The translations under genes were made by a program, and so were the position numbers. 54,175 nucleotides of DNA from contig NZ_VUNM01000015.1 of the NCBI RefSeq assembly GCF_009695655.1, positions 1-54,175 of the forward strand, given 5' to 3'. This document shows, one piece after another, positions 1-54,175 of the stretch (the stretch's first letter is position 1; each line of letters opens with the position of its first letter). The notes below the pieces were generated by a model that saw only the letters and a list, made by a program, of their open reading frames with translations, was not told the DNA's origin and ran no database searches. The DNA is from Sharpea porci. Lineage in GTDB: Bacteria; Bacillota_I; Bacilli_A; Erysipelotrichales; Coprobacillaceae.

Positions 1-127
1 TTCAGACATTAAGATTCCCCTTCCTAACAGGAATTATCCTCATGCCAAGGGACAAAAAGCATTCATCAAGCAAATGATATGACAGTCAAAACATGCAATT
101 TTTACCCACAGATGTTAATGAAGAGCC
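1..127 (-). mobile_element. Probable end of an ISL3-family insertion sequence, cut by the window edge
   Basis: On the minus strand the stretch starts with GGCTCTTCATTAACATCTG, which resembles the GGCTCTT-type terminal repeats I associate with ISL3-family elements. About 110 bases further in there is a good ribosome site (GGAAGGGG) followed by ATG at 9-7 and the codons for M-S-E before the window ends, as expected for a transposase start. The transposase itself is not visible, so the family is inferred from the end sequence and layout. It could instead be an ordinary gene with a long leader. Confidence 0.4.
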
Positions 128-190
128 TATTTTTTCGTATGTTTTCTCTTTTTTGCCTCAAAGATTCTTATTTTCATAAATTTCGTCATC

Positions 191-217
191 AAAAAAAGAT
201 TTCCAGAAAGGAAACCT
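191..217 (-). terminator. Rho-independent terminator after ddl
   Basis: On the minus strand an 8-bp stem (AGGTTTCC with GGAAATCT, one G-T pair) with a 5-nt loop is followed by seven T. It begins right after the ddl stop codon and closes the seven-gene rapZ-to-ddl run. Confidence 0.85.
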
Positions 218-1249
218 TTAGCGTTCTAATGCCAATTGAATCAGACGATCAACAAGTTCAGTTGTAGGAATACCTGCATCTGCCATCAACATTGGATACA
301 TAGAAATATTAGTAAAGCCTGGTAAAGTATTGATTTCATTGAGATAAACTTCACCTGTATCATTATCTAAGAAGAAATCGCAGCGAGCTAAGCCATGGCC
401 ATCAACAGCCTTGAAGGCAATTGGCGCCATTTTACGGATATAATCCTGAACACTCTGATCAACGCGAGCTGGAATGCAAGTTGCCGACTGTTTATCTTCA
501 TATTTACTTTCAAATGTATAGAATTCCCCATGAGGAAGAATCTGACCCACTCTTGATACAATAAGATCATCATTACCCAGTACGGCACATTCTAATTCTG
601 TCGCATTGATAGCTTTTTCAATTAAGACTTTACGGTCATACTGACCAGCTTCTTGTAAACGTGGGAGAATGTCTTCTTCACGTGTGACTTTATAACAGCC
701 TACTGATGAACCAGAACGGCTCGCTTTAATAAAGACTGGTAAGCCAAGATCATGTTTCACTCTTTCGACAATCTCGCGATCTTCGCTTGTATCATCATTG
801 ATGATGACAAATTCTCCATCATAACGCTTAAACGCATAGAGAGATGGAACTTGTTTAATGTTGGCAGCATTAAATAGCTTTTTCGCAACAACCTTATCCA
901 TTGCGGCAGCTGAATCAATAACGCGACAACCAACATAAGGCACGTTGCACATTTCTAGAATACCCTGAATTGTCCCATCTTCGCCATAAAGACCATGTAA
1001 AGCTGGGAAGACAACATCAAATGATTTCAAATAGGCAAAATTATCTTTGATCTCTGTTGCCCCTTCCAACCAATTCTCACTGGCATAATCACGTACTTCA
1101 TCAGCTAGCTTGTACCAAGAACCTTCCTTCGTAATTCCCATAACTTCAACGCTTATTTCATCTTTAATAGATTTACGAATATTAGTACAAGACATTCTTG
1201 AGATACTATGTTCTGTCGACTGACCACCACATATTAATAATAATTTCAT
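218..1249 (-). CDS. ddl: D-alanine--D-alanine ligase
   Basis: Cytoplasmic ATP-grasp enzyme that joins two D-alanines for peptidoglycan precursor synthesis. The 343 residues are full length for the family. The N-terminal signature GGQSTEHSIS is at about 8-17, HGLYGEDGTIQG near 85-96, and the C-terminal metal site contains NEINTLPGF. In the omega-loop the pair K249-Y250 matches the Lys-Tyr of D-Ala-D-Ala ligases rather than the Phe seen in D-Ala-D-Lac ligases, so a normal vancomycin-sensitive precursor is inferred. The start codon overlaps the murF stop (ATGA), so the two are translationally coupled, and the product is the direct substrate of MurF. Confidence 0.96.
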   Translation of the reverse strand: MKLLLICGGQSTEHSISRMSCTNIRKSIKDEISVEVMGITKEGSWYKLADEVRDYASENWLEGATEIKDNFAYLKSFDVVFPALHGLYGEDGTIQGILEMCNVPYVGCRVIDSAAAMDKVVAKKLFNAANIKQVPSLYAFKRYDGEFVIINDDTSEDREIVERVKHDLGLPVFIKASRSGSSVGCYKVTREEDILPRLQEAGQYDRKVLIEKAINATELECAVLGNDDLIVSRVGQILPHGEFYTFESKYEDKQSATCIPARVDQSVQDYIRKMAPIAFKAVDGHGLARCDFFLDNDTGEVYLNEINTLPGFTNISMYPMLMADAGIPTTELVDRLIQLALER

Positions 1250-2595
1250 GCTTCTTTCTCCTTAAGTGCACCAATAACTTCTTTAAGCTTCATACCATTG
1301 CTGCCCTTGACAAGAATGACATCACCCTTCTGCAAGTTTGGCAATAAATATTGTACGAGAGCATTATTATCCTCAAAGTGCTTTGTGTCAATACCATTTG
1401 TCTTACAGACATCACTGATATAGGCTGCTGCCCTGCCGACAGTCAAAACAACATCCACATGCTTGTCACAGCAATACTGCCCAACTTCGCGATGAAGCTT
1501 TTCTTCATAGTCCCCTAGTTCAAGCATATCAGCTAAAACAGCAATCTTTCTGCCATGATATTGGGCAAGTACATCGATACTGGCTTTCATCGAATCTAAG
1601 TTGGCATTATAGGTCCCATCAAAGACTTTAATACCACCTTTTAAAACAAACATATCAGCACGATTTTTTGTCAGTTCAAAAGTCGCAATACCCGTCTTAA
1701 TTTTTTCCACAGGAATATGGAGACTTAAGCCGACCGCTATCGCACTTAGGGCATTGTAAATAAAATGCTTACCTGGTTCATTGACAATAAATGTTTCACT
1801 TCGGCCATCAATATCCACTTTAAATTTTGAACTACTTTCATTCAAAACAAGATCGTAGGCCTTTAAATCAACTTCACTATCAATGCCTACTTTATAGACT
1901 TCATAGTCATCAGTGCTATGAACAGTCGCCAACATGTCATTATCGCCATTGACGATTAAACGGCCACCTTTCTTGAGCCCATGCGTAATTTCCATTTTAG
2001 CCTTAAGAATGTTTTCTCTTGAACCCACTTCCCCAATATGAGCTGTTCCGACATTGGTAATAACAGCCACATCAGGCAAGGCAATATGGGTCAGATAATC
2101 AATCTCACCTAAATGATTCATGCCCATTTCAATCACCATTGCTTCTTCTTGGCGATAGTTGAAGATTGTGAGCGGAACACCAATATCATTATTAAAGTTA
2201 CCCTGAGTCTTGAGAGTTGTATAACTTTGTGCTACGACGGAAGCAATCATATCTTTCGTACTTGTTTTACCAACAGATCCAGTTACCCCAACAACCAATG
2301 CCTGTGATTTTTTTCTGATATAACGGGCAATATCACCCATAGCTTGATGGGTATCTTTAACTAAGATGAGATTATGCTTTAAATCATCAATGGGATGATC
2401 AGTCAGTGAAGCGATTGCTCCTTTTTCAAAAGCCTGTCCAATAAAGTCATGGCCATCACGCTTGCCCACTAATGGAATATAAAGATAACCTGGTTCGACA
2501 TGACGTGTATCTTGCGTCAATCCAGTCACTTCATCATTTTCATTTCCAGACAATAACTGTCCCTTTGTCGCCTTGACAATTTCCTCAATTTTCAT
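1246..2595 (-). CDS. murF: UDP-N-acetylmuramoyl-tripeptide--D-alanyl-D-alanine ligase
   Basis: Adds the D-Ala-D-Ala dipeptide made by Ddl to the UDP-MurNAc-tripeptide, the last cytoplasmic step of the pentapeptide precursor. The 449 residues show the Mur ligase order: N-terminal substrate domain, ATP-binding loop GVTGSVGKTST at 103-113, the GNFNNDIGVPLT stretch, the central domain with NxxxxD-type contacts, and a C-terminal domain ending in DVILVKGSNGMKL. It follows the zinc-ribbon gene by 9 nt with a GGGG ribosome site and overlaps ddl by 4 nt. Confidence 0.96.
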   Translation of the reverse strand: MKIEEIVKATKGQLLSGNENDEVTGLTQDTRHVEPGYLYIPLVGKRDGHDFIGQAFEKGAIASLTDHPIDDLKHNLILVKDTHQAMGDIARYIRKKSQALVVGVTGSVGKTSTKDMIASVVAQSYTTLKTQGNFNNDIGVPLTIFNYRQEEAMVIEMGMNHLGEIDYLTHIALPDVAVITNVGTAHIGEVGSRENILKAKMEITHGLKKGGRLIVNGDNDMLATVHSTDDYEVYKVGIDSEVDLKAYDLVLNESSSKFKVDIDGRSETFIVNEPGKHFIYNALSAIAVGLSLHIPVEKIKTGIATFELTKNRADMFVLKGGIKVFDGTYNANLDSMKASIDVLAQYHGRKIAVLADMLELGDYEEKLHREVGQYCCDKHVDVVLTVGRAAAYISDVCKTNGIDTKHFEDNNALVQYLLPNLQKGDVILVKGSNGMKLKEVIGALKEKEA

Positions 2596-2604
2596 AATTT
2601 TCCC

Positions 2605-3840
2605 CTATTTAAATAAACGTCCTTTTTTATGATTTGTCGTATTAACAGAGACCCAATGGCCATTTTCTTTCACAATCAAATTATTGTCAATAAGACTATA
2701 GTCATAGTATCCTGCAATCATACCTTTATAGACATATTCCTGTTTCTTATCTTTTAAAGATATTCTCACAATCCCCTTACCACCAACATAGCTATAAGCA
2801 TATTGATCATTAATAAGGGCACTGCCCATAAGTCCTGAAGCAATCGTATCGCTTGTCTTCTTCTTTAAGTCAAGGACAATCAAACTGCCATTATCATCCA
2901 CATAATAAAGACATTCTTTATTGTAGACAAGCGTATGAGCACGGGTCTGTTTTATCAAGGCAATCTGTCCTGATTTTGTATCATAAGCACATATAGCTGT
3001 CTTTGTTGTAAAGTAGATGAGATCACCCACAGGATTAATACAATAGACATGATCATTGACAAGTTTCTTTGATACACCTGAAGCAATATCATAGGCATAT
3101 AAAGATTCCTGGTCACTATCATTTTGATAGTAGATGACATCTTTGGTAGCTACAACATAGTAACTATTATCTTTGACAATGATTCTTTTTTCTTGTGTCT
3201 TCAAGTTATATGAACAGATCATATGTGAAGCATTCGTATAATACAGATAATTCCCCACAACATTAATATAATTCACAGCTTCTGTTGTTATTTCTTTAGG
3301 ATGCTTGAAATTCTCATCAACCCGAATCAAATAACCTGCATCATCTGTCATATAGACATATTTCCCGCTTTTTGCCATCAAGCCACTACCTGCAAGATTG
3401 GACAGTCTCTCTGCTTCACTCATCTTGTTTGCTTTAAATGTCGCCGCAATGGTCACACCATCTTCATTGGCTAGGGCAATTTTAGGTGAAGTAGCGAGAT
3501 AGTAATAACTAGCGCCCCAGGCAAGAATCATGACAAGAAAGGCAATGATGACCTTCTTCCAGTGAATTGTATGATCAATATGGGGATCATCAATGATTTC
3601 ATTGTTGACCTCTTCCTGGCCAACAACTTCCCCTTCATAGAGATCTTTAACTGGCTGGTAATGATAAGGTGACTGATACTGAGGAACTTCTTCTTTAAGC
3701 TTGTGGCCACAATGCTGACAAAAGTTCGCTTCTTCTAGATTCGGTGCATGGCATTCAGGACAGCGAATAATCTTCATTCCACAATGAGGACAGAAGTTGG
3801 CATTCTCGTCTAGCTCATAATGACATCTAGGACATTGCAT
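2605..3840 (-). CDS. Membrane-anchored double zinc-ribbon protein with C-terminal propeller-like repeats
   Basis: Function unknown. The 411-residue protein starts with two zinc ribbons in tandem (CPRC...CPHC and CPEC...CQHC within the first 47 residues). A cytoplasmic linker and one membrane segment near residues 95-115 (KVIIAFLVMILAWGASYYY) follow. The large outer domain has repeated short strands such as YVYMTDDAGYLIRVD, YLYYTNASHMICSYN and CLYYVDDNGSLIVLD, as in DUF5050-type beta-propellers. The topology (zinc ribbons inside, propeller outside) suggests a sensor or scaffold linking the cell wall to the cytoplasm; this is inference. It lies inside a cell-wall/division operon, overlaps the 79-aa gene upstream by one base (TAATG) and precedes murF by 9 nt. 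Confidence 0.75.
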   Translation of the reverse strand: MQCPRCHYELDENANFCPHCGMKIIRCPECHAPNLEEANFCQHCGHKLKEEVPQYQSPYHYQPVKDLYEGEVVGQEEVNNEIIDDPHIDHTIHWKKVIIAFLVMILAWGASYYYLATSPKIALANEDGVTIAATFKANKMSEAERLSNLAGSGLMAKSGKYVYMTDDAGYLIRVDENFKHPKEITTEAVNYINVVGNYLYYTNASHMICSYNLKTQEKRIIVKDNSYYVVATKDVIYYQNDSDQESLYAYDIASGVSKKLVNDHVYCINPVGDLIYFTTKTAICAYDTKSGQIALIKQTRAHTLVYNKECLYYVDDNGSLIVLDLKKKTSDTIASGLMGSALINDQYAYSYVGGKGIVRISLKDKKQEYVYKGMIAGYYDYSLIDNNLIVKENGHWVSVNTTNHKKGRLFK

Positions 3841-4079
3841 TACTTGTCACCTTCTTTCTTCTCATCAACCACCTTATAATCCACATCAATCACATCAGGA
3901 TCATCTTGTGATGTATTCATTGTCTCATCATCCTTCTTGTCTTTTCTCAACGCATTGACAATCGCATAAATAATAGCAGCCACAAGAACAACTGGCCAAA
4001 TGACAATAAATATGCGAAAGAACAATCCTAAAATAGCAAGTATAATAATCACAACCGCAAACAATACCAAAATATCCAT
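3840..4079 (-). CDS. Small membrane protein with charged C-terminal tail
   Basis: Not recognised. The 79 residues are almost all hydrophobic from 2 to about 44 (probably two membrane segments, MDILVLFAVVIIILAILGLF and a second around IWPVVLVAAIIYAIV). A highly charged tail rich in Asp, Glu and Lys follows. It sits between the XRE regulator and the zinc-ribbon membrane protein, and its stop overlaps the start of the latter. That suggests coupled expression and possibly a membrane partner for the zinc-ribbon protein. Confidence 0.7.
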   Translation of the reverse strand: MDILVLFAVVIIILAILGLFFRIFIVIWPVVLVAAIIYAIVNALRKDKKDDETMNTSQDDPDVIDVDYKVVDEKKEGDK

Positions 4080-4088
4080 AATATCCTC

Positions 4089-4313
4089 CTAGTATCTAAA
4101 AAGTTCAACAAGATTGACATTAAGCCCATGGGCAAACTTCTCAATCGCTTTAAGACTGACATTGCGTCGGCCTCTTTCTACATCTGATACATAGTTCTTA
4201 GAAAGCTGGCAGCGAAAGGCGAGCTCTTCTTGAGACATATGCTGGAGATTACGCAATTCTCTTATGCGCATCCCAAATCTTTCTTCAATCGTAATACTTT
4301 TTTCCATAATCAT
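4089..4313 (-). CDS. XRE-family helix-turn-helix regulator
   Basis: A 74-residue single-domain DNA-binding protein. The helix-turn-helix covers roughly residues 14-70, with MSQEELAFRCQLSKNYVSDVERG and a LKAIEKFAHGLNVNLVELF end typical of Cro/CI-type domains. There is no effector domain. The first ATG overlaps the whiA stop (TCATGA); a second ATG two codons later is also possible because GGAG lies 5 and 11 nt upstream of the two starts. Coupling to whiA suggests a regulator of this wall/division operon, but its target is not evident. Confidence 0.85.
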   Translation of the reverse strand: MIMEKSITIEERFGMRIRELRNLQHMSQEELAFRCQLSKNYVSDVERGRRNVSLKAIEKFAHGLNVNLVELFRY

Positions 4314-5251
4314 GACTCCAATTGTCTTAATCGTTCGGCTTCATCACTTATTTTCTTAAAACGATGATGAAGACCGGATTTACTAATTGTCTGCCCTGTT
4401 TCATCAAAATAGACATCCGTTAATTCACTTAGTGTCAGTTCAGGATTGGCAAGACGGATTTTAGCGACAATCTGTGTTTTTGAATCCAGAATCTCAATAC
4501 CTGCCTTATCAATGACATAAGCAATATCATCAATTTGTTTCTGACTTGCACTCATCGCTTTCATCTCATTGGCAATATCACAATTGTTCCATCGATTGAC
4601 AGTATTAGCCATGGAACGATCAATGCGGGTTGTTTCAAATTCCATGACAGAATTACTTGCTCCAATAGCTCTTAAGAAGTCACCAATCTTCTCCGCTGAC
4701 TTGAGATAAATGACATATTTACTACGTCTTTTAATAACTTTTGCATTCAGTTCATACTCATTCATTAGCTGCTGAATATAGTAGGCCTGTTGTTCGCTAT
4801 CAGCACTCATTTCAAGATGATAGTTTGATGTATCAGGGTTGTTGACAGAGCCTGAAGCAAGAAACATACCAGCAAGATAGGCACGCTTTGTATCGGGCGT
4901 ATTGATAATCGCATCGCTTGGCACTTCCGGAAAACCAAGACCATCCATGAGATGGAGATCATCTAGTATGACTTTCGCTTTTGAGACACGTAAGACATAA
5001 ATATTGTTTTTGGCGAGTTTCATCTTGCGTGAAACCATGAATTCAATACTTGGATGATAAAGCTCTTTGAGGAGCTTATGGACAAAACTTGCGACCTTGG
5101 CATTTTCTGTACGTATCGTTAAGCTCATGCCATTGCCTAAATGCAATGTTCCAGTAACCTTGATCAATGCTGTCAACAAAGCTTTTGAACAAGGAATATC
5201 AAAGTCATTAAAGACAATTTCTTCTTTGACTTTTCTTGAAAAAGAGAGCAT
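4310..5251 (-). CDS. whiA: WhiA family DNA-binding regulator
   Basis: WhiA proteins have an N-terminal domain resembling LAGLIDADG homing endonucleases and a C-terminal helix-turn-helix. In Gram-positive bacteria they influence cell division and chromosome segregation. The 313 residues fit: SFSRKVKEEI start, KRAYLAGMFLASGSVNNP in the LAGLIDADG-like part, and the conserved C-terminal NPELTLSELTDVYFDETGQTISKSGLHHRFKKI helix-turn-helix. It follows rapZ by 14 nt, but the yvcK gene that usually lies between rapZ and whiA in Firmicutes is absent here. Confidence 0.95.
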   Translation of the reverse strand: MLSFSRKVKEEIVFNDFDIPCSKALLTALIKVTGTLHLGNGMSLTIRTENAKVASFVHKLLKELYHPSIEFMVSRKMKLAKNNIYVLRVSKAKVILDDLHLMDGLGFPEVPSDAIINTPDTKRAYLAGMFLASGSVNNPDTSNYHLEMSADSEQQAYYIQQLMNEYELNAKVIKRRSKYVIYLKSAEKIGDFLRAIGASNSVMEFETTRIDRSMANTVNRWNNCDIANEMKAMSASQKQIDDIAYVIDKAGIEILDSKTQIVAKIRLANPELTLSELTDVYFDETGQTISKSGLHHRFKKISDEAERLRQLES

Positions 5252-5265
5252 GAAAAAACTCCTTT

Positions 5266-6129
5266 CTAATGATCGGCATCACGGTGCCATTTATAAACCT
5301 GGTAGAATTGTGAATAGTAATCATAGAGATAATTGGTCAAAGTGACAGAACGATGCTGTCCTCCTGTACATCCAATCCCTACAATAACCTGCATTTTACC
5401 TTCTTTTTCATATTCTTTTAATAAGTAATTATAATAAGTGGTTGTTTTTTTAATGAATTCCTGTGTTTCTGGCTTTTCCATGACATAGTCATAGACTTCT
5501 TTGTCATTGCCTGTCTTATGTCTTAATTCTTCAACATAGAAGGGATTAGGCAAGAAACGTACATCAAGAACAATATCAGCATCCTTAGGAATACCATATT
5601 TGTATCCGAAGGATACAAAGCTTACTCTAAAGACTTCCTGGGCAGAATCATTGAATGAGGATTCAAGTACTTGTTGGAGCGTTGTTGGCTTTAAAAGTGT
5701 GGTATCAATGATTCTATTGGCACTTGATGAAATCTGTTCAAAAATCTTGCGTTCAAGCTCAATCGCTTCCGTCAGAGAACTTGCCTTATTACGGATAATA
5801 AGAGGATGTGAGCGTCTTGTCTGCTTATAGCGATGAATAAGCTTACCATCAGCACAATCTAAGAAGACAATATAGAGATTAATCCAGTCTAAGTTATCAA
5901 GCACACGGATTGCCTGCATAGCATCATTGAGCGAAACTGCCATTGCAATTCTCTGATAAGGTGAATGTCTCAGATAGTCACCAAAAGCTTCCAATAAATC
6001 AACAGGATAATTATCAATGCAATAATATTGCATATTTTCAAATACAGCCATGGCCTGTGTTTTCCCAGCGCCTGACATACCAGTGACAAGGACAACATCA
6101 GTTTTATGAATATTTGTACTCTTTTCCAT
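5266..6129 (-). CDS. rapZ: RapZ/YvcJ family nucleotide-binding protein
   Basis: RapZ-family P-loop protein; in E. coli it controls glucosamine-6-phosphate synthase through small RNAs, while in Firmicutes (YvcJ) it hydrolyses GTP and affects competence and envelope functions. The 287 residues have the Walker A loop GMSGAGKT at 17-24 and the C-terminal signature GIGCTGGQHRSV followed by VTLTNYLYDYY. The ATG has a GGAGGC ribosome site and a clear promoter upstream (6155-6183). It is the first gene of the long run that ends with ddl. Confidence 0.94.
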   Translation of the reverse strand: MEKSTNIHKTDVVLVTGMSGAGKTQAMAVFENMQYYCIDNYPVDLLEAFGDYLRHSPYQRIAMAVSLNDAMQAIRVLDNLDWINLYIVFLDCADGKLIHRYKQTRRSHPLIIRNKASSLTEAIELERKIFEQISSSANRIIDTTLLKPTTLQQVLESSFNDSAQEVFRVSFVSFGYKYGIPKDADIVLDVRFLPNPFYVEELRHKTGNDKEVYDYVMEKPETQEFIKKTTTYYNYLLKEYEKEGKMQVIVGIGCTGGQHRSVTLTNYLYDYYSQFYQVYKWHRDADH

Positions 6130-6154
6130 AGCGAAGCCTCCTTTTAGTCAACAC

Positions 6155-6183
6155 ATTATACCATCTCTTTCATCATTTTCCAA
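6155..6183 (-). promoter_or_regulatory. Sigma-A-type promoter of the rapZ-whiA-murF-ddl run
   Basis: Minus strand -35 TTGGAA, 17-bp spacer, -10 TATAAT, about 26 bases before the rapZ start. It is the only good promoter seen for the seven-gene run. Confidence 0.75.
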
Positions 6184-6204
6184 TTATAAGTGTACATATT
6201 ACAA

Positions 6205-6230
6205 AGAAAAAAGATAGGTTGCCCTATCTT
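6205..6230 (-). terminator. Rho-independent terminator after hisC
   Basis: Stem AAGATAGG/CCTATCTT with a 4-nt loop and a T run on the minus strand. The hisC stop codon (6224-6226) lies inside the stem. A near-identical hairpin ends the gene at 8757. Confidence 0.85.
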
Positions 6231-7279
6231 GAAAGAATTTCTTTGACACCTGTCATAAAAGCATCCATCTGTTCATCCGTACCAATTGATACACGTAAAT
6301 AGTTTTGAATACGATCCGCATTGAAATAACGTACAATAATCCCTTTCTTACGCAGTTCTTTAAAAATATATGCCGCTTTCACTCTAGGATGAGAAATAAA
6401 AATAAAGTTGGCATAGCTTTCAGGAATAATAAAGCCTAGCTCTCTAAGTTCGGCCATAATGCGTGTACGTGTGGCCATGACTTTCTTCGCATTCTCTTCG
6501 ATATAGGCACTATCGGCTACACTCGCTTCACCAATAGCCTGATTGAGGGCATCAATAGGATAAGAGTTGAAGGAATTCTTGACATCATAGAGATGAGAAA
6601 TCAGTTCCTTGTTGCCATATGCCGCACCAAGACGACTGCCAGCTAAACTTCTGAATTTAGAGAATGTCTTCACAATCAGTAAATTCTCATAATCCTTCAA
6701 TAAACCAAGACAGCTCTGTCCCCCAAAATCAATATAAGCTTCATCAACAACAACCACAACATCTCTATTATGATCCAAGATATCTTTAATATCATCAACA
6801 CTCAACAACAAGCCAGTAGGCGCATTAGGATTAGGGAAGATCACTCCCCCATTATCGCCATAATAGTCTTCTTTATTGATTGTGAAATCATCACATAAAG
6901 GAACTTTATGATAATGAATTTGATACAACTCACAATAAACAGGATAGAAAGAATAAGTAATATCAGGGAAGAGAATTGGCTTTTCGCCATTAAAACATGT
7001 CAAGAATGTCAATGCCAGTACTTCATCACTGCCATTACCAATAAAGACCTGTTCATCGTCTAAATGATGATAACGAGCTAATGCATGTCTTAAATTCTCT
7101 GCATCGGCATTAGGATAAAGTCTTAAGCGATTGGCATCAAACATTTGAATAGCCTCTCTTACCTTTTCTCCTGGATCATAGGGATTTTCATTTGTATTCA
7201 GTTTAATTAAATTCTTCATCTTAGGCTGTTCCCCAGCTACATAGGGTTCAACCTGTCTTAAATTATCTCTCCAGCTCAT
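6224..7279 (-). CDS. hisC: Histidinol-phosphate aminotransferase-like PLP enzyme
   Basis: Fold-type I aminotransferase of the HisC family (351 aa). Visible are LNTNENPYDP near 28-36, the FPNPNAPTG loop at 148-156, DEAYIDF at 179-185, the PLP lysine K208 in TFSKFRSLAGSRLG, and the closing RVSIGTDEQMDAF. HisC converts imidazole-acetol phosphate to histidinol phosphate with glutamate and can also act on aromatic amino acids. No other his genes are in the window; it is coupled by a 17-nt overlap to a HAD phosphatase. The physiological substrate is therefore open, and an aromatic or other role is possible. Confidence 0.88.
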   Translation of the reverse strand: MSWRDNLRQVEPYVAGEQPKMKNLIKLNTNENPYDPGEKVREAIQMFDANRLRLYPNADAENLRHALARYHHLDDEQVFIGNGSDEVLALTFLTCFNGEKPILFPDITYSFYPVYCELYQIHYHKVPLCDDFTINKEDYYGDNGGVIFPNPNAPTGLLLSVDDIKDILDHNRDVVVVVDEAYIDFGGQSCLGLLKDYENLLIVKTFSKFRSLAGSRLGAAYGNKELISHLYDVKNSFNSYPIDALNQAIGEASVADSAYIEENAKKVMATRTRIMAELRELGFIIPESYANFIFISHPRVKAAYIFKELRKKGIIVRYFNADRIQNYLRVSIGTDEQMDAFMTGVKEILSR

Positions 7280-8045
7280 AATACCCTCCTAAGATATCAT
7301 CAATAAATTCATAAACGTAGCTATAGCTTTTTTGCGCTTTTTCTTTAATACTTAGATCACTAAAATGAAATGTTGCACCAACATCACACATCTCAATCAT
7401 TGATAGATCGTTGTAAGAATCACCAATGCCAAAAGTCCGATGCTTATCACCTAAATAATGCACAAGATCTTTAATGCCTGTTCCTTTAGAACAATGGGCT
7501 GGTACGATATCGAGGAAGATTTCATTACGATGGGCAATAGCTTCATCCCGATAGTTTTCATTAATGATATCCATATATTTCTGTGTAATAGAGAAATCAT
7601 CAGTATCCTGATGTGTACAAAGAATGGTAAAACCATGAGAACGATGATATTCATCGATGAAATCTAGATCTGTTGGTTTGTGGGAAGGGAAGTAGGCACA
7701 CTTGCCTTGATAATAGGACAGCTGCTCATCATCATTCGCAAAATAGCTATATAAATGCTTCTCTTGCACAAGCATATCCAGAATTTCTACACCTGCTTTT
7801 TGACTTATACGATGTTCAATAATAGCTTTTTCCCCATCATAGATTTCCCCACCATTATTAAGAATCATATAATTATATGGCAGTCCTTGTTCAATTGCCG
7901 GAACGACTTCAAATTTGCTTCTTCCCGTGCAGATTGCCACAATGCCTCCAGCATCTTGAAATTTATGTAAGGCATCAATATCTTTTTGTGTCTTGACTTT
8001 ACCATTTTCAAGTAAAGTACCATCTAAATCGGTAAAGAGAATCAC
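7263..8045 (-). CDS. Cof-type HAD-superfamily phosphatase
   Basis: HAD hydrolase of the Cof/type IIB group (260 aa) acting in the cytoplasm on small phosphorylated compounds; the substrate cannot be read from sequence. Motif I DLDGTLLENG is at residues 6-15, CTGRS carries motif II, and GIGDSYNDLSMIEMCDVG is motif IV. Translation begins at GTG (8045-8043) with GGGAGGTG upstream. The first gene of a two-gene unit with hisC, driven by the promoter at 8074-8102. Confidence 0.88.
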   Translation of the reverse strand: MILFTDLDGTLLENGKVKTQKDIDALHKFQDAGGIVAICTGRSKFEVVPAIEQGLPYNYMILNNGGEIYDGEKAIIEHRISQKAGVEILDMLVQEKHLYSYFANDDEQLSYYQGKCAYFPSHKPTDLDFIDEYHRSHGFTILCTHQDTDDFSITQKYMDIINENYRDEAIAHRNEIFLDIVPAHCSKGTGIKDLVHYLGDKHRTFGIGDSYNDLSMIEMCDVGATFHFSDLSIKEKAQKSYSYVYEFIDDILGGYYELER

Positions 8046-8073
8046 ATCAGCACCTCCCTATCTCTTTTCCCTT

Positions 8074-8102
8074 ATTATATACATTGTATACACTTATGCC
8101 AA
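8074..8102 (-). promoter_or_regulatory. Sigma-A-type promoter of the HAD-hisC unit
   Basis: Minus strand -35 TTGGCA, 17-bp spacer, -10 TATAAT, about 29 bases before the GTG start of the HAD gene. Confidence 0.8.
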
Positions 8103-8112
8103 ACAACTTTTA

Positions 8113-8139
8113 CAAAAAAAGAAGCCACAAAGACTTCTT
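8113..8139 (-). terminator. Rho-independent terminator after the DUF2798 gene
   Basis: Minus strand stem AAGAAGTC/GGCTTCTT (one G-T pair), 5-nt loop, then seven T. It lies just downstream of the DUF2798 stop and just upstream of the HAD-hisC promoter. Confidence 0.75.
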
Positions 8140-8147
8140 CATCATGC

Positions 8148-8633
8148 CTATTCACATTCTAATACAACATTCGATTTTCTTTCAAAAATTAAACGGAAAA
8201 TCCATCTTACTAAAGGTCCCCCAAAGAAAATCTGCCAGGCAAGGGCCATTGGGAAATTAAGGGCTGAAACCTGTAACCAAGTACCTAGTAATCCAGTCTG
8301 CCCATAATCTTTAAACAATAATGTGGCAACAAAGCTCATTGTTGGACACATCAGACATACAGTTAAACTTGAACGAATAAGGATCACCCATAATAAAGGC
8401 ATATGATCATCAATAATTCTTTCAAATAAATAAATGACAGCTCTTTCTAAGACAAAGACTTCTAAAACAAAGGCAATCGGCCACATCAGCTTCAATTCAC
8501 CTAAAGCCATCACAAAGACTTCATTTGTCATCCCACCAATGTTCAATGCAATGTTGTAACAAATTATGGCATAAACCATAATAAAAGTCATCATTAAAGC
8601 AAAGACAATATTTTGGAATTTCGTTTTTGGCAT
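8148..8633 (-). CDS. DUF2798-type integral membrane protein
   Basis: Function unknown. The 161 residues hold four membrane segments arranged as two similar halves, each with two helices. The first half contains LMWPIAFVLEVFVLERAVIY and the second NFPMALAWQIFFGGPLVR, the hallmark of duplicated DUF2798 proteins. The start has a clear ribosome site (GAGGAG, 8 nt from ATG). The gene stands alone between two terminators. Confidence 0.8.
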   Translation of the reverse strand: MPKTKFQNIVFALMMTFIMVYAIICYNIALNIGGMTNEVFVMALGELKLMWPIAFVLEVFVLERAVIYLFERIIDDHMPLLWVILIRSSLTVCLMCPTMSFVATLLFKDYGQTGLLGTWLQVSALNFPMALAWQIFFGGPLVRWIFRLIFERKSNVVLECE

Positions 8634-8737
8634 TTCAATACTCCTCTTCTATTATTTACGTGTTGTTCATACCAAAATGTAAGTTGCCAATTTTACCGCA
8701 TTGATAGGACTATAACATAAAAATAATGTTCATGTAA

Positions 8738-8764
8738 GAAAAAAAGATAGGTTTTCCTATCTTT
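8738..8764 (-). terminator. Rho-independent terminator after the zinc-ribbon gene
   Basis: Stem AAAGATAGG/CCTATCTTT with a TTTT-type loop and T run on the minus strand; the stop codon at 8757-8759 is inside the stem. Confidence 0.88.
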
Positions 8765-9545
8765 TAAGAGAGTGATCACCATTGGTTGTTATGCGCAAAG
8801 TGCTTTTATAATAGTCACCATCTTGATAGATGACCAGGGAAGCATTTTTCAGATAAGCACCAATACCATAATGACCAATCCTATCTTTCTTTTCTTCAAA
8901 GACATCTTTCTGTTTCAACATTTTTGTCACTAAGGCATCATATGTTTGAACCGGCATAAATGTGCTGATCCTTTCACGTTCATTGCCTAATGTCAATTCA
9001 TCAAAATGAGAGAGATGACTTTTTGTATAAGAAATTGTCTGTTCATCTTCTTGCTTTCGATCATAGATACGATTGATAGTAAGAAGTTCGGTATCAGATA
9101 AGTGTGCTTTTTCAACAAGATTAATGCGCACATCATAATCGGAATAAATGACAAAGCTAGCCTGGGCAGTAAACTTTGTTGCATATTGTTTATTAAGTGT
9201 TGTGGTGTAGTTGTTGATGGGTTCAAGAAAATCATCCGCATTACCGACATTCTTTTGAAAAGAGGCAATAGAATCAAAGCTATAGAGCTTCCCTCTTGTC
9301 TCATTTTCTTCAACAGGCTTAATTGTGAATGTGGCTGCATCTTGAAGGTCATCATGTAAAATATTGACTGTTGAATAAATTGATGATGCTATTGGCAATA
9401 CAACTACTAAGAAAACAATGAGTAAAAGTGGAAGGAGTGGATATTGAAACGGTGTAACCTTGGCACGATTTTTTAGATCATAGCCACAATAGGGGCAAAA
9501 ATGGTCTTCTTGACGCACGTCATGATGACAACGTGGACATTTCAT
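8757..9545 (-). CDS. Membrane protein with one N-terminal zinc ribbon
   Basis: Function unknown. The 262 residues begin with a single zinc ribbon (CPRC...CPYC within residues 3-20), then a basic linker and one strongly hydrophobic segment near 34-55 (YPLLPLLLIVFLVVVLPIASS). An extracytoplasmic domain of about 200 residues with no recognised fold follows. It starts one base after the stop of the thioredoxin-like lipoprotein upstream, so the two are almost certainly co-expressed and may both act at the outer membrane face. It shares the ribbon-then-anchor design with the protein at 2605-3840 but not its propeller repeats. Confidence 0.72.
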   Translation of the reverse strand: MKCPRCHHDVRQEDHFCPYCGYDLKNRAKVTPFQYPLLPLLLIVFLVVVLPIASSIYSTVNILHDDLQDAATFTIKPVEENETRGKLYSFDSIASFQKNVGNADDFLEPINNYTTTLNKQYATKFTAQASFVIYSDYDVRINLVEKAHLSDTELLTINRIYDRKQEDEQTISYTKSHLSHFDELTLGNERERISTFMPVQTYDALVTKMLKQKDVFEEKKDRIGHYGIGAYLKNASLVIYQDGDYYKSTLRITTNGDHSLKR

Positions 9546-9546
9546 A

Positions 9547-10059
9547 CTATCCCTCCTTGTAATAATCTTTCATAAAGTCTCTAAATTCTTGTTCAAAGGC
9601 TTTTCTCTTTTCTATTTGTTTTGCACGATCCTTGATTTCATAATAGTCTTCATTAAGATACATATACTGCTTACCAACCTTGCCATTCGTAATGACTTCT
9701 AATGTTGGTGTCCAGTTAAACTTTAGTTTCTTCTGAAGATTTTCATAAAAGGCGATATCCTTCTTTTGTGCATTTTCTGCCTTGGCCTTTGCCCGGTATG
9801 TCTTGGTGTTAATATAATAAACACCTTCATTTTTATGCTTGTTTAAGTAATCTTTGAGCAATGGTTCGAACTGCTGGCAATCACCACAGTCTGGTCGACC
9901 GATATAAAGAATAAATTGTTTATCTTCTTTCATCAAGCTCATGAGTTTATCATAATTGACTTCTTCGATTCCTTTTACTTGCACACGTGTTGTCTTTGTG
10001 TTTGACGCACAGCCTGCTAGAAGCAATGCTGATAGAATCATAAGAAAAATCTTTTTCAT
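9547..10059 (-). CDS. Thioredoxin-like lipoprotein
   Basis: A 170-residue exported protein with a lipoprotein signal peptide (LLLAGC, modified Cys17) and a thioredoxin-like domain containing the redox motif CGDC in YIGRPDCGDCQQFEP (about residues 53-67). It resembles bacteriocin-accessory/TlpA-type thioredoxin-like proteins more than cytoplasmic thioredoxin. A role as a surface disulfide reductase or oxidase is inferred. It is followed by the membrane zinc-ribbon gene one base away and has its own promoter (10084-10111). Confidence 0.82.
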   Translation of the reverse strand: MKKIFLMILSALLLAGCASNTKTTRVQVKGIEEVNYDKLMSLMKEDKQFILYIGRPDCGDCQQFEPLLKDYLNKHKNEGVYYINTKTYRAKAKAENAQKKDIAFYENLQKKLKFNWTPTLEVITNGKVGKQYMYLNEDYYEIKDRAKQIEKRKAFEQEFRDFMKDYYKEG

Positions 10060-10083
10060 ATAACCCCTCCTTTTATGCCTCCT

Positions 10084-10111
10084 ATTCTAACATATGTCTC
10101 TTGAAAGACAA
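10084..10111 (-). promoter_or_regulatory. Promoter of the thioredoxin-like lipoprotein gene
   Basis: Minus strand -35 TTGTCT, 16-bp spacer, -10 TAGAAT, about 25 bases before the start codon. The -35 directly follows the T run of the terminator of the upstream gene. Confidence 0.65.
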
Positions 10112-10139
10112 AGAAAAAAGCCTAGGTTTCCCTAAGCTA
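10111..10139 (-). terminator. Rho-independent terminator after the lipoprotein gene
   Basis: Minus strand stem AGCTTAGG, loop GAAA, CCTAGGCT then T run. The core is identical over 25 bases to the gpmI terminator at 10831-10855. The opposite strand also has a T run, so it could work both ways. Confidence 0.85.
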
Positions 10140-10147
10140 AAAAAAAA

Positions 10148-10633
10148 CTATTTTTTCCTATCCATGGACTTATTCGCATCAATAAGAGTCACATCTTTTT
10201 CCTTAAAATGAAGTACTGTTTTATATTGTTTAATATGATTTTGATCTGTCTTTTTGACTTGTAGATATGTCCCAAATACTTCTATAGCAGCCTTTTTATC
10301 GGTTGGTTGAAATTTTTGTTGATAGGTACCACTCTTAATGAGTTGATCATCATAATAGAAATCATATTTCATATTCTTTAGATCAGGTTGATTATAGATA
10401 TCGATGCCATGTTCCTTTGAAAAAGCAGGTATATTGATTCTTAGTTTGAAATACAGATAGTCTGTCACTTCTGAACGTGTGAATGTATAGAGTGTATCTT
10501 GATGAAGGTAAACTTTATTTTTATCATATGTCTCACTAAAGGTTGGTTTTGCTTTATTCTCAGCTTTCTTGTTTGACGTTGTACATCCAGTAAAGAGCAA
10601 TATCGTTAATATGCATACAAATAGTCTTTTCAT
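10148..10633 (-). CDS. Putative lipoprotein of unknown function
   Basis: A 161-residue protein with a lipoprotein signal peptide (LLFTGC, modified Cys17), a Lys/Asn-rich linker, then a mature domain of about 130 residues with alternating strands. No known family is recognised. A ribosome site (AGGAAC) precedes the ATG. A short ORF with a stronger ribosome site lies just upstream (10660-10761) and would share its transcript. A shared terminator design ties it only to neighbouring genes, not to a function. Confidence 0.7.
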   Translation of the reverse strand: MKRLFVCILTILLFTGCTTSNKKAENKAKPTFSETYDKNKVYLHQDTLYTFTRSEVTDYLYFKLRINIPAFSKEHGIDIYNQPDLKNMKYDFYYDDQLIKSGTYQQKFQPTDKKAAIEVFGTYLQVKKTDQNHIKQYKTVLHFKEKDVTLIDANKSMDRKK

Positions 10634-10659
10634 ACAATGTTCCTATCTTTCTCTATTCA

Positions 10660-10761
10660 TCAATGAGCTATGATAGCTTCATGTGATTCTTTCCATTTCT
10701 TCTTAATAATTTCATACGTTACTAAAAACATTCATGAAACTAAGTCAAGATTCCTTCCCAT
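10660..10761 (-). other. Possible small ORF interrupted by an in-frame UGA, or a 9-codon leader
   Basis: A strong ribosome site (AGAGAGGTGATTTAG) is followed by ATG at 10761, then MGRNLDLVS and an in-frame TGA at 10734-10732. Directly after it the same frame continues with ATG and 22 further codons (MFLVTYEIIKK, then a basic and hydrophilic end KWKESHEAIIAH) to a TGA at 10660. Either it is a short leader, a small protein gene with a nonsense mutation, or two tiny peptides. It lies directly upstream of the lipoprotein gene and has a plausible promoter at 10783-10810 (TTGTAA, 16 bp, TAACAT). Confidence 0.35.
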
Positions 10762-10829
10762 CTAAATCACCTCTCTATTTCAATGTTACCAAAGTCTAAT
10801 TTTTTTACAACATATTTAAAATCTTGTAC

Positions 10830-10856
10830 AAAAAAAGCCTAGGTTTCCCTAAGCTT
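10830..10856 (-). terminator. Rho-independent terminator after gpmI
   Basis: Minus strand stem AAGCTTAGG, GAAA tetraloop, CCTAGGCTT (one T-G pair), then seven T; 6 nt after the gpmI stop. Confidence 0.9.
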
Positions 10857-10862
10857 GAAATC

Positions 10863-12410
10863 TTACTGAAGACTTTCTGGATCATTTTCAATTAAGACAT
10901 TACCTGTCATTTCTTCAGGGATTGGCTGTCCTAATAATGTCAAGATTGTTGGTGCTAAGTCACCTAACTTGCCGCCTTCTTTTAATGCGATATGTGAATT
11001 TGTGACAATTAATGGAACTGGATTAGTTGTATGAGCTGTGAATGGGTTACCTTCTTCATCAAGTTCTCTTTCAGCATTACCATGGTCAGCAGTAATTAAC
11101 ATTGTACCGCCCATTTCTAATACCTTTTCATAAACTTCACCAACAACTTCATCAACAGTTTCAACAGCGCTAATAGCAGCAGGAATGATGCCTGTATGAC
11201 CAACCATGTCACAGTTAGCGAAGTTTACAACAACAACATCAAATTCACCAGAATCTAATTCTTCGATTAATTTATCTTTAACAAGATATGCAGACATTTC
11301 TGGCTGTAAGTCATATGTAGCAACCTTTGGTGAAGCGATTAAGTCACGCTTAGCTCCTTCGATTTCCTTATCAACACCACCATCGAAGAAGAATGTTACA
11401 TGGGCATATTTTTCAGTTTCTGCAATTCTTAACTGCTTTAAGCCTCTTTCTGCTAAGTAATCACCTAATGTATTGCTTAAAATCTGTGGCTTGAAGGCTA
11501 TATGACCCTTAACGCTATCAGCATATTTCATCATTGATACAAAGTATACATTAGATAGCTTTGTAGCAGGTGTATAACCCTTATCAGCATAGAATTCTGG
11601 ATTAGTAATTAATGTAGCCATCTGGATAGCTCTGTCTGGACGGAAGTTAGCGAAGATGACTGCATCATCATTAGCAATTGTTCCATCAACAGTGCTGTTA
11701 TAGCCTGGTACTACGAATTCATCAAATACATCTTCCTTGTAAGAATCTCTTACAAACTGTACTGGATCAGTGAATGATTTACCAGCATGATCAACCATTG
11801 CTGTATAAGCAAGATCAACACGATCAAATCTCTTATCACGGTCCATTGCATAATATCTACCAGAGATAGTAGCAATTGAACCTACACCAATCTTCTTGAT
11901 CTGTTCTTCTAATTCTGCAATGAAATCTTTACCTGAATCAGGAGCAACATCACGACCATCAAGGAAGGCATGTACATAAACATTTTCCACACCCTGAGCT
12001 TTAGCAAGTTTCAATAAAGCATAGATATGTTCATTTGATGAATGAACACCACCTGATGAAAGTAAGCCCAAGATATGTAATTTACTATTATGCTTCTTAG
12101 CATGGTCAATTGCAGCTAAGAATTCTTCATTCTTATTGAATTCACCATCACTTACAGCCTTATTAATTAATGTCAAAGACTGATAAACAACTCTACCAGC
12201 ACCGATATTCATATGGCCAACTTCTGAGTTACCCATCTGTCCTTCTGGTAACCCAACAGCATTACCAGATGCCTGGATTGTTGTTGTTGGATACATTGAC
12301 ATTAAGTCATCTAAATTTGGAGTGTTCGCAAGCTTTACAGCATTGCCGTCAACACGATCAGTTAATCCATAACCGTCTAAGATACATAAAACGATAGGTC
12401 TTTTTTTCAT
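10863..12410 (-). CDS. gpmI: 2,3-bisphosphoglycerate-independent phosphoglycerate mutase
   Basis: Glycolytic enzyme interconverting 3- and 2-phosphoglycerate with manganese and a phosphoserine intermediate. The 515 residues are full length. The N-terminal metal site CILDGYG is at 9-15, the phosphorylated serine is S62 in GQMGNSEVGHMNIGAGR, HAFLDGRDVAP and RYYAMDRDKR lie in the transferase domain, and ITADHGNAE is the C-terminal metal site. It has its own promoter and terminator and is a single-gene unit. Confidence 0.97.
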   Translation of the reverse strand: MKKRPIVLCILDGYGLTDRVDGNAVKLANTPNLDDLMSMYPTTTIQASGNAVGLPEGQMGNSEVGHMNIGAGRVVYQSLTLINKAVSDGEFNKNEEFLAAIDHAKKHNSKLHILGLLSSGGVHSSNEHIYALLKLAKAQGVENVYVHAFLDGRDVAPDSGKDFIAELEEQIKKIGVGSIATISGRYYAMDRDKRFDRVDLAYTAMVDHAGKSFTDPVQFVRDSYKEDVFDEFVVPGYNSTVDGTIANDDAVIFANFRPDRAIQMATLITNPEFYADKGYTPATKLSNVYFVSMMKYADSVKGHIAFKPQILSNTLGDYLAERGLKQLRIAETEKYAHVTFFFDGGVDKEIEGAKRDLIASPKVATYDLQPEMSAYLVKDKLIEELDSGEFDVVVVNFANCDMVGHTGIIPAAISAVETVDEVVGEVYEKVLEMGGTMLITADHGNAERELDEEGNPFTAHTTNPVPLIVTNSHIALKEGGKLGDLAPTILTLLGQPIPEEMTGNVLIENDPESLQ

Positions 12411-12440
12411 AGTTATTTTTCTCCCTTTCTAAACATTGAA

Positions 12441-12469
12441 ATTTTAACATTATTACCTTTTAAAAACAA
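12441..12469 (-). promoter_or_regulatory. Promoter of gpmI
   Basis: Minus strand -35 TTGTTT, 17-bp spacer, -10 TAAAAT, 30 bases before the start, which has an AAGGGAG ribosome site. Confidence 0.75.
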
Positions 12470-12499
12470 CACACACGCTAAAAAAGAAATAAACCTAAC

Positions 12500-12546
12500 A
12501 AAAAAGGTATGCCTCTAGTACATATTTTGTTACTAGAGTTCATACC
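12500..12546 (-). terminator. Strong terminator of the ftsE-ftsX-pgsA unit
   Basis: Long minus-strand hairpin: GGTATG pairs with CATACC and CTCTAGTA with TACTAGAG, separated by a small internal bulge, followed by a T run. It begins at the stop codon of the 132-aa gene. Confidence 0.9.
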
Positions 12547-12945
12547 TTAATCTTGTTGATTCATAGATTGAAGAATAGATCGTCCAAAATCCAAGAGATG
12601 ATCCAAATCCACATCTTCTCTTCCTCTTGCCGAATAAACAATAATTTCATCATCATAGTATTCAAAACGATTGGAATGAATAATCGAATTAATATCCACT
12701 CTAATCGCATCAGGATAAGTAATAAAATGATTTTCCTGCATCTTTCTAAGTAGAATACAATATGTTGATAAAGCTAATTCAAGAGAAAGAATCGTTTTAA
12801 TACGATCTTTTCTTAAAATATGCATAGCGACAACCTTATTCTCATCGGACAGTCGTTCAAGATGATTTTCAATCATCTCCACATTCGTTATCGCATCTTC
12901 AAGTGCTTCTAAATAGACATGCTCTTTGACATCACGACTCGCCAT
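12547..12945 (-). CDS. Hypothetical cytoplasmic protein
   Basis: Not recognised. The 132 residues have no signal peptide or membrane segment; residues 10-80 are predicted helical, with a tail rich in Asp and Glu (REDVDLDHLLDFGRSIL). The start overlaps the end of pgsA by 14 nt and it is last in the ftsE-ftsX-pgsA unit, so it is co-expressed with division and phospholipid genes. No catalytic motif is seen. Confidence 0.65.
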   Translation of the reverse strand: MASRDVKEHVYLEALEDAITNVEMIENHLERLSDENKVVAMHILRKDRIKTILSLELALSTYCILLRKMQENHFITYPDAIRVDINSIIHSNRFEYYDDEIIVYSARGREDVDLDHLLDFGRSILQSMNQQD

Positions 12946-13525
12946 TTCTCAGTGCCCTTCCTTCTCTATAATAATGAAAGAGTTCTAAGCTATAGCTCAT
13001 ACAAGCATAAGCCATAAGAAGTGTCATAACAGCAATCATCATCGTAGAAATAAGCGAATGGCTTAAATCAAAGGCCGCTAAGAAGATGGTGAAGACAAAG
13101 TAGACAGCACTCGCAATCTTACCTGGCATTTTAGCTTGAGGAATATGACGCTGATATCTTGCATAGACATAGTAGCCAAAAAACAAGAGCATCGCATCTT
13201 CAATAGCCATGATAGCAATCACGATTCCCATTAAAGGATAATGATACATCAGGACTGCTGCTAATGTGAATTGATAGATTTTATCCGCAATAGGATCAAG
13301 AATCTTGCCTAAATCCGTAACCATATTGAATGTACGGGCAATCTTCCCATCAAGAAAATCACTAATTGAAGCAAAGGCAAGAATACAAGTAGAAACAAGG
13401 TGGAATAATGCACTCTCAACATTGAGATAGACATGTACGAAGATTGGAATCAATGCGAGTCTAATATAGCTGAGAATATTAGGAATACTGAAGATTTCTT
13501 TTTTTGAATAACGCATCATTCTCAC
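12932..13525 (-). CDS. pgsA: CDP-alcohol phosphatidyltransferase, probably phosphatidylglycerophosphate synthase
   Basis: Membrane enzyme transferring a phosphatidyl group from CDP-diacylglycerol to an alcohol, most likely glycerol-3-phosphate. The 197 residues carry a perfect CDP-alcohol signature: D59-G60-x2-A63-R64-x8-G73-x3-D77-x3-D81. About five or six membrane segments are visible. Acceptor identity is inferred from size and from being the only such enzyme here. It follows ftsX by 6 nt. Confidence 0.82.
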   Translation of the reverse strand: MRMMRYSKKEIFSIPNILSYIRLALIPIFVHVYLNVESALFHLVSTCILAFASISDFLDGKIARTFNMVTDLGKILDPIADKIYQFTLAAVLMYHYPLMGIVIAIMAIEDAMLLFFGYYVYARYQRHIPQAKMPGKIASAVYFVFTIFLAAFDLSHSLISTMMIAVMTLLMAYACMSYSLELFHYYREGRALRNGES

Positions 13526-13531
13526 CTCTTT

Positions 13532-14440
13532 TTATAATTTTAAGAACTTTCTTACTGAGAAGAAGGCCCCAATAAGACCGACCCCAGCTCCTAGCAACAA
13601 GAGAATACCACTAAGCTTATAGACAAATGGGAATGGCGATACAAAGGCAACAAGCCCTGCCCCCATCATCTGCGTCAACTGCTCATAGGCAAATGTATAG
13701 CCATAACGTAAGGCAATAATTGGAATGATCGCCCCAAAGAGTCCAATGAAGGCCCCTTCAAGCATGAATGGAATACGGATATACCAGTTAGATGCACCAA
13801 CCATTCTCATAATGGCAATTTCTGTTGACCTTGCTGTAATTGCCATCTTGATTGTATTCGCAATCATAAAGAGTACAACAACAATCAATGCTACAACGAA
13901 GATAGCACCACCATTACGAATATTTTCAAGAATTTTAACAAGTTTATTAGTAGAAGAACCACCATATGTTACTTCATTGACATATTGAATATGTTCAATC
14001 TTCTTAGCCACTGAATCAAGATTTTTTACATTCTTGACTTCAACAGTGTAAGCATCACCTAATGGGTTATCATTACGGTAGTTTTCGAATAATTTCTTGT
14101 TGTTTTTATCCTGTGATGCAATTAATTTATTTAATTCCTGATCTTTTGAAGAGAATTTAACACTCTTAACACCCTTCAAAGCTTTAAGCTGAGGCTCAAT
14201 CGCTTTAGATTGTTCCTCGGTCGCTGCTCTGTCTACTTTGACATAGATAGTTAAGCTATTTTCAATATTCACAGTAATCTTATTGACATTTAAGGCAATT
14301 GTCATAACAACAGCAATCAATAACAACGTAATTGTTACGGCAAAGATGGATGAAAAAGACATCACACCATTACGCCATATGGAAACAAGCGCTGTTTTAC
14401 AATGTTTAGGGAAGTTTTTAATCCCACGTAATATCATCAT
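13532..14440 (-). CDS. ftsX: Cell division ABC transporter permease FtsX
   Basis: Membrane partner of FtsE; in Gram-positives the complex activates peptidoglycan hydrolases at the septum or sidewall. The 302 residues show a basic N-terminus, a first membrane helix near 28-50, an outer domain of about 120 residues and three further helices between about 175 and 300. The sequence EIAIMRMVGASNWYIRIPFMLEGAFIGLFG is the typical FtsX/MacB-like motif. It overlaps ftsE by 4 nt. Confidence 0.95.
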   Translation of the reverse strand: MMILRGIKNFPKHCKTALVSIWRNGVMSFSSIFAVTITLLLIAVVMTIALNVNKITVNIENSLTIYVKVDRAATEEQSKAIEPQLKALKGVKSVKFSSKDQELNKLIASQDKNNKKLFENYRNDNPLGDAYTVEVKNVKNLDSVAKKIEHIQYVNEVTYGGSSTNKLVKILENIRNGGAIFVVALIVVVLFMIANTIKMAITARSTEIAIMRMVGASNWYIRIPFMLEGAFIGLFGAIIPIIALRYGYTFAYEQLTQMMGAGLVAFVSPFPFVYKLSGILLLLGAGVGLIGAFFSVRKFLKL

Positions 14441-15129
14441 ATGTTATAACCTCCTAAACTTGTATCAGTTTTAATACAACCATCTTCAATTCTAATCGTA
14501 CGTTTCTTATACTTTTGAACGATATCACGGTCATGGGTTACAACAAGAACAGTTGTTTGATTAACCTCATTAATTTTTTCTAGTAATTCAATAATTTCTT
14601 TTGAAGTATCAGGATCGAGGTTACCTGTTGGTTCATCGGCAATAAGCACTTTTGGATTATTGACAATAGCTCTTGCGATCGCAACACGCTGCTGCTGCCC
14701 ACCTGACAATTCATGTGGGAAAGCATTGGCTTTGTCTTCTAGCCCAACAAGTTCCAAGACTCTTCTCACTTTCTTACGGATTTCTACCTTTGGTGTATCC
14801 GTGACTTCCAAGGCAAAGGCAATATTTTCAAATACTGTCTTTTTAGGTAATAGACGATAGTTCTGGAAAACGACACCAATCTTTCTTCTAAAATAAGGAA
14901 CTTTCCAGTTCTTTATCTTTTTCACATCCTGTCCATCTACAAAGACTTTACCACTTGTGGCAACTTCTTCACGATAAAGCAATTTAATGAAAGTGGACTT
15001 ACCAGCACCAGTAGGTCCAATGACGTAAACAAATTCTCCAGGAGCTATATCTAGGCTGACGTCATTTAATGCTCGAACGCCAGTTTTGTAAACTTTCGTT
15101 ACATTTTCAAGTTTAATCATTTCTTTCAC
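14437..15129 (-). CDS. ftsE: Cell division ATP-binding protein FtsE
   Basis: ABC ATPase that pairs with FtsX. The 230 residues have Walker A GPTGAGKS near 38-45, the signature LSGGQQQRVAIARAI, Walker B VLIADEPTGNLD and the switch histidine in VVTHD. It is first in the unit ftsE-ftsX-pgsA-132-aa gene. A GGGAG ribosome site precedes the ATG. Confidence 0.95.
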   Translation of the reverse strand: MKEMIKLENVTKVYKTGVRALNDVSLDIAPGEFVYVIGPTGAGKSTFIKLLYREEVATSGKVFVDGQDVKKIKNWKVPYFRRKIGVVFQNYRLLPKKTVFENIAFALEVTDTPKVEIRKKVRRVLELVGLEDKANAFPHELSGGQQQRVAIARAIVNNPKVLIADEPTGNLDPDTSKEIIELLEKINEVNQTTVLVVTHDRDIVQKYKKRTIRIEDGCIKTDTSLGGYNI

Positions 15130-15141
15130 ACTCCCTCAAGC

Positions 15142-15147
15142 ATTATA
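15142..15147 (-). promoter_or_regulatory. Likely -10 element of the ftsE promoter
   Basis: TATAAT on the minus strand 13-18 bases before the ftsE start. The -35 region is poor (TGATAC at the right spacing), and the leader would be very short, so support is weak. Confidence 0.35.
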
Positions 15148-15266
15148 TCACAATACAATAATATGTATCACTTTTTTTCAATTTCACATAGTTCACCAAA
15201 ATTCATATTTCAACTTCTTTCCATTTATCATTTATGTTATGATAAAAAACAAAGGAGTGTTTTACC

Positions 15267-15479
15267 ATGCGAATATGTCCAATATGTCACAAAGAAATGC
15301 ATGAAGATGCCTATCTCATCAATAAGGCTAATTTCCTTAATGATTTATATATCGTTAGACGTGATGAGAACTTTGTCAAACATGAAGCACCTGTTGAAGC
15401 TGCTGTTTGTCCTCATTGTGGGCATATTGAACTTTTCTATAATTCTATTAAATACCATTTAAATGAGACAGACAAGTAA
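15267..15479 (+). CDS. Small zinc-ribbon protein
   Basis: A 70-residue soluble protein with two Cys pairs, CPIC at 4-7 and CPHC at about 49-52, forming one zinc ribbon around a helical and basic middle part. It resembles small conserved Firmicutes proteins annotated as nucleic-acid-binding zinc proteins; the role is unknown. AAAGGAG lies 10 nt before the ATG. It is the only plus-strand gene in the first 42 kb, and its stop codon lies inside the loop of its own terminator. Confidence 0.75.
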   Translation: MRICPICHKEMHEDAYLINKANFLNDLYIVRRDENFVKHEAPVEAAVCPHCGHIELFYNSIKYHLNETDK

Positions 15480-15497
15480 GCCTGTCTCATTTTTTTA
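15462..15497 (+). terminator. Rho-independent terminator after the small zinc-ribbon gene
   Basis: Plus strand stem AATGAGACAG/CTGTCTCATT, 10-nt loop containing the stop codon, followed by eight T. It faces the convergent yitT end. Confidence 0.9.
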
Positions 15498-16373
15498 TAA
15501 ATCTATACTTGGTAATGTAAAGCCTCTTCCCTTTACAGAATGGACTTCATTCGTAATGACAAAGGCATTAGGATCAATCTGCTGGATGCGTTCTTGTAAT
15601 TTTGTCACCTGTCTTCTTGAGCAGACAACCATTACAGCTTTTGTTTCCTTTTTAAAATAGCCTGTTGTAATATTCAGATAGGTTGCCCCACGATCAATCT
15701 CTTTAAAAATCATATCAACAAGCTCTTCTGGCTTAGTAGAAATAATGGTTACCTGAATATTACTTTCACCAATCATCATAGTTTTATCTATACAGTACCC
15801 AGAAATAATCGCATTGATAATACCATATAGAATACCTTCCATATTCACAAAAGGAATTTGCGCCAACAAAATCACAATATCCACTAAATAAACAACCGTT
15901 CCGACTGGAATACTTGTAAACTTATTAATAATAAGAGGAGGTATATCCAAGCCACCTGTTGAATAACCAATACGAAAGACGATTCCAACACCGATACCCT
16001 GTAATCCTCCCGCAAATATTGCAGCCAAAAGACGATCATTGGTCAGATTGTTTAAGCCAGGTGTCTTTGCGACAAATTCCAAAAACAATGGGAAGGCAAA
16101 GGTGGACACAATCGTGCCCACAATAAAGCGTTTGCCTAGAAAAATCAAGCCAAGAACTAATGCCACAATATTAATAACCAGAACGCTGTAAGAAAGTGAT
16201 ACTGGAATAAAATGTCCGATGACAATGGACATACCTGATGCTCCACCAACAATGATCTTAGCTGGTACTGCAAAACTTTGTACACCAATCGCAAGAAGAA
16301 AATTACCAGTTAACACAATGATGGCATGCATGATTAATCGCAGTATACGATTCTGGCTGAACTGATTATACAT
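15495..16373 (-). CDS. YitT family membrane protein
   Basis: Integral membrane protein of the YitT/DUF161-DUF2179 family (292 aa). Five or six membrane segments fill residues 12-200, including the glycine-rich VGGASGMSIVIG stretch and YSTGGLDIPPLI. A soluble C-terminal DUF2179 domain of about 80 residues (VTIISTKPEELVDMIFKEIDRGATYLNITTGY) follows. Function in the cell is not established; transport or sensing of a small molecule is often proposed. Its start overlaps the end of prfB by 8 nt. Confidence 0.88.
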   Translation of the reverse strand: MYNQFSQNRILRLIMHAIIVLTGNFLLAIGVQSFAVPAKIIVGGASGMSIVIGHFIPVSLSYSVLVINIVALVLGLIFLGKRFIVGTIVSTFAFPLFLEFVAKTPGLNNLTNDRLLAAIFAGGLQGIGVGIVFRIGYSTGGLDIPPLIINKFTSIPVGTVVYLVDIVILLAQIPFVNMEGILYGIINAIISGYCIDKTMMIGESNIQVTIISTKPEELVDMIFKEIDRGATYLNITTGYFKKETKAVMVVCSRRQVTKLQERIQQIDPNAFVITNEVHSVKGRGFTLPSIDL

Positions 16374-17487
16374 TCTCTTCGCCTCTTTTTTTCACATAAG
16401 CCTTTAAATAAGCATAAATCATATCATCAAGATTGCCATCAAGAATCGCTTGGGGATCATGGGATTCATAACCCGAGCGATTATCTTTGACAAGGGAATA
16501 GGGATGAAGAACATAGGAACGAATCTGTGAACCCCATTCAATAGCTTTCTTTTCACCCTGAATTTCTGATAGTTCCTTGGCATGTGCCTCTTGCATCAAG
16601 AGATACAAACGGCTTTTCAACATGCGCATTGCTTCTTCCTTGTTTTGCAGCTGACTGCGTTGTGACTGACAAGTAACTACAGTATTGGTAGGAATATGGG
16701 TAATACGAACAGCAGAATCCGTCTTATTGATATGCTGTCCGCCAGCCCCACTTGCACGATAAGTATCAATGCGTAAATCATTAGGATTGATATTGACTTC
16801 AATATCATCATCAATCTCTGGCATAACATCGACTGAAGCAAAGGATGTATGACGTCTTTTTGAAGAATCAAATGGTGAAATACGAACAAGACGGTGAACA
16901 CCTTTCTCACTCTTCAAGAGGCCATAGGCATTCTTGCCACTAAAGCGCAGCGTTACGCTCTTAATTCCCGCTTCTTCACCTGCAAGATAGTCAACAACTT
17001 CAATCTTCCAGCCCTTCTTTTCACCATAACGCATATACATACGCATCAGCATTTGCGCCCAGTCCTGCGACTCCGTTCCTCCAGCTCCAGGATGGATATC
17101 CAAGAGGGCATTGTTATGATCATATTCTTCATCAAAAAGAAGTGTTTTTTCATACTCATCAAGATGCTTCTCAAAAGCCATATAATCACTTTCCAGTGAT
17201 TCTCTAAAATCAGCATCATCCGTATCCTTGACATAATCATAGACTTCTTCTAATTCATCAAAGCTATTCTTCAACGCTTCATAACCATCTACGATAGCTT
17301 TCATATCATTCATCTTGCTGTAGATTTTGGTTGCACGTTTCTGGTCATCCCAGAAATCAGGTGCTTCACTTTTAACTGTTAAGCCTTCTATTTCTCTTTT
17401 TAATATTTCTATATTTGCAGAAACAAACAATTCATTCAATAAAGAGCGAGCTTTTTCAAGCCCGCTTCTAATTTCATATAATTCCAT
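16366..17487 (-). CDS. prfB: Peptide chain release factor 2
   Basis: Recognises UAA and UGA stop codons and triggers peptidyl-tRNA hydrolysis. The 373 residues contain the peptidyl-transferase motif GGQ in RASGAGGQHINKTDSAVR and the domain 2 stretch after it. In many bacteria this gene needs a +1 programmed frameshift near codon 25 at an in-frame UGA. Here the frame is continuous from MELYEIRSGLEKARSLLNEL through the EAPDFWDDQ region, so RF2 autoregulation by frameshift is absent. The start codon overlaps the secA stop (TAATG). Confidence 0.96.
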   Translation of the reverse strand: MELYEIRSGLEKARSLLNELFVSANIEILKREIEGLTVKSEAPDFWDDQKRATKIYSKMNDMKAIVDGYEALKNSFDELEEVYDYVKDTDDADFRESLESDYMAFEKHLDEYEKTLLFDEEYDHNNALLDIHPGAGGTESQDWAQMLMRMYMRYGEKKGWKIEVVDYLAGEEAGIKSVTLRFSGKNAYGLLKSEKGVHRLVRISPFDSSKRRHTSFASVDVMPEIDDDIEVNINPNDLRIDTYRASGAGGQHINKTDSAVRITHIPTNTVVTCQSQRSQLQNKEEAMRMLKSRLYLLMQEAHAKELSEIQGEKKAIEWGSQIRSYVLHPYSLVKDNRSGYESHDPQAILDGNLDDMIYAYLKAYVKKRGEENV

Positions 17488-20129
17488 TATTTAAATTCAA
17501 GCTCTACCTTGATCTGTGGAATGTTCATTTCTGCTTCTGTACCTGGACGGATACCCATATGTACAATCGTCTTAGAGATATCTTGAGAAATAGATTTAGT
17601 CATCTCTTCAAACATATAGAACCCTTCTTCAGTATATTCCTGAAGTGGATCACGCTGGGCATAGGCTCTTAAGTAAATACCATTTCTTAACTTACTCATT
17701 GCATCGATGTGGTTAATCCAAGTATGATCAATAACACCAAGAAGAACACGGCGTTCATAATCAAGCTTGATTTCATCAGGTAAGTCTTTATTGAATCTGT
17801 TTTCATACTGAATAGAACAGATTTCACTTAAGGCATTGACAACCTTTTCTGGTTCATGTTCAACAGCTTCGATATTTGAAGGTTCAATTGTTGATAAAAG
17901 CATATAATTCTTAGCCACATGATTCACTAAATTCTTTACATCAACAACTGGTTTCTTGCCAGAATCATCTGTGTAATTCTTAATATCTTCTTCAATAGCT
18001 GTCTTAAACATACCTTTGATGATTTCTGTTAAATCCTTAGATAACATAATATCATCACGTTCCTTGTACATGATTTCACGCTGCTGACGCATAATATCAT
18101 CATATTCAAGAAGCTGTTTACGAATATCAAAGTTCTGTCCTTCTACACGCTTCTGTGCTGATTCAATCGAACGAGACACCATCTTAGATTCAATGACATC
18201 ATCACCAAGGAAGGAATCAGTGAAGGCCTTAACACGTTCATTCGCAAAACGCTGCATCAATTCATCTTCAAATGAAACATAGAAAACTGAGCAGCCTGGA
18301 TCACCCTGACGGCCAGAACGTCCACGCAACTGGTTATCAATACGGCGTGATTCATGTCTTTCACTACCAATAACCATTAAACCACCAATTTCAGGTACGC
18401 CCGCACCTAGTTTAATATCGGTACCACGACCAGCCATGTTTGTTGCGATTGTTACTGCACCCATAACCCCGGCATTAGCGATAATCTGAGCTTCTTTGGC
18501 ATGGTTTTTCGCATTCAGGACATTATGTTTAATGCCTTCTTTTCTTAATAAATTACTTAAGACTTCAGAAGTTTCTACGGCAACTGTACCAAGCAAGATT
18601 GGCTGACCATAAGCATGACGTTTCTTTACTTCTTCAACAATAGCTTTATATTTAGCACTCTTTGAAGCATATACACGGTCAGGCATATCTTCTCTGATAA
18701 CTGGCTTGTTTGTTGGAATTTCAACAACACGCATGTTGTAGATTAAGCGGAATTCTTCTTCCTCAGTCTTAGCTGTACCAGTCATACCTGCAAGCTTATC
18801 GAATAAACGGAAGAAGTTCTGATAAGTAATTGTGGCAAGGGTTACAGTTTCCTCCTTGATTGGAACACCTTCCTTTGCCTCAATAGCCTGATGTAAACCA
18901 TCAGAATAAGCACGACCTGGCATTACACGACCAGTGAACTGATCAATGATCATGATCTGAGCATTACGAATATCATGCGTACCATCATCAGTTGCTACCA
19001 TGTATTCGACATCCTTTGTCATTGTATAGTTCGCTTTTAATGCCTGATTAATATAATGTACTAAAGCTGTATTCTTTGGATCATAAAGGTTTTCAACCTT
19101 AAACGCTTTTTCAGCTTTATTGATACCTTCATTTGTAAGGGTAACAGTCTTGCTTTCGACATCTACTTCATAGTCTTCTTCATTCTTTAAGCTCTTTGCG
19201 AAATGATCTGCAGAAACATACATACTAGCTGTATGCATCTTTCCACCAGAAATAATCAATGGTGTTCTTGATTCATCAATCAAGATTGAGTCAACTTCGT
19301 CGACTAAAGCATAATGTAATGGTCTTAAGACTTTTTCTTCATAGCTTGTCACCATGTTATCACGTAAGTAATCGAAGCCAAGTTCAGCATTTGTTGTATA
19401 AGTGACATCACAGGCATGCTGTTTACGCTTATCATCAGCATCAAGTTCACGCTTATTAAGACCTGTTGTTAGTCCTAAGAAACGGAATACCTTACCATTC
19501 TGTGTACAGTCACGTTCACTTAAGTATTCATTGACAGTAATGACATGAACCCCTTTGCCTTCAAGGGCATTTAAGTAAACAGGGAAGATACCTGTTAATG
19601 TTTTACCTTCACCAGTCTTCATTTCTGCGATATCACCATTGTGTAAAGCAATACCACCCATTAACTGAACTTTAAATGCTTTTAAGCCAAGCACACGGTA
19701 TGTTGCTTCACGAACAACGGCAAAAGCTTCTACAAGAATATCATCCAATGTTTCACCTTTTGCTAAACGTTCCTTGAAGAATGTTGTCTGAGCAGCAAGT
19801 TCTTCATCCGATAATGCAGCGACCTGATCTTCCATAGCAAGAATTTCATCAGCCTGCTTAGCTAATTTTCTGACAATTAAACGATCCTGTGAAAAAGCAT
19901 ATTTGACTTTTCCAAAGAATCCAGGATGTTCATCCTGTGGTTTTGTAGAAAAAGGCAATGGTTTAGCCTTTGTCTTAATATCATCAAATGTCTCAACAAC
20001 AATATCATCACCACGGTTATCGCCAAGATCGACGATATCTGCCTGCTGGTTCAATTCTTGATGTTCAGCACCTTCTTTTGCGATTTTCTTTTTATACTGT
20101 TTCTTTATTTCAGCTTTCTTTTTAGGCAT
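17487..20129 (-). CDS. secA: Protein translocase ATPase SecA
   Basis: Motor of the Sec export pathway. The 880 residues contain Walker A MKTGEGKT at 169-176, the DEAD-type VDEVDSILIDESRTPLIISG stretch, ATNMAGRGTDIKL and the QLRGRSGRQGDPG motif. Two features are unusual. There is an extra N-terminal tail of about 70 residues, Lys-rich at first and then acidic, before the normal start of the domain. The C-terminal zinc-binding tail of SecA is missing; the protein ends at EMNIPQIKVELEFK. The start is supported by a perfect GGGAGG ribosome site and a promoter; no other ATG exists before residue 99. Confidence 0.97.
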   Translation of the reverse strand: MPKKKAEIKKQYKKKIAKEGAEHQELNQQADIVDLGDNRGDDIVVETFDDIKTKAKPLPFSTKPQDEHPGFFGKVKYAFSQDRLIVRKLAKQADEILAMEDQVAALSDEELAAQTTFFKERLAKGETLDDILVEAFAVVREATYRVLGLKAFKVQLMGGIALHNGDIAEMKTGEGKTLTGIFPVYLNALEGKGVHVITVNEYLSERDCTQNGKVFRFLGLTTGLNKRELDADDKRKQHACDVTYTTNAELGFDYLRDNMVTSYEEKVLRPLHYALVDEVDSILIDESRTPLIISGGKMHTASMYVSADHFAKSLKNEEDYEVDVESKTVTLTNEGINKAEKAFKVENLYDPKNTALVHYINQALKANYTMTKDVEYMVATDDGTHDIRNAQIMIIDQFTGRVMPGRAYSDGLHQAIEAKEGVPIKEETVTLATITYQNFFRLFDKLAGMTGTAKTEEEEFRLIYNMRVVEIPTNKPVIREDMPDRVYASKSAKYKAIVEEVKKRHAYGQPILLGTVAVETSEVLSNLLRKEGIKHNVLNAKNHAKEAQIIANAGVMGAVTIATNMAGRGTDIKLGAGVPEIGGLMVIGSERHESRRIDNQLRGRSGRQGDPGCSVFYVSFEDELMQRFANERVKAFTDSFLGDDVIESKMVSRSIESAQKRVEGQNFDIRKQLLEYDDIMRQQREIMYKERDDIMLSKDLTEIIKGMFKTAIEEDIKNYTDDSGKKPVVDVKNLVNHVAKNYMLLSTIEPSNIEAVEHEPEKVVNALSEICSIQYENRFNKDLPDEIKLDYERRVLLGVIDHTWINHIDAMSKLRNGIYLRAYAQRDPLQEYTEEGFYMFEEMTKSISQDISKTIVHMGIRPGTEAEMNIPQIKVELEFK

Positions 20130-20159
20130 AGTTAACCTCCCATTTGCAAAAACACAATC

Positions 20160-20188
20160 ATTATAACATAAGCTATCTTAAAGAACAA
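20160..20188 (-). promoter_or_regulatory. Promoter of secA
   Basis: Minus strand -35 TTGTTC, 17-bp spacer, -10 TATAAT, about 30 bases before the secA start. Confidence 0.8.
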
Positions 20189-20257
20189 ACTTATATACTA
20201 CGAAAGAATATCAAATATTCGCCAATATTCAAGCTTTTCTTTATTTTTTTACGTAAA

Positions 20258-20908
20258 TCAAAAGTTTTTTTCTAAATGAAAGGAACGTGTCGCAAGAACA
20301 AGAATTTCTATTGAAGTAGGATGATAAAGACAAATCAGCTCAAGACATTTTTCAAGTGTTGATCCTGATGTAATGACATCATCAAAAAGCAATACCTTCT
20401 TCTTTCTTAAAACATCACCATTCTTAATATCAATGATATCTTTAATCTTCTGACGTCCTTCAAAGCTTTGTTCAGCTTGTTTAAAGGGGGCTTTTTTATA
20501 GAGACCGGTAAAGATATCAGAAGAAAAAGAAGAGGCTATACCCGCAGTAGGTATAAAGCCTCTCTTTTGGTTGGCAATATCATCACTTGGTGCAACGACA
20601 ACGACATGGTTATGAAAATATTGGGAGAGAAAATGATGAAAATTGACAGTAAAAGCGTTTCTTAGCTCGTAATCATATTGCCCCTTATAGCGAAATAACA
20701 GTGTTTGAAAGAAGGCATTATAACGATAAAGAATCGTTATTTTTACGTCATGGAAAAGACCGACATAATGGATCGTCTCAAACTGTGATAAACAGGATGT
20801 ACATAGGGGGGTATCATAAACTAGAGTGAAGAGACTAGGCTCTTTTCTTACTGGTTGGTGACAGATGAGACAGAGAGGTTGTTGAGATAATGGATTGTGG
20901 ATATGCAT
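20258..20908 (-). CDS. comFC: ComFC-type phosphoribosyltransferase-like competence protein
   Basis: ComFC proteins accompany the ComFA helicase in natural transformation. The 216 residues have an N-terminal zinc finger (CLIC at 13-16 and CTSC near 38-41) and a C-terminal type I phosphoribosyltransferase fold with the PRPP loop VLLFDDVITSGST. The start at 20908 has AGGAG 9 nt upstream. It overlaps the end of comFA by 61 nt, far more than the few bases seen elsewhere here, and the zinc-finger cysteines begin within that overlap, so it cannot be avoided by a later start. Confidence 0.9.
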   Translation of the reverse strand: MHIHNPLSQQPLCLICHQPVRKEPSLFTLVYDTPLCTSCLSQFETIHYVGLFHDVKITILYRYNAFFQTLLFRYKGQYDYELRNAFTVNFHHFLSQYFHNHVVVVAPSDDIANQKRGFIPTAGIASSFSSDIFTGLYKKAPFKQAEQSFEGRQKIKDIIDIKNGDVLRKKKVLLFDDVITSGSTLEKCLELICLYHPTSIEILVLATRSFHLEKNF

Positions 20909-21999
20909 TTTTTCATCTCCTGACTGATTGTTTCTGCAATAAAGATCACTTCCCCCTGATAATGTTCCATTGAACGCCCCACCCTTCCTTCGATCTGCAT
21001 AAGCGTACGTTCATCAAAGATTGGATGGGAGGCTTTCATAACAATCACCTGCACATCATCAACAGTGATCCCTCTTTCAAGAATTGTTGTAGTAATGATG
21101 ACATCAAGCTGATGATTTCTCAGCTGATCGATATATTGATTTATATGTGGGGTAGAAGATGAAACGGTCGCACTTCTGACATGCTTTAGTTTATGCTGAT
21201 AATAGGGAAGATCTTCAATGCGTGGCACATAGATCAAGACCACTTTACCTTGATGAATAAATCGCTGTACAATTTGTTTCATTAGCAGCCAATCACATTG
21301 TTTGGGGCATCGTTTAATCACCGGTAAAGGGAGATCATGTTGATGATAACGGCGATTCATAACCAAGACATCTTCGTCATGAATATCACTTGAGATCAGT
21401 GTTGCACTCATCTTGATAAAACAGCGACAATAACATCTGTCAAAGATGGCATTGAGTACTTCATCACCATAAAAAGGAAAAGCATCTGCTTCATCCATAA
21501 GCAGTAAGCCAAAAGGTTTGTCAACATAGCGATAGAGCTGGTGGGCTGTACATATAATAAGAGGGGCTTCTTCATTTATTTTCTTTCCGCCATAAAGACA
21601 ACCAATTGTAATACCATGAATAGCTTTCAACATACGTTCATAAAGTTCTTCCACAAGGGCTTTGCGTGGTAAGGCAAAACATACGCGTTGACCAGAGTTA
21701 ATAACATGGCATATGACTTGATAAGTCATTTCTGTTTTGCCCGAACCACAAACCGCCATAACAAGCGTATTAACCTTGCGTTCATAATTTGCCACAAGCG
21801 CATCAGAGATTTCCTGCTGTCTTTTCGATAAGGTAAACTTGAGTGAATAGGAAGCTTGCATTCCTGAAATATGGACATCCTCCCTTTGTTGTTCATCAAT
21901 GAATACCCGGTTAAACTGAATGCATTTACGACAATAGATACGTCCATGCATTTGTGCAAAGTAGCGTGGGTCCTGATTCCCACAACGAGGACATTTCAT
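20848..21999 (-). CDS. comFA: ComFA-like DNA helicase for competence
   Basis: Superfamily 2 helicase that helps pull single-stranded DNA into the cell during transformation. An N-terminal zinc finger (CPRC at 3-6 and CRKC near 24-27), Walker A AVCGSGKTE, the DEAD box LLMDEADAFPF, motif III MSATL, and motif VI QIEGRVGRS are visible. The start at 21999 is chosen because GGTGG lies just before it and the protein then opens with the zinc finger. A longer frame to 22050 would cut into the repeat array at 22044-22073. Coupled to comFC. Confidence 0.92.
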   Translation of the reverse strand: MKCPRCGNQDPRYFAQMHGRIYCRKCIQFNRVFIDEQQREDVHISGMQASYSLKFTLSKRQQEISDALVANYERKVNTLVMAVCGSGKTEMTYQVICHVINSGQRVCFALPRKALVEELYERMLKAIHGITIGCLYGGKKINEEAPLIICTAHQLYRYVDKPFGLLLMDEADAFPFYGDEVLNAIFDRCYCRCFIKMSATLISSDIHDEDVLVMNRRYHQHDLPLPVIKRCPKQCDWLLMKQIVQRFIHQGKVVLIYVPRIEDLPYYQHKLKHVRSATVSSSTPHINQYIDQLRNHQLDVIITTTILERGITVDDVQVIVMKASHPIFDERTLMQIEGRVGRSMEHYQGEVIFIAETISQEMKKCISTIHYLNNLSVSSVTNQ

Positions 22000-22043
22000 T
22001 TCTACCACCCAAGTACATGATAACGTAAAAAGACCTCCTGAGA

Positions 22044-22073
22044 GTCTCAAAGTTGTCTCAAAAAGGTCTCAAA
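22044..22073 (-). promoter_or_regulatory. Three phased direct repeats upstream of comFA
   Basis: On the minus strand the 8-mer TTTGAGAC occurs three times at an exact 11-bp spacing (plus-strand GTCTCAAA starts at 22044, 22055 and 22066). The array ends about 45 bases before the comFA start codon. Equal spacing of one helix turn is a hallmark of cooperative protein binding, so an operator for comFA-comFC is inferred. TACGTTAT lies between the array and the gene. The same stretch could also fold as a weak terminator (AGACCT/AGGTCT around the repeats) for the ROK gene. Confidence 0.6.
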
Positions 22074-22096
22074 ACACTTATCCTGCACTTTCAAGA

Positions 22097-22990
22097 TTAT
22101 TCGGAGATGAGATGCTGATATAAAGCACCAATAAGATTCGCATCATTATTAAATTGACAATTCACAATTTCTACCTTCGCCCAAGGGAAAGCATATTGTT
22201 GATAATAATGATAAATATCATCATAATTCTTTTGAATGAGTTGAAGTAATAAAGGCTGAACAGAAATGCCACCACCAATTGCCACACGCTCTAAATCCAC
22301 AATCGTATTGATGTTGATAATCTGAATAGCGACTTCCCTAGCAAAAGCATCAATTCCAGCAATGACTTTTTCATCACCATGATTTGCACGTTCAAAGATT
22401 TCAATACCAGAAAGCTGAATCTCTTCACCAAGTGCTTCTTGTACATGTTCCAGCAATCCTTGAATTCCACAACGTGTTGCCCATACATCTTTCACATTTT
22501 TTGGATGATGATAATCGGTCAAGAGACCGCTGACTTCACCAGAAGCAAAATGCTTACCAGGTACGACTTTATGATTCATGACAAGACAACCACCAATACC
22601 TGTACCAAGAACAATCACATAGGCATCATCAACATCCTTCAAAGCTCCATAACCTACTTCAGCATTGGCAGCACATTTTGCATCATTACCAATTGTAATA
22701 GGAACAGGAATATAGGCACTTAATTCTTTCACGAATTCAGTGTTGTTGTAATAGCCTAAGGCACCAGATGTATAAGTATAACCTCTTTCTGGATCAATGG
22801 CACCAGGCATCGAAATAGCCACTCCAGCAACATCATCATAATGTTGATAGATGGATGTCAACGTCTGATAAAGCTCACCTAAGCTTTTTGGTGTAGCAAT
22901 TTTCCCTTTATCAATAAAATGCCGCTCTGCATCCATTAAACCATACTTGATACTACTTCCACCAATATCACATACTACATACTTCTTCAT
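22097..22990 (-). CDS. ROK-family sugar kinase
   Basis: Cytoplasmic ASKHA-fold kinase of 297 residues, likely phosphorylating a hexose or amino sugar. VCDIGGSSIKYG at 5-16 binds ATP phosphate, IGNDAKCAANAE holds the catalytic Asp, and VLGTGIGGCLV is the second phosphate loop. The zinc site CxCGxxGC typical of many ROK proteins is absent: the region reads WATRCGIQGL. The substrate is not determinable. It follows an RpiR regulator by 14 nt and is probably controlled by it. Confidence 0.88.
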   Translation of the reverse strand: MKKYVVCDIGGSSIKYGLMDAERHFIDKGKIATPKSLGELYQTLTSIYQHYDDVAGVAISMPGAIDPERGYTYTSGALGYYNNTEFVKELSAYIPVPITIGNDAKCAANAEVGYGALKDVDDAYVIVLGTGIGGCLVMNHKVVPGKHFASGEVSGLLTDYHHPKNVKDVWATRCGIQGLLEHVQEALGEEIQLSGIEIFERANHGDEKVIAGIDAFAREVAIQIININTIVDLERVAIGGGISVQPLLLQLIQKNYDDIYHYYQQYAFPWAKVEIVNCQFNNDANLIGALYQHLISE

Positions 22991-23004
22991 AACTTTCCTC
23001 CACT

Positions 23005-23721
23005 TTAATCAATTCCATATTGTTTAAGCTCATTCGCAATAGCTTCTAGATAATAAATCACAGGCACCTGTGTCGCATTGGAAAAGAAATATTGATCACG
23101 AACACTTGGCATATAATAGCATAATGCCTTATCACTACTTCTTGCCGCTAAGGAAGTGGCTAGATTAGTAATAGTGATTGTCGGGATATGTCTCTCTTTC
23201 AACAATGTAATCACTTGAATCATTTCCGGTGTCTCACCAGAAACAGTCAGCACAATAGCGACATCATCTTGATGAAAGACATCAATACGACTCGAAAAAT
23301 CTTCAACATGAATTGCATTCTTGCCATGACGATTAAAAAGCATAGCCCCGGCCTTGGCAATACCATCAGAAATACCCAGTCCATAAAACAAGACCGTATC
23401 CGCCTTAGCAACCATTTTCCCTGCTTCTCTCACATTTTCATCAAACTCGCCATCATTGACATGTTGAAAGAAGTCCATGATGTAGTTGAGATTGGATTCA
23501 TTGGGTTTGACATATTCATTGTTGTCAATCTTTAAGGCAATCTTCCACTCTGCAAACCCGGCATACCCTAGTTTCTTAGCGACTCTTGAAATCATCGCTG
23601 GAGAGACATGGAGAATGGCTGATAAATCTTTCATCTTCATTGATGTGATTGTCTCTTTATGAGATATGACATAATGATAGATTTCAAGCTCTAAATGACT
23701 TAAGTATTTAATATTATCCAT
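23005..23721 (-). CDS. RpiR-family sugar-responsive regulator
   Basis: A 238-residue transcription factor with an N-terminal helix-turn-helix (TSMKMKDLSAILHVSPAMISRVAKKLGYAGFAEW) and a C-terminal SIS domain that binds a phosphosugar (DTVLFYGLGISDGIAKAGAML, and VLTVSGETPEMIQVITLL). It is the first gene of a unit with the ROK kinase and is the likely sensor for its sugar phosphate product. A second RpiR paralogue is at 27613-28323. Confidence 0.88.
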   Translation of the reverse strand: MDNIKYLSHLELEIYHYVISHKETITSMKMKDLSAILHVSPAMISRVAKKLGYAGFAEWKIALKIDNNEYVKPNESNLNYIMDFFQHVNDGEFDENVREAGKMVAKADTVLFYGLGISDGIAKAGAMLFNRHGKNAIHVEDFSSRIDVFHQDDVAIVLTVSGETPEMIQVITLLKERHIPTITITNLATSLAARSSDKALCYYMPSVRDQYFFSNATQVPVIYYLEAIANELKQYGID

Positions 23722-23741
23722 TCACTTTACTCCTCTTTATT

Positions 23742-23766
23742 AAAATGGACCTACTAGGTCCATTTT
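23742..23766 (-). terminator. Hairpin terminator after the RDD gene
   Basis: Perfect 11-bp stem AAAATGGACCT/AGGTCCATTTT with a 3-nt loop on the minus strand. The RDD stop codon (23765-23767) lies at its base. The following T run is short (TTTTAAT). Confidence 0.75.
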
Positions 23767-24397
23767 AACAAGAAATACAGTTTTTCATACGTTTTTTCTC
23801 TTTTTGTAATTGAATGAGCTGATTTTTATATTCTCTTGATGAAATATCAACAACAAGAGTATGACAGACAAGATCATGCAAAGACTGATGGGACTTCGTC
23901 AAGACCAAAAGAACAACGGAAAGAATTGTAAGTATAAGACCTACAATCGTATAGATCTTAGTGAAAGTTGCTCCTGATAAAAGACGTAAGAGCTGGTGGA
24001 AAGTCGCTGTTGAGGCATAGATGCTTCCTTCAACAAGCATCATCATGACCACTTGTCTTATCACTAGTGTCTTCTTTGATAATGCACTATAGTCCTCATT
24101 GACTATTTTAAGTTTCATAAGCTTTTTTCCCAATGTCTGTCCATCATACTTATAAGGAATGAAGACATAATAGAAGAAGATCACAATAAAACAAAGTAAC
24201 GCCACAATGATATTCACTGGATATTCAAAGAGTGCTATTTGATTAGGGATGACTTTGATATGATCATGCATCGTATAATAAATCACCATTAAAGGAAGGG
24301 ATGCCAGTGCTGCTCCTAAATACCAGTCAATACCATAGGCTATAACACGCTTGATAAGTGATGTAGGATTAGCTTTCTTATTGAAAATCTTCTTCAT
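23765..24397 (-). CDS. RDD-family membrane protein
   Basis: A 210-residue integral membrane protein. The RDD signature is seen as LIKRVIAYGIDWYLGAAL near 15-32 (Arg and Asp in the first helix) and YDGQTLGKKLMKLKIV in the loop after the second helix, with four membrane segments overall. RDD proteins are thought to transport small molecules or ions, but the role here is unknown. It is last in the operon with the PTS permease and phospho-beta-glucosidase (16 nt after the latter), so it may help with glucoside uptake. Confidence 0.8.
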   Translation of the reverse strand: MKKIFNKKANPTSLIKRVIAYGIDWYLGAALASLPLMVIYYTMHDHIKVIPNQIALFEYPVNIIVALLCFIVIFFYYVFIPYKYDGQTLGKKLMKLKIVNEDYSALSKKTLVIRQVVMMMLVEGSIYASTATFHQLLRLLSGATFTKIYTIVGLILTILSVVLLVLTKSHQSLHDLVCHTLVVDISSREYKNQLIQLQKEKKRMKNCISC

Positions 24398-24412
24398 TGT
24401 ATAACTCCTTAT

Positions 24413-27152
<2,740 letters not shown>

Positions 27153-27175
27153 AAATAATTTCCTTCTTCTTTCTT

Positions 27176-27189
27176 TGAAAACGTTTTCT
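27176..27189. promoter_or_regulatory. Probable cre site for CcpA
   Basis: TGAAAACGTTTTCT matches the catabolite-responsive element consensus (TGWAANCGNTNWCA) at 13 of 14 positions. It lies 24-37 bases before the PTS IIC start. A -10-like TACAAT about 20-30 bases upstream on the minus strand puts the cre just downstream of the likely transcription start, where CcpA would block the operon when glucose is available. Confidence 0.8.
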
Positions 27190-27224
27190 TTTTATCGACA
27201 ATTCCATTGTATTCTTATACGAAG

Positions 27225-27251
27225 AAAAAGGAAGAGCATCAGTCCTTCCTT
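27225..27251 (-). terminator. Terminator of the 57-aa membrane protein gene
   Basis: Minus strand stem AAGGAAG/CTTCCTT, 10-nt loop, then five T. It separates the small gene from the PTS operon and could also act in a leader of that operon. Confidence 0.6.
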
Positions 27252-27284
27252 AAACGCTATCATTTTCTTTAAAAAGATGACATT

Positions 27285-27303
27285 TTTGTAACAGTTTGTA
27301 ACA
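27285..27303. repeat. Tandem 10-bp direct repeats upstream of the PTS operon
   Basis: TTTGTAACA occurs twice with a period of exactly 10 bases. The pair lies between the 57-aa gene and the PTS permease gene, upstream of the hairpin at 27225-27251. This could be a binding site for a regulator, such as one of the RpiR proteins; the site is otherwise unexplained. Confidence 0.4.
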
Positions 27304-27321
27304 TGTTGAATGAACAATGCA

Positions 27322-27495
27322 TTATTCCTTAATCTTCTGATAAAATACTTTTATTTGATAGATCAAGGCAAATGGTCCTAGTATGGCAAAGAAGATATTC
27401 ACAGCATCATAAGTAAATGTCTGCGTATAGATTCTCGCCACAGTCACAACATTCCAGATAGCAGTATTGACCAGCCAGAATACACGAATAAACAT
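27322..27495 (-). CDS. Small membrane protein (57 aa)
   Basis: An uncatalogued small gene. A strong ribosome site (GGAGGAATTTCGTT) precedes the ATG at 27495. The product begins MFIRVFWLVNTAIWNVV and ends in a basic tail KVFYQKIKE. Two hydrophobic stretches lie near 4-20 and 33-48 (IFFAILGPFALIYQI), so two membrane passes are likely. It has its own promoter (27551-27579) and a terminator downstream. No family is recognised. Its position next to the PTS operon and RpiR gene does not by itself show a role. Confidence 0.7.
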   Translation of the reverse strand: MFIRVFWLVNTAIWNVVTVARIYTQTFTYDAVNIFFAILGPFALIYQIKVFYQKIKE

Positions 27496-27550
27496 AACGA
27501 AATTCCTCCTGTTATCAAGATAAATTGTTATTGAAAATCATCCTAAATCC

Positions 27551-27579
27551 ACTATATCAAAAGGATTTATGAAAGACAA
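27551..27579 (-). promoter_or_regulatory. Promoter of the 57-aa membrane protein gene
   Basis: Minus strand -35 TTGTCT, 17-bp spacer, -10 TATAGT, 56 bases before the small gene. Confidence 0.65.
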
Positions 27580-27583
27580 TTTG

Positions 27584-27613
27584 AAAAAGCCTTCAAAGAT
27601 ATCTTTGAAGACT
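27584..27613 (-). terminator. Terminator after the second RpiR gene
   Basis: Minus strand stem of 11 bp (AGTCTTCAAAG with CTTTGAAGGCT, one T-G pair), loop ATAT, then five T. It starts at the stop codon and ends the hydrolase-to-RpiR operon. Confidence 0.88.
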
Positions 27614-28323
27614 TAGAATAGTGTTTTAATGATATATGTAAGCTTTTCGATAATCGCAACAGTGACAAGCTGGGAAGTACTGATAAATTGTTGATCTCGT
27701 TTGATTGTGAGTGGATAGGCAATTGTCCAGTCACATAGCTTGGCAATTTCACTCGATAAATTTGCCGTAATGGCAATAGAGAATTGTCCATTATCTTTAT
27801 CCTTGGAAACAAGTGTTGCGAGATCTAGAATTTCCTTTGTATTGCCACTTATTGATAGAAAGATATCAGCTCTTTGTTTGAGCATGGAAGAATTGAGAAA
27901 GAAAGGATCACTAGATGAAAAGGCAAAGAGACCAGCTTCAGCTAGTTTTCTTGCTCCATAGGCTGCTATGGATGCCGATCCACCAATCCCATGAAAGATG
28001 ACTGCTTTCGACTCTTTCAATAATCCTGCTATCTCATAGAGCTTCTCTTCATAATAATCATCTTCTAGATGCCTAAGAGCATTGATGATTTCACTTAAAT
28101 CATAAGAAAGATCAACTGTAGATTCTTGTTTTAAAGAGAATTTATATTCCTGAAAGCTATTATAGCCTAATTTAGTGATTAATCTTAGGATAGTGGCTGT
28201 AGAGATATGTGTTTGATTGGCGATATCTCTTAAGGACATATAGCTGACTTGTTGCTGATGGGTATTGAGAAATTGATAAGCTTCTAATTCTTTATTTGTA
28301 AGCTTAGATAGATCAGGATGCAT
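27613..28323 (-). CDS. RpiR-family regulator (second copy)
   Basis: A 236-residue regulator with helix-turn-helix MSLRDIANQTHISTATILRLITKLGYNSFQEY and a SIS phosphosugar domain (KAVIFHGIGGSASIAAYGARKLAEAG and LSISGNTKEILDLATLV). It is last in the operon with aroD, HD hydrolase and Gx transporter, with its start overlapping the transporter gene by 11 nt. Its closest divergent or downstream target is the PTS-glucosidase operon, which it may control. This is inference from position. Confidence 0.87.
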   Translation of the reverse strand: MHPDLSKLTNKELEAYQFLNTHQQQVSYMSLRDIANQTHISTATILRLITKLGYNSFQEYKFSLKQESTVDLSYDLSEIINALRHLEDDYYEEKLYEIAGLLKESKAVIFHGIGGSASIAAYGARKLAEAGLFAFSSSDPFFLNSSMLKQRADIFLSISGNTKEILDLATLVSKDKDNGQFSIAITANLSSEIAKLCDWTIAYPLTIKRDQQFISTSQLVTVAIIEKLTYIIKTLF

Positions 28324-28810
28324 GATGAATACCTCGCTTCAGTCTTTTTGTCGCAATTTCACTGACCTTACCAGTTAGGACACCAGTAATGATGGACATG
28401 ATGATCATAATGCCTAGATAAGGCATAAAGGCTGATGATGTTAAGAAGAATGAAAGGACAAGAATTTGCCCTGTACTATGAGCGATGGCACACATGACCC
28501 CTGTAAAAATGAAGGAACTATGTTTATAAAGCATCATCAACATAAGACTTGATAAAGTCACGCCTCCAACACTCATCCACCAGGGATAACTGAGAATTAT
28601 GCCAGAAAGCAATCCTGAAGCTACCACTCTCAACATATTCACAAAAAGCATTTCTTTCACACCATAAATATGTACGACAATCAGAGCGATAATATTTGCC
28701 ATGCCAATACGTATACCTAATGGCAATGCAAGCATATTTTCTATCATATTGAAAACAATCGCCATGGCTGAAAGCATGGCAAGAAAACTCATTGTTCGTG
28801 TTTTACTCAT
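28313..28810 (-). CDS. Gx transporter family membrane protein
   Basis: Integral membrane protein of the COG4769 group (Gx transporter, formerly described as heptaprenyl diphosphate synthase component I), 165 residues with about five membrane segments. It shows LPLGIRIGMANIIALIVVHIYGVKEMLFVNMLRVVASGLLSGI, including the conserved GMANI motif. The substrate is not known. It sits between the HD protein and RpiR with overlaps on both sides. Confidence 0.82.
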   Translation of the reverse strand: MSKTRTMSFLAMLSAMAIVFNMIENMLALPLGIRIGMANIIALIVVHIYGVKEMLFVNMLRVVASGLLSGIILSYPWWMSVGGVTLSSLMLMMLYKHSSFIFTGVMCAIAHSTGQILVLSFFLTSSAFMPYLGIMIIMSIITGVLTGKVSEIATKRLKRGIHHAS

Positions 28811-29567
28811 GAATATAACGTAATGCTTCCTGTCTTAATGTTTCATATTTCCGGCGCACTTCTTCTCTTGCAGGAGTAAGTCTGTTGAATGAACGATTGA
28901 TATAATCATTCTCTAAGATATATTGCTTGCTTTCAGGAAAGTTAAAATCATAAATAAAGGCAACAAGGGAAACCCACATATCAATATGACTCTGACGATC
29001 AGGACCATAGATGAGATGATGATGCATAAAGTCATCATAAACTTTATCTGTAATATCTTCCTGTAGAATGGTATCAAGAGGAGCATGTAATAATGTTTCC
29101 ACTTTCTCTGTCTCTTTGACTCTGAAGTTATCGAGTTTATCCGTATCACGTATTAACTGAATATAAAACATTGTTCGATTATCATAGGATGTACTGACTT
29201 TAAATTTATTGTGCTGTTCGATGGCATGACGAATAATATCATCATATTGAACATCTTCCACAAATGTGCGAATAAGCCCATCTTTAAAAAGAATATCACT
29301 ACCTAGCTGAGCGTGGTCGATGGTCTTATAGTCGATATAACTGCCATAGCGAACAAATTGTTCAAAACGTCCAATATCATGCAATAAGGCAATCAGTTCA
29401 CCAAGAGCTTTATCCTCACCAGTGACATTTCGCTTTTCACAAATATAATCTGTTAATTTCATAACTTCATAAGTATGAACAATCTTGAGCCTAATTTCAT
29501 CAACATGAACATCATAATGTCCGACATAGTCTTTAAAGGCGATTCTCGCCTTCTGCATATCAATCAC
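28803..29567 (-). CDS. HD-domain phosphohydrolase
   Basis: A 254-residue cytoplasmic protein of the HD superfamily, which hydrolyses nucleotides or phosphate esters with metal help. The core motif is seen as ELIALLHDIGRFEQF (about residues 86-100), with an upstream His in KIVHTYEVMKLTDYI and the later DHAQLGSDIL and RDTDKLDNFRV stretches. The substrate is unknown. The first ATG overlaps aroD; a start three codons in (MQKARIAF) is also possible. Confidence 0.85.
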   Translation of the reverse strand: MIDMQKARIAFKDYVGHYDVHVDEIRLKIVHTYEVMKLTDYICEKRNVTGEDKALGELIALLHDIGRFEQFVRYGSYIDYKTIDHAQLGSDILFKDGLIRTFVEDVQYDDIIRHAIEQHNKFKVSTSYDNRTMFYIQLIRDTDKLDNFRVKETEKVETLLHAPLDTILQEDITDKVYDDFMHHHLIYGPDRQSHIDMWVSLVAFIYDFNFPESKQYILENDYINRSFNRLTPAREEVRRKYETLRQEALRYIHE

Positions 29568-30333
29568 AATGGAGCTCCTTTAAGAACTGATAAAGTTCTT
29601 CTAGCGCAATTTGTCCTGGTGCACTCGCTTTGCCAGCTGTTCCAAATGTCATCACGGATCCTGTTATTTCCCCGGAAATACGGGATATTTTACCTAAGTC
29701 ACCCATGCTCATCGTGATGAGGGGACGGTTGATTCGCTGGCTCATTTCTGTCGTTACTTTCATCAAACGCATCACATCAATACGGTCACGTGGCATCACG
29801 GCAAGCTTTAAGATATCTCCACCTAAGACATGCATTGTCGAAAGCATTTCACGCATATCATCATTGCTTGGTGTTTCTTCGAAGTTATGGGATGAAACGA
29901 CAGAAATGACATCATGTTCCTCACATAAATCACAAAGACTTAAGACGACACCATGACTATGACTAGCTTCAATATCGACTAGGTCGGCTGCATGGCTAGT
30001 AATAATGGATGTTAGGGCTAATGAATAATGATCATCATCAAGATCAACTTCCCCACCTTCTTGCTTAGTGCGAATAGTTGCAAGAATTGGCCGTGTTGTC
30101 TCATGTCTTATTTTCCCTAATAGTTCAACGGAATCCCCGAAAACAAGTCCTTCATAATAATCAAAACGTACTTCAAGTATGTCCCAGTGAGAAAGACTTT
30201 CATAATATTCAACTGTTTTTAGGATTTCTTCTTCTGTTTTCCCCACTACCGGTAAACAGATTTTTGGCATGCCTTCGCCTAAAATAACATCTTTGACTTG
30301 AACAACTGGATGATTAGTTTTGATGACTTGCAT
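29560..30333 (-). CDS. aroD: Type I 3-dehydroquinate dehydratase
   Basis: Shikimate pathway enzyme that dehydrates 3-dehydroquinate by a Schiff base. The 257 residues contain E54 in DILEVRFD, the catalytic His149 in VVSSHNF and the Schiff-base Lys176 in DILKLAVMP, which mark the class I enzyme. No other aromatic synthesis genes are present in the window. It overlaps the alpha/beta hydrolase upstream by 20 nt and the HD gene downstream by 8 nt. Confidence 0.95.
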   Translation of the reverse strand: MQVIKTNHPVVQVKDVILGEGMPKICLPVVGKTEEEILKTVEYYESLSHWDILEVRFDYYEGLVFGDSVELLGKIRHETTRPILATIRTKQEGGEVDLDDDHYSLALTSIITSHAADLVDIEASHSHGVVLSLCDLCEEHDVISVVSSHNFEETPSNDDMREMLSTMHVLGGDILKLAVMPRDRIDVMRLMKVTTEMSQRINRPLITMSMGDLGKISRISGEITGSVMTFGTAGKASAPGQIALEELYQFLKELHCD

Positions 30334-30997
30334 ATAGGAACCCCCTGATTTCTTTTAATACATTTTGATAAGCATCTTCAAGTAGAAAATGTGAAGAATT
30401 CTCCATCACATGACTAACACAATAAGGCAGACTTTCCCCAATGAATGTGATATCACTTGCTTTAATCATGTCATTTTCTCCTGACATAAGTAACGCAGGT
30501 ATCTTTAAGCTATGAAGATAGTCATAGTCAAAATGTGGTTCATTCAACATAAACTTTGTCAGCTTAAACATGCGTCTTGCCTTTTGATTATAGATCATGA
30601 AAATAGGTAAAAGGATAAGTTGTAAAATCATCCCAATACGATAAATCGCTTTGATTCCTTTTGGTGTGCTATTGGGTGAAAGCAAGATCATACTCTTCAT
30701 GCGTTTATCCATGCTTGCGAGTGTTAAAGCAATATTAGCTCCATCACTAAAGCCAATGACATCATAAGCTTCTAAATGAAGTTCATCAGCTACACTTTTG
30801 ACATCTAAGGCAAATTGATGCAAGCTCACTTCTCCACTCTTGATCGATTTGCCATGATATCTTGTATCAATCGCAATGAGACGATAGTGATCTTCAAGAT
30901 CACTAATCAATCGATTATAGATTTTTCGATTTTCTTGATTGCCATGTAAAAGCAATATTGGAAAGCCTTGGCCATGGTCTTCATAATAAATATCCAT
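30314..30997 (-). CDS. Alpha/beta-fold hydrolase
   Basis: A 227-residue serine hydrolase. LLLHGNQENRKIY forms the oxyanion region, the nucleophile Ser84 is in GFSDGAN, an acidic residue is near SGENDMIKASD, and the catalytic His lies in NSSHFLLED near 206. A substrate cannot be assigned; it resembles small esterases and haloperoxidase-like proteins. It is first in the operon and has a clear promoter. Confidence 0.85.
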   Translation of the reverse strand: MDIYYEDHGQGFPILLLHGNQENRKIYNRLISDLEDHYRLIAIDTRYHGKSIKSGEVSLHQFALDVKSVADELHLEAYDVIGFSDGANIALTLASMDKRMKSMILLSPNSTPKGIKAIYRIGMILQLILLPIFMIYNQKARRMFKLTKFMLNEPHFDYDYLHSLKIPALLMSGENDMIKASDITFIGESLPYCVSHVMENSSHFLLEDAYQNVLKEIRGFLYASHQN

Positions 30998-31015
30998 TCT
31001 ATCACCTTATGGTTT

Positions 31016-31044
31016 ATTGTACATTTCTTTACGCTTATAGACAA
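31016..31044 (-). promoter_or_regulatory. Promoter of the hydrolase-aroD-HD-Gx-RpiR operon
   Basis: Minus strand -35 TTGTCT, 17-bp spacer, -10 TACAAT, about 19 bases before the hydrolase start. Confidence 0.75.
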
Positions 31045-31062
31045 GCTCTCTTCTTTCCTCAA

Positions 31063-31089
31063 CCAAAAAAATCAGCACTAAGGCTGATT
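31063..31089 (-). terminator. Terminator after the Pr6Pr-like pseudogene
   Basis: Minus strand stem AATCAGC/GCTGATT, 6-nt loop, then a T run of seven. Confidence 0.85.
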
Positions 31090-31100
31090 CTTATTTCATC

Positions 31101-31660
31101 TTAACAAAACGCATAATATATAGTGATGATACCAACATATGTAATCAGACTCATCCAACCATTTTGACTGACATTCAAGAAGAAATAAGGAAATGGTGAG
31201 GCTTTTCATGAGGAATGGAACAATTCATAAGTCCGGCAAAGACACTTGCGATACAATAAACCATTGGAAAAATTGCCCAGATCAATGGATCACGATGACG
31301 ATAATATGTCTTGCCATCAAAGATTATCTAGTCAAGAATGACCATTAAAGGCACAATTTCATGCATAACAAGATTTCTTATTTGAAAGATTTGATGTGTT
31401 GTCTGTTGTGGCAACAATAAAAGATTATCGATCACAAAGTTCAATGTGATGGCAACGGTCACACCTGTCATGATGCGAAGTTCGAAGTTCCATAAAGGCT
31501 TATTATTTATGACAAGATAGCCATAAAAGTACATGACTACAAAATTCGATAAATAAATATAAAAGCGAAAATGATAGAAGTCACTTGGAAATAAGGCCTC
31601 TAAGCCAATAAGTCCTAGTAATACGACAATCCAGCGATAAAGATATTCTTTGATATTCAT
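31101..31660 (-). pseudogene. Decayed Pr6Pr-like integral membrane protein gene
   Basis: The frame opens at ATG 31660 (AGGGAAG upstream) and reads an integral membrane protein with YRWIVVLLGLIGLEALFPSDFYHF and LVMHEIVPLMVILD. It then meets TAG at 31330-31328 where the family expects Trp (D-W-x-x-F). The same frame continues as IIFDGKTYYRHRDPLIWAIF and CSIPHEKPHH. A one-base loss near 31194 then shifts it to a frame encoding FPYFFLNVSQNGWMSLITYV and YYAFC, ending at TAA 31101. The pieces in order match FAR-17a/Pr6Pr-type proteins (about 190 aa). Two lesions only, so inactivation is recent, or sequencing error is possible. Confidence 0.75.
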
Positions 31661-31714
31661 AATGTCTTCCCTAAGCACCCTAACATGTTCTATTTGAATA
31701 TCAAAGCTCTAGAT

Positions 31715-31742
31715 AAAAAAGAAAGAGCTATTGTGCTCTTTC
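31715..31742 (-). terminator. Terminator of the V-type ATPase operon
   Basis: Minus strand stem GAAAGAGC/GCTCTTTC, 6-nt loop containing the stop codon of the last gene, then six T. Confidence 0.88.
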
Positions 31743-32345
31743 CTTCTGTGATTTGATGACTTTTTGTACTGAGAAACTTTCTCTTTCCTTTTCTTCAAGC
31801 GATTCAGAAATCATCTTAACGGTCTTTTCAAATTGAGGAATAGAAATATTCTTTAAGGCATTGGATCTTGTAGACGTCTGACGAATGGCATTTGCGAGAC
31901 GATAAACTGAGTTTTCAATTTCTGCTAGCTTTACTGTCAATTCTTTGACATCACGAAAACATTTATATGCATAGTCTACTTTAGAGTTGGCCTGCTCAAA
32001 TCCATAGCCTAAATTCAATTTACTTTCCTCATATTCAATACGAGGCAATTCCACACCCATAACCGAACGATATTTGACATGAATACCATAATCCACTGGT
32101 ACATCTTCAACAATATCAGAAATAATACCAAGTGAAATATTCGCTTCCTGAAGAGCATGATAGGCAAGATTATATTTATCCGTAATCTGATCACGGATCA
32201 GTTTAACATCATCTAGTAATCCCATCATTTCCTTAATCAATACATTTCTCTTCTTATCAAGAAGATTATAACCCATCTTGGCAAGCGCTAGAGATTTCTG
32301 GGTTGCCATTAAATTGGATTTTGTAGGTGTTACATTTTGTGCCAT
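31728..32345 (-). CDS. ntpD: V-type ATPase subunit D
   Basis: Central rotor stalk subunit of the V/A-type ATPase, connecting the A3B3 head to the membrane ring. The 205 residues start with VTPTKSNLMATQKSLALAKMGYNLLDKKR, typical of subunit D, form a long coiled coil at both ends and have RQTSTRSNALKNISIPQFEKTVKMI near the C-terminal coil. The start overlaps the stop of the B subunit (TAATG). Last gene of the operon. Confidence 0.94.
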   Translation of the reverse strand: MAQNVTPTKSNLMATQKSLALAKMGYNLLDKKRNVLIKEMMGLLDDVKLIRDQITDKYNLAYHALQEANISLGIISDIVEDVPVDYGIHVKYRSVMGVELPRIEYEESKLNLGYGFEQANSKVDYAYKCFRDVKELTVKLAEIENSVYRLANAIRQTSTRSNALKNISIPQFEKTVKMISESLEEKERESFSVQKVIKSQKERAQ

Positions 32346-33784
32346 TATTTAACTGCTTCCTGTAGTTCTTTGATGACACCGTCTTCTTGTAAATTAAAGC
32401 TACGAACAGCCTTATCATGATCATAGAACTGATCAAGAACTTTGTCATCAACACGGTCTAAGGCATTTCTTGGTAATACTGAAAGGAGATTCCAGCCTAG
32501 ATCCAATGTTTCTTCAATACTACGGTTGGCTTCAAATCCCTGATTAAGGAAATATTCTTCGAATAAACGACCAAATTCCATGAACTTCTTATCTGTTGCA
32601 CTTAATTCATCTTCACCAATGACGGAAGTAAGTGAACGCACTTCCTGAACATGGGCATAAGCCGCAAATAACTGGTTGGCAACATCCTGATGGTCTTTTC
32701 TTGTATAGCCTTCACCAATACCATCCTTCATCAAACGGGAAAGAGATGGAAGAACATCAACAGGTGGGAAAATACCTTTCTGATTGAGTTCTGGTGATAA
32801 TGAAATCTGACCCTCAGTAATATAGCCTGTTAAGTCAGGTACTGGGTGAGTAATATCATTATTAGGCATTGTCAGAATTGGAATCTGAGTTACTGAACCC
32901 TTGGCATCAGCTGAAATACCAGCTCTTTCATAAAGTGAAGCTAAATCAGAATAAAGGTAACCTGGGTAACCTTTACGTGAAGGAATTTCACCCTTAGAAG
33001 ATGAGAATTCACGAATAGCTTCACAATAAGAAGTCACATCCGTATAAATAACAAGAACATGATAATTCTTTTCAAAAGCAAGATATTCTGCTGCTGTTAA
33101 GGCACAACGTGGTGTTAAGATACGTTCGATAATTGGATCATTTGCGAGATTTAAGAACATAACAACATGATCCATAATACCAGCTTCTTCAAATGATTTT
33201 CTAAAATAGTTAGCCACATCGTTAGTGACACCCATAGCCGCAAAGACAACCGCAAATCCCTGATTCTTATCGGCAATCTGTGCCTGTTTGACAATCTGTA
33301 CTGCTAACTGGTTATGTGGTAAACCTGAGCCTGAGAAGATTGGTAATTTCTGACCACGAATTAATGTCATTAAGGCATCAATTGAAGAGATCCCTGTATT
33401 AATGTAGTTTCTTGGATAAACACGGGCAACCGGATTCAATGGCTGACCATTGATATCCTTGCTTTCTTCGGCATAGATTTCGCCCATGCCGTCAATTGGC
33501 TTACCGGCACCAGAAAATACTCTTCCAAGCATTTCCATTGACACTGGTAATTCCATTGGATGGCCTAGAAGTCTTGTTCTTGTATTCTTAAGTGAAAGGG
33601 CATTTGTACCTTCAAATACCTGAATAACAACTCTTTCCCCTTCAACTTGAACAATACGTCCAGATCTTGTAGAGCCATTTTCTAACTGTAGTTCGACCAT
33701 TTCATCGTAATGTGCATCTTTGACATGATCCAATACGACTAATGAGCCATTAATATCATCTAATCCGATATACTGTAAAGCCAT
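32345..33784 (-). CDS. ntpB: V-type ATPase subunit B
   Basis: Non-catalytic nucleotide-binding subunit of the head. The frame is open to 33844, but the true start is the ATG at 33784 with a perfect AGGAGG ribosome site 7 nt upstream, giving 479 residues that open with MALQYIGLDDINGSLVV. The subunit lacks a P-loop but has RGQKLPIFSGSGLPHN and the IPSRKGYPGYLYSDLASLYERAG signature. It follows subunit A by 10 nt. Confidence 0.95.
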   Translation of the reverse strand: MALQYIGLDDINGSLVVLDHVKDAHYDEMVELQLENGSTRSGRIVQVEGERVVIQVFEGTNALSLKNTRTRLLGHPMELPVSMEMLGRVFSGAGKPIDGMGEIYAEESKDINGQPLNPVARVYPRNYINTGISSIDALMTLIRGQKLPIFSGSGLPHNQLAVQIVKQAQIADKNQGFAVVFAAMGVTNDVANYFRKSFEEAGIMDHVVMFLNLANDPIIERILTPRCALTAAEYLAFEKNYHVLVIYTDVTSYCEAIREFSSSKGEIPSRKGYPGYLYSDLASLYERAGISADAKGSVTQIPILTMPNNDITHPVPDLTGYITEGQISLSPELNQKGIFPPVDVLPSLSRLMKDGIGEGYTRKDHQDVANQLFAAYAHVQEVRSLTSVIGEDELSATDKKFMEFGRLFEEYFLNQGFEANRSIEETLDLGWNLLSVLPRNALDRVDDKVLDQFYDHDKAVRSFNLQEDGVIKELQEAVK

Positions 33785-33794
33785 ATTATTCCTC

Positions 33795-35546
33795 CTATTC
33801 AATTGATGCACAGATCTTGTCGATCTTTGTATAGTAGTTATCAAAGAGTGCTAAATTATCATTTGGCACATCATATTTCATCTTAGTAACTTCATCAAAG
33901 ATACCTGTTTCAACAACTTCACGAATTGGCTTACCTTCATCAACAACTTCCTTGGCTTTCTTATAAAGGTAAAGAATAACTTCCATCATCTTGAACTGTT
34001 TTTCAAGAGGAACGAAGGTATCATCCTTATGGAAGGCATTCTGCTGAAGATAGCCAACACGGACAACTCTCGCAATTTCAATCATCAACTTCTGATCATC
34101 TGGTAAGACATCAGAACCCATTAACTGGACAATTTCCATTAATCTTGCTTCTTCAGCAAGAATTTTTTGTAATTCCTGACGATCACGCATGAATTCAGGA
34201 TCGACATTCTTCGCATACCATCTTTCGACATCAGGAATATATTCTGAATAACTCTGAGTCCAGTTGATGGCAAAATAGTGACGCGCATAAGCAAGAGCTT
34301 TATCAAGAGCCCAGAATGTACGTACGAAACGTTTTGTATTCTGTGTAACTGGTTCAGAGAAATCGCCACCCTGTGGTGAAACGGCACCGATAATCGTTAC
34401 GGAACCATTTGTACCATTGAGGTTTTCAACATAACCAGCACGTTCATAGAACTGCGCTAGACGTGATGGTAGGTAAGCTGGGAAACCTTCTTCAGCAGGC
34501 ATTTCTTCTAGACGACCAGAGATTTCACGTAATGCTTCTGCCCAACGTGAAGTTGAGTCAGCCATGATAGCGACATGATAGCCCATATCACGATAATATT
34601 CAGCAAGTGTTACACCTGTATAAATAGATGCTTCACGGGCCGCAACTGGCATATTAGATGTATTGGCAATAAGCACAGTACGGTCAACTAATGGATGACC
34701 ACTCTTAGGGTCAATCAGTTCCTGGAATTCTTCAAGAACCTGCGTCATTTCATTACCACGTTCACCACAACCAATATAAACAATGATATCGGCATCACAC
34801 CATTTAGCAATCTGGTGCTGAGTCATTGTCTTACCAGTACCAAATCCACCAGGGATGGCTGCCGCACCACCTTTAGCAATCGGGAAAAGGGTATCAAGAA
34901 CACGCTGACCAGTGACAAGTGGCATGGAGATAGGCAATCTCTTGTTGACAGGACGGCTTGTCTTAATTGGCCATTTCTGACAAAGTGTTAATTCTTTGTC
35001 ACCATCTTCAGTTTCAAGAACAACAACAGTATCATGAACATGATACATACCATTTTCTTTAACTGATTTAACAGTACCTTTCATATAAGGAGGTACCATT
35101 AACTTATGGGTAATCAATCCTGTTTCAGGAACAGTCGCATAGACATCCCCACCAACAAGATGATCACCAGGCTTTACTGTTAAAGTCACATCCCATAACT
35201 TCTTAACATCCAAAGGATCAACAGCACTACCAGTAGGAATAAAAGCCCCACTGCTTTCTCTAATAGCCTGTAATGGTCTCTCAATACCGTCATAGATATT
35301 CTTTAAGATACCAGGACCTAATGTTAAGGAAATAGGTTCACCCGTTCCTTCAACAGGTTCTCCAGGCTGAAGCATACTTGTCTCTTCATAAACCTGGATT
35401 GTTGTTTCATCACGGCTGACAGAAATAACTTCCCCCATCAGCTTCTTCTTACCTACATAAACCATTTCCATCATTGAAAATGATTTTGTATTTCTGACCT
35501 TGACAACGGGTCCGTTAATTGAATAGATAACATCTTGATTATTCAT
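33795..35546 (-). CDS. ntpA: V-type ATPase catalytic subunit A
   Basis: Catalytic ATPase subunit of the head. The 583 residues have the P-loop GGFGTGKT at 233-240, the non-homologous insert of V-type A subunits (about 115-190), the MADSTSRWAEALREIS stretch and the PAEEGFPAYLPSRLAQFYERAG signature. Follows subunit E by 13 nt. Confidence 0.96.
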   Translation of the reverse strand: MNNQDVIYSINGPVVKVRNTKSFSMMEMVYVGKKKLMGEVISVSRDETTIQVYEETSMLQPGEPVEGTGEPISLTLGPGILKNIYDGIERPLQAIRESSGAFIPTGSAVDPLDVKKLWDVTLTVKPGDHLVGGDVYATVPETGLITHKLMVPPYMKGTVKSVKENGMYHVHDTVVVLETEDGDKELTLCQKWPIKTSRPVNKRLPISMPLVTGQRVLDTLFPIAKGGAAAIPGGFGTGKTMTQHQIAKWCDADIIVYIGCGERGNEMTQVLEEFQELIDPKSGHPLVDRTVLIANTSNMPVAAREASIYTGVTLAEYYRDMGYHVAIMADSTSRWAEALREISGRLEEMPAEEGFPAYLPSRLAQFYERAGYVENLNGTNGSVTIIGAVSPQGGDFSEPVTQNTKRFVRTFWALDKALAYARHYFAINWTQSYSEYIPDVERWYAKNVDPEFMRDRQELQKILAEEARLMEIVQLMGSDVLPDDQKLMIEIARVVRVGYLQQNAFHKDDTFVPLEKQFKMMEVILYLYKKAKEVVDEGKPIREVVETGIFDEVTKMKYDVPNDNLALFDNYYTKIDKICASIE

Positions 35547-35559
35547 TTAATACCCCCTT

Positions 35560-36153
35560 CTACTTAATGACAAGTCCAGAATTTTTATTAAACCATTCAC
35601 GCTGAGCTTTTAAAGCTTCATCCAATGTTTCATTAACAACTAAAGCAGAAAGCTGGTCTTCAACAATCAAACCACCTAATTGAATACGCTCTGATGCTTT
35701 GACTTCAATCTGTTTGCCATAAGCTTTGACTAATTGATCAGCTAACTTAAGATCAGCCTCGCGTACATACATCACAGCTTGTTCAAACTGTGCTTCACTT
35801 GCCTGCTTAGCTTTCTTTTCTAAATAAGTCACATATTCATCTGATCCTACAAAAGCATGAAGTTGATCTTCTACAGCTGTAAAGATTGTATTGACATATT
35901 CATCACGCTTTTCAATCAGCTTTTTCATTCTTTCGCTATTCACCTGAGAAATTTCTGTGGCAGCTTCGGAATGCATTTCTTCAAGTTCTTGTTTTAAACG
36001 TAAATCAGCATTCTTCTTTGCTTCTTGCTGCATTGTGACTAAAGCATCATCTTCAGACTTCTTGACATCTGCTAAGATTTCATTGACTTCTTCTTTAGAT
36101 TCTTCAGCAATTTCTTTCTTCATGTCAGCGAAGATTCTTTCTATATCCTGCAT
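35560..36153 (-). CDS. ntpE: V-type ATPase subunit E
   Basis: Peripheral stalk subunit, 197 residues. The first 110 residues form a charged coiled coil (EIAEESKEEVNEILADVKKSEDDALV, and KNADLRLKQELEEMHSEAATEI). The C-terminal globular domain has VYVREADLKLADQLVK and IQLGGLIVEDQLSALVVNETLDEAL, as in bacterial V-type E subunits. Pairs with the G/H stalk subunit encoded first in the operon. Confidence 0.9.
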   Translation of the reverse strand: MQDIERIFADMKKEIAEESKEEVNEILADVKKSEDDALVTMQQEAKKNADLRLKQELEEMHSEAATEISQVNSERMKKLIEKRDEYVNTIFTAVEDQLHAFVGSDEYVTYLEKKAKQASEAQFEQAVMYVREADLKLADQLVKAYGKQIEVKASERIQLGGLIVEDQLSALVVNETLDEALKAQREWFNKNSGLVIK

Positions 36154-36163
36154 TTCACATCTC

Positions 36164-36472
36164 CTATAGTTTTACACCAATCGCTTCAGATACATAACCA
36201 TCAATAGCTTCACCAATCTTGCTTTCGCCATGACGGTCAGGAATTTCTGTAATAAGCGGTTTAGGCTGTTTCAATTTGATTTCAGAGATAACATCGGGTG
36301 CCAATTCAATCAGTTTGGTTGTCACAAGAATGATGGCAATATCTTTTTCCTGCATTTTCTCTTTCAACAAATTCAGGAAATCATGTCTTGTATGGACAAC
36401 TTGTCCTTCTATACCAACTAATCGCATACCTGTTAAGGTATCGATGTTATCACTGATTAAATAGAACTTCAA
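36164..36472 (-). CDS. ntpG: V-type ATPase subunit F
   Basis: Small rotor subunit (102 aa) that binds subunit D at the base of the central stalk. It starts with MKFYLISDNIDTLTGMRLVGIEG and has DIAIILVTTKLIELAPDVI and KPLITEIPDRHG, the typical Rossmann-like F-subunit fold. In the Enterococcus nomenclature this subunit is NtpG. Follows subunit K by 12 nt. Confidence 0.92.
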   Translation of the reverse strand: MKFYLISDNIDTLTGMRLVGIEGQVVHTRHDFLNLLKEKMQEKDIAIILVTTKLIELAPDVISEIKLKQPKPLITEIPDRHGESKIGEAIDGYVSEAIGVKL

Positions 36473-36484
36473 TTTGATCCCCTC

Positions 36485-36907
36485 TTATAACTGGTTGATA
36501 ATCAAGATAGAGATTAATAGACCATAGATGGCAACACCTTCACCTAAGGCAACGAAGATCAATGAACGACCGAAGTTTTCAGCATTTTCAGAGAATGCAC
36601 CAATAGCAGCAGGAGCAGCAGCAGCAACGGCAATACCAGCACCAAGAGCTGACATACCAGTTGCTAAAGCAGCAGCTAAGAAACCAAGACCTTGAGCGAT
36701 TGTACCAGTGATTGCTGAACCAGCAGCGAATACAGGTGCATTCGCAACACCTAAAAATAAGACTAAAGCAGCAGCACCAACAACACCTGAGATATGTAAG
36801 CCAAGTCTCTTCTTCGCACTATTGACACTTGCTTCTCCTTTGAACACCTTGATTAATGGTAATGATAATGCAATAACAACGATTGCAGGTAAAATAAATG
36901 TTAACAT
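36485..36907 (-). CDS. ntpK: V-type ATPase membrane ring subunit K
   Basis: Ion-carrying ring subunit, 140 residues with four membrane helices in two hairpins; only the second hairpin carries the ion-binding Glu (E123 in FVALGEGVAIYG). The helix before it is Gly/Ala-rich without a Gln, and no Thr or Ser follows E123, unlike the Na+-type NtpK of Enterococcus hirae. I therefore infer proton coupling as more likely, but this is weak. Follows subunit I by 24 nt. Confidence 0.9.
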   Translation of the reverse strand: MLTFILPAIVVIALSLPLIKVFKGEASVNSAKKRLGLHISGVVGAAALVLFLGVANAPVFAAGSAITGTIAQGLGFLAAALATGMSALGAGIAVAAAAPAAIGAFSENAENFGRSLIFVALGEGVAIYGLLISILIINQL

Positions 36908-36931
36908 GTTTTTTTCTCCTCTTTTTCCTTT

Positions 36932-38833
36932 TTATTTGGCTTTATCTAAAGCCTCTTTCATACTTTCAAATGGTCTTCCGCCACCTTCATAGTAACGTGA
37001 GAACATTTCATAGAATTCTAATCGTAGAACCTGAATACCAACGATCATACCTTCAAGCACCATGACAAAGATATTGCCTAGCACAAGAACAATCCAGTAG
37101 CCAAAGCCACCAACCATACCAGCTAATGTATAAACAACGAGCATCATGCCTGCATGGGACAATACGAAGCCACCCACACGAAGATAAGATACTGTATTGG
37201 TAATAAATGTAAGAAGGACATCAAAGAGTTCAAAGAATCCTTCTGTAAAGAATGCCCCAAATCCATCTGGGAACATAGGATAACCACCAAGCTTTCTTGT
37301 CAGTGGTTCCTTTAAGAACATCAATAATATTGGTACAACAACGAAGAAGACCACAAATGGACGACCTAATGGTAAATGTAAGTTAGCAAACATATTAATA
37401 ATCAAGGCAATGACAGCCAAATAGAATACCAGGCCGGCAAGACCATTTTGTGAGAAAAGGAATTCTCCCCAGTTCTTCTTCTTACCATTCATATAAGTAT
37501 TAAAGCTAATAGTAATAATGATGAGGACAGCCCCAATCGCAACAGCTGTTGCCAGCAAAGTCATGGTATTGGAAGCTTTAAGAGGAACGAAGAATGGTTT
37601 AATCATCGTTTCATTCCCAAAGACTGAACCAAAGATAATACCCATAATAATGGAGAATATCCCAATTCTTACCCCCACTTCACCAAGTCTGAAGCCTTTG
37701 AATTTACTCATCAAATAGCCAAAGAGTATCAACATTGCCCCCTGGCCAACATCACCAAACATGATGCCAAAAAGAATACAGTAAGTCAGGGCCACAAAGT
37801 TTGTCGGATCCATATCCGTATAATTAGGAACACCATACATCTCCACAAACATACCAAATGGTTTCGCAAACCAGTGGTTGACAAGTTTAGTTGGTGGTTT
37901 GAGTCGATAGTCACTCATTGGTGGTGTTAAATCAACACGCACACGGTCCATCTTTTCATATTCTTCTTTAATCACATTGGCATCTTTAACAGTCGCAAAG
38001 CCATAAATAGCAGCACTCTTGCCAAAGACAACAACATATTTCTTAGCTTCCGTAATGCGGTTAAGTTCACGTGCTGAACTATAGAGTTCAGAAAGATGAG
38101 CTTTGTTTTCTTCAATAAAGTTTGCCCTTCTTGCTTTCAGATCTTCAAGATAGGCTGTGGCAGTATTGGTTTCTTCATCCAGTTTCACAATCGCATCTTC
38201 AACTGAGCCATGGACGAATTCTGGAATACGCACACGTTTGAAGAACAATGTTGAGAAAATATTATCAATTTCAGGAGCCTTATTACGGGTTGTAATATAC
38301 ATGATATAACATTCCTGAGTATCTTCTTCAAAGACCTTATACAGGAATTCCTGATTTTCATAATATTCAAGTTTTGTCAGTGATGAACTTGGCATATGGC
38401 CAATTCTAATTTGTAGATAGTGTGAATCGAACAAATAGTCGAAGTTAATGCCGGAATTCACCATGTGGCTGATTTCTTTCTTAACGGCCGCATTTTCATC
38501 CATCATTTCTAAGAGTTGACGTTTTGTTTCATCGAAGTCATCAAACTTCTTCACAAAATCATTAAGAAATTGTACTTCTTTTTCAACATCAATTTCACCA
38601 ACATGCCCTTCATCAAGTTCAAGATGATGGTTCTTACAGGCATCTTCGATACGATGTGCGATATCTCCATAAGGGTTATCGACATTCATTACCGTGATGT
38701 CTCTTACGCCATCCGCAAACTTGCTGGCAAGTTCTGGATGAAATGTTGTTGAATCAACAAGCTTATCCAATATAACATCAACATTTTCGACAGGGAATTC
38801 GATTTCAAGTAATTTCAGTTTCGCAATAGCCAT
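36932..38833 (-). CDS. ntpI: V-type ATPase membrane subunit I
   Basis: Stator membrane subunit forming the ion half-channels (633 aa). The N-terminal half is a cytoplasmic coiled-coil arm (about 1-320), and the C-terminal half has about seven or eight membrane helices. ALTYCILFGIMFGDVGQGAMLILFGYL and FTNTVSYLRVGGFVLSHAGMMLVV are clear I/a-subunit motifs, the latter with the essential Arg. It lies between subunit C and the ring subunit. Confidence 0.94.
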   Translation of the reverse strand: MAIAKLKLLEIEFPVENVDVILDKLVDSTTFHPELASKFADGVRDITVMNVDNPYGDIAHRIEDACKNHHLELDEGHVGEIDVEKEVQFLNDFVKKFDDFDETKRQLLEMMDENAAVKKEISHMVNSGINFDYLFDSHYLQIRIGHMPSSSLTKLEYYENQEFLYKVFEEDTQECYIMYITTRNKAPEIDNIFSTLFFKRVRIPEFVHGSVEDAIVKLDEETNTATAYLEDLKARRANFIEENKAHLSELYSSARELNRITEAKKYVVVFGKSAAIYGFATVKDANVIKEEYEKMDRVRVDLTPPMSDYRLKPPTKLVNHWFAKPFGMFVEMYGVPNYTDMDPTNFVALTYCILFGIMFGDVGQGAMLILFGYLMSKFKGFRLGEVGVRIGIFSIIMGIIFGSVFGNETMIKPFFVPLKASNTMTLLATAVAIGAVLIIITISFNTYMNGKKKNWGEFLFSQNGLAGLVFYLAVIALIINMFANLHLPLGRPFVVFFVVVPILLMFLKEPLTRKLGGYPMFPDGFGAFFTEGFFELFDVLLTFITNTVSYLRVGGFVLSHAGMMLVVYTLAGMVGGFGYWIVLVLGNIFVMVLEGMIVGIQVLRLEFYEMFSRYYEGGGRPFESMKEALDKAK

Positions 38834-38853
38834 GCTTCAATATTCCCTCCCTT

Positions 38854-39888
38854 TTATTGAATGATTAGTTTTCGAATACTATCTGCATCTTGATTATATC
38901 TTACCCCTTCCACAATATGTTTGAGGTTTTCAATTTCAATATTATGTACAATGACATAAGTCATGAAGACAAGTGGTGCACTTGTTGAAAACATCATATA
39001 TTTCTTAGCAAGGTTATATTCAATACGCTGTGTATAGTATTCAATATAGACATAATCATGATCACCAACATCAATCCTATAGGCTGATGTTGATAACTTC
39101 GCAAGCATATCATCTGCATCCTTGGCATTAATGAGTTCTTTCATCATGCGCTTAGAGATTCTTGTATGATCAAGAAGCAAGAGTTCTGTAATTTCGACAG
39201 GTGATGCATTAAAGTATTTCTTTAAACGATAGATCTTTGTGATATTGTCTAATTCAACACTTGTTTCAAGCATCTTTAATAATTCTTGTTGTGTTTTCCC
39301 TTTATACAATGACTTTACAGTTTCTTCATAATGATCATAGTATGCTCGCTTTAATTCGAGTTCGATCTTGTTTACGTTGATTCTCTTACCTCTTTCAGGC
39401 AAGCAAGATGCAATGACCTTGGCATAATCTGTCTTTGCGATTAATTTCATCAGGTCATCAATGTTATGTACATTTAATAGCCCATTGATATCAAATGTCG
39501 TATAACCTTTCAAGTAGGATGGTAGGATGACTTTGAGATCTTCTAAACGATTAGCGTTGATTAATCTAAGGACATGGAGAAGAATATTCACTTCTCGCCC
39601 CATAATATTCAACATATAGAAATCTCTTTCTTTACCTACACCATAGCGTGCCAGTCTTGAAATACGCATGAATGACTCTTCACTCAAGAGTGCTTCAAGC
39701 TGTCCACGATGGACATCATTTTCGCGAATATCTCCAAGAATACTACTATAGTCAGTATTGTTTTTGAGATAATTCACAACTTCACTAACAGACTTTAAAG
39801 ACAATAAAGCCTCATAATCCGATGAAGTAAGATGTCCTCCATACATCGATCTTGCTTTCGCAAGAATCGCATTAGAAGCAAATGTCAT
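38854..39888 (-). CDS. ntpC: V-type ATPase subunit C
   Basis: Central stalk adaptor that connects the rotor to the membrane ring (344 aa, V-type C/d family). FASNAILAKARSMYGGHLTSSDYEALLSLKSVSEVVNYLKN at the start, and ERDFYMLNIMGREVNILLHVLRL and VYIEYYTQRIEYNLAKKYMMF later, are typical. It starts 2 nt after the G/H stalk gene and precedes subunit I by 20 nt. Confidence 0.9.
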   Translation of the reverse strand: MTFASNAILAKARSMYGGHLTSSDYEALLSLKSVSEVVNYLKNNTDYSSILGDIRENDVHRGQLEALLSEESFMRISRLARYGVGKERDFYMLNIMGREVNILLHVLRLINANRLEDLKVILPSYLKGYTTFDINGLLNVHNIDDLMKLIAKTDYAKVIASCLPERGKRINVNKIELELKRAYYDHYEETVKSLYKGKTQQELLKMLETSVELDNITKIYRLKKYFNASPVEITELLLLDHTRISKRMMKELINAKDADDMLAKLSTSAYRIDVGDHDYVYIEYYTQRIEYNLAKKYMMFSTSAPLVFMTYVIVHNIEIENLKHIVEGVRYNQDADSIRKLIIQ

Positions 39889-39890
39889 TC

Positions 39891-40199
39891 TTACTCCTTA
39901 CAAGCGGCAACCATTTTGGCAATCCATTCATCTTTATGGGCTTCAAAATAGGAAGAAAGTGAACTTAACTGCTGTCTATAGTGTTCATCATTTTCTTTCT
40001 TTGTTGCTTCAATAGAAGCTTTCAGTTCTTTCTTCTTTTCATCAAGTGTCTTCTGATATTCATTTATGAATTGATCATAGACTTCTTTCTTACGTGCGTT
40101 CATATTTGTAGAACTAAGAGCACGCTGATGTTTGGCATCTTCTACTGATGCTGCACATTCATGGTCAAAATTAATGATATCTTGTATCAGTTTATCCAT
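39891..40199 (-). CDS. ntpF: V-type ATPase peripheral stalk subunit G/H
   Basis: A 102-residue charged coiled coil (MDKLIQDIINFDHECAASVEDA, EYQKTLDEKKKELKASIEATKKEN), matching the short G/H stator subunit that pairs with E. Identification rests on coiled-coil character, size and its place as the first gene of a nine-gene V-ATPase operon. The start has AGGAGTG 8 nt upstream. Confidence 0.8.
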   Translation of the reverse strand: MDKLIQDIINFDHECAASVEDAKHQRALSSTNMNARKKEVYDQFINEYQKTLDEKKKELKASIEATKKENDEHYRQQLSSLSSYFEAHKDEWIAKMVAACKE

Positions 40200-40299
40200 G
40201 TTATCACTCCTATCAATATCGAATATATGTTACTCTTCACATAATCAAAATTCAAGTTCTTGAAGAGCTAAAAAAGCCTTATATAACGCCATTTTTTAG

Positions 40300-40327
40300 A
40301 TTATACCAAAAAAGTATAGTTTGCATT
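40300..40327 (-). promoter_or_regulatory. Probable promoter of the V-type ATPase operon
   Basis: A good -10 TATAAT is at 40305-40300 on the minus strand. The -35 is poor (TTAATG at 18 bp). The leader of about 95 bases contains a near-palindromic GCGTTATATAAGGC followed by six T that could form a weak attenuator. The long leader and poor -35 suggest regulation. Confidence 0.5.
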
Positions 40328-40404
40328 AATCCTAAATATAGTTCATCATATAACACCCTTCTATCGCTATTTTATCACGATTTCATCACTATTTTTTCAA
40401 AAAA

Positions 40405-40430
40405 GAAAAAAATGCATGAAAATCATGCAT
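40405..40430 (-). terminator. Terminator after the Cof-type HAD gene
   Basis: Minus strand stem ATGCATGA/TCATGCAT with 3-nt loop and a T run. The gene stop codon (40423-40425) lies in the stem. Confidence 0.88.
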
Positions 40431-41235
40431 GAAAAAAGTACTTTTCGATAAACTTTGCGACACCATCATCATTAGCTTCCTCTTCAGTCATCATATCCGC
40501 AACATTCTTCACATCTTTCATCGCATTCTTCATAGCAACGCCTAACCCCGCATCCTTGATCATCGATAAATCATTATCACCATCACCAAAAGCAACAACT
40601 TCACGCATATTTATTCCTTGCGTCTTAATATAAGCTTGAATACCACTGCTTTTTGTCGTCTTTGCATCCTGTATTTCAAACAGAAAATTGACAGACTTGG
40701 TGGCCGAAAGATTGTGAGGTAGATAGCGAGAAACAAGCTGATTGAGTTGTGTGCTATCTTTTAAATAGTGTGCTACAACAATCTTATGAAAAACATGTTG
40801 AGTCAATTGACTTAAAGAGATTTTATTTACTTCTGTGGCATGAGCCTCTGCCATAAAGAAATCAAGAACAGCCTGATCACCAATTCCATAAGGCTTGCCT
40901 GCTTCATTGAAGAAGGCTGCCGTAGGTATAGTGCTGAGTTTCTGATAGAAATGAACAAACTGATTGCTGTCAACTGGCTCACTCGTTAGTGTTTCCTTAT
41001 TAGTATGGAGATCAATAAAATGGGTGCCATTCTCTTCAACGACAAAATCCATCAATGAGGCAAGCTTTTGGTAGTTTGATGCAATATGAGCATAATCTCG
41101 CCCACTCGCAATCCCCAAAAGCATACCCGTCTCTTTAAGACATTTTAAGGCATGAAGATTTTTTGGAGAAACTTGACTTTGGTTGTTGAAAAGTGTGCCA
41201 TCTAAATCAAATACAGCGACTTTATAACGATTCAT
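40423..41235 (-). CDS. Cof-type HAD-superfamily phosphatase
   Basis: A 270-residue HAD phosphatase. Motif I is VFDLDGTLFNNQ near 9-20, GIASGRDYAHI carries motif II, and VVAFGDGDNDLSMIKDAGLGVAM is motif IV. Substrate unknown. It overlaps the AraC gene upstream by 14 nt, so the AraC regulator and phosphatase are co-expressed. This is one of three Cof-type HAD genes in the window. Confidence 0.88.
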   Translation of the reverse strand: MNRYKVAVFDLDGTLFNNQSQVSPKNLHALKCLKETGMLLGIASGRDYAHIASNYQKLASLMDFVVEENGTHFIDLHTNKETLTSEPVDSNQFVHFYQKLSTIPTAAFFNEAGKPYGIGDQAVLDFFMAEAHATEVNKISLSQLTQHVFHKIVVAHYLKDSTQLNQLVSRYLPHNLSATKSVNFLFEIQDAKTTKSSGIQAYIKTQGINMREVVAFGDGDNDLSMIKDAGLGVAMKNAMKDVKNVADMMTEEEANDDGVAKFIEKYFFHA

Positions 41236-42199
41236 GTTTAACCTCCTGCTTTTTCTTATAGGCCATTGGTGTCATATGATATTGCTTCTTAAATGTCTTA
41301 TAGAAATAAGATTCATTTTCATAACCCACTTCGTTAATAATTCTCTCAATGGAATACGATGAATATTCAAGAAGTTCAATAGCTTTTTTGAAACGCATAT
41401 CTTTTAATAGCTGAATAAATGTTGTACCTGTCATTTTCTTAATGAATTTAGAGAGCTGATAGTCTTTCATATGCACCATTTCACTCAGTTCACTAAGTGA
41501 GGCATTATTGTAATTCAGCGTGATATATTTATAGATTGTACTCAGTAAAACTTTATCATAAGTACTTTTTGTATAGGACTGAATGGCTTCAGGATGATTC
41601 ATCAGTTCACTCATCAATAGCCCCATTAATAACTTCAGTTCAATCTTGTTGTTGAGGGTAGGTTCATAGAGATGGGTAATAATAGCTTCTACATAGGAAG
41701 TCACCAAGTCATTCTTCTCTAAATCAAAAATCAGATATTCCCCAATATTCTCTGTCGAATAGAGTGAATGAAAGATAAAATCATTCAGCTTATATTCACT
41801 CCCCATGACACTTGATAAAAAAGAAAGCATTTCCTGTTTAATAATAAAGTTAAAGATAATATCATTTTCCCCACTTGGAGCAATGGAATGTTCAATCGCT
41901 TGATTGACAAGAAGAAGCTGACCAGTCTTTAAATGAATATCATGATCATCTATCGTTGTTGTCATCGTCCCACTATAAACATACATCAACTCAATATAAT
42001 TATGTTTATGGGCTGGATAGGACATAAAACGGGTATGCTTCCTCACCCCAATCAGTGCCCCCTCATCAAGAATCTTTCTTGCATCAATCGTTTCTTCATC
42101 AAGATAAATACTGCGATCAATATTCACTTTACCATTTAGGGCATCAATCTCTTCATCACTATATGCCAGCAACTTCTCTAAAATAGCCTGACTCAGCAT
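41222..42199 (-). CDS. AraC-family transcriptional regulator
   Basis: A 325-residue activator type. The N-terminal half is a cupin-like sensor (YPAHKHNYIELMYVYSGTMTTTID...TGQLLLVNQAIEHS), and the C-terminal half has two helix-turn-helix units (SLSELSEMVHMKDYQLSKFIKKMTG and SIERIINEVGYENESYFYKTFKKQYHMTP). It probably controls its own unit with the HAD phosphatase and the divergent HAD gene at 42305. Ligand unknown, likely a sugar. Confidence 0.9.
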   Translation of the reverse strand: MLSQAILEKLLAYSDEEIDALNGKVNIDRSIYLDEETIDARKILDEGALIGVRKHTRFMSYPAHKHNYIELMYVYSGTMTTTIDDHDIHLKTGQLLLVNQAIEHSIAPSGENDIIFNFIIKQEMLSFLSSVMGSEYKLNDFIFHSLYSTENIGEYLIFDLEKNDLVTSYVEAIITHLYEPTLNNKIELKLLMGLLMSELMNHPEAIQSYTKSTYDKVLLSTIYKYITLNYNNASLSELSEMVHMKDYQLSKFIKKMTGTTFIQLLKDMRFKKAIELLEYSSYSIERIINEVGYENESYFYKTFKKQYHMTPMAYKKKQEVKHESL

Positions 42200-42223
42200 C
42201 TCGTTATCCTCCCTTTGTCTTAT

Positions 42224-42252
42224 ATTTTATTGTTTTTTCTCTTGTTCGTCCA
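42224..42252 (-). promoter_or_regulatory. Candidate promoter of the AraC-HAD unit
   Basis: Minus strand -35 TGGACG, 17-bp spacer, -10 TAAAAT, 25 bases before the AraC start. The divergent HAD gene has no equally clear promoter in the 105-base gap. Confidence 0.5.
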
Positions 42253-42304
42253 CTTTCATAATAGAGAATTTATGATATTCTATAATAGTGATGGAGGTAA
42301 TGTT

Positions 42305-43057
42305 GTGATTCTTGCAAGTGATTTTGACAATACATTATATTTTAAAGGGCATTTTAAAAAAGATGACCTCAAAGCTATTAAAGCCTTCCAAGAAGCAGGT
42401 GGTAAATTTGGTGTCTGTACAGGGAGACCATTACTTGGGATTGTGGCACCAACATTAGGTAAAATCAAATATGATTTCTATATTTGTAATAGTGGTGGAG
42501 CGATTTATGATCAAAACAAAGAAGTGCTGATGATGAAGAAGATCCCTCTTGCATTAGCCCGTGAAGTGATAAGCAAGGTCCATGTGGATGTATCGATTAT
42601 TCATAATGAAAAGATGCTGTTCTATTATTATAAGAAGATTCCAAAAATCTTTCACCCACACCAAAGAGTTCTTAAGTCACTTGATAGTATTGATGATGAC
42701 TTTATTATGGGAATGAGTTTTCACTTTCCAAAAGGACAGCTAGCTGAAGCGAAAGCATGTGCTGATACGATCAATGAACAATATTGTGATCATATGAGTG
42801 CTTTCCAGAATAATGAACATGTCGATATTTGTGCGAATGGATGTTCTAAGGGCAAGGGATTGAAATTTATAGAAAATTACTTTCAAACACCTCACCATGA
42901 AGTTGGAGCCATTGGGGATAGCTTCAATGACATTCCCTTACTTAAAGCAGGTGGGATTAGCTTTACTTTTGATTATGGGCCTAGTGATTTAAAGAAGGAA
43001 GCTGACTATATTGTTGATAGTGTCGGAGAATCTCTAAAGTATCTCTTAGAAAAGTAG
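42305..43057 (+). CDS. Cof-type HAD-superfamily phosphatase
   Basis: A 250-residue HAD phosphatase divergent from the AraC gene. The chosen start is GTG at 42305, 7 nt after GGAGGT, which puts motif I (ASDFDNTLYFKG) at the N-terminus; the frame is open to 42215 but without a ribosome site. CTGRP carries motif II and AIGDSFNDIPLLKAG motif IV. Like the HAD gene at 7263-8045 it uses a GTG start. Confidence 0.85.
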   Translation: MILASDFDNTLYFKGHFKKDDLKAIKAFQEAGGKFGVCTGRPLLGIVAPTLGKIKYDFYICNSGGAIYDQNKEVLMMKKIPLALAREVISKVHVDVSIIHNEKMLFYYYKKIPKIFHPHQRVLKSLDSIDDDFIMGMSFHFPKGQLAEAKACADTINEQYCDHMSAFQNNEHVDICANGCSKGKGLKFIENYFQTPHHEVGAIGDSFNDIPLLKAGGISFTFDYGPSDLKKEADYIVDSVGESLKYLLEK

Positions 43058-43178
43058 TGAATCTCTAAATTAATATATTAACATTTTATTTATTCATAAA
43101 TATGTGTGTTAAAAATTGACTTTTAAGAGTATGTTTGTTAAGGTGATAAAAATATTGAAAGAAGGGAGAAGCAAGTTT

Positions 43179-43229
43179 ATGCAATTGATTGAAAAAGACA
43201 ATGGTAAAACTGGCTTCTTTTTGTATTAG
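43179..43229 (+). other. Short leader ORF before hom
   Basis: A 16-codon ORF (MQLIEKDNGKTGFFLY) with GGGAG 9 nt before its ATG. It ends at TAG 43227-43229, and the AGGAGG ribosome site for hom begins at 43229, 14 bases before the hom start. Translation of the leader could therefore be coupled to hom. It holds only one Thr codon and no Met run, so it does not look like a classical threonine attenuator. A -35 TTGACT at 43116-43121 lies upstream, with a poor -10 at the right spacing. Confidence 0.45.
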
Positions 43230-43242
43230 AGGAGGATAACTT

Positions 43243-44394
43243 ATGATTATTGGCGTTGTGGGCCTTGGTACTGTGGGTTTTGGTACTGTTGATATTCTTG
43301 TCAAAGAAAAAGCACGTCTTGAAAAAGAGATTGGTGAAGAAGTTAAAGTGAAATATGGCTGTTCTCTTGAAGATGTTGATTTGCCTGAGGGCATTATTTA
43401 TACCAGAGATTTCAATGATATCATTAATGATGAAGAAGTTGATGTTGTTGTGGAATTGATTGGTGGGGTCACGATAGCTAAGAAGATTATTCTTGAAGCC
43501 TTAAAGAAAGGCAAACATGTCGTTACAGCCAATAAAGCTTTATTAGCTCATGATGGTGAAGAACTCTTCAAATGTGCTACAGAAAACAATGTGAATTTGT
43601 ATTATGAAGCAGCTGTTGGTGGTGGTATTCCTGTTGTTGTGCCAGCTAAAGAATCTTTAATCGCAAATAACATCTATAAGATTGAAGGTATCCTGAATGG
43701 GACAACAAACTTCATTCTGACATTAATGGAAAAAGAAAATCTTGATTTTAATGAAGCACTCACAATTGCTGATGATCAGGGCTTTGTGGAAGCCGATGCA
43801 TCTCTTGACTTAGATGGCTATGATGCCGCCCATAAGATTAAGTTACTAGCTATGAATGCCTTCCATATCTTCTTTGACTTCGACAAGATTCAGCTTGAAG
43901 GTATTCGTAATGTCACAAAGAAAGATATGGACTATGCCAAGAAGCTTGGCTATCGTATCAAGCTTATTGCTCAGGCAAAAAAACTAGAAAAGGGCTATGG
44001 TCTAGATGTTGCTCCTACCCTTGTTCCTATAAATGATATTGTCGGAAATGTCATGGAGGCCTATAATGTAGTGGAAATTACCTCAGATTACCTAGAAAAT
44101 GTCTTATTCTATGGCAAGGGTGCAGGTCGCTATGTTACAGCAAGTGCGGTTGTAAGTGATATTATCAAATGTCATGATGATAAGAAATGGACATATCATT
44201 ATGAACATACCGATGAAATCTATCCTATTACTTATAGCAGCTATTATATCCGCACAAATAAACCTATTGATGTTGATTATGATCAGTATCTTACTCTTGG
44301 TAATGATCATATCTATATCACAAGAGCCTATGAAAAAGATGAACTATTAAACAAACTAGGTAATCAGGAATATCATTTGTTTAAAGTGAGATAG
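43243..44394 (+). CDS. hom: Homoserine dehydrogenase
   Basis: Reduces aspartate-semialdehyde to homoserine for threonine and methionine synthesis. The 383 residues show the dinucleotide loop GVVGLGTVGFGTV near 4-16, TANKALLA, AAVGGGIPVV and GILNGTTNFILT, with the catalytic Lys in the AHKIKLLAMNAF region. It is shorter than the 430-residue family forms and lacks a full ACT regulatory domain at the end (only about 50 residues follow the catalytic part), so threonine feedback may be weaker; this is inference. First full gene of hom-lysC-asd. Confidence 0.95.
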   Translation: MIIGVVGLGTVGFGTVDILVKEKARLEKEIGEEVKVKYGCSLEDVDLPEGIIYTRDFNDIINDEEVDVVVELIGGVTIAKKIILEALKKGKHVVTANKALLAHDGEELFKCATENNVNLYYEAAVGGGIPVVVPAKESLIANNIYKIEGILNGTTNFILTLMEKENLDFNEALTIADDQGFVEADASLDLDGYDAAHKIKLLAMNAFHIFFDFDKIQLEGIRNVTKKDMDYAKKLGYRIKLIAQAKKLEKGYGLDVAPTLVPINDIVGNVMEAYNVVEITSDYLENVLFYGKGAGRYVTASAVVSDIIKCHDDKKWTYHYEHTDEIYPITYSSYYIRTNKPIDVDYDQYLTLGNDHIYITRAYEKDELLNKLGNQEYHLFKVR

Positions 44395-44397
44395 AAT

Positions 44398-45636
44398 ATG
44401 CGTATTATTGTTCAAAAATATGGTGGTACTTCAACACGTAACAGAGAAACACGTTCAATGATGTATGATAACATCATTGATGTGGTTAATGCTAAAAACA
44501 AGGCAGTTGTTGTTGTAAGTGCCATGGGTCGCTATGATGACCCTTATGCAACTGATACCCTTTTATCAGTTGTTAGAAAGAAATATTTGAATGACGAAGA
44601 AATTGATCGTCTTTCAAGTATCGGTGAAACACTAGCAACACTCGTTATTAAGAGTGAACTTGCTTCACTAGGATACCGTGTTGCTTCTGTTTCAAATGAA
44701 GAATTAGGTATTATGACTGATGACTCTTTCACATGTGCTTCCATTGAAGCAGCTGAGGGTGAAGCCATCTTGAAGAAACTTGAAGAGGCTGATATTGTCA
44801 TTGCTCCTGGCTTCCAAGGCCACAACAAAGAACATGTCATTACGACGCTTGGTCGTGGTGGTTCTGATTTATCAGCGGTAGCTATTGGAGCAGCCATTGG
44901 CGCAAGTGAAGTCGAAATCTACAGTGATGTCGATGGTATCTATACAGCTGATCCACGTATTGTACCAAGAGCTATGCGCTTAGATATGGTGAGCTATGAA
45001 GAAATGCTGGAGCTTTCCAACAATGGAGCAAAAGTACTTAATCACCGTTGTGTCGTGCTTGCGGCAAAGACAGGCATTAAGATTCATTGTTGTTCATCAT
45101 TTCGTCATGGCAAAGGGACTTATGTGGTAGGAGAAGAAGATATGAAAGATATCAATAAATTCGCAATTAGCGGCATTACAGGCACTCAGAATGAAGCACG
45201 TTTTACTTTAGTGGGTGTGGAAATTAAGAATAATGTTGCCGGAAATTTGTTTAAGAAAATTAGTGAAGCAGGCGTTAATGTCAATGTCTATAATCAAGCA
45301 CTAACCGGTGGAGGACATATGGATATCTCCATCATTACCCAACAAGAAGATATTGATACTGTTCTTGCTGTCATCAATAATATGAAACAAGAATTACAGC
45401 CTAAACGTACCATTGTCCGTGGTAATATAGGGAAAGTGGCTGTTGTTGGTCTTGGTATTCGCAATCGTCAAGGTATGTTTGAAAAAGTCTATAATACATT
45501 AGAAAACAATAACATTCATGTAGAAATGGCAAGCTGCTCAGAAATTAATATTAGCTGCTATATTGATCGTAATGATGTCAATGATGCACAAGTATTATTA
45601 CATGAAGCATTCATAGAGAATAATGAGGAGGATTAA
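44398..45636 (+). CDS. lysC: Aspartate kinase
   Basis: First step of the aspartate family: phosphorylates aspartate. The 412 residues start with VQKYGGTSTRN, have TTLGRGGSDLSAVAIGAAI and YSDVDGIYTADPR in the catalytic domain, and end with two ACT domains (about 255-405) that usually sense lysine or threonine. It follows hom by 3 nt. Confidence 0.94.
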   Translation: MRIIVQKYGGTSTRNRETRSMMYDNIIDVVNAKNKAVVVVSAMGRYDDPYATDTLLSVVRKKYLNDEEIDRLSSIGETLATLVIKSELASLGYRVASVSNEELGIMTDDSFTCASIEAAEGEAILKKLEEADIVIAPGFQGHNKEHVITTLGRGGSDLSAVAIGAAIGASEVEIYSDVDGIYTADPRIVPRAMRLDMVSYEEMLELSNNGAKVLNHRCVVLAAKTGIKIHCCSSFRHGKGTYVVGEEDMKDINKFAISGITGTQNEARFTLVGVEIKNNVAGNLFKKISEAGVNVNVYNQALTGGGHMDISIITQQEDIDTVLAVINNMKQELQPKRTIVRGNIGKVAVVGLGIRNRQGMFEKVYNTLENNNIHVEMASCSEINISCYIDRNDVNDAQVLLHEAFIENNEED

Positions 45637-45640
45637 TATT

Positions 45641-46738
45641 ATGAGTGATAAATTAAGAGTTGGTATTCTTGGTGCAACTGGTATGGTTGGCCAGCGTTTT
45701 ATAGCTTTATTGGAGAATCATCCATGGTTTGAAGTAACAACAGTTGCTGCTTCACCACGTTCTGCTGGTAAGACATATGAAGAAGCTGTTGGCAGTCGTT
45801 GGAAGATGGATACTCCTATTCCTGAAAGCGTTAAGAATCTTGTTGTGCATAATGTTAATGAAGTGGAAGAAGTCGCAAGTCATGTGGATTTTGTCTTCTC
45901 CGCTGTTGATATGAGCAAAGATGAGATTAAGGCTATTGAAGAAGCCTATGCTAAGACAGAAACACCTGTTGTTTCCAATAACTCAGCGCATCGCTGGACA
46001 CCTGATGTACCAATGATTATCCCTGAAATCAATCCAGAAGCAACAGATGTCATCAAATATCAGAAAGAAAGACTTGGCACTAAGCGTGGTTTCATTGCCG
46101 TAAAGCCAAACTGTTCGATTCAGTCTTATACACCAGTCTTAACAGCTTGGAAGGAATTTGAACCTTATGAAGTAGTTGTAACAACTTATCAGGCTATTTC
46201 TGGTGCTGGTAAGAACTTTAAAGAATGGCCAGAAATGGTTGGTAATATTATTCCTTACATTGGTGGCGAAGAAGAAAAGAGTGAAAGAGAACCATTACGT
46301 GTATGGGGTCATGTTGATGATGAAAAGAAAGCTATTGTTCCTTTAGGCGAAGATACAATCACAATCACATCACAGTGTATCCGTGTACCTGTCCTTTATG
46401 GTCATACAGCTGCTGTCTTTGTGAAATTCAAAAAAAATCCTACAAAACAACAGTTAATTGATGCCATGACTTCATTCTCTGGTGAACCACAGAGACTACA
46501 GTTACCAAACGCTCCAAAACAGTTCATCCAGTATCTTGAAGAAGATAATCGTCCTCAAGTCACATTGGATGTCAACTATGAAAATGGCTTCGGTGTATCT
46601 GTTGGTCGTTTGAGAGAAGATAAGGTTTATGACTGGAAGTTTGTCGGCCTTTCACATAACACAATCCGTGGTGCTGCAGGCGGAGGCGTGCTTTGTGCCG
46701 AACTTCTTAAAGCCAAAGGCTTCATTACAAAGAAATAA
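45641..46738 (+). CDS. asd: Aspartate-semialdehyde dehydrogenase
   Basis: Reduces aspartyl phosphate to the semialdehyde, the substrate of Hom. The ATG at 45641 follows GAGGAGG; the frame is open to 45623 but that overlaps lysC. The 365 residues have GILGATGMVGQRF at the start, the catalytic Cys in KPNCSIQSY and the active His in GHTAAVFVKF. The sequence type is closer to the archaeal/fungal-like branch than to the E. coli branch. Its natural terminator is interrupted by the IS (46758-48623). Confidence 0.94.
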   Translation: MSDKLRVGILGATGMVGQRFIALLENHPWFEVTTVAASPRSAGKTYEEAVGSRWKMDTPIPESVKNLVVHNVNEVEEVASHVDFVFSAVDMSKDEIKAIEEAYAKTETPVVSNNSAHRWTPDVPMIIPEINPEATDVIKYQKERLGTKRGFIAVKPNCSIQSYTPVLTAWKEFEPYEVVVTTYQAISGAGKNFKEWPEMVGNIIPYIGGEEEKSEREPLRVWGHVDDEKKAIVPLGEDTITITSQCIRVPVLYGHTAAVFVKFKKNPTKQQLIDAMTSFSGEPQRLQLPNAPKQFIQYLEEDNRPQVTLDVNYENGFGVSVGRLREDKVYDWKFVGLSHNTIRGAAGGGVLCAELLKAKGFITKK

Positions 46739-46744
46739 GCTTTT

Positions 46745-46754
46745 AAGATAGCGC
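46745..46754 (+). terminator. Left arm of the asd terminator, split by an insertion sequence
   Basis: AAGATAGCGC, 6 nt after the asd stop. The matching arm GCGCTATCTT plus T run lies at 48627-48640, on the other side of the IS. Together with the TAT between them (now duplicated) they would form a 10-bp stem with a 3-nt loop and six T. Confidence 0.75.
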
Positions 46755-46828
46755 TATTGATACGATCCCCTAAAGGTAGACAGTACAAATACACAAAATG
46801 TACTGCCCTGCTTTCAGGGGGGGTTATT

Positions 46829-47518
46829 ATGGGAAGAAAAGCAAAATATACATTTGAACTGAAACTGAAGGCTGCACAGGATTATCTATCAGGAAAGAAA
46901 TCAGCAGCTGATATTGCCTTTGAATTAGGTATGGGGAAATATGGTGACAACAGAATACGTCAATGGGCGAGTCTCTATAAAGCCAATGGGCAAGAAGCTC
47001 TCAAGCCTAAAGAAAGAAATTCATCTTACTCAAAGGAATTCAAAGATATGGTCGTTCAGGATTATGTACAGAATGGGCTGTCACCGTACGAACTGGCAAC
47101 AAAATACAATATTTCCAGTAAAACAGTCATCGATCAATGGATCAAGCGGTATAATAACCATATAGAGCAGAGGGATTATTGTCCCCATCAGGAGGTCTAT
47201 ATGGCAGAAAGAAAGAAAACAACGAAAAAAGAACGAATGGAGATCGTTCAGTACTGCATCAATCATGGTCGCAATTATAAAGAAACAGCCGCAAAATATG
47301 GCTGCAGCTATTCCCAGGTCTATTCATGGGTACGCAAATATGACAGGCAGGGAACAGATGGCCTGAATGACAATCGCGGACATCGCAAGGCAGAGGAAGA
47401 CCTTACTGATAATGAAAAGCTGGAGAGAGAAAACAAACGACTGAAGGAAGAACTGAGACGAAAAGAAATAGAGGTCAAGTTCTTAAAAAAACTCAGCGAA
47501 TTAGGGAGGGGGCGATAG
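46829..47518 (+). CDS. IS3-family OrfA with three helix-turn-helix domains
   Basis: DNA-binding part of the transposase, 229 residues from the ATG at 46829 (a GGGGGG run precedes it). Three successive helix-turn-helix units lie at about 10-50 (AAQDYLSGKKSAADIAFELGM), 75-110 (VQDYVQNGLSPYELATKYNIS) and 135-175 (IVQYCINHGRNYKETAAKYG). A leucine-zipper-like coiled coil (EKLERENKRLKEELRRKEIE) follows. A seven-A run at 47485-47491 allows -1 slippage into the orfB frame. Confidence 0.88.
   Translation: MGRKAKYTFELKLKAAQDYLSGKKSAADIAFELGMGKYGDNRIRQWASLYKANGQEALKPKERNSSYSKEFKDMVVQDYVQNGLSPYELATKYNISSKTVIDQWIKRYNNHIEQRDYCPHQEVYMAERKKTTKKERMEIVQYCINHGRNYKETAAKYGCSYSQVYSWVRKYDRQGTDGLNDNRGHRKAEEDLTDNEKLERENKRLKEELRRKEIEVKFLKKLSELGRGR
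47485..47491 (+). promoter_or_regulatory. Probable -1 programmed frameshift site of the IS
   Basis: Seven A in the 0-frame arrangement A-AAA-AAA near the end of orfA. After -1 slippage the frame is open through to orfB with no stop, giving the usual OrfAB fusion transposase of IS3 elements. Confidence 0.65.
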
Positions 47519-47547
47519 AGAATGTACCGAAGATTGCCCAGCCAGCA

Positions 47548-48543
47548 TTGCGGCATAGGGTGAAGATACAGATCTATCAATCCGTTCAGGAAACGAGCAG
47601 TGACGAACAATGTTCCATACAGTATCTGTGTCAGCTGGCTGGCATATCCAGGGCATCCTATTATAAATGGATCCATCGCAAGCCATCCAGAGTGGACATA
47701 GAAGATGCAAGGATACTTCCCCTCATACAGGCCATTGCCGATGAAAACAACAGCCTGTTTGGCTATCAGAACATGACCTATGCGCTCAATAATAACAGCG
47801 ATGTGAAGTATAATCGCAAGCGTATCTATCGCATCATGGCCATCAATGGCATAGAATCTCATTTCCGTATTGACCAGCGTCATTCTACGTACAGGAAATC
47901 AACTCCACAGGAAACGAAGGATAACTTACTGGACCGGGATTTCAATGCCGAAGCACCGAATCTGAAATGGGGTACCGACATAACCGAACTGAAATACGCT
48001 GGTGATAAATTATATGTCAGCACGATCCTTGACCTGTATGATCGATATCCGGTTGGCGTTGTCGTCAGCAGAAGAAACGATACCAAGCTGGTCCATGATA
48101 CATACTTCATGGCCATCACCTTGAATCAAGGCGCCACTCCGCTCCTGCACAGCGACAGAGGATTTCAGTACACACGCAAGATATTTTCCAGGATGCTTGA
48201 GAATGACGGACTGACACAATCCATGTCACGGGTTGGCCACTGTATCGATAACGGGCCAGTAGAATCCTTTCAGGGGTTCATCAAGGATATGGCCAAGGTT
48301 CTGTTTGGCAAGGCACATACGTATGAGGAAGCTGCAGAGATCATTTACCGGACATATGAATATTATATCTACAGATATCCACAGAAACGTTTTCATGGGA
48401 AGACTGCGTACCAGGTAAGACAGGAAGCACTGACTGCAAATACACCGGAACAGTATCCAATTGCACCAAACAGAAGAATAGAACGATTCTGGGAAAGGAT
48501 TGAGAAGAGCAAAGCAAAACACCAGGCGCAAGCACAACAATAA
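47548..48543 (+). CDS. IS3-family OrfB integrase (DDE transposase)
   Basis: Catalytic part of the transposase, 331 residues if counted from the TTG at 47548; the natural product is probably the OrfAB frameshift fusion, since no good ribosome site precedes that TTG. An HTH_21 region (NNSLFGYQNMTYALNNN...YNRKRIYRIMAINGI) leads into an integrase core with the DDE triad: Asp in WGTDITELKY, Asp in LLHSDRGFQYT, Glu in GPVESFQGFIK. Intact. Confidence 0.92.
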   Translation: MRHRVKIQIYQSVQETSSDEQCSIQYLCQLAGISRASYYKWIHRKPSRVDIEDARILPLIQAIADENNSLFGYQNMTYALNNNSDVKYNRKRIYRIMAINGIESHFRIDQRHSTYRKSTPQETKDNLLDRDFNAEAPNLKWGTDITELKYAGDKLYVSTILDLYDRYPVGVVVSRRNDTKLVHDTYFMAITLNQGATPLLHSDRGFQYTRKIFSRMLENDGLTQSMSRVGHCIDNGPVESFQGFIKDMAKVLFGKAHTYEEAAEIIYRTYEYYIYRYPQKRFHGKTAYQVRQEALTANTPEQYPIAPNRRIERFWERIEKSKAKHQAQAQQ

Positions 48544-48626
48544 AAAACAAGGCCAAATCTAATTGACCTTGCTTGGTAGTTATTTTGGATATTTTCTCTG
48601 TCTACTTGACAGGGGTCATATCATAT

Positions 48627-48640
48627 GCGCTATCTTTTTT
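48627..48640 (+). terminator. Right arm and T run of the split asd terminator
   Basis: GCGCTATC followed by TTTTTT, complementary to the arm at 46745-46754. The arms are now separated by the IS, so asd transcripts probably read into the IS unless a hairpin forms across it. Confidence 0.75.
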
Positions 48641-48644
48641 CTTA

Positions 48645-48674
48645 TAAAAAAAGAAGTAGATGAGTCCTACTTCT
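48645..48674 (-). terminator. Terminator after the WYL regulator gene
   Basis: Minus strand stem AGAAGTAG/CTACTTCT, 7-nt loop, then seven T. The stop codon (48667-48669) is in the stem. Confidence 0.88.
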
Positions 48675-49662
48675 GATAAAGTGATAAAGCTTTCTTTAAG
48701 TCCTGTTCAATTTCTTCTTTAAGCGTTATTGGCTCATCGACATGAACATTAGCTCCCTGCATCAAGAACCACATTTTAAGTCCATCATTCATTAAGACAT
48801 GATCAACTGATGCCTGATACCAGTCTTCTTTGAGTTTCTTGACAGCGATTGTATGGCCAAAACGCGATACAACCTCTCTTAAAAGCACCCCTTTAAAACT
48901 GAAAGTCAGCTGCACTTCTTCCCCACTCGCAAACATATGGAATCTCTTTGTAATAAAGCCAGCAAGGTCATATTGATCTTGAATATCGACATATACCCCT
49001 CCTATTCTTCTTACATAACGCATACGGTCAATACGATACATGGATAGGTTAGTTTTACGTTTAGAGAAGTAACCTATAAGATAATAATGGTTATTATCGA
49101 GATAAATACGATAAGGAGAGACATTATAGTCTTCCTTAGTCTTACCATTACCATTCTTTGATGTGATTTCTACAGGATGGTAATTTGAGATGGCATAATC
49201 AATGTAATTAAAGGTAATATTCTTATGTTCATCAATGGCATGGAGGATGGTGGTGAGGTTAAGGATGAGTGAAAAGGGCTGTTCTGTTTTTAGTAAGGGC
49301 ATCATGGAAAGACGTTCTTTCTGATAGATGGATGAGAAGCTAAGAAGCTTTTTAAGCAAAGCTTCTTTTTCTTTGGCTGAAGCATCTTTGTTGAAAAGAA
49401 TGGCATCGACAAGAAGCTGTAATTCACCATCTTCGTAATATTCATTCTCAATAACATAACCCCTTTTGGGTTTACCATGTATTAATGGATAACCAAGAAA
49501 GAGAGTAAAGAAGTCATTCATATCATGAACAAGCTCCCCTACTTCCTTACGATGGCTTTTTAACCCATGTTCTTTCAAGTAATTCACAATTTCTTCGTTC
49601 TTAATACCAATTTTTCGACTTGTCAAAAGTAATTGTAAAATCAAAGCCATCTTTTCACCCAT
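48667..49662 (-). CDS. WYL-domain transcriptional regulator
   Basis: A 331-residue protein: an N-terminal DNA-binding helix-turn-helix (about 5-60, LLTSRKIGIKNEEIVNYLKEHG), a long middle region, and a WYL domain near 145-225 (ITFNYIDYAISNYHPVEI...VSPYRIYLDNNHYYLIGYFSKRK) with a WCX-like C-terminus. WYL proteins bind nucleic acid fragments or nucleotides as ligands and often control phage defence, DNA damage or CRISPR genes. It follows the 193-aa gene by 11 nt with an AGGAGG ribosome site. Confidence 0.85.
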   Translation of the reverse strand: MGEKMALILQLLLTSRKIGIKNEEIVNYLKEHGLKSHRKEVGELVHDMNDFFTLFLGYPLIHGKPKRGYVIENEYYEDGELQLLVDAILFNKDASAKEKEALLKKLLSFSSIYQKERLSMMPLLKTEQPFSLILNLTTILHAIDEHKNITFNYIDYAISNYHPVEITSKNGNGKTKEDYNVSPYRIYLDNNHYYLIGYFSKRKTNLSMYRIDRMRYVRRIGGVYVDIQDQYDLAGFITKRFHMFASGEEVQLTFSFKGVLLREVVSRFGHTIAVKKLKEDWYQASVDHVLMNDGLKMWFLMQGANVHVDEPITLKEEIEQDLKKALSLYQK

Positions 49663-49673
49663 ATCTTTACCTC

Positions 49674-50255
49674 CTAAGCATAAGCATAAGAAAGAGGTTT
49701 CTTGTTTGTTCTATGATATGTTAAGCGCATCGCACCAAGTAAGTCATAAGAAGCATAAAGGGCAAGTAATGCTTCACTTGGTTCATGATCCAAGCGACTT
49801 AAATAAGCATAAGCATCTTCGATTTCATTCTCTACAATACTAAAATAAGCCGCATTTTCCAAACTAATATAACCTTTAACATAAAGCAGGCTAATAAGAC
49901 TACGCTTGTCGAGATTCATGATATGTCTTAAAAGACGATACATAGAAATAGGATTCTTTAATACCAAAACAAGTTTCTTCATAGCTTTCTTAACTGAAAC
50001 AAAGGCTGGAGCATCATGGAAAAAATAATTCATCATCACAAGTTCTTTTTCCATTAACTCATAATCATGCACTTCATATAAATGATGAATACCAAGCTGT
50101 AAATAATAATCATATTGTTCATAAATCATATTCTTAAACTTCTTGATATTAAAACAAGAGACCAGTTTCACCTGATTGGCAGGATCAATCTCAATAAAAT
50201 AAGATTGCATATCCTCCACTGTAATATTCATTAAATCTAAGTAATTGTCCAACAT
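49674..50255 (-). CDS. Hypothetical protein paired with the WYL regulator
   Basis: Not recognised. The 193 residues are soluble and mostly helical, with no signal peptide. Repeats of hydrophobic helices such as LMEKELVMMNYFFHDAPAFVSVKKAMKKLVLVL and SMYRLLRHIMNLDKRSLISLLYV suggest an all-helical bundle. It is the first gene of the two-gene unit with WYL; the perfect palindrome at 50320-50349 lies 65 bases upstream. A role in the same response as WYL is inferred from position only. Confidence 0.65.
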   Translation of the reverse strand: MLDNYLDLMNITVEDMQSYFIEIDPANQVKLVSCFNIKKFKNMIYEQYDYYLQLGIHHLYEVHDYELMEKELVMMNYFFHDAPAFVSVKKAMKKLVLVLKNPISMYRLLRHIMNLDKRSLISLLYVKGYISLENAAYFSIVENEIEDAYAYLSRLDHEPSEALLALYASYDLLGAMRLTYHRTNKKPLSYAYA

Positions 50256-50319
50256 ATTTCATCTCTCCTTTTCTATCTCTATTCTAATAGATTTAAGGAA
50301 AGTCTGCTGACAAAAGCAT

Positions 50320-50349
50320 CGATATAATCCCTATATAGGGATTATATCG
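50320..50349. promoter_or_regulatory. Perfect 30-bp palindrome upstream of the WYL operon
   Basis: CGATATAATCCCTAT and its exact reverse complement are joined without a spacer (15 + 15 bases). A TATAAT -10-like hexamer is present on each strand. It lies 65 bases upstream of the 193-aa start and 32 bases downstream of the degV terminator, so it fits a dimer-binding operator overlapping the promoter, or a strong RNA hairpin if transcribed. There is no T run after it, so it is not a terminator. Confidence 0.65.
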
Positions 50350-50380
50350 CAATTTATGAATTTTTTCAGTCTTTTCAACA

Positions 50381-50405
50381 AAAAATCTAGCACAATGTGC
50401 TAGAT
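50381..50405 (-). terminator. Terminator after degV
   Basis: Minus strand stem ATCTAGCAC/GTGCTAGAT, 3-nt loop, then a T run; it begins next to the degV stop codon. Confidence 0.9.
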
Positions 50406-50406
50406 C

Positions 50407-51270
50407 TTATGCGAATGGATATTTCTTTATAAACTGTACACCAACACCACCAATACCCATATGAGCACCAACCACAGCAGGAAGTTCTCTTACCAGGATA
50501 TCAGCAGGTCCAATCTTTTCTTCAAGATAGGCTTTAAGGCTGTTAGCTGATTCTTCGGCTAGGACATGTTCAATCGCAAAAACATAATCTTTACTATTAA
50601 CACCTAGCTCAATCATGCGATCAGCCAATGTCTTGATAGCTTTCTTAACTGTACGTACTTTACCAAGAGTATCAATCTTGCCCCCTAAATCATGATTTAA
50701 TTCCATGACTGGGACAACTTTTAATAAACCCGCCAACAAAGCTACAGCAGGTGTGATACGGCCACCTTTTTTTAAATGATCAAGATTTGGAACCATGATG
50801 ATTGTTCTTGAATCTTTGACCATATCATCAAGAATAGCTTTGATTTCACTACTTGTCTTGCCTAAATCAGCTAACTTACGGGCTGTAAGTACAAGTTCTT
50901 TCTGGATTCTTGCTGTGGCATGGGAATCGACAAGGGTAATGGGGATATCCACATTATCAGCCGCAATCTGCATGCTTGTCATTGTTGACGATAGACCTGT
51001 CGCAATCGATACGCCAACAACTTCATCGTAACCATCTTTCTTGATTTGGGTTAATACTTCAATCATTGAACCAAGAGGTGGTTGGGAAGTCTTGACAATC
51101 TGGTCAACACGATCCATTTCCTTAAAAACGTCTATACTATTAATTTCATACTGGTCTAAATAGGCACGATCATGCATTGTGATGCATAATGGTGCTACAT
51201 AAATACCTGGGTGATCACCCTTTATTTCAATCTGACATCCGCTATCTGTGAAAATGGCTATTTTACTCAT
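50407..51270 (-). CDS. DegV-family fatty-acid-binding protein
   Basis: DegV proteins bind fatty acids and in some Firmicutes (FakB) present them to a fatty acid kinase. The 287 residues show IAFTDSGCQI near 4-13, KTSQPPLGSM, GVSIATGLSSTMTSMQIA and VDSHA, KKGGRI and AHMGIGGVGV typical of the family. No fatty acid kinase is nearby. Transcribed from a promoter sharing its -35 region with yigZ. Confidence 0.9.
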   Translation of the reverse strand: MSKIAIFTDSGCQIEIKGDHPGIYVAPLCITMHDRAYLDQYEINSIDVFKEMDRVDQIVKTSQPPLGSMIEVLTQIKKDGYDEVVGVSIATGLSSTMTSMQIAADNVDIPITLVDSHATARIQKELVLTARKLADLGKTSSEIKAILDDMVKDSRTIIMVPNLDHLKKGGRITPAVALLAGLLKVVPVMELNHDLGGKIDTLGKVRTVKKAIKTLADRMIELGVNSKDYVFAIEHVLAEESANSLKAYLEEKIGPADILVRELPAVVGAHMGIGGVGVQFIKKYPFA

Positions 51271-51297
51271 AATTTTTCACTCCTATTACACCGCTTT

Positions 51298-51326
51298 ATT
51301 ATAAAGCATTTGCTATATTTTGACAA
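51298..51326 (-). promoter_or_regulatory. Promoter of degV, overlapping the yigZ promoter
   Basis: Minus strand -35 TTGTCA (51326-51321), 17-bp spacer, -10 TATAAT (51303-51298), about 28 bases before degV. The -35 shares five base pairs with the yigZ -35 on the other strand. Confidence 0.75.
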
Positions 51327-51347
51327 ATCCAAGACATGTTTTATAAT
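51320..51347 (+). promoter_or_regulatory. Promoter of yigZ and the dUTPase-like gene
   Basis: Plus strand -35 TTGACA, 16-bp spacer, -10 TATAAT, both perfect, 20 bases before the yigZ ATG. Confidence 0.85.
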
Positions 51348-51366
51348 AAATATTAGGAGAAAAGGT

Positions 51367-51951
51367 ATGAAATCAGTAAAAAACATAACCCAATCAACAT
51401 TAGTCATCAAGAAATCACAATTTATCACAACATTAATTCCTTGTAATGACCCCTCTCAAATCAACAAGCTCATTGAAAAATATCGTACTGATGATGCAAC
51501 GCATAACTGCATTGCCTATATTGTTGGTAGTAGTATCAAGGCCGATGATGACGGTGAGCCGAGCGGGACAGCAGGCCTACCAATGCTTAATGTCCTGGAG
51601 CGTCAGGAATTGAGCAATATCATTGTCATTGTGACAAGATACTTTGGGGGCATTAAATTAGGTGCTGGTGGGCTGACAAGAGCCTACAGCAATGCTGTTG
51701 CACAAGCTCTTGATGAAGCTGAAATTGTGGAGAAGACGCTTGTCAAGAAATACCAGATTGCCTTAGATTACCACTTTACCAAGAAAGCAGAATACTTGAT
51801 GAGGATGATGGATGTTAAGCTTATCGACACAACCTATGATGACAAAGCTCATTACACACTTTATATCAAAGATCCTGCCTTTCTAGAACAACTTAAAGAG
51901 CTTACAAGCAACCAATTCTATTGCCAGGAAATTGGCGAAGATTATATATAA
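51367..51951 (+). CDS. YigZ/IMPACT family protein
   Basis: Conserved protein of the YigZ/IMPACT family, 194 residues from the ATG at 51367 (AGGAG 8 nt upstream). The frame is open to 51211 but without a ribosome site and across the divergent promoter. Contains DDATHNCIAYIVG, DDDGEPSGTAGLPML and NIIVIVTRYFGGIKLGAGGLTRAYSNA, the core family motifs. In eukaryotes IMPACT binds Gcn1; the bacterial role is not settled. The function is linked here to the next gene by a 13-nt gap. Confidence 0.92.
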   Translation: MKSVKNITQSTLVIKKSQFITTLIPCNDPSQINKLIEKYRTDDATHNCIAYIVGSSIKADDDGEPSGTAGLPMLNVLERQELSNIIVIVTRYFGGIKLGAGGLTRAYSNAVAQALDEAEIVEKTLVKKYQIALDYHFTKKAEYLMRMMDVKLIDTTYDDKAHYTLYIKDPAFLEQLKELTSNQFYCQEIGEDYI

Positions 51952-51964
51952 AGAAGGTGAAAGT

Positions 51965-52411
51965 ATGAATGAGGTCGCAAAGTTATATCAGTTAGTTGTC
52001 AATCGTGAACTTGCAAAAAGCAAGAATAAAGTCTTGGATGTTGTAAGAATTAAGAAGAAGCTATTAGCTTTTTTACAGAGTGTAAGTGAGCTTGGTGAAA
52101 TTGCCCATATCTACACATTCTGGGATGAAAATACTACAATTCATCGCAATGAGCTCCTTGATGCCTATACAAGCGGGATGACAATGCTGATGAGTGTCGC
52201 ATATGATATGCGTATTGATGAAATCAAGAAGTATGAGGAAATACCTGATCGTGATGACTTAGTGGACTTACTCCTAAAGATTGATGAAGACATCGTTGTC
52301 TTAAAGAATTCCTTTAAGCCTATTGATCTAGAAAATGCTTTAAATGATTATTTTCACTTAGGCTTCCTTTTTGGATTCTCTCTTGATGAAATTATTGAAC
52401 AGCTTAGTTAA
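51965..52411 (+). CDS. dUTPase-like all-alpha nucleotide pyrophosphatase
   Basis: A 148-residue all-helical protein from the ATG at 51965 (GAAGGTG upstream). The metal ligands of the all-alpha NTP pyrophosphatase (dimeric dUTPase_2/MazG-like) fold are present: E42-x-x-E45 in SVSELGEIAHIYTFW and E63-x-x-D66 in RNELLDAYTSGM. A third helix, NALNDYFHLGFLFGFSLDEIIEQ, matches the family end. It would remove dUTP or a related nucleotide. The assignment is by motif and shape only, so the exact nucleotide is uncertain. Confidence 0.65.
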   Translation: MNEVAKLYQLVVNRELAKSKNKVLDVVRIKKKLLAFLQSVSELGEIAHIYTFWDENTTIHRNELLDAYTSGMTMLMSVAYDMRIDEIKKYEEIPDRDDLVDLLLKIDEDIVVLKNSFKPIDLENALNDYFHLGFLFGFSLDEIIEQLS

Positions 52412-52444
52412 AAGATATCTCTAAAAAAATAGAGAAAACGAATA

Positions 52445-52486
52445 AAACTGTGGAATCATATACATACTGATCCACAGTTTTTTATT
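52445..52486 (+). terminator. Bidirectional terminator between convergent genes
   Basis: Plus strand stem AAACTGTGGA/TCCACAGTTT with 16-nt loop and T run on both strands. A second small hairpin (TCTCTA/TAGAGA around six A) lies just before it. Confidence 0.85.
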
Positions 52487-52505
52487 CTAAATATCATTTC
52501 TATCA

Positions 52506-53396
52506 TCAAGCTTTCCACTTACTTTTCACATATGGAATAATATCACAAAGATGGTAGGAAAAAACCAAGCATGATATCAATTGTACTAAAGCAATCACAA
52601 TATAATTAATGACTTTTATCGCATTCCATGAAATATCCGTATTAAATATTGAATCTCTAAAGGCAACAAGAGCTAAACAATAAGCTGCGAAAGCTAAGAG
52701 TGATTTGTTGAAGAGAGTATTTTTATTTTGTTTCAAGCTCATCAAATAGCGAATAAATATCCATGCATAGAATACCATCAATACTACAAGAAGCGCTATT
52801 CTAGAAGATTGTGATAGATATATTATTCTTAAGCCGAAATCTCTATTAGTTAATTCTAAGTAAAGCATGTAACTCAAATAATAGAGTGGCCACAACCCAA
52901 TGAATATATGAACTAGCGGTAATATTTTAATGATATTTCTATTTTGTGTTTGATTGCTCTGTTCTTCTTGCTTTCTACTGTCCCTTGTTATCTTCATTAC
53001 ATGATAATCGATGATGATACATGTTATGGAAATGGCAAGAAGAAGAAAGAAGGTTGGCATTAATCTCGATATCATCTTATGAACTGGCCATGATTTTATA
53101 TCAATAGATTGATCAGATAACACACTTAGTAAATAAAGATTTGTCATACCTACTAACATAGGCATGGCAAAAGCTTTATTAATTCTTTGATTCTTTGATG
53201 AATAATCAATGAGTTTCTTTGTAATAAAGATGAGGAGAAATATCAATAGTAATATGACAATAATTCTTATCGGTTTACCTAGAAATGTCATTTGCCATTG
53301 ATAAGGATGATTAATAAATTCTTTGTGCAACGCACCTAATAAATAATAAAAACTCTTACCTATTGCCAATACAATAATAGTTTCAATAAATTCCAT
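52506..53396 (-). CDS. Polytopic membrane protein of unknown function
   Basis: Not recognised. The 296 residues form about eight membrane helices (e.g. RIIVILLLIFLLIFITKKL, FLLLAISITCIIIDYHV, IALLVVLMVFYAWIFIRYL), with a hydrophilic loop near 135-155 (SRKQEEQSNQTQNR). Codon use is AT-richer than the neighbours and the ribosome site is poor (only AATTGAGC before the ATG). An in-frame stop lies 9 nt upstream and an IS begins about 24 nt upstream, so the promoter or the 5' end may have been lost. It may be an acquired and partly degraded gene. Confidence 0.6.
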   Translation of the reverse strand: MEFIETIIVLAIGKSFYYLLGALHKEFINHPYQWQMTFLGKPIRIIVILLLIFLLIFITKKLIDYSSKNQRINKAFAMPMLVGMTNLYLLSVLSDQSIDIKSWPVHKMISRLMPTFFLLLAISITCIIIDYHVMKITRDSRKQEEQSNQTQNRNIIKILPLVHIFIGLWPLYYLSYMLYLELTNRDFGLRIIYLSQSSRIALLVVLMVFYAWIFIRYLMSLKQNKNTLFNKSLLAFAAYCLALVAFRDSIFNTDISWNAIKVINYIVIALVQLISCLVFSYHLCDIIPYVKSKWKA

Positions 53397-53419
53397 AATA
53401 GCTCAATTTCATAGGGGGG

Positions 53420-54175
53420 TGCGGACAAATTCTTGGACCTTGTTATTTCAAATCAGTCCCAGACTTTGCCTGTACTCCATAGGGCTCAAATAGCCCAACG
53501 ATGCCTTTATTCTTTTGGTATTATACCATATGATATAATCATTGATAATTTCTATAAACGTTTCAATTGTGACTCCAACAAAATTTCTGCCATAAAACAT
53601 CTCATTCTTCATTCTGCCAAAGAATCCTTCACATGCCGAATTATCCGGTGAACAGCCTTTCTTAGACATGCTTCTGGTATATCCATACTTATTCATTCTA
53701 TTAATCCATCCAGGCCATCGGTAATGGCACCCCCGATCGCTATGAACTATTGGTTTGTCATCTTCTTTTAGCTTAGAATGATAATCATCCAACATGCTAT
53801 TAACTAAATCTGCATTAGGGTTGGTACTTACTGTCCAACTTGGTATCATTCCATCAAAACAGTCTACTATTGGTGAAAGATATACTTTTCCTGCAGGTAT
53901 TGAGAATTCTGTGATATCGGTCAGCACCTTTACATTGGGCTTTTCTGAATGAAAATCTCTATTGATAATATTCCTTGCCGCTTCACTTATTTCTCCTTGA
54001 TAGGAGCTATACTTCTTGTGTTTTCTGACTTTTACTACTAGATTATTATCTTTCATGATTTGTCTTACTATTTTTTCAGATACAATGATATTATCTTTTC
54101 TCAGTAGTGAATGAATCCTTCTATAACCGTATCTTTCCTTATTTTCTTCGAATAATTTAATAATTTTTACCTTTA
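53420..54175 (-). mobile_element. IS3-family element, cut by the right window edge
   Basis: Carries an OrfB integrase running off the right edge. The likely end of the element is near 53420, where TGCGGACAAATTCTTGG appears before the orfB stop; the other end lies outside. It differs from the complete IS at 46758-48623 in protein sequence, so the window holds two different IS3-type elements. Confidence 0.7.
53448..54175 (-). CDS. IS3-family OrfB integrase, partial at its start
   Basis: The frame is open through to the right edge, so the N-terminus is missing; at least 241 residues are seen. An HTH_21 region (RYGYRRIHSLLRKDNIIVSEKIVRQIM) comes first, then the integrase core with DDE triad: Asp in VLTDITEF, Asp in IVHSDRGCHY and Glu in SACEGFFGRMKNEM. 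An internal ATG at 54056 is not the true start because homologous sequence continues upstream. Ends IKASLGYLSPMEYRQSLGLI. Confidence 0.9.
   Translation of the reverse strand, partial: KVKIIKLFEENKERYGYRRIHSLLRKDNIIVSEKIVRQIMKDNNLVVKVRKHKKYSSYQGEISEAARNIINRDFHSEKPNVKVLTDITEFSIPAGKVYLSPIVDCFDGMIPSWTVSTNPNADLVNSMLDDYHSKLKEDDKPIVHSDRGCHYRWPGWINRMNKYGYTRSMSKKGCSPDNSACEGFFGRMKNEMFYGRNFVGVTIETFIEIINDYIIWYNTKRIKASLGYLSPMEYRQSLGLI

Follow-up and report, generated by a model that had tools for sequence, protein, structure and literature searches.

A conserved repeat array with 11-bp phase upstream of comFA in Sharpea porci and its relatives as probable operator of a putative activator

Introduction

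In Sharpea porci, the DNA-uptake helicase gene comFA is preceded by three copies of one octamer, which succeed each other every 11 bp. Do these repeats form an operator, which type of regulator could bind there, and does the array govern competence genes in general? The analysed window, i.e. the whole stretch of 54,175 nucleotides of contig NZ_VUNM01000015.1, had previously been subjected to a sequence-only reading, in which the array was proposed as a candidate operator of a late-competence regulator. The literature searched contained nothing relevant on the word TTGAGAC, on competence in Erysipelotrichia or on this group of genera.

Results

Three exact repeats precede the predicted comFA promoter

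The word TTTGAGAC occurs three times on the minus strand between positions 22073 and 22044 upstream of comFA, each time as an exact match and with a period of 11 bp. The TTGAGAC units of repeat 1 (22066..22073, minus strand), repeat 2 (22055..22062, minus strand) and repeat 3 (22044..22051, minus strand) are located at approximately -62, -51 and -40 relative to the inferred start site, respectively. The minus-strand sequence across the array region is TTTGAGACCTTTTTGAGACAACTTTGAGACTCTCAGGAGGTCTTTTTACGTTATCATGTACTTGGGTGGTAGAAATG. When up to 3 mismatches were allowed, the three-copy pattern had a single match in the window and none in 100 dinucleotide shuffles, confirming the direct repeats and their phase as originally described, while the lone TTTGAGAC word is unremarkable (5 matches in the window versus 2.8 expected). 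At up to one mismatch, the two-copy pattern detected a single site in the 2.5-Mb genome, namely this array, and the control yielded 0 matches. With two mismatches 14–16 matches were obtained, which is scarcely above the 9 matches of the control, and none of the further sites appeared promoter-like upon inspection. The array is also present in the genome of a sister species of Sharpea. No known RNA family matched at 21900–22200. A mobile repeat was ruled out, as the genome contains no further copy of the region upstream of comFA.

The comFA gene (20848..21999, minus strand; 383 aa; Pfam DEAD/ResIII/Helicase_C), whose product is 89% identical to ComFA of Sharpea azabuensis DSM 18934, overlaps at its end with comFC (20258..20908, minus strand), for which NCBIfam TIGR00201 (comF) is the best match, albeit under its curated cut-off. 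Both genes are presumed to form one operon. Judged from the alignment, the ATG at 21999–21997 appears to be the better supported start codon of comFA, because ~30 relatives align from MKCPRCGN; the listed TTG start at 22050 falls within repeat 3. A predicted Shine-Dalgarno sequence, GGGTGG (22005..22010, minus strand), is located 5 nt upstream of the ATG, with the inferred start site nearby, and in most relatives this position is occupied by GGGTGATG. Repeat 3 ends 44 bases before the ATG, in agreement with the distance of about 45 bases given initially. Exactly 22 nt past the TTGAGA of repeat 3 follows a predicted -10 box, TATCAT (22017..22022, minus strand). Hence, the predicted Sharpea comFA promoter reads TTGAGA-N22-TATCAT, which is an exact fit to the geometry described below for the family. 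Elsewhere in the window, two adjoining ORFs at 46757–48543 resemble an IS3-type transposase pair when their translations are inspected by eye, and a 331-aa ORF at 48667–49662 has the look of a WYL-type regulator.

A hairpin makes second use of the array in Sharpea

Upstream of the array and on the same strand as comFA lies a gene for a ROK-family sugar kinase (22097..22990, minus strand; Pfam ROK E = 1e-35). A hairpin followed by a T run (22027..22070, minus strand; -16 kcal/mol, z approximately -2 to -3) overlaps the array and is a candidate intrinsic terminator of this gene. Its stem (22070–22056/22043–22030) comprises 14 pairs closing a 12-nt loop, the upper 5' arm coincides with repeat 2, and a TTTTT stretch is present at 22031–22027. 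A simple terminator scan, in which loops were limited to 8 nt, had missed this 12-nt-loop structure.

Could the repeats be a mere by-product of this terminator rather than an operator? In Sharpea, all features of an intrinsic terminator are present, i.e. a GC-containing hairpin with a T run just past a gene, 27 nt beyond the ROK stop codon. The sister species keeps the stem-loop; its stem differs at one position only, where U-A replaces a U-G pair. However, the arrays of other genera retain the TTGAGAC phase and the 22-nt spacer behind various upstream genes but showed no such hairpin, and a terminator has no need for three copies of one word. The hairpin therefore does not explain the repeats, and we regard this origin as very improbable. 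Rather, the hairpin probably represents a second use of the array bases in Sharpea. If comFA transcription starts near 22010, the structure would lie outside the comFA mRNA and thus serve the ROK transcript.

The array and its distance to the -10 box are conserved at comFA

To assess conservation, 29 comFA upstream regions of the family were used, which had been selected without regard to repeats. Pairs of TTGAGAC-like units were scored at spacings of 8 to 15 (maximum score 14). Scores of at least 12 were reached at spacing 11 in 7 of the 29 regions but in only 0–2 regions at any other spacing, and in 0.12% of the shuffles. When one unit was scored together with a -10 box at spacers of 14 to 30, the mean peaked with 12.97 at 22 nt and was at most 9.96 elsewhere. 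Anchoring of the last unit through the 22-nt spacer succeeded in 24 of the 29 sequences, representing 14 genera. In these, the mean unit score was 4.71 out of 7 at position -11, 4.38 at -22 and 3.46 at -33, compared to a background of 1.86. The promoter-proximal unit, corresponding to repeat 3 in Sharpea, is the best-conserved copy and is kept at comFA throughout the 14 genera. The five comFA regions in which the anchored pattern was not seen are those of genera g9, g16 and g17 and one low-scoring sequence of g14. At the other extreme, one comFA region of genus g12 contains six or seven units in phase. In family f2, no comFA array was recognized by eye among 15 regions inspected. Conservation in related species, proposed earlier as a check of the array, is thus observed, both the 11-bp phase and the fixed distance of 22 nt to the -10 box being preserved.

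Array promoters possess a -10 box at fixed distance and lack a -35 box

Scanning 43 genomes of the family for the exact pair yielded 17 matches versus 0 for the reversed control, and a slightly fuller pattern with one mismatch yielded 87 versus 4. A 21-base pattern, searched with 3 mismatches in two g12 genomes, matched 35 times (control: 0). At the level of the class, the fuller pattern was detected in 7 of 395 genomes and the control produced 0 matches; therefore, the array is largely confined to this family, apart from outliers. The 13 exact array matches in IMG/VR viral contigs are near chance expectation.

The arrays hold between 2 and 6 or 7 copies of a unit with the consensus TTGAGACAAAT. 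In the last unit, TTGAGAC is 92–100% conserved per position, a value to be read with the fact that the arrays were picked by that word. For 46 of 71 distinct arrays the best -10 box is found exactly at N22 and for 6 at N21, whereas 2.75 are expected at N22 when the downstream sequence is shuffled; the 71 arrays are not wholly independent, because some are orthologous promoters of related species. The -10 box is TATAAT-like, and an extended -10 motif (TGn) is carried by 28 of the 48 arrays with a clear -10 box. A -35 box with at least 3 matches is present in 6 of these 48 arrays, which is no better than in shuffled sequences (~9.4 expected). A ComX/SigH-type -10 box (CGAATA-like) was not found at comFA.

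As A/T tracts recur every 11 bp in the consensus unit TTGAGACAAAT, the array might simply act as phased AAATTT/T-tract DNA, bending the promoter and enhancing its activity without a specific protein. Yet TTGAGAC is the most conserved part, although the arrays were chosen by that word, and in the comFA set, whose members did not have to contain the word, GAGAC persists and the A/T tracts differ (CTTTT, AACTT, CGAAC). Intrinsic bending is thus most improbable as the function of the array.

Rather, the array is likely to be the operator of a sequence-specific activator that binds head-to-tail and acts in a class-II-type manner. The main argument for an activator is provided by the fixed distance to the -10 box in conjunction with the missing -35 box. 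A row of protomers, one per 11-bp turn, would occupy a single face of the DNA from approximately -62 to -34, and in some relatives this row would reach -73 or beyond. The last protomer would take the position of sigma region 4 and thereby recruit RNA polymerase to a promoter with a -10 box but no usable -35 box. In Sharpea, the activator would drive comFA-comFC. The initial suggestion of a regulator bound on one face of the DNA is consistent with these data: the array behaves like an operator with regard to conservation at comFA, the 11-bp phase and the fixed 22 nt.

A damage-responsive repressor, i.e. a LexA-like S24 protein governing an SOS-type regulon, was considered as the alternative owner of the operator. 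Typical members of SOS regulons are found among the array-bearing genes, such as ruvAB, ssb and the genes for small toxin-like peptides and Rpn-like nucleases, and XRE-S24 proteins are encoded in most of the 43 family genomes. LexA itself was not found over the TIGR00498 cut-off in these genomes, which contain XRE-S24 proteins only. The fixed N22 and the missing -35 box suit an activator but not a repressor, and the upstream regions of S24 genes that were inspected are devoid of the array. We therefore consider an SOS operator quite unlikely. Six XRE-S24 upstream regions, belonging to HdiR-like S24 genes, contain repeated AAGACAC/GTGTCTT words, which likely constitute an autoregulatory operator distinct from the array.

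Relationship to known tandem operators

The geometry of the array invites comparison with that of PhoB, which binds head to tail to tandem direct repeats one turn apart. Indeed, a period of 10–11 bp, as is characteristic for OmpR/PhoB-type regulators, is found here, with 11 standing out among spacings of 8–15, and the array shares tandem direct repeats one turn apart and the presumable head-to-tail occupancy with PhoB, PhoP and WalR sites. It differs in the word, the consensus being TGTWAH for WalR and CTGTCAT for PhoB (PMC4168254), and in its distance to the -10 box, which is longer by about one turn. In streptococci, the OmpR/PhoB-type response regulator CiaR recognizes TTTAAG-N5-TTTAAG (PMC3091779, PMC6560143), likewise a hexamer direct repeat of period 11 upstream of the -10 box. 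The array reads TTTGAG-N5-TTTGAG and thus differs at its fourth base (G for A). Moreover, the last CiaR hexamer is 10 nt away from the -10 box as compared to 23 nt for the array, a difference of about one turn, and the array comprises 2 to 6 or 7 copies. Accordingly, the distance of ~10–11 nt between the last repeat and the -10 box, as seen for CiaR and PhoB, is not found here, where it is 22 nt. A winged-helix regulator of OmpR/PhoB type is our first guess, to which we give somewhat less than an even chance.

A second possibility, raised already by the sequence-only reading, is that the unit represents a LytTR-type half-site and that the true site consists of copies 22 bp apart, i.e. the first and the third, as in the box of ComE. 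In Streptococcus pneumoniae, the LytTR protein ComE binds repeats about two turns apart whose end lies 42 nt upstream of the start site, and it controls the gene of the SigH/ComX-type competence sigma factor (PMC6560143). The right half-site of ComE, ACADTTGAGR (PMC6560143), resembles the array unit AAAYTTGAGAC over the stretch AAAYTTGAGA, alternate copies of the array are indeed 22 bp apart, and at comFA of genera g4, g6, g19 and g12 the copy at -22 is retained better than that at -11. Averaged across genera, however, conservation of the -11 copy equals or exceeds that of the -22 copy (4.71 versus 4.38), and therefore contiguous head-to-tail binding fits better. In addition, in many arrays only the -11 copy is clear. 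The array fills every turn and its last copy ends ~34 nt before the inferred start site, nearer than the ComE box. While the spacing noted earlier and the likeness to the half-site are real, a ComE-like 22-bp site is unlikely, and a LytTR protein ranks as second guess for the regulator with a correspondingly small chance. The binding of MraZ to direct repeats made it a further candidate, which was rejected by inference, as no array was seen before mraZ.

The array precedes genes for DNA uptake, recombination and a SigH-like sigma factor

Besides comFA, which carries the array in most genera, targets include ruvAB-comEA-comEC, ssb, a SigH-like sigma gene behind rlmB, genes for Rpn-like nucleases and small hydrophobic peptides, metK and hisS as well as a DUF4250 gene with an ilvA-like gene and an ABC transporter. 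For metK, hisS, DUF4250-ilvA and the ABC transporter no obvious link to competence is apparent. In genera g12 and g4 and in genome G014, the array is located before ruvA-ruvB-comEA-comEC. The genes ruvB, comEA and comEC are contiguous in g12, whereas in g4 the comEA-comEC pair is ~3 kb away from the array with other sequence in between. The ssb array of G055, a genome of family f2 and thus from outside the family, has four copies and keeps N22. In such relatives, the same promoter type would drive ruvAB-comEA-comEC, ssb and further genes.

The array is also found before rlmB and the SigH-like sigma gene in many genera. It recurs at rlmB of G055 and at rlmB of G358, the latter a member of another family and order of the class and with a sigma-like ORF behind rlmB. 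This array ends just upstream of the ATG, so that the N22 position corresponds to an xACAAT box within the first codons; the site must therefore act through a promoter inside the gene or in some other way. If the box is a promoter, the transcript would skip rlmB and serve the sigma gene behind, but another mode may apply. At six loci, including G000:C3:39589-40902, a divergent SigH-like sigma gene was observed directly downstream of rlmB, with NF006147 and TIGR02859 as best matches far under their cut-offs. Apart from this gene, there are no transcription factor genes among the array-bearing genes.

The Rpn-like nucleases were named by eye, and a 90-aa stretch that was tried had no Pfam match above the cut-off. 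The small hydrophobic peptides exhibit weak similarity to Fst and Ldr. In three genomes of genus g12, Rpn-like nuclease genes are present in many copies, several of which have an array promoter of their own. At seven loci, array promoters are followed by short transcripts with a Shine-Dalgarno hairpin (e.g. CCTCCTTGAAAGGAGGTGG) and tiny ORFs, which look like type I toxin mRNAs. At four further loci, a conserved ORF of 41–46 aa is present between the array promoter and metK, one of which has a weak FlhC-like match.

The competence role has limits

The search for arrays upstream of other competence genes gave a mixed picture. They are present before comEA (via ruvAB) and ssb in some relatives, while no array was detected in the comGA operons examined or, in Sharpea, before the ruvAB-comEA operon and comGA. 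The rlmB gene of Sharpea has a degenerate trace composed of two weak units at spacing 10. Since comFA is the only gene with a clear array in Sharpea, there is no regulon to speak of in this organism. The assumption of a late-competence operator consequently holds in part: the array behaves as the operator of a regulator and is found at comFA, ruvAB-comEA-comEC, ssb and the operon of the SigH-like factor in relatives, but it is not a general late-competence operator, given its absence from comGA and from ruvAB-comEA in Sharpea and its many targets elsewhere that are not competence genes.

In eight comGA upstream regions from several genera, a conserved AAAGAAAAAT is followed after ~11–14 nt by GCGTATATATA or GCGAATAA and then by TAGGAGG-n5-ATG. 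By its sequence, this element looks like a SigH/ComX-type promoter; it is absent in Sharpea. The element would fit a second tier driven by a SigH-like factor.

Discussion

The array at comFA is probably the docking site of a putative activator that turns on DNA-uptake and recombination genes, and its distribution suggests that comFA, ruvAB-comEA-comEC, ssb and the gene of the SigH-like sigma factor are subject to one common input. SigH activates com genes in Lactobacillus sakei (PMC3364868). The SigH/ComX-driven competence systems of Lactobacillus sakei, Staphylococcus and Listeria resemble the present case in that a SigH-like gene resides beside rlmB and that comGA has a SigH-like promoter in several genera; here, however, the sigma operon and comFA appear to have one activator operator in common. 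No array of this kind was found for SigH/ComX competence in the literature searched.

We tentatively propose, while holding the combined scenario to be rather less probable than not, that a new activator uses tandem 11-bp operators at 22 nt from -35-less promoters to control a regulon for DNA uptake and recombination, in Erysipelotrichales as well as in one or more further orders, and that it ranks above a SigH-like sigma factor driving comGA. As part of the same scenario and by analogy, this may amount to a two-tier competence cascade that resembles ComE-ComX while using another regulator and another operator.

The literature searched included no publication on how competence is controlled in this group of gut bacteria. 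An operator conserved in its exact geometry offers a handle to fish out the regulator and to predict its regulon genome by genome, and a possible use may be to switch on DNA uptake in strains that are not yet transformable.
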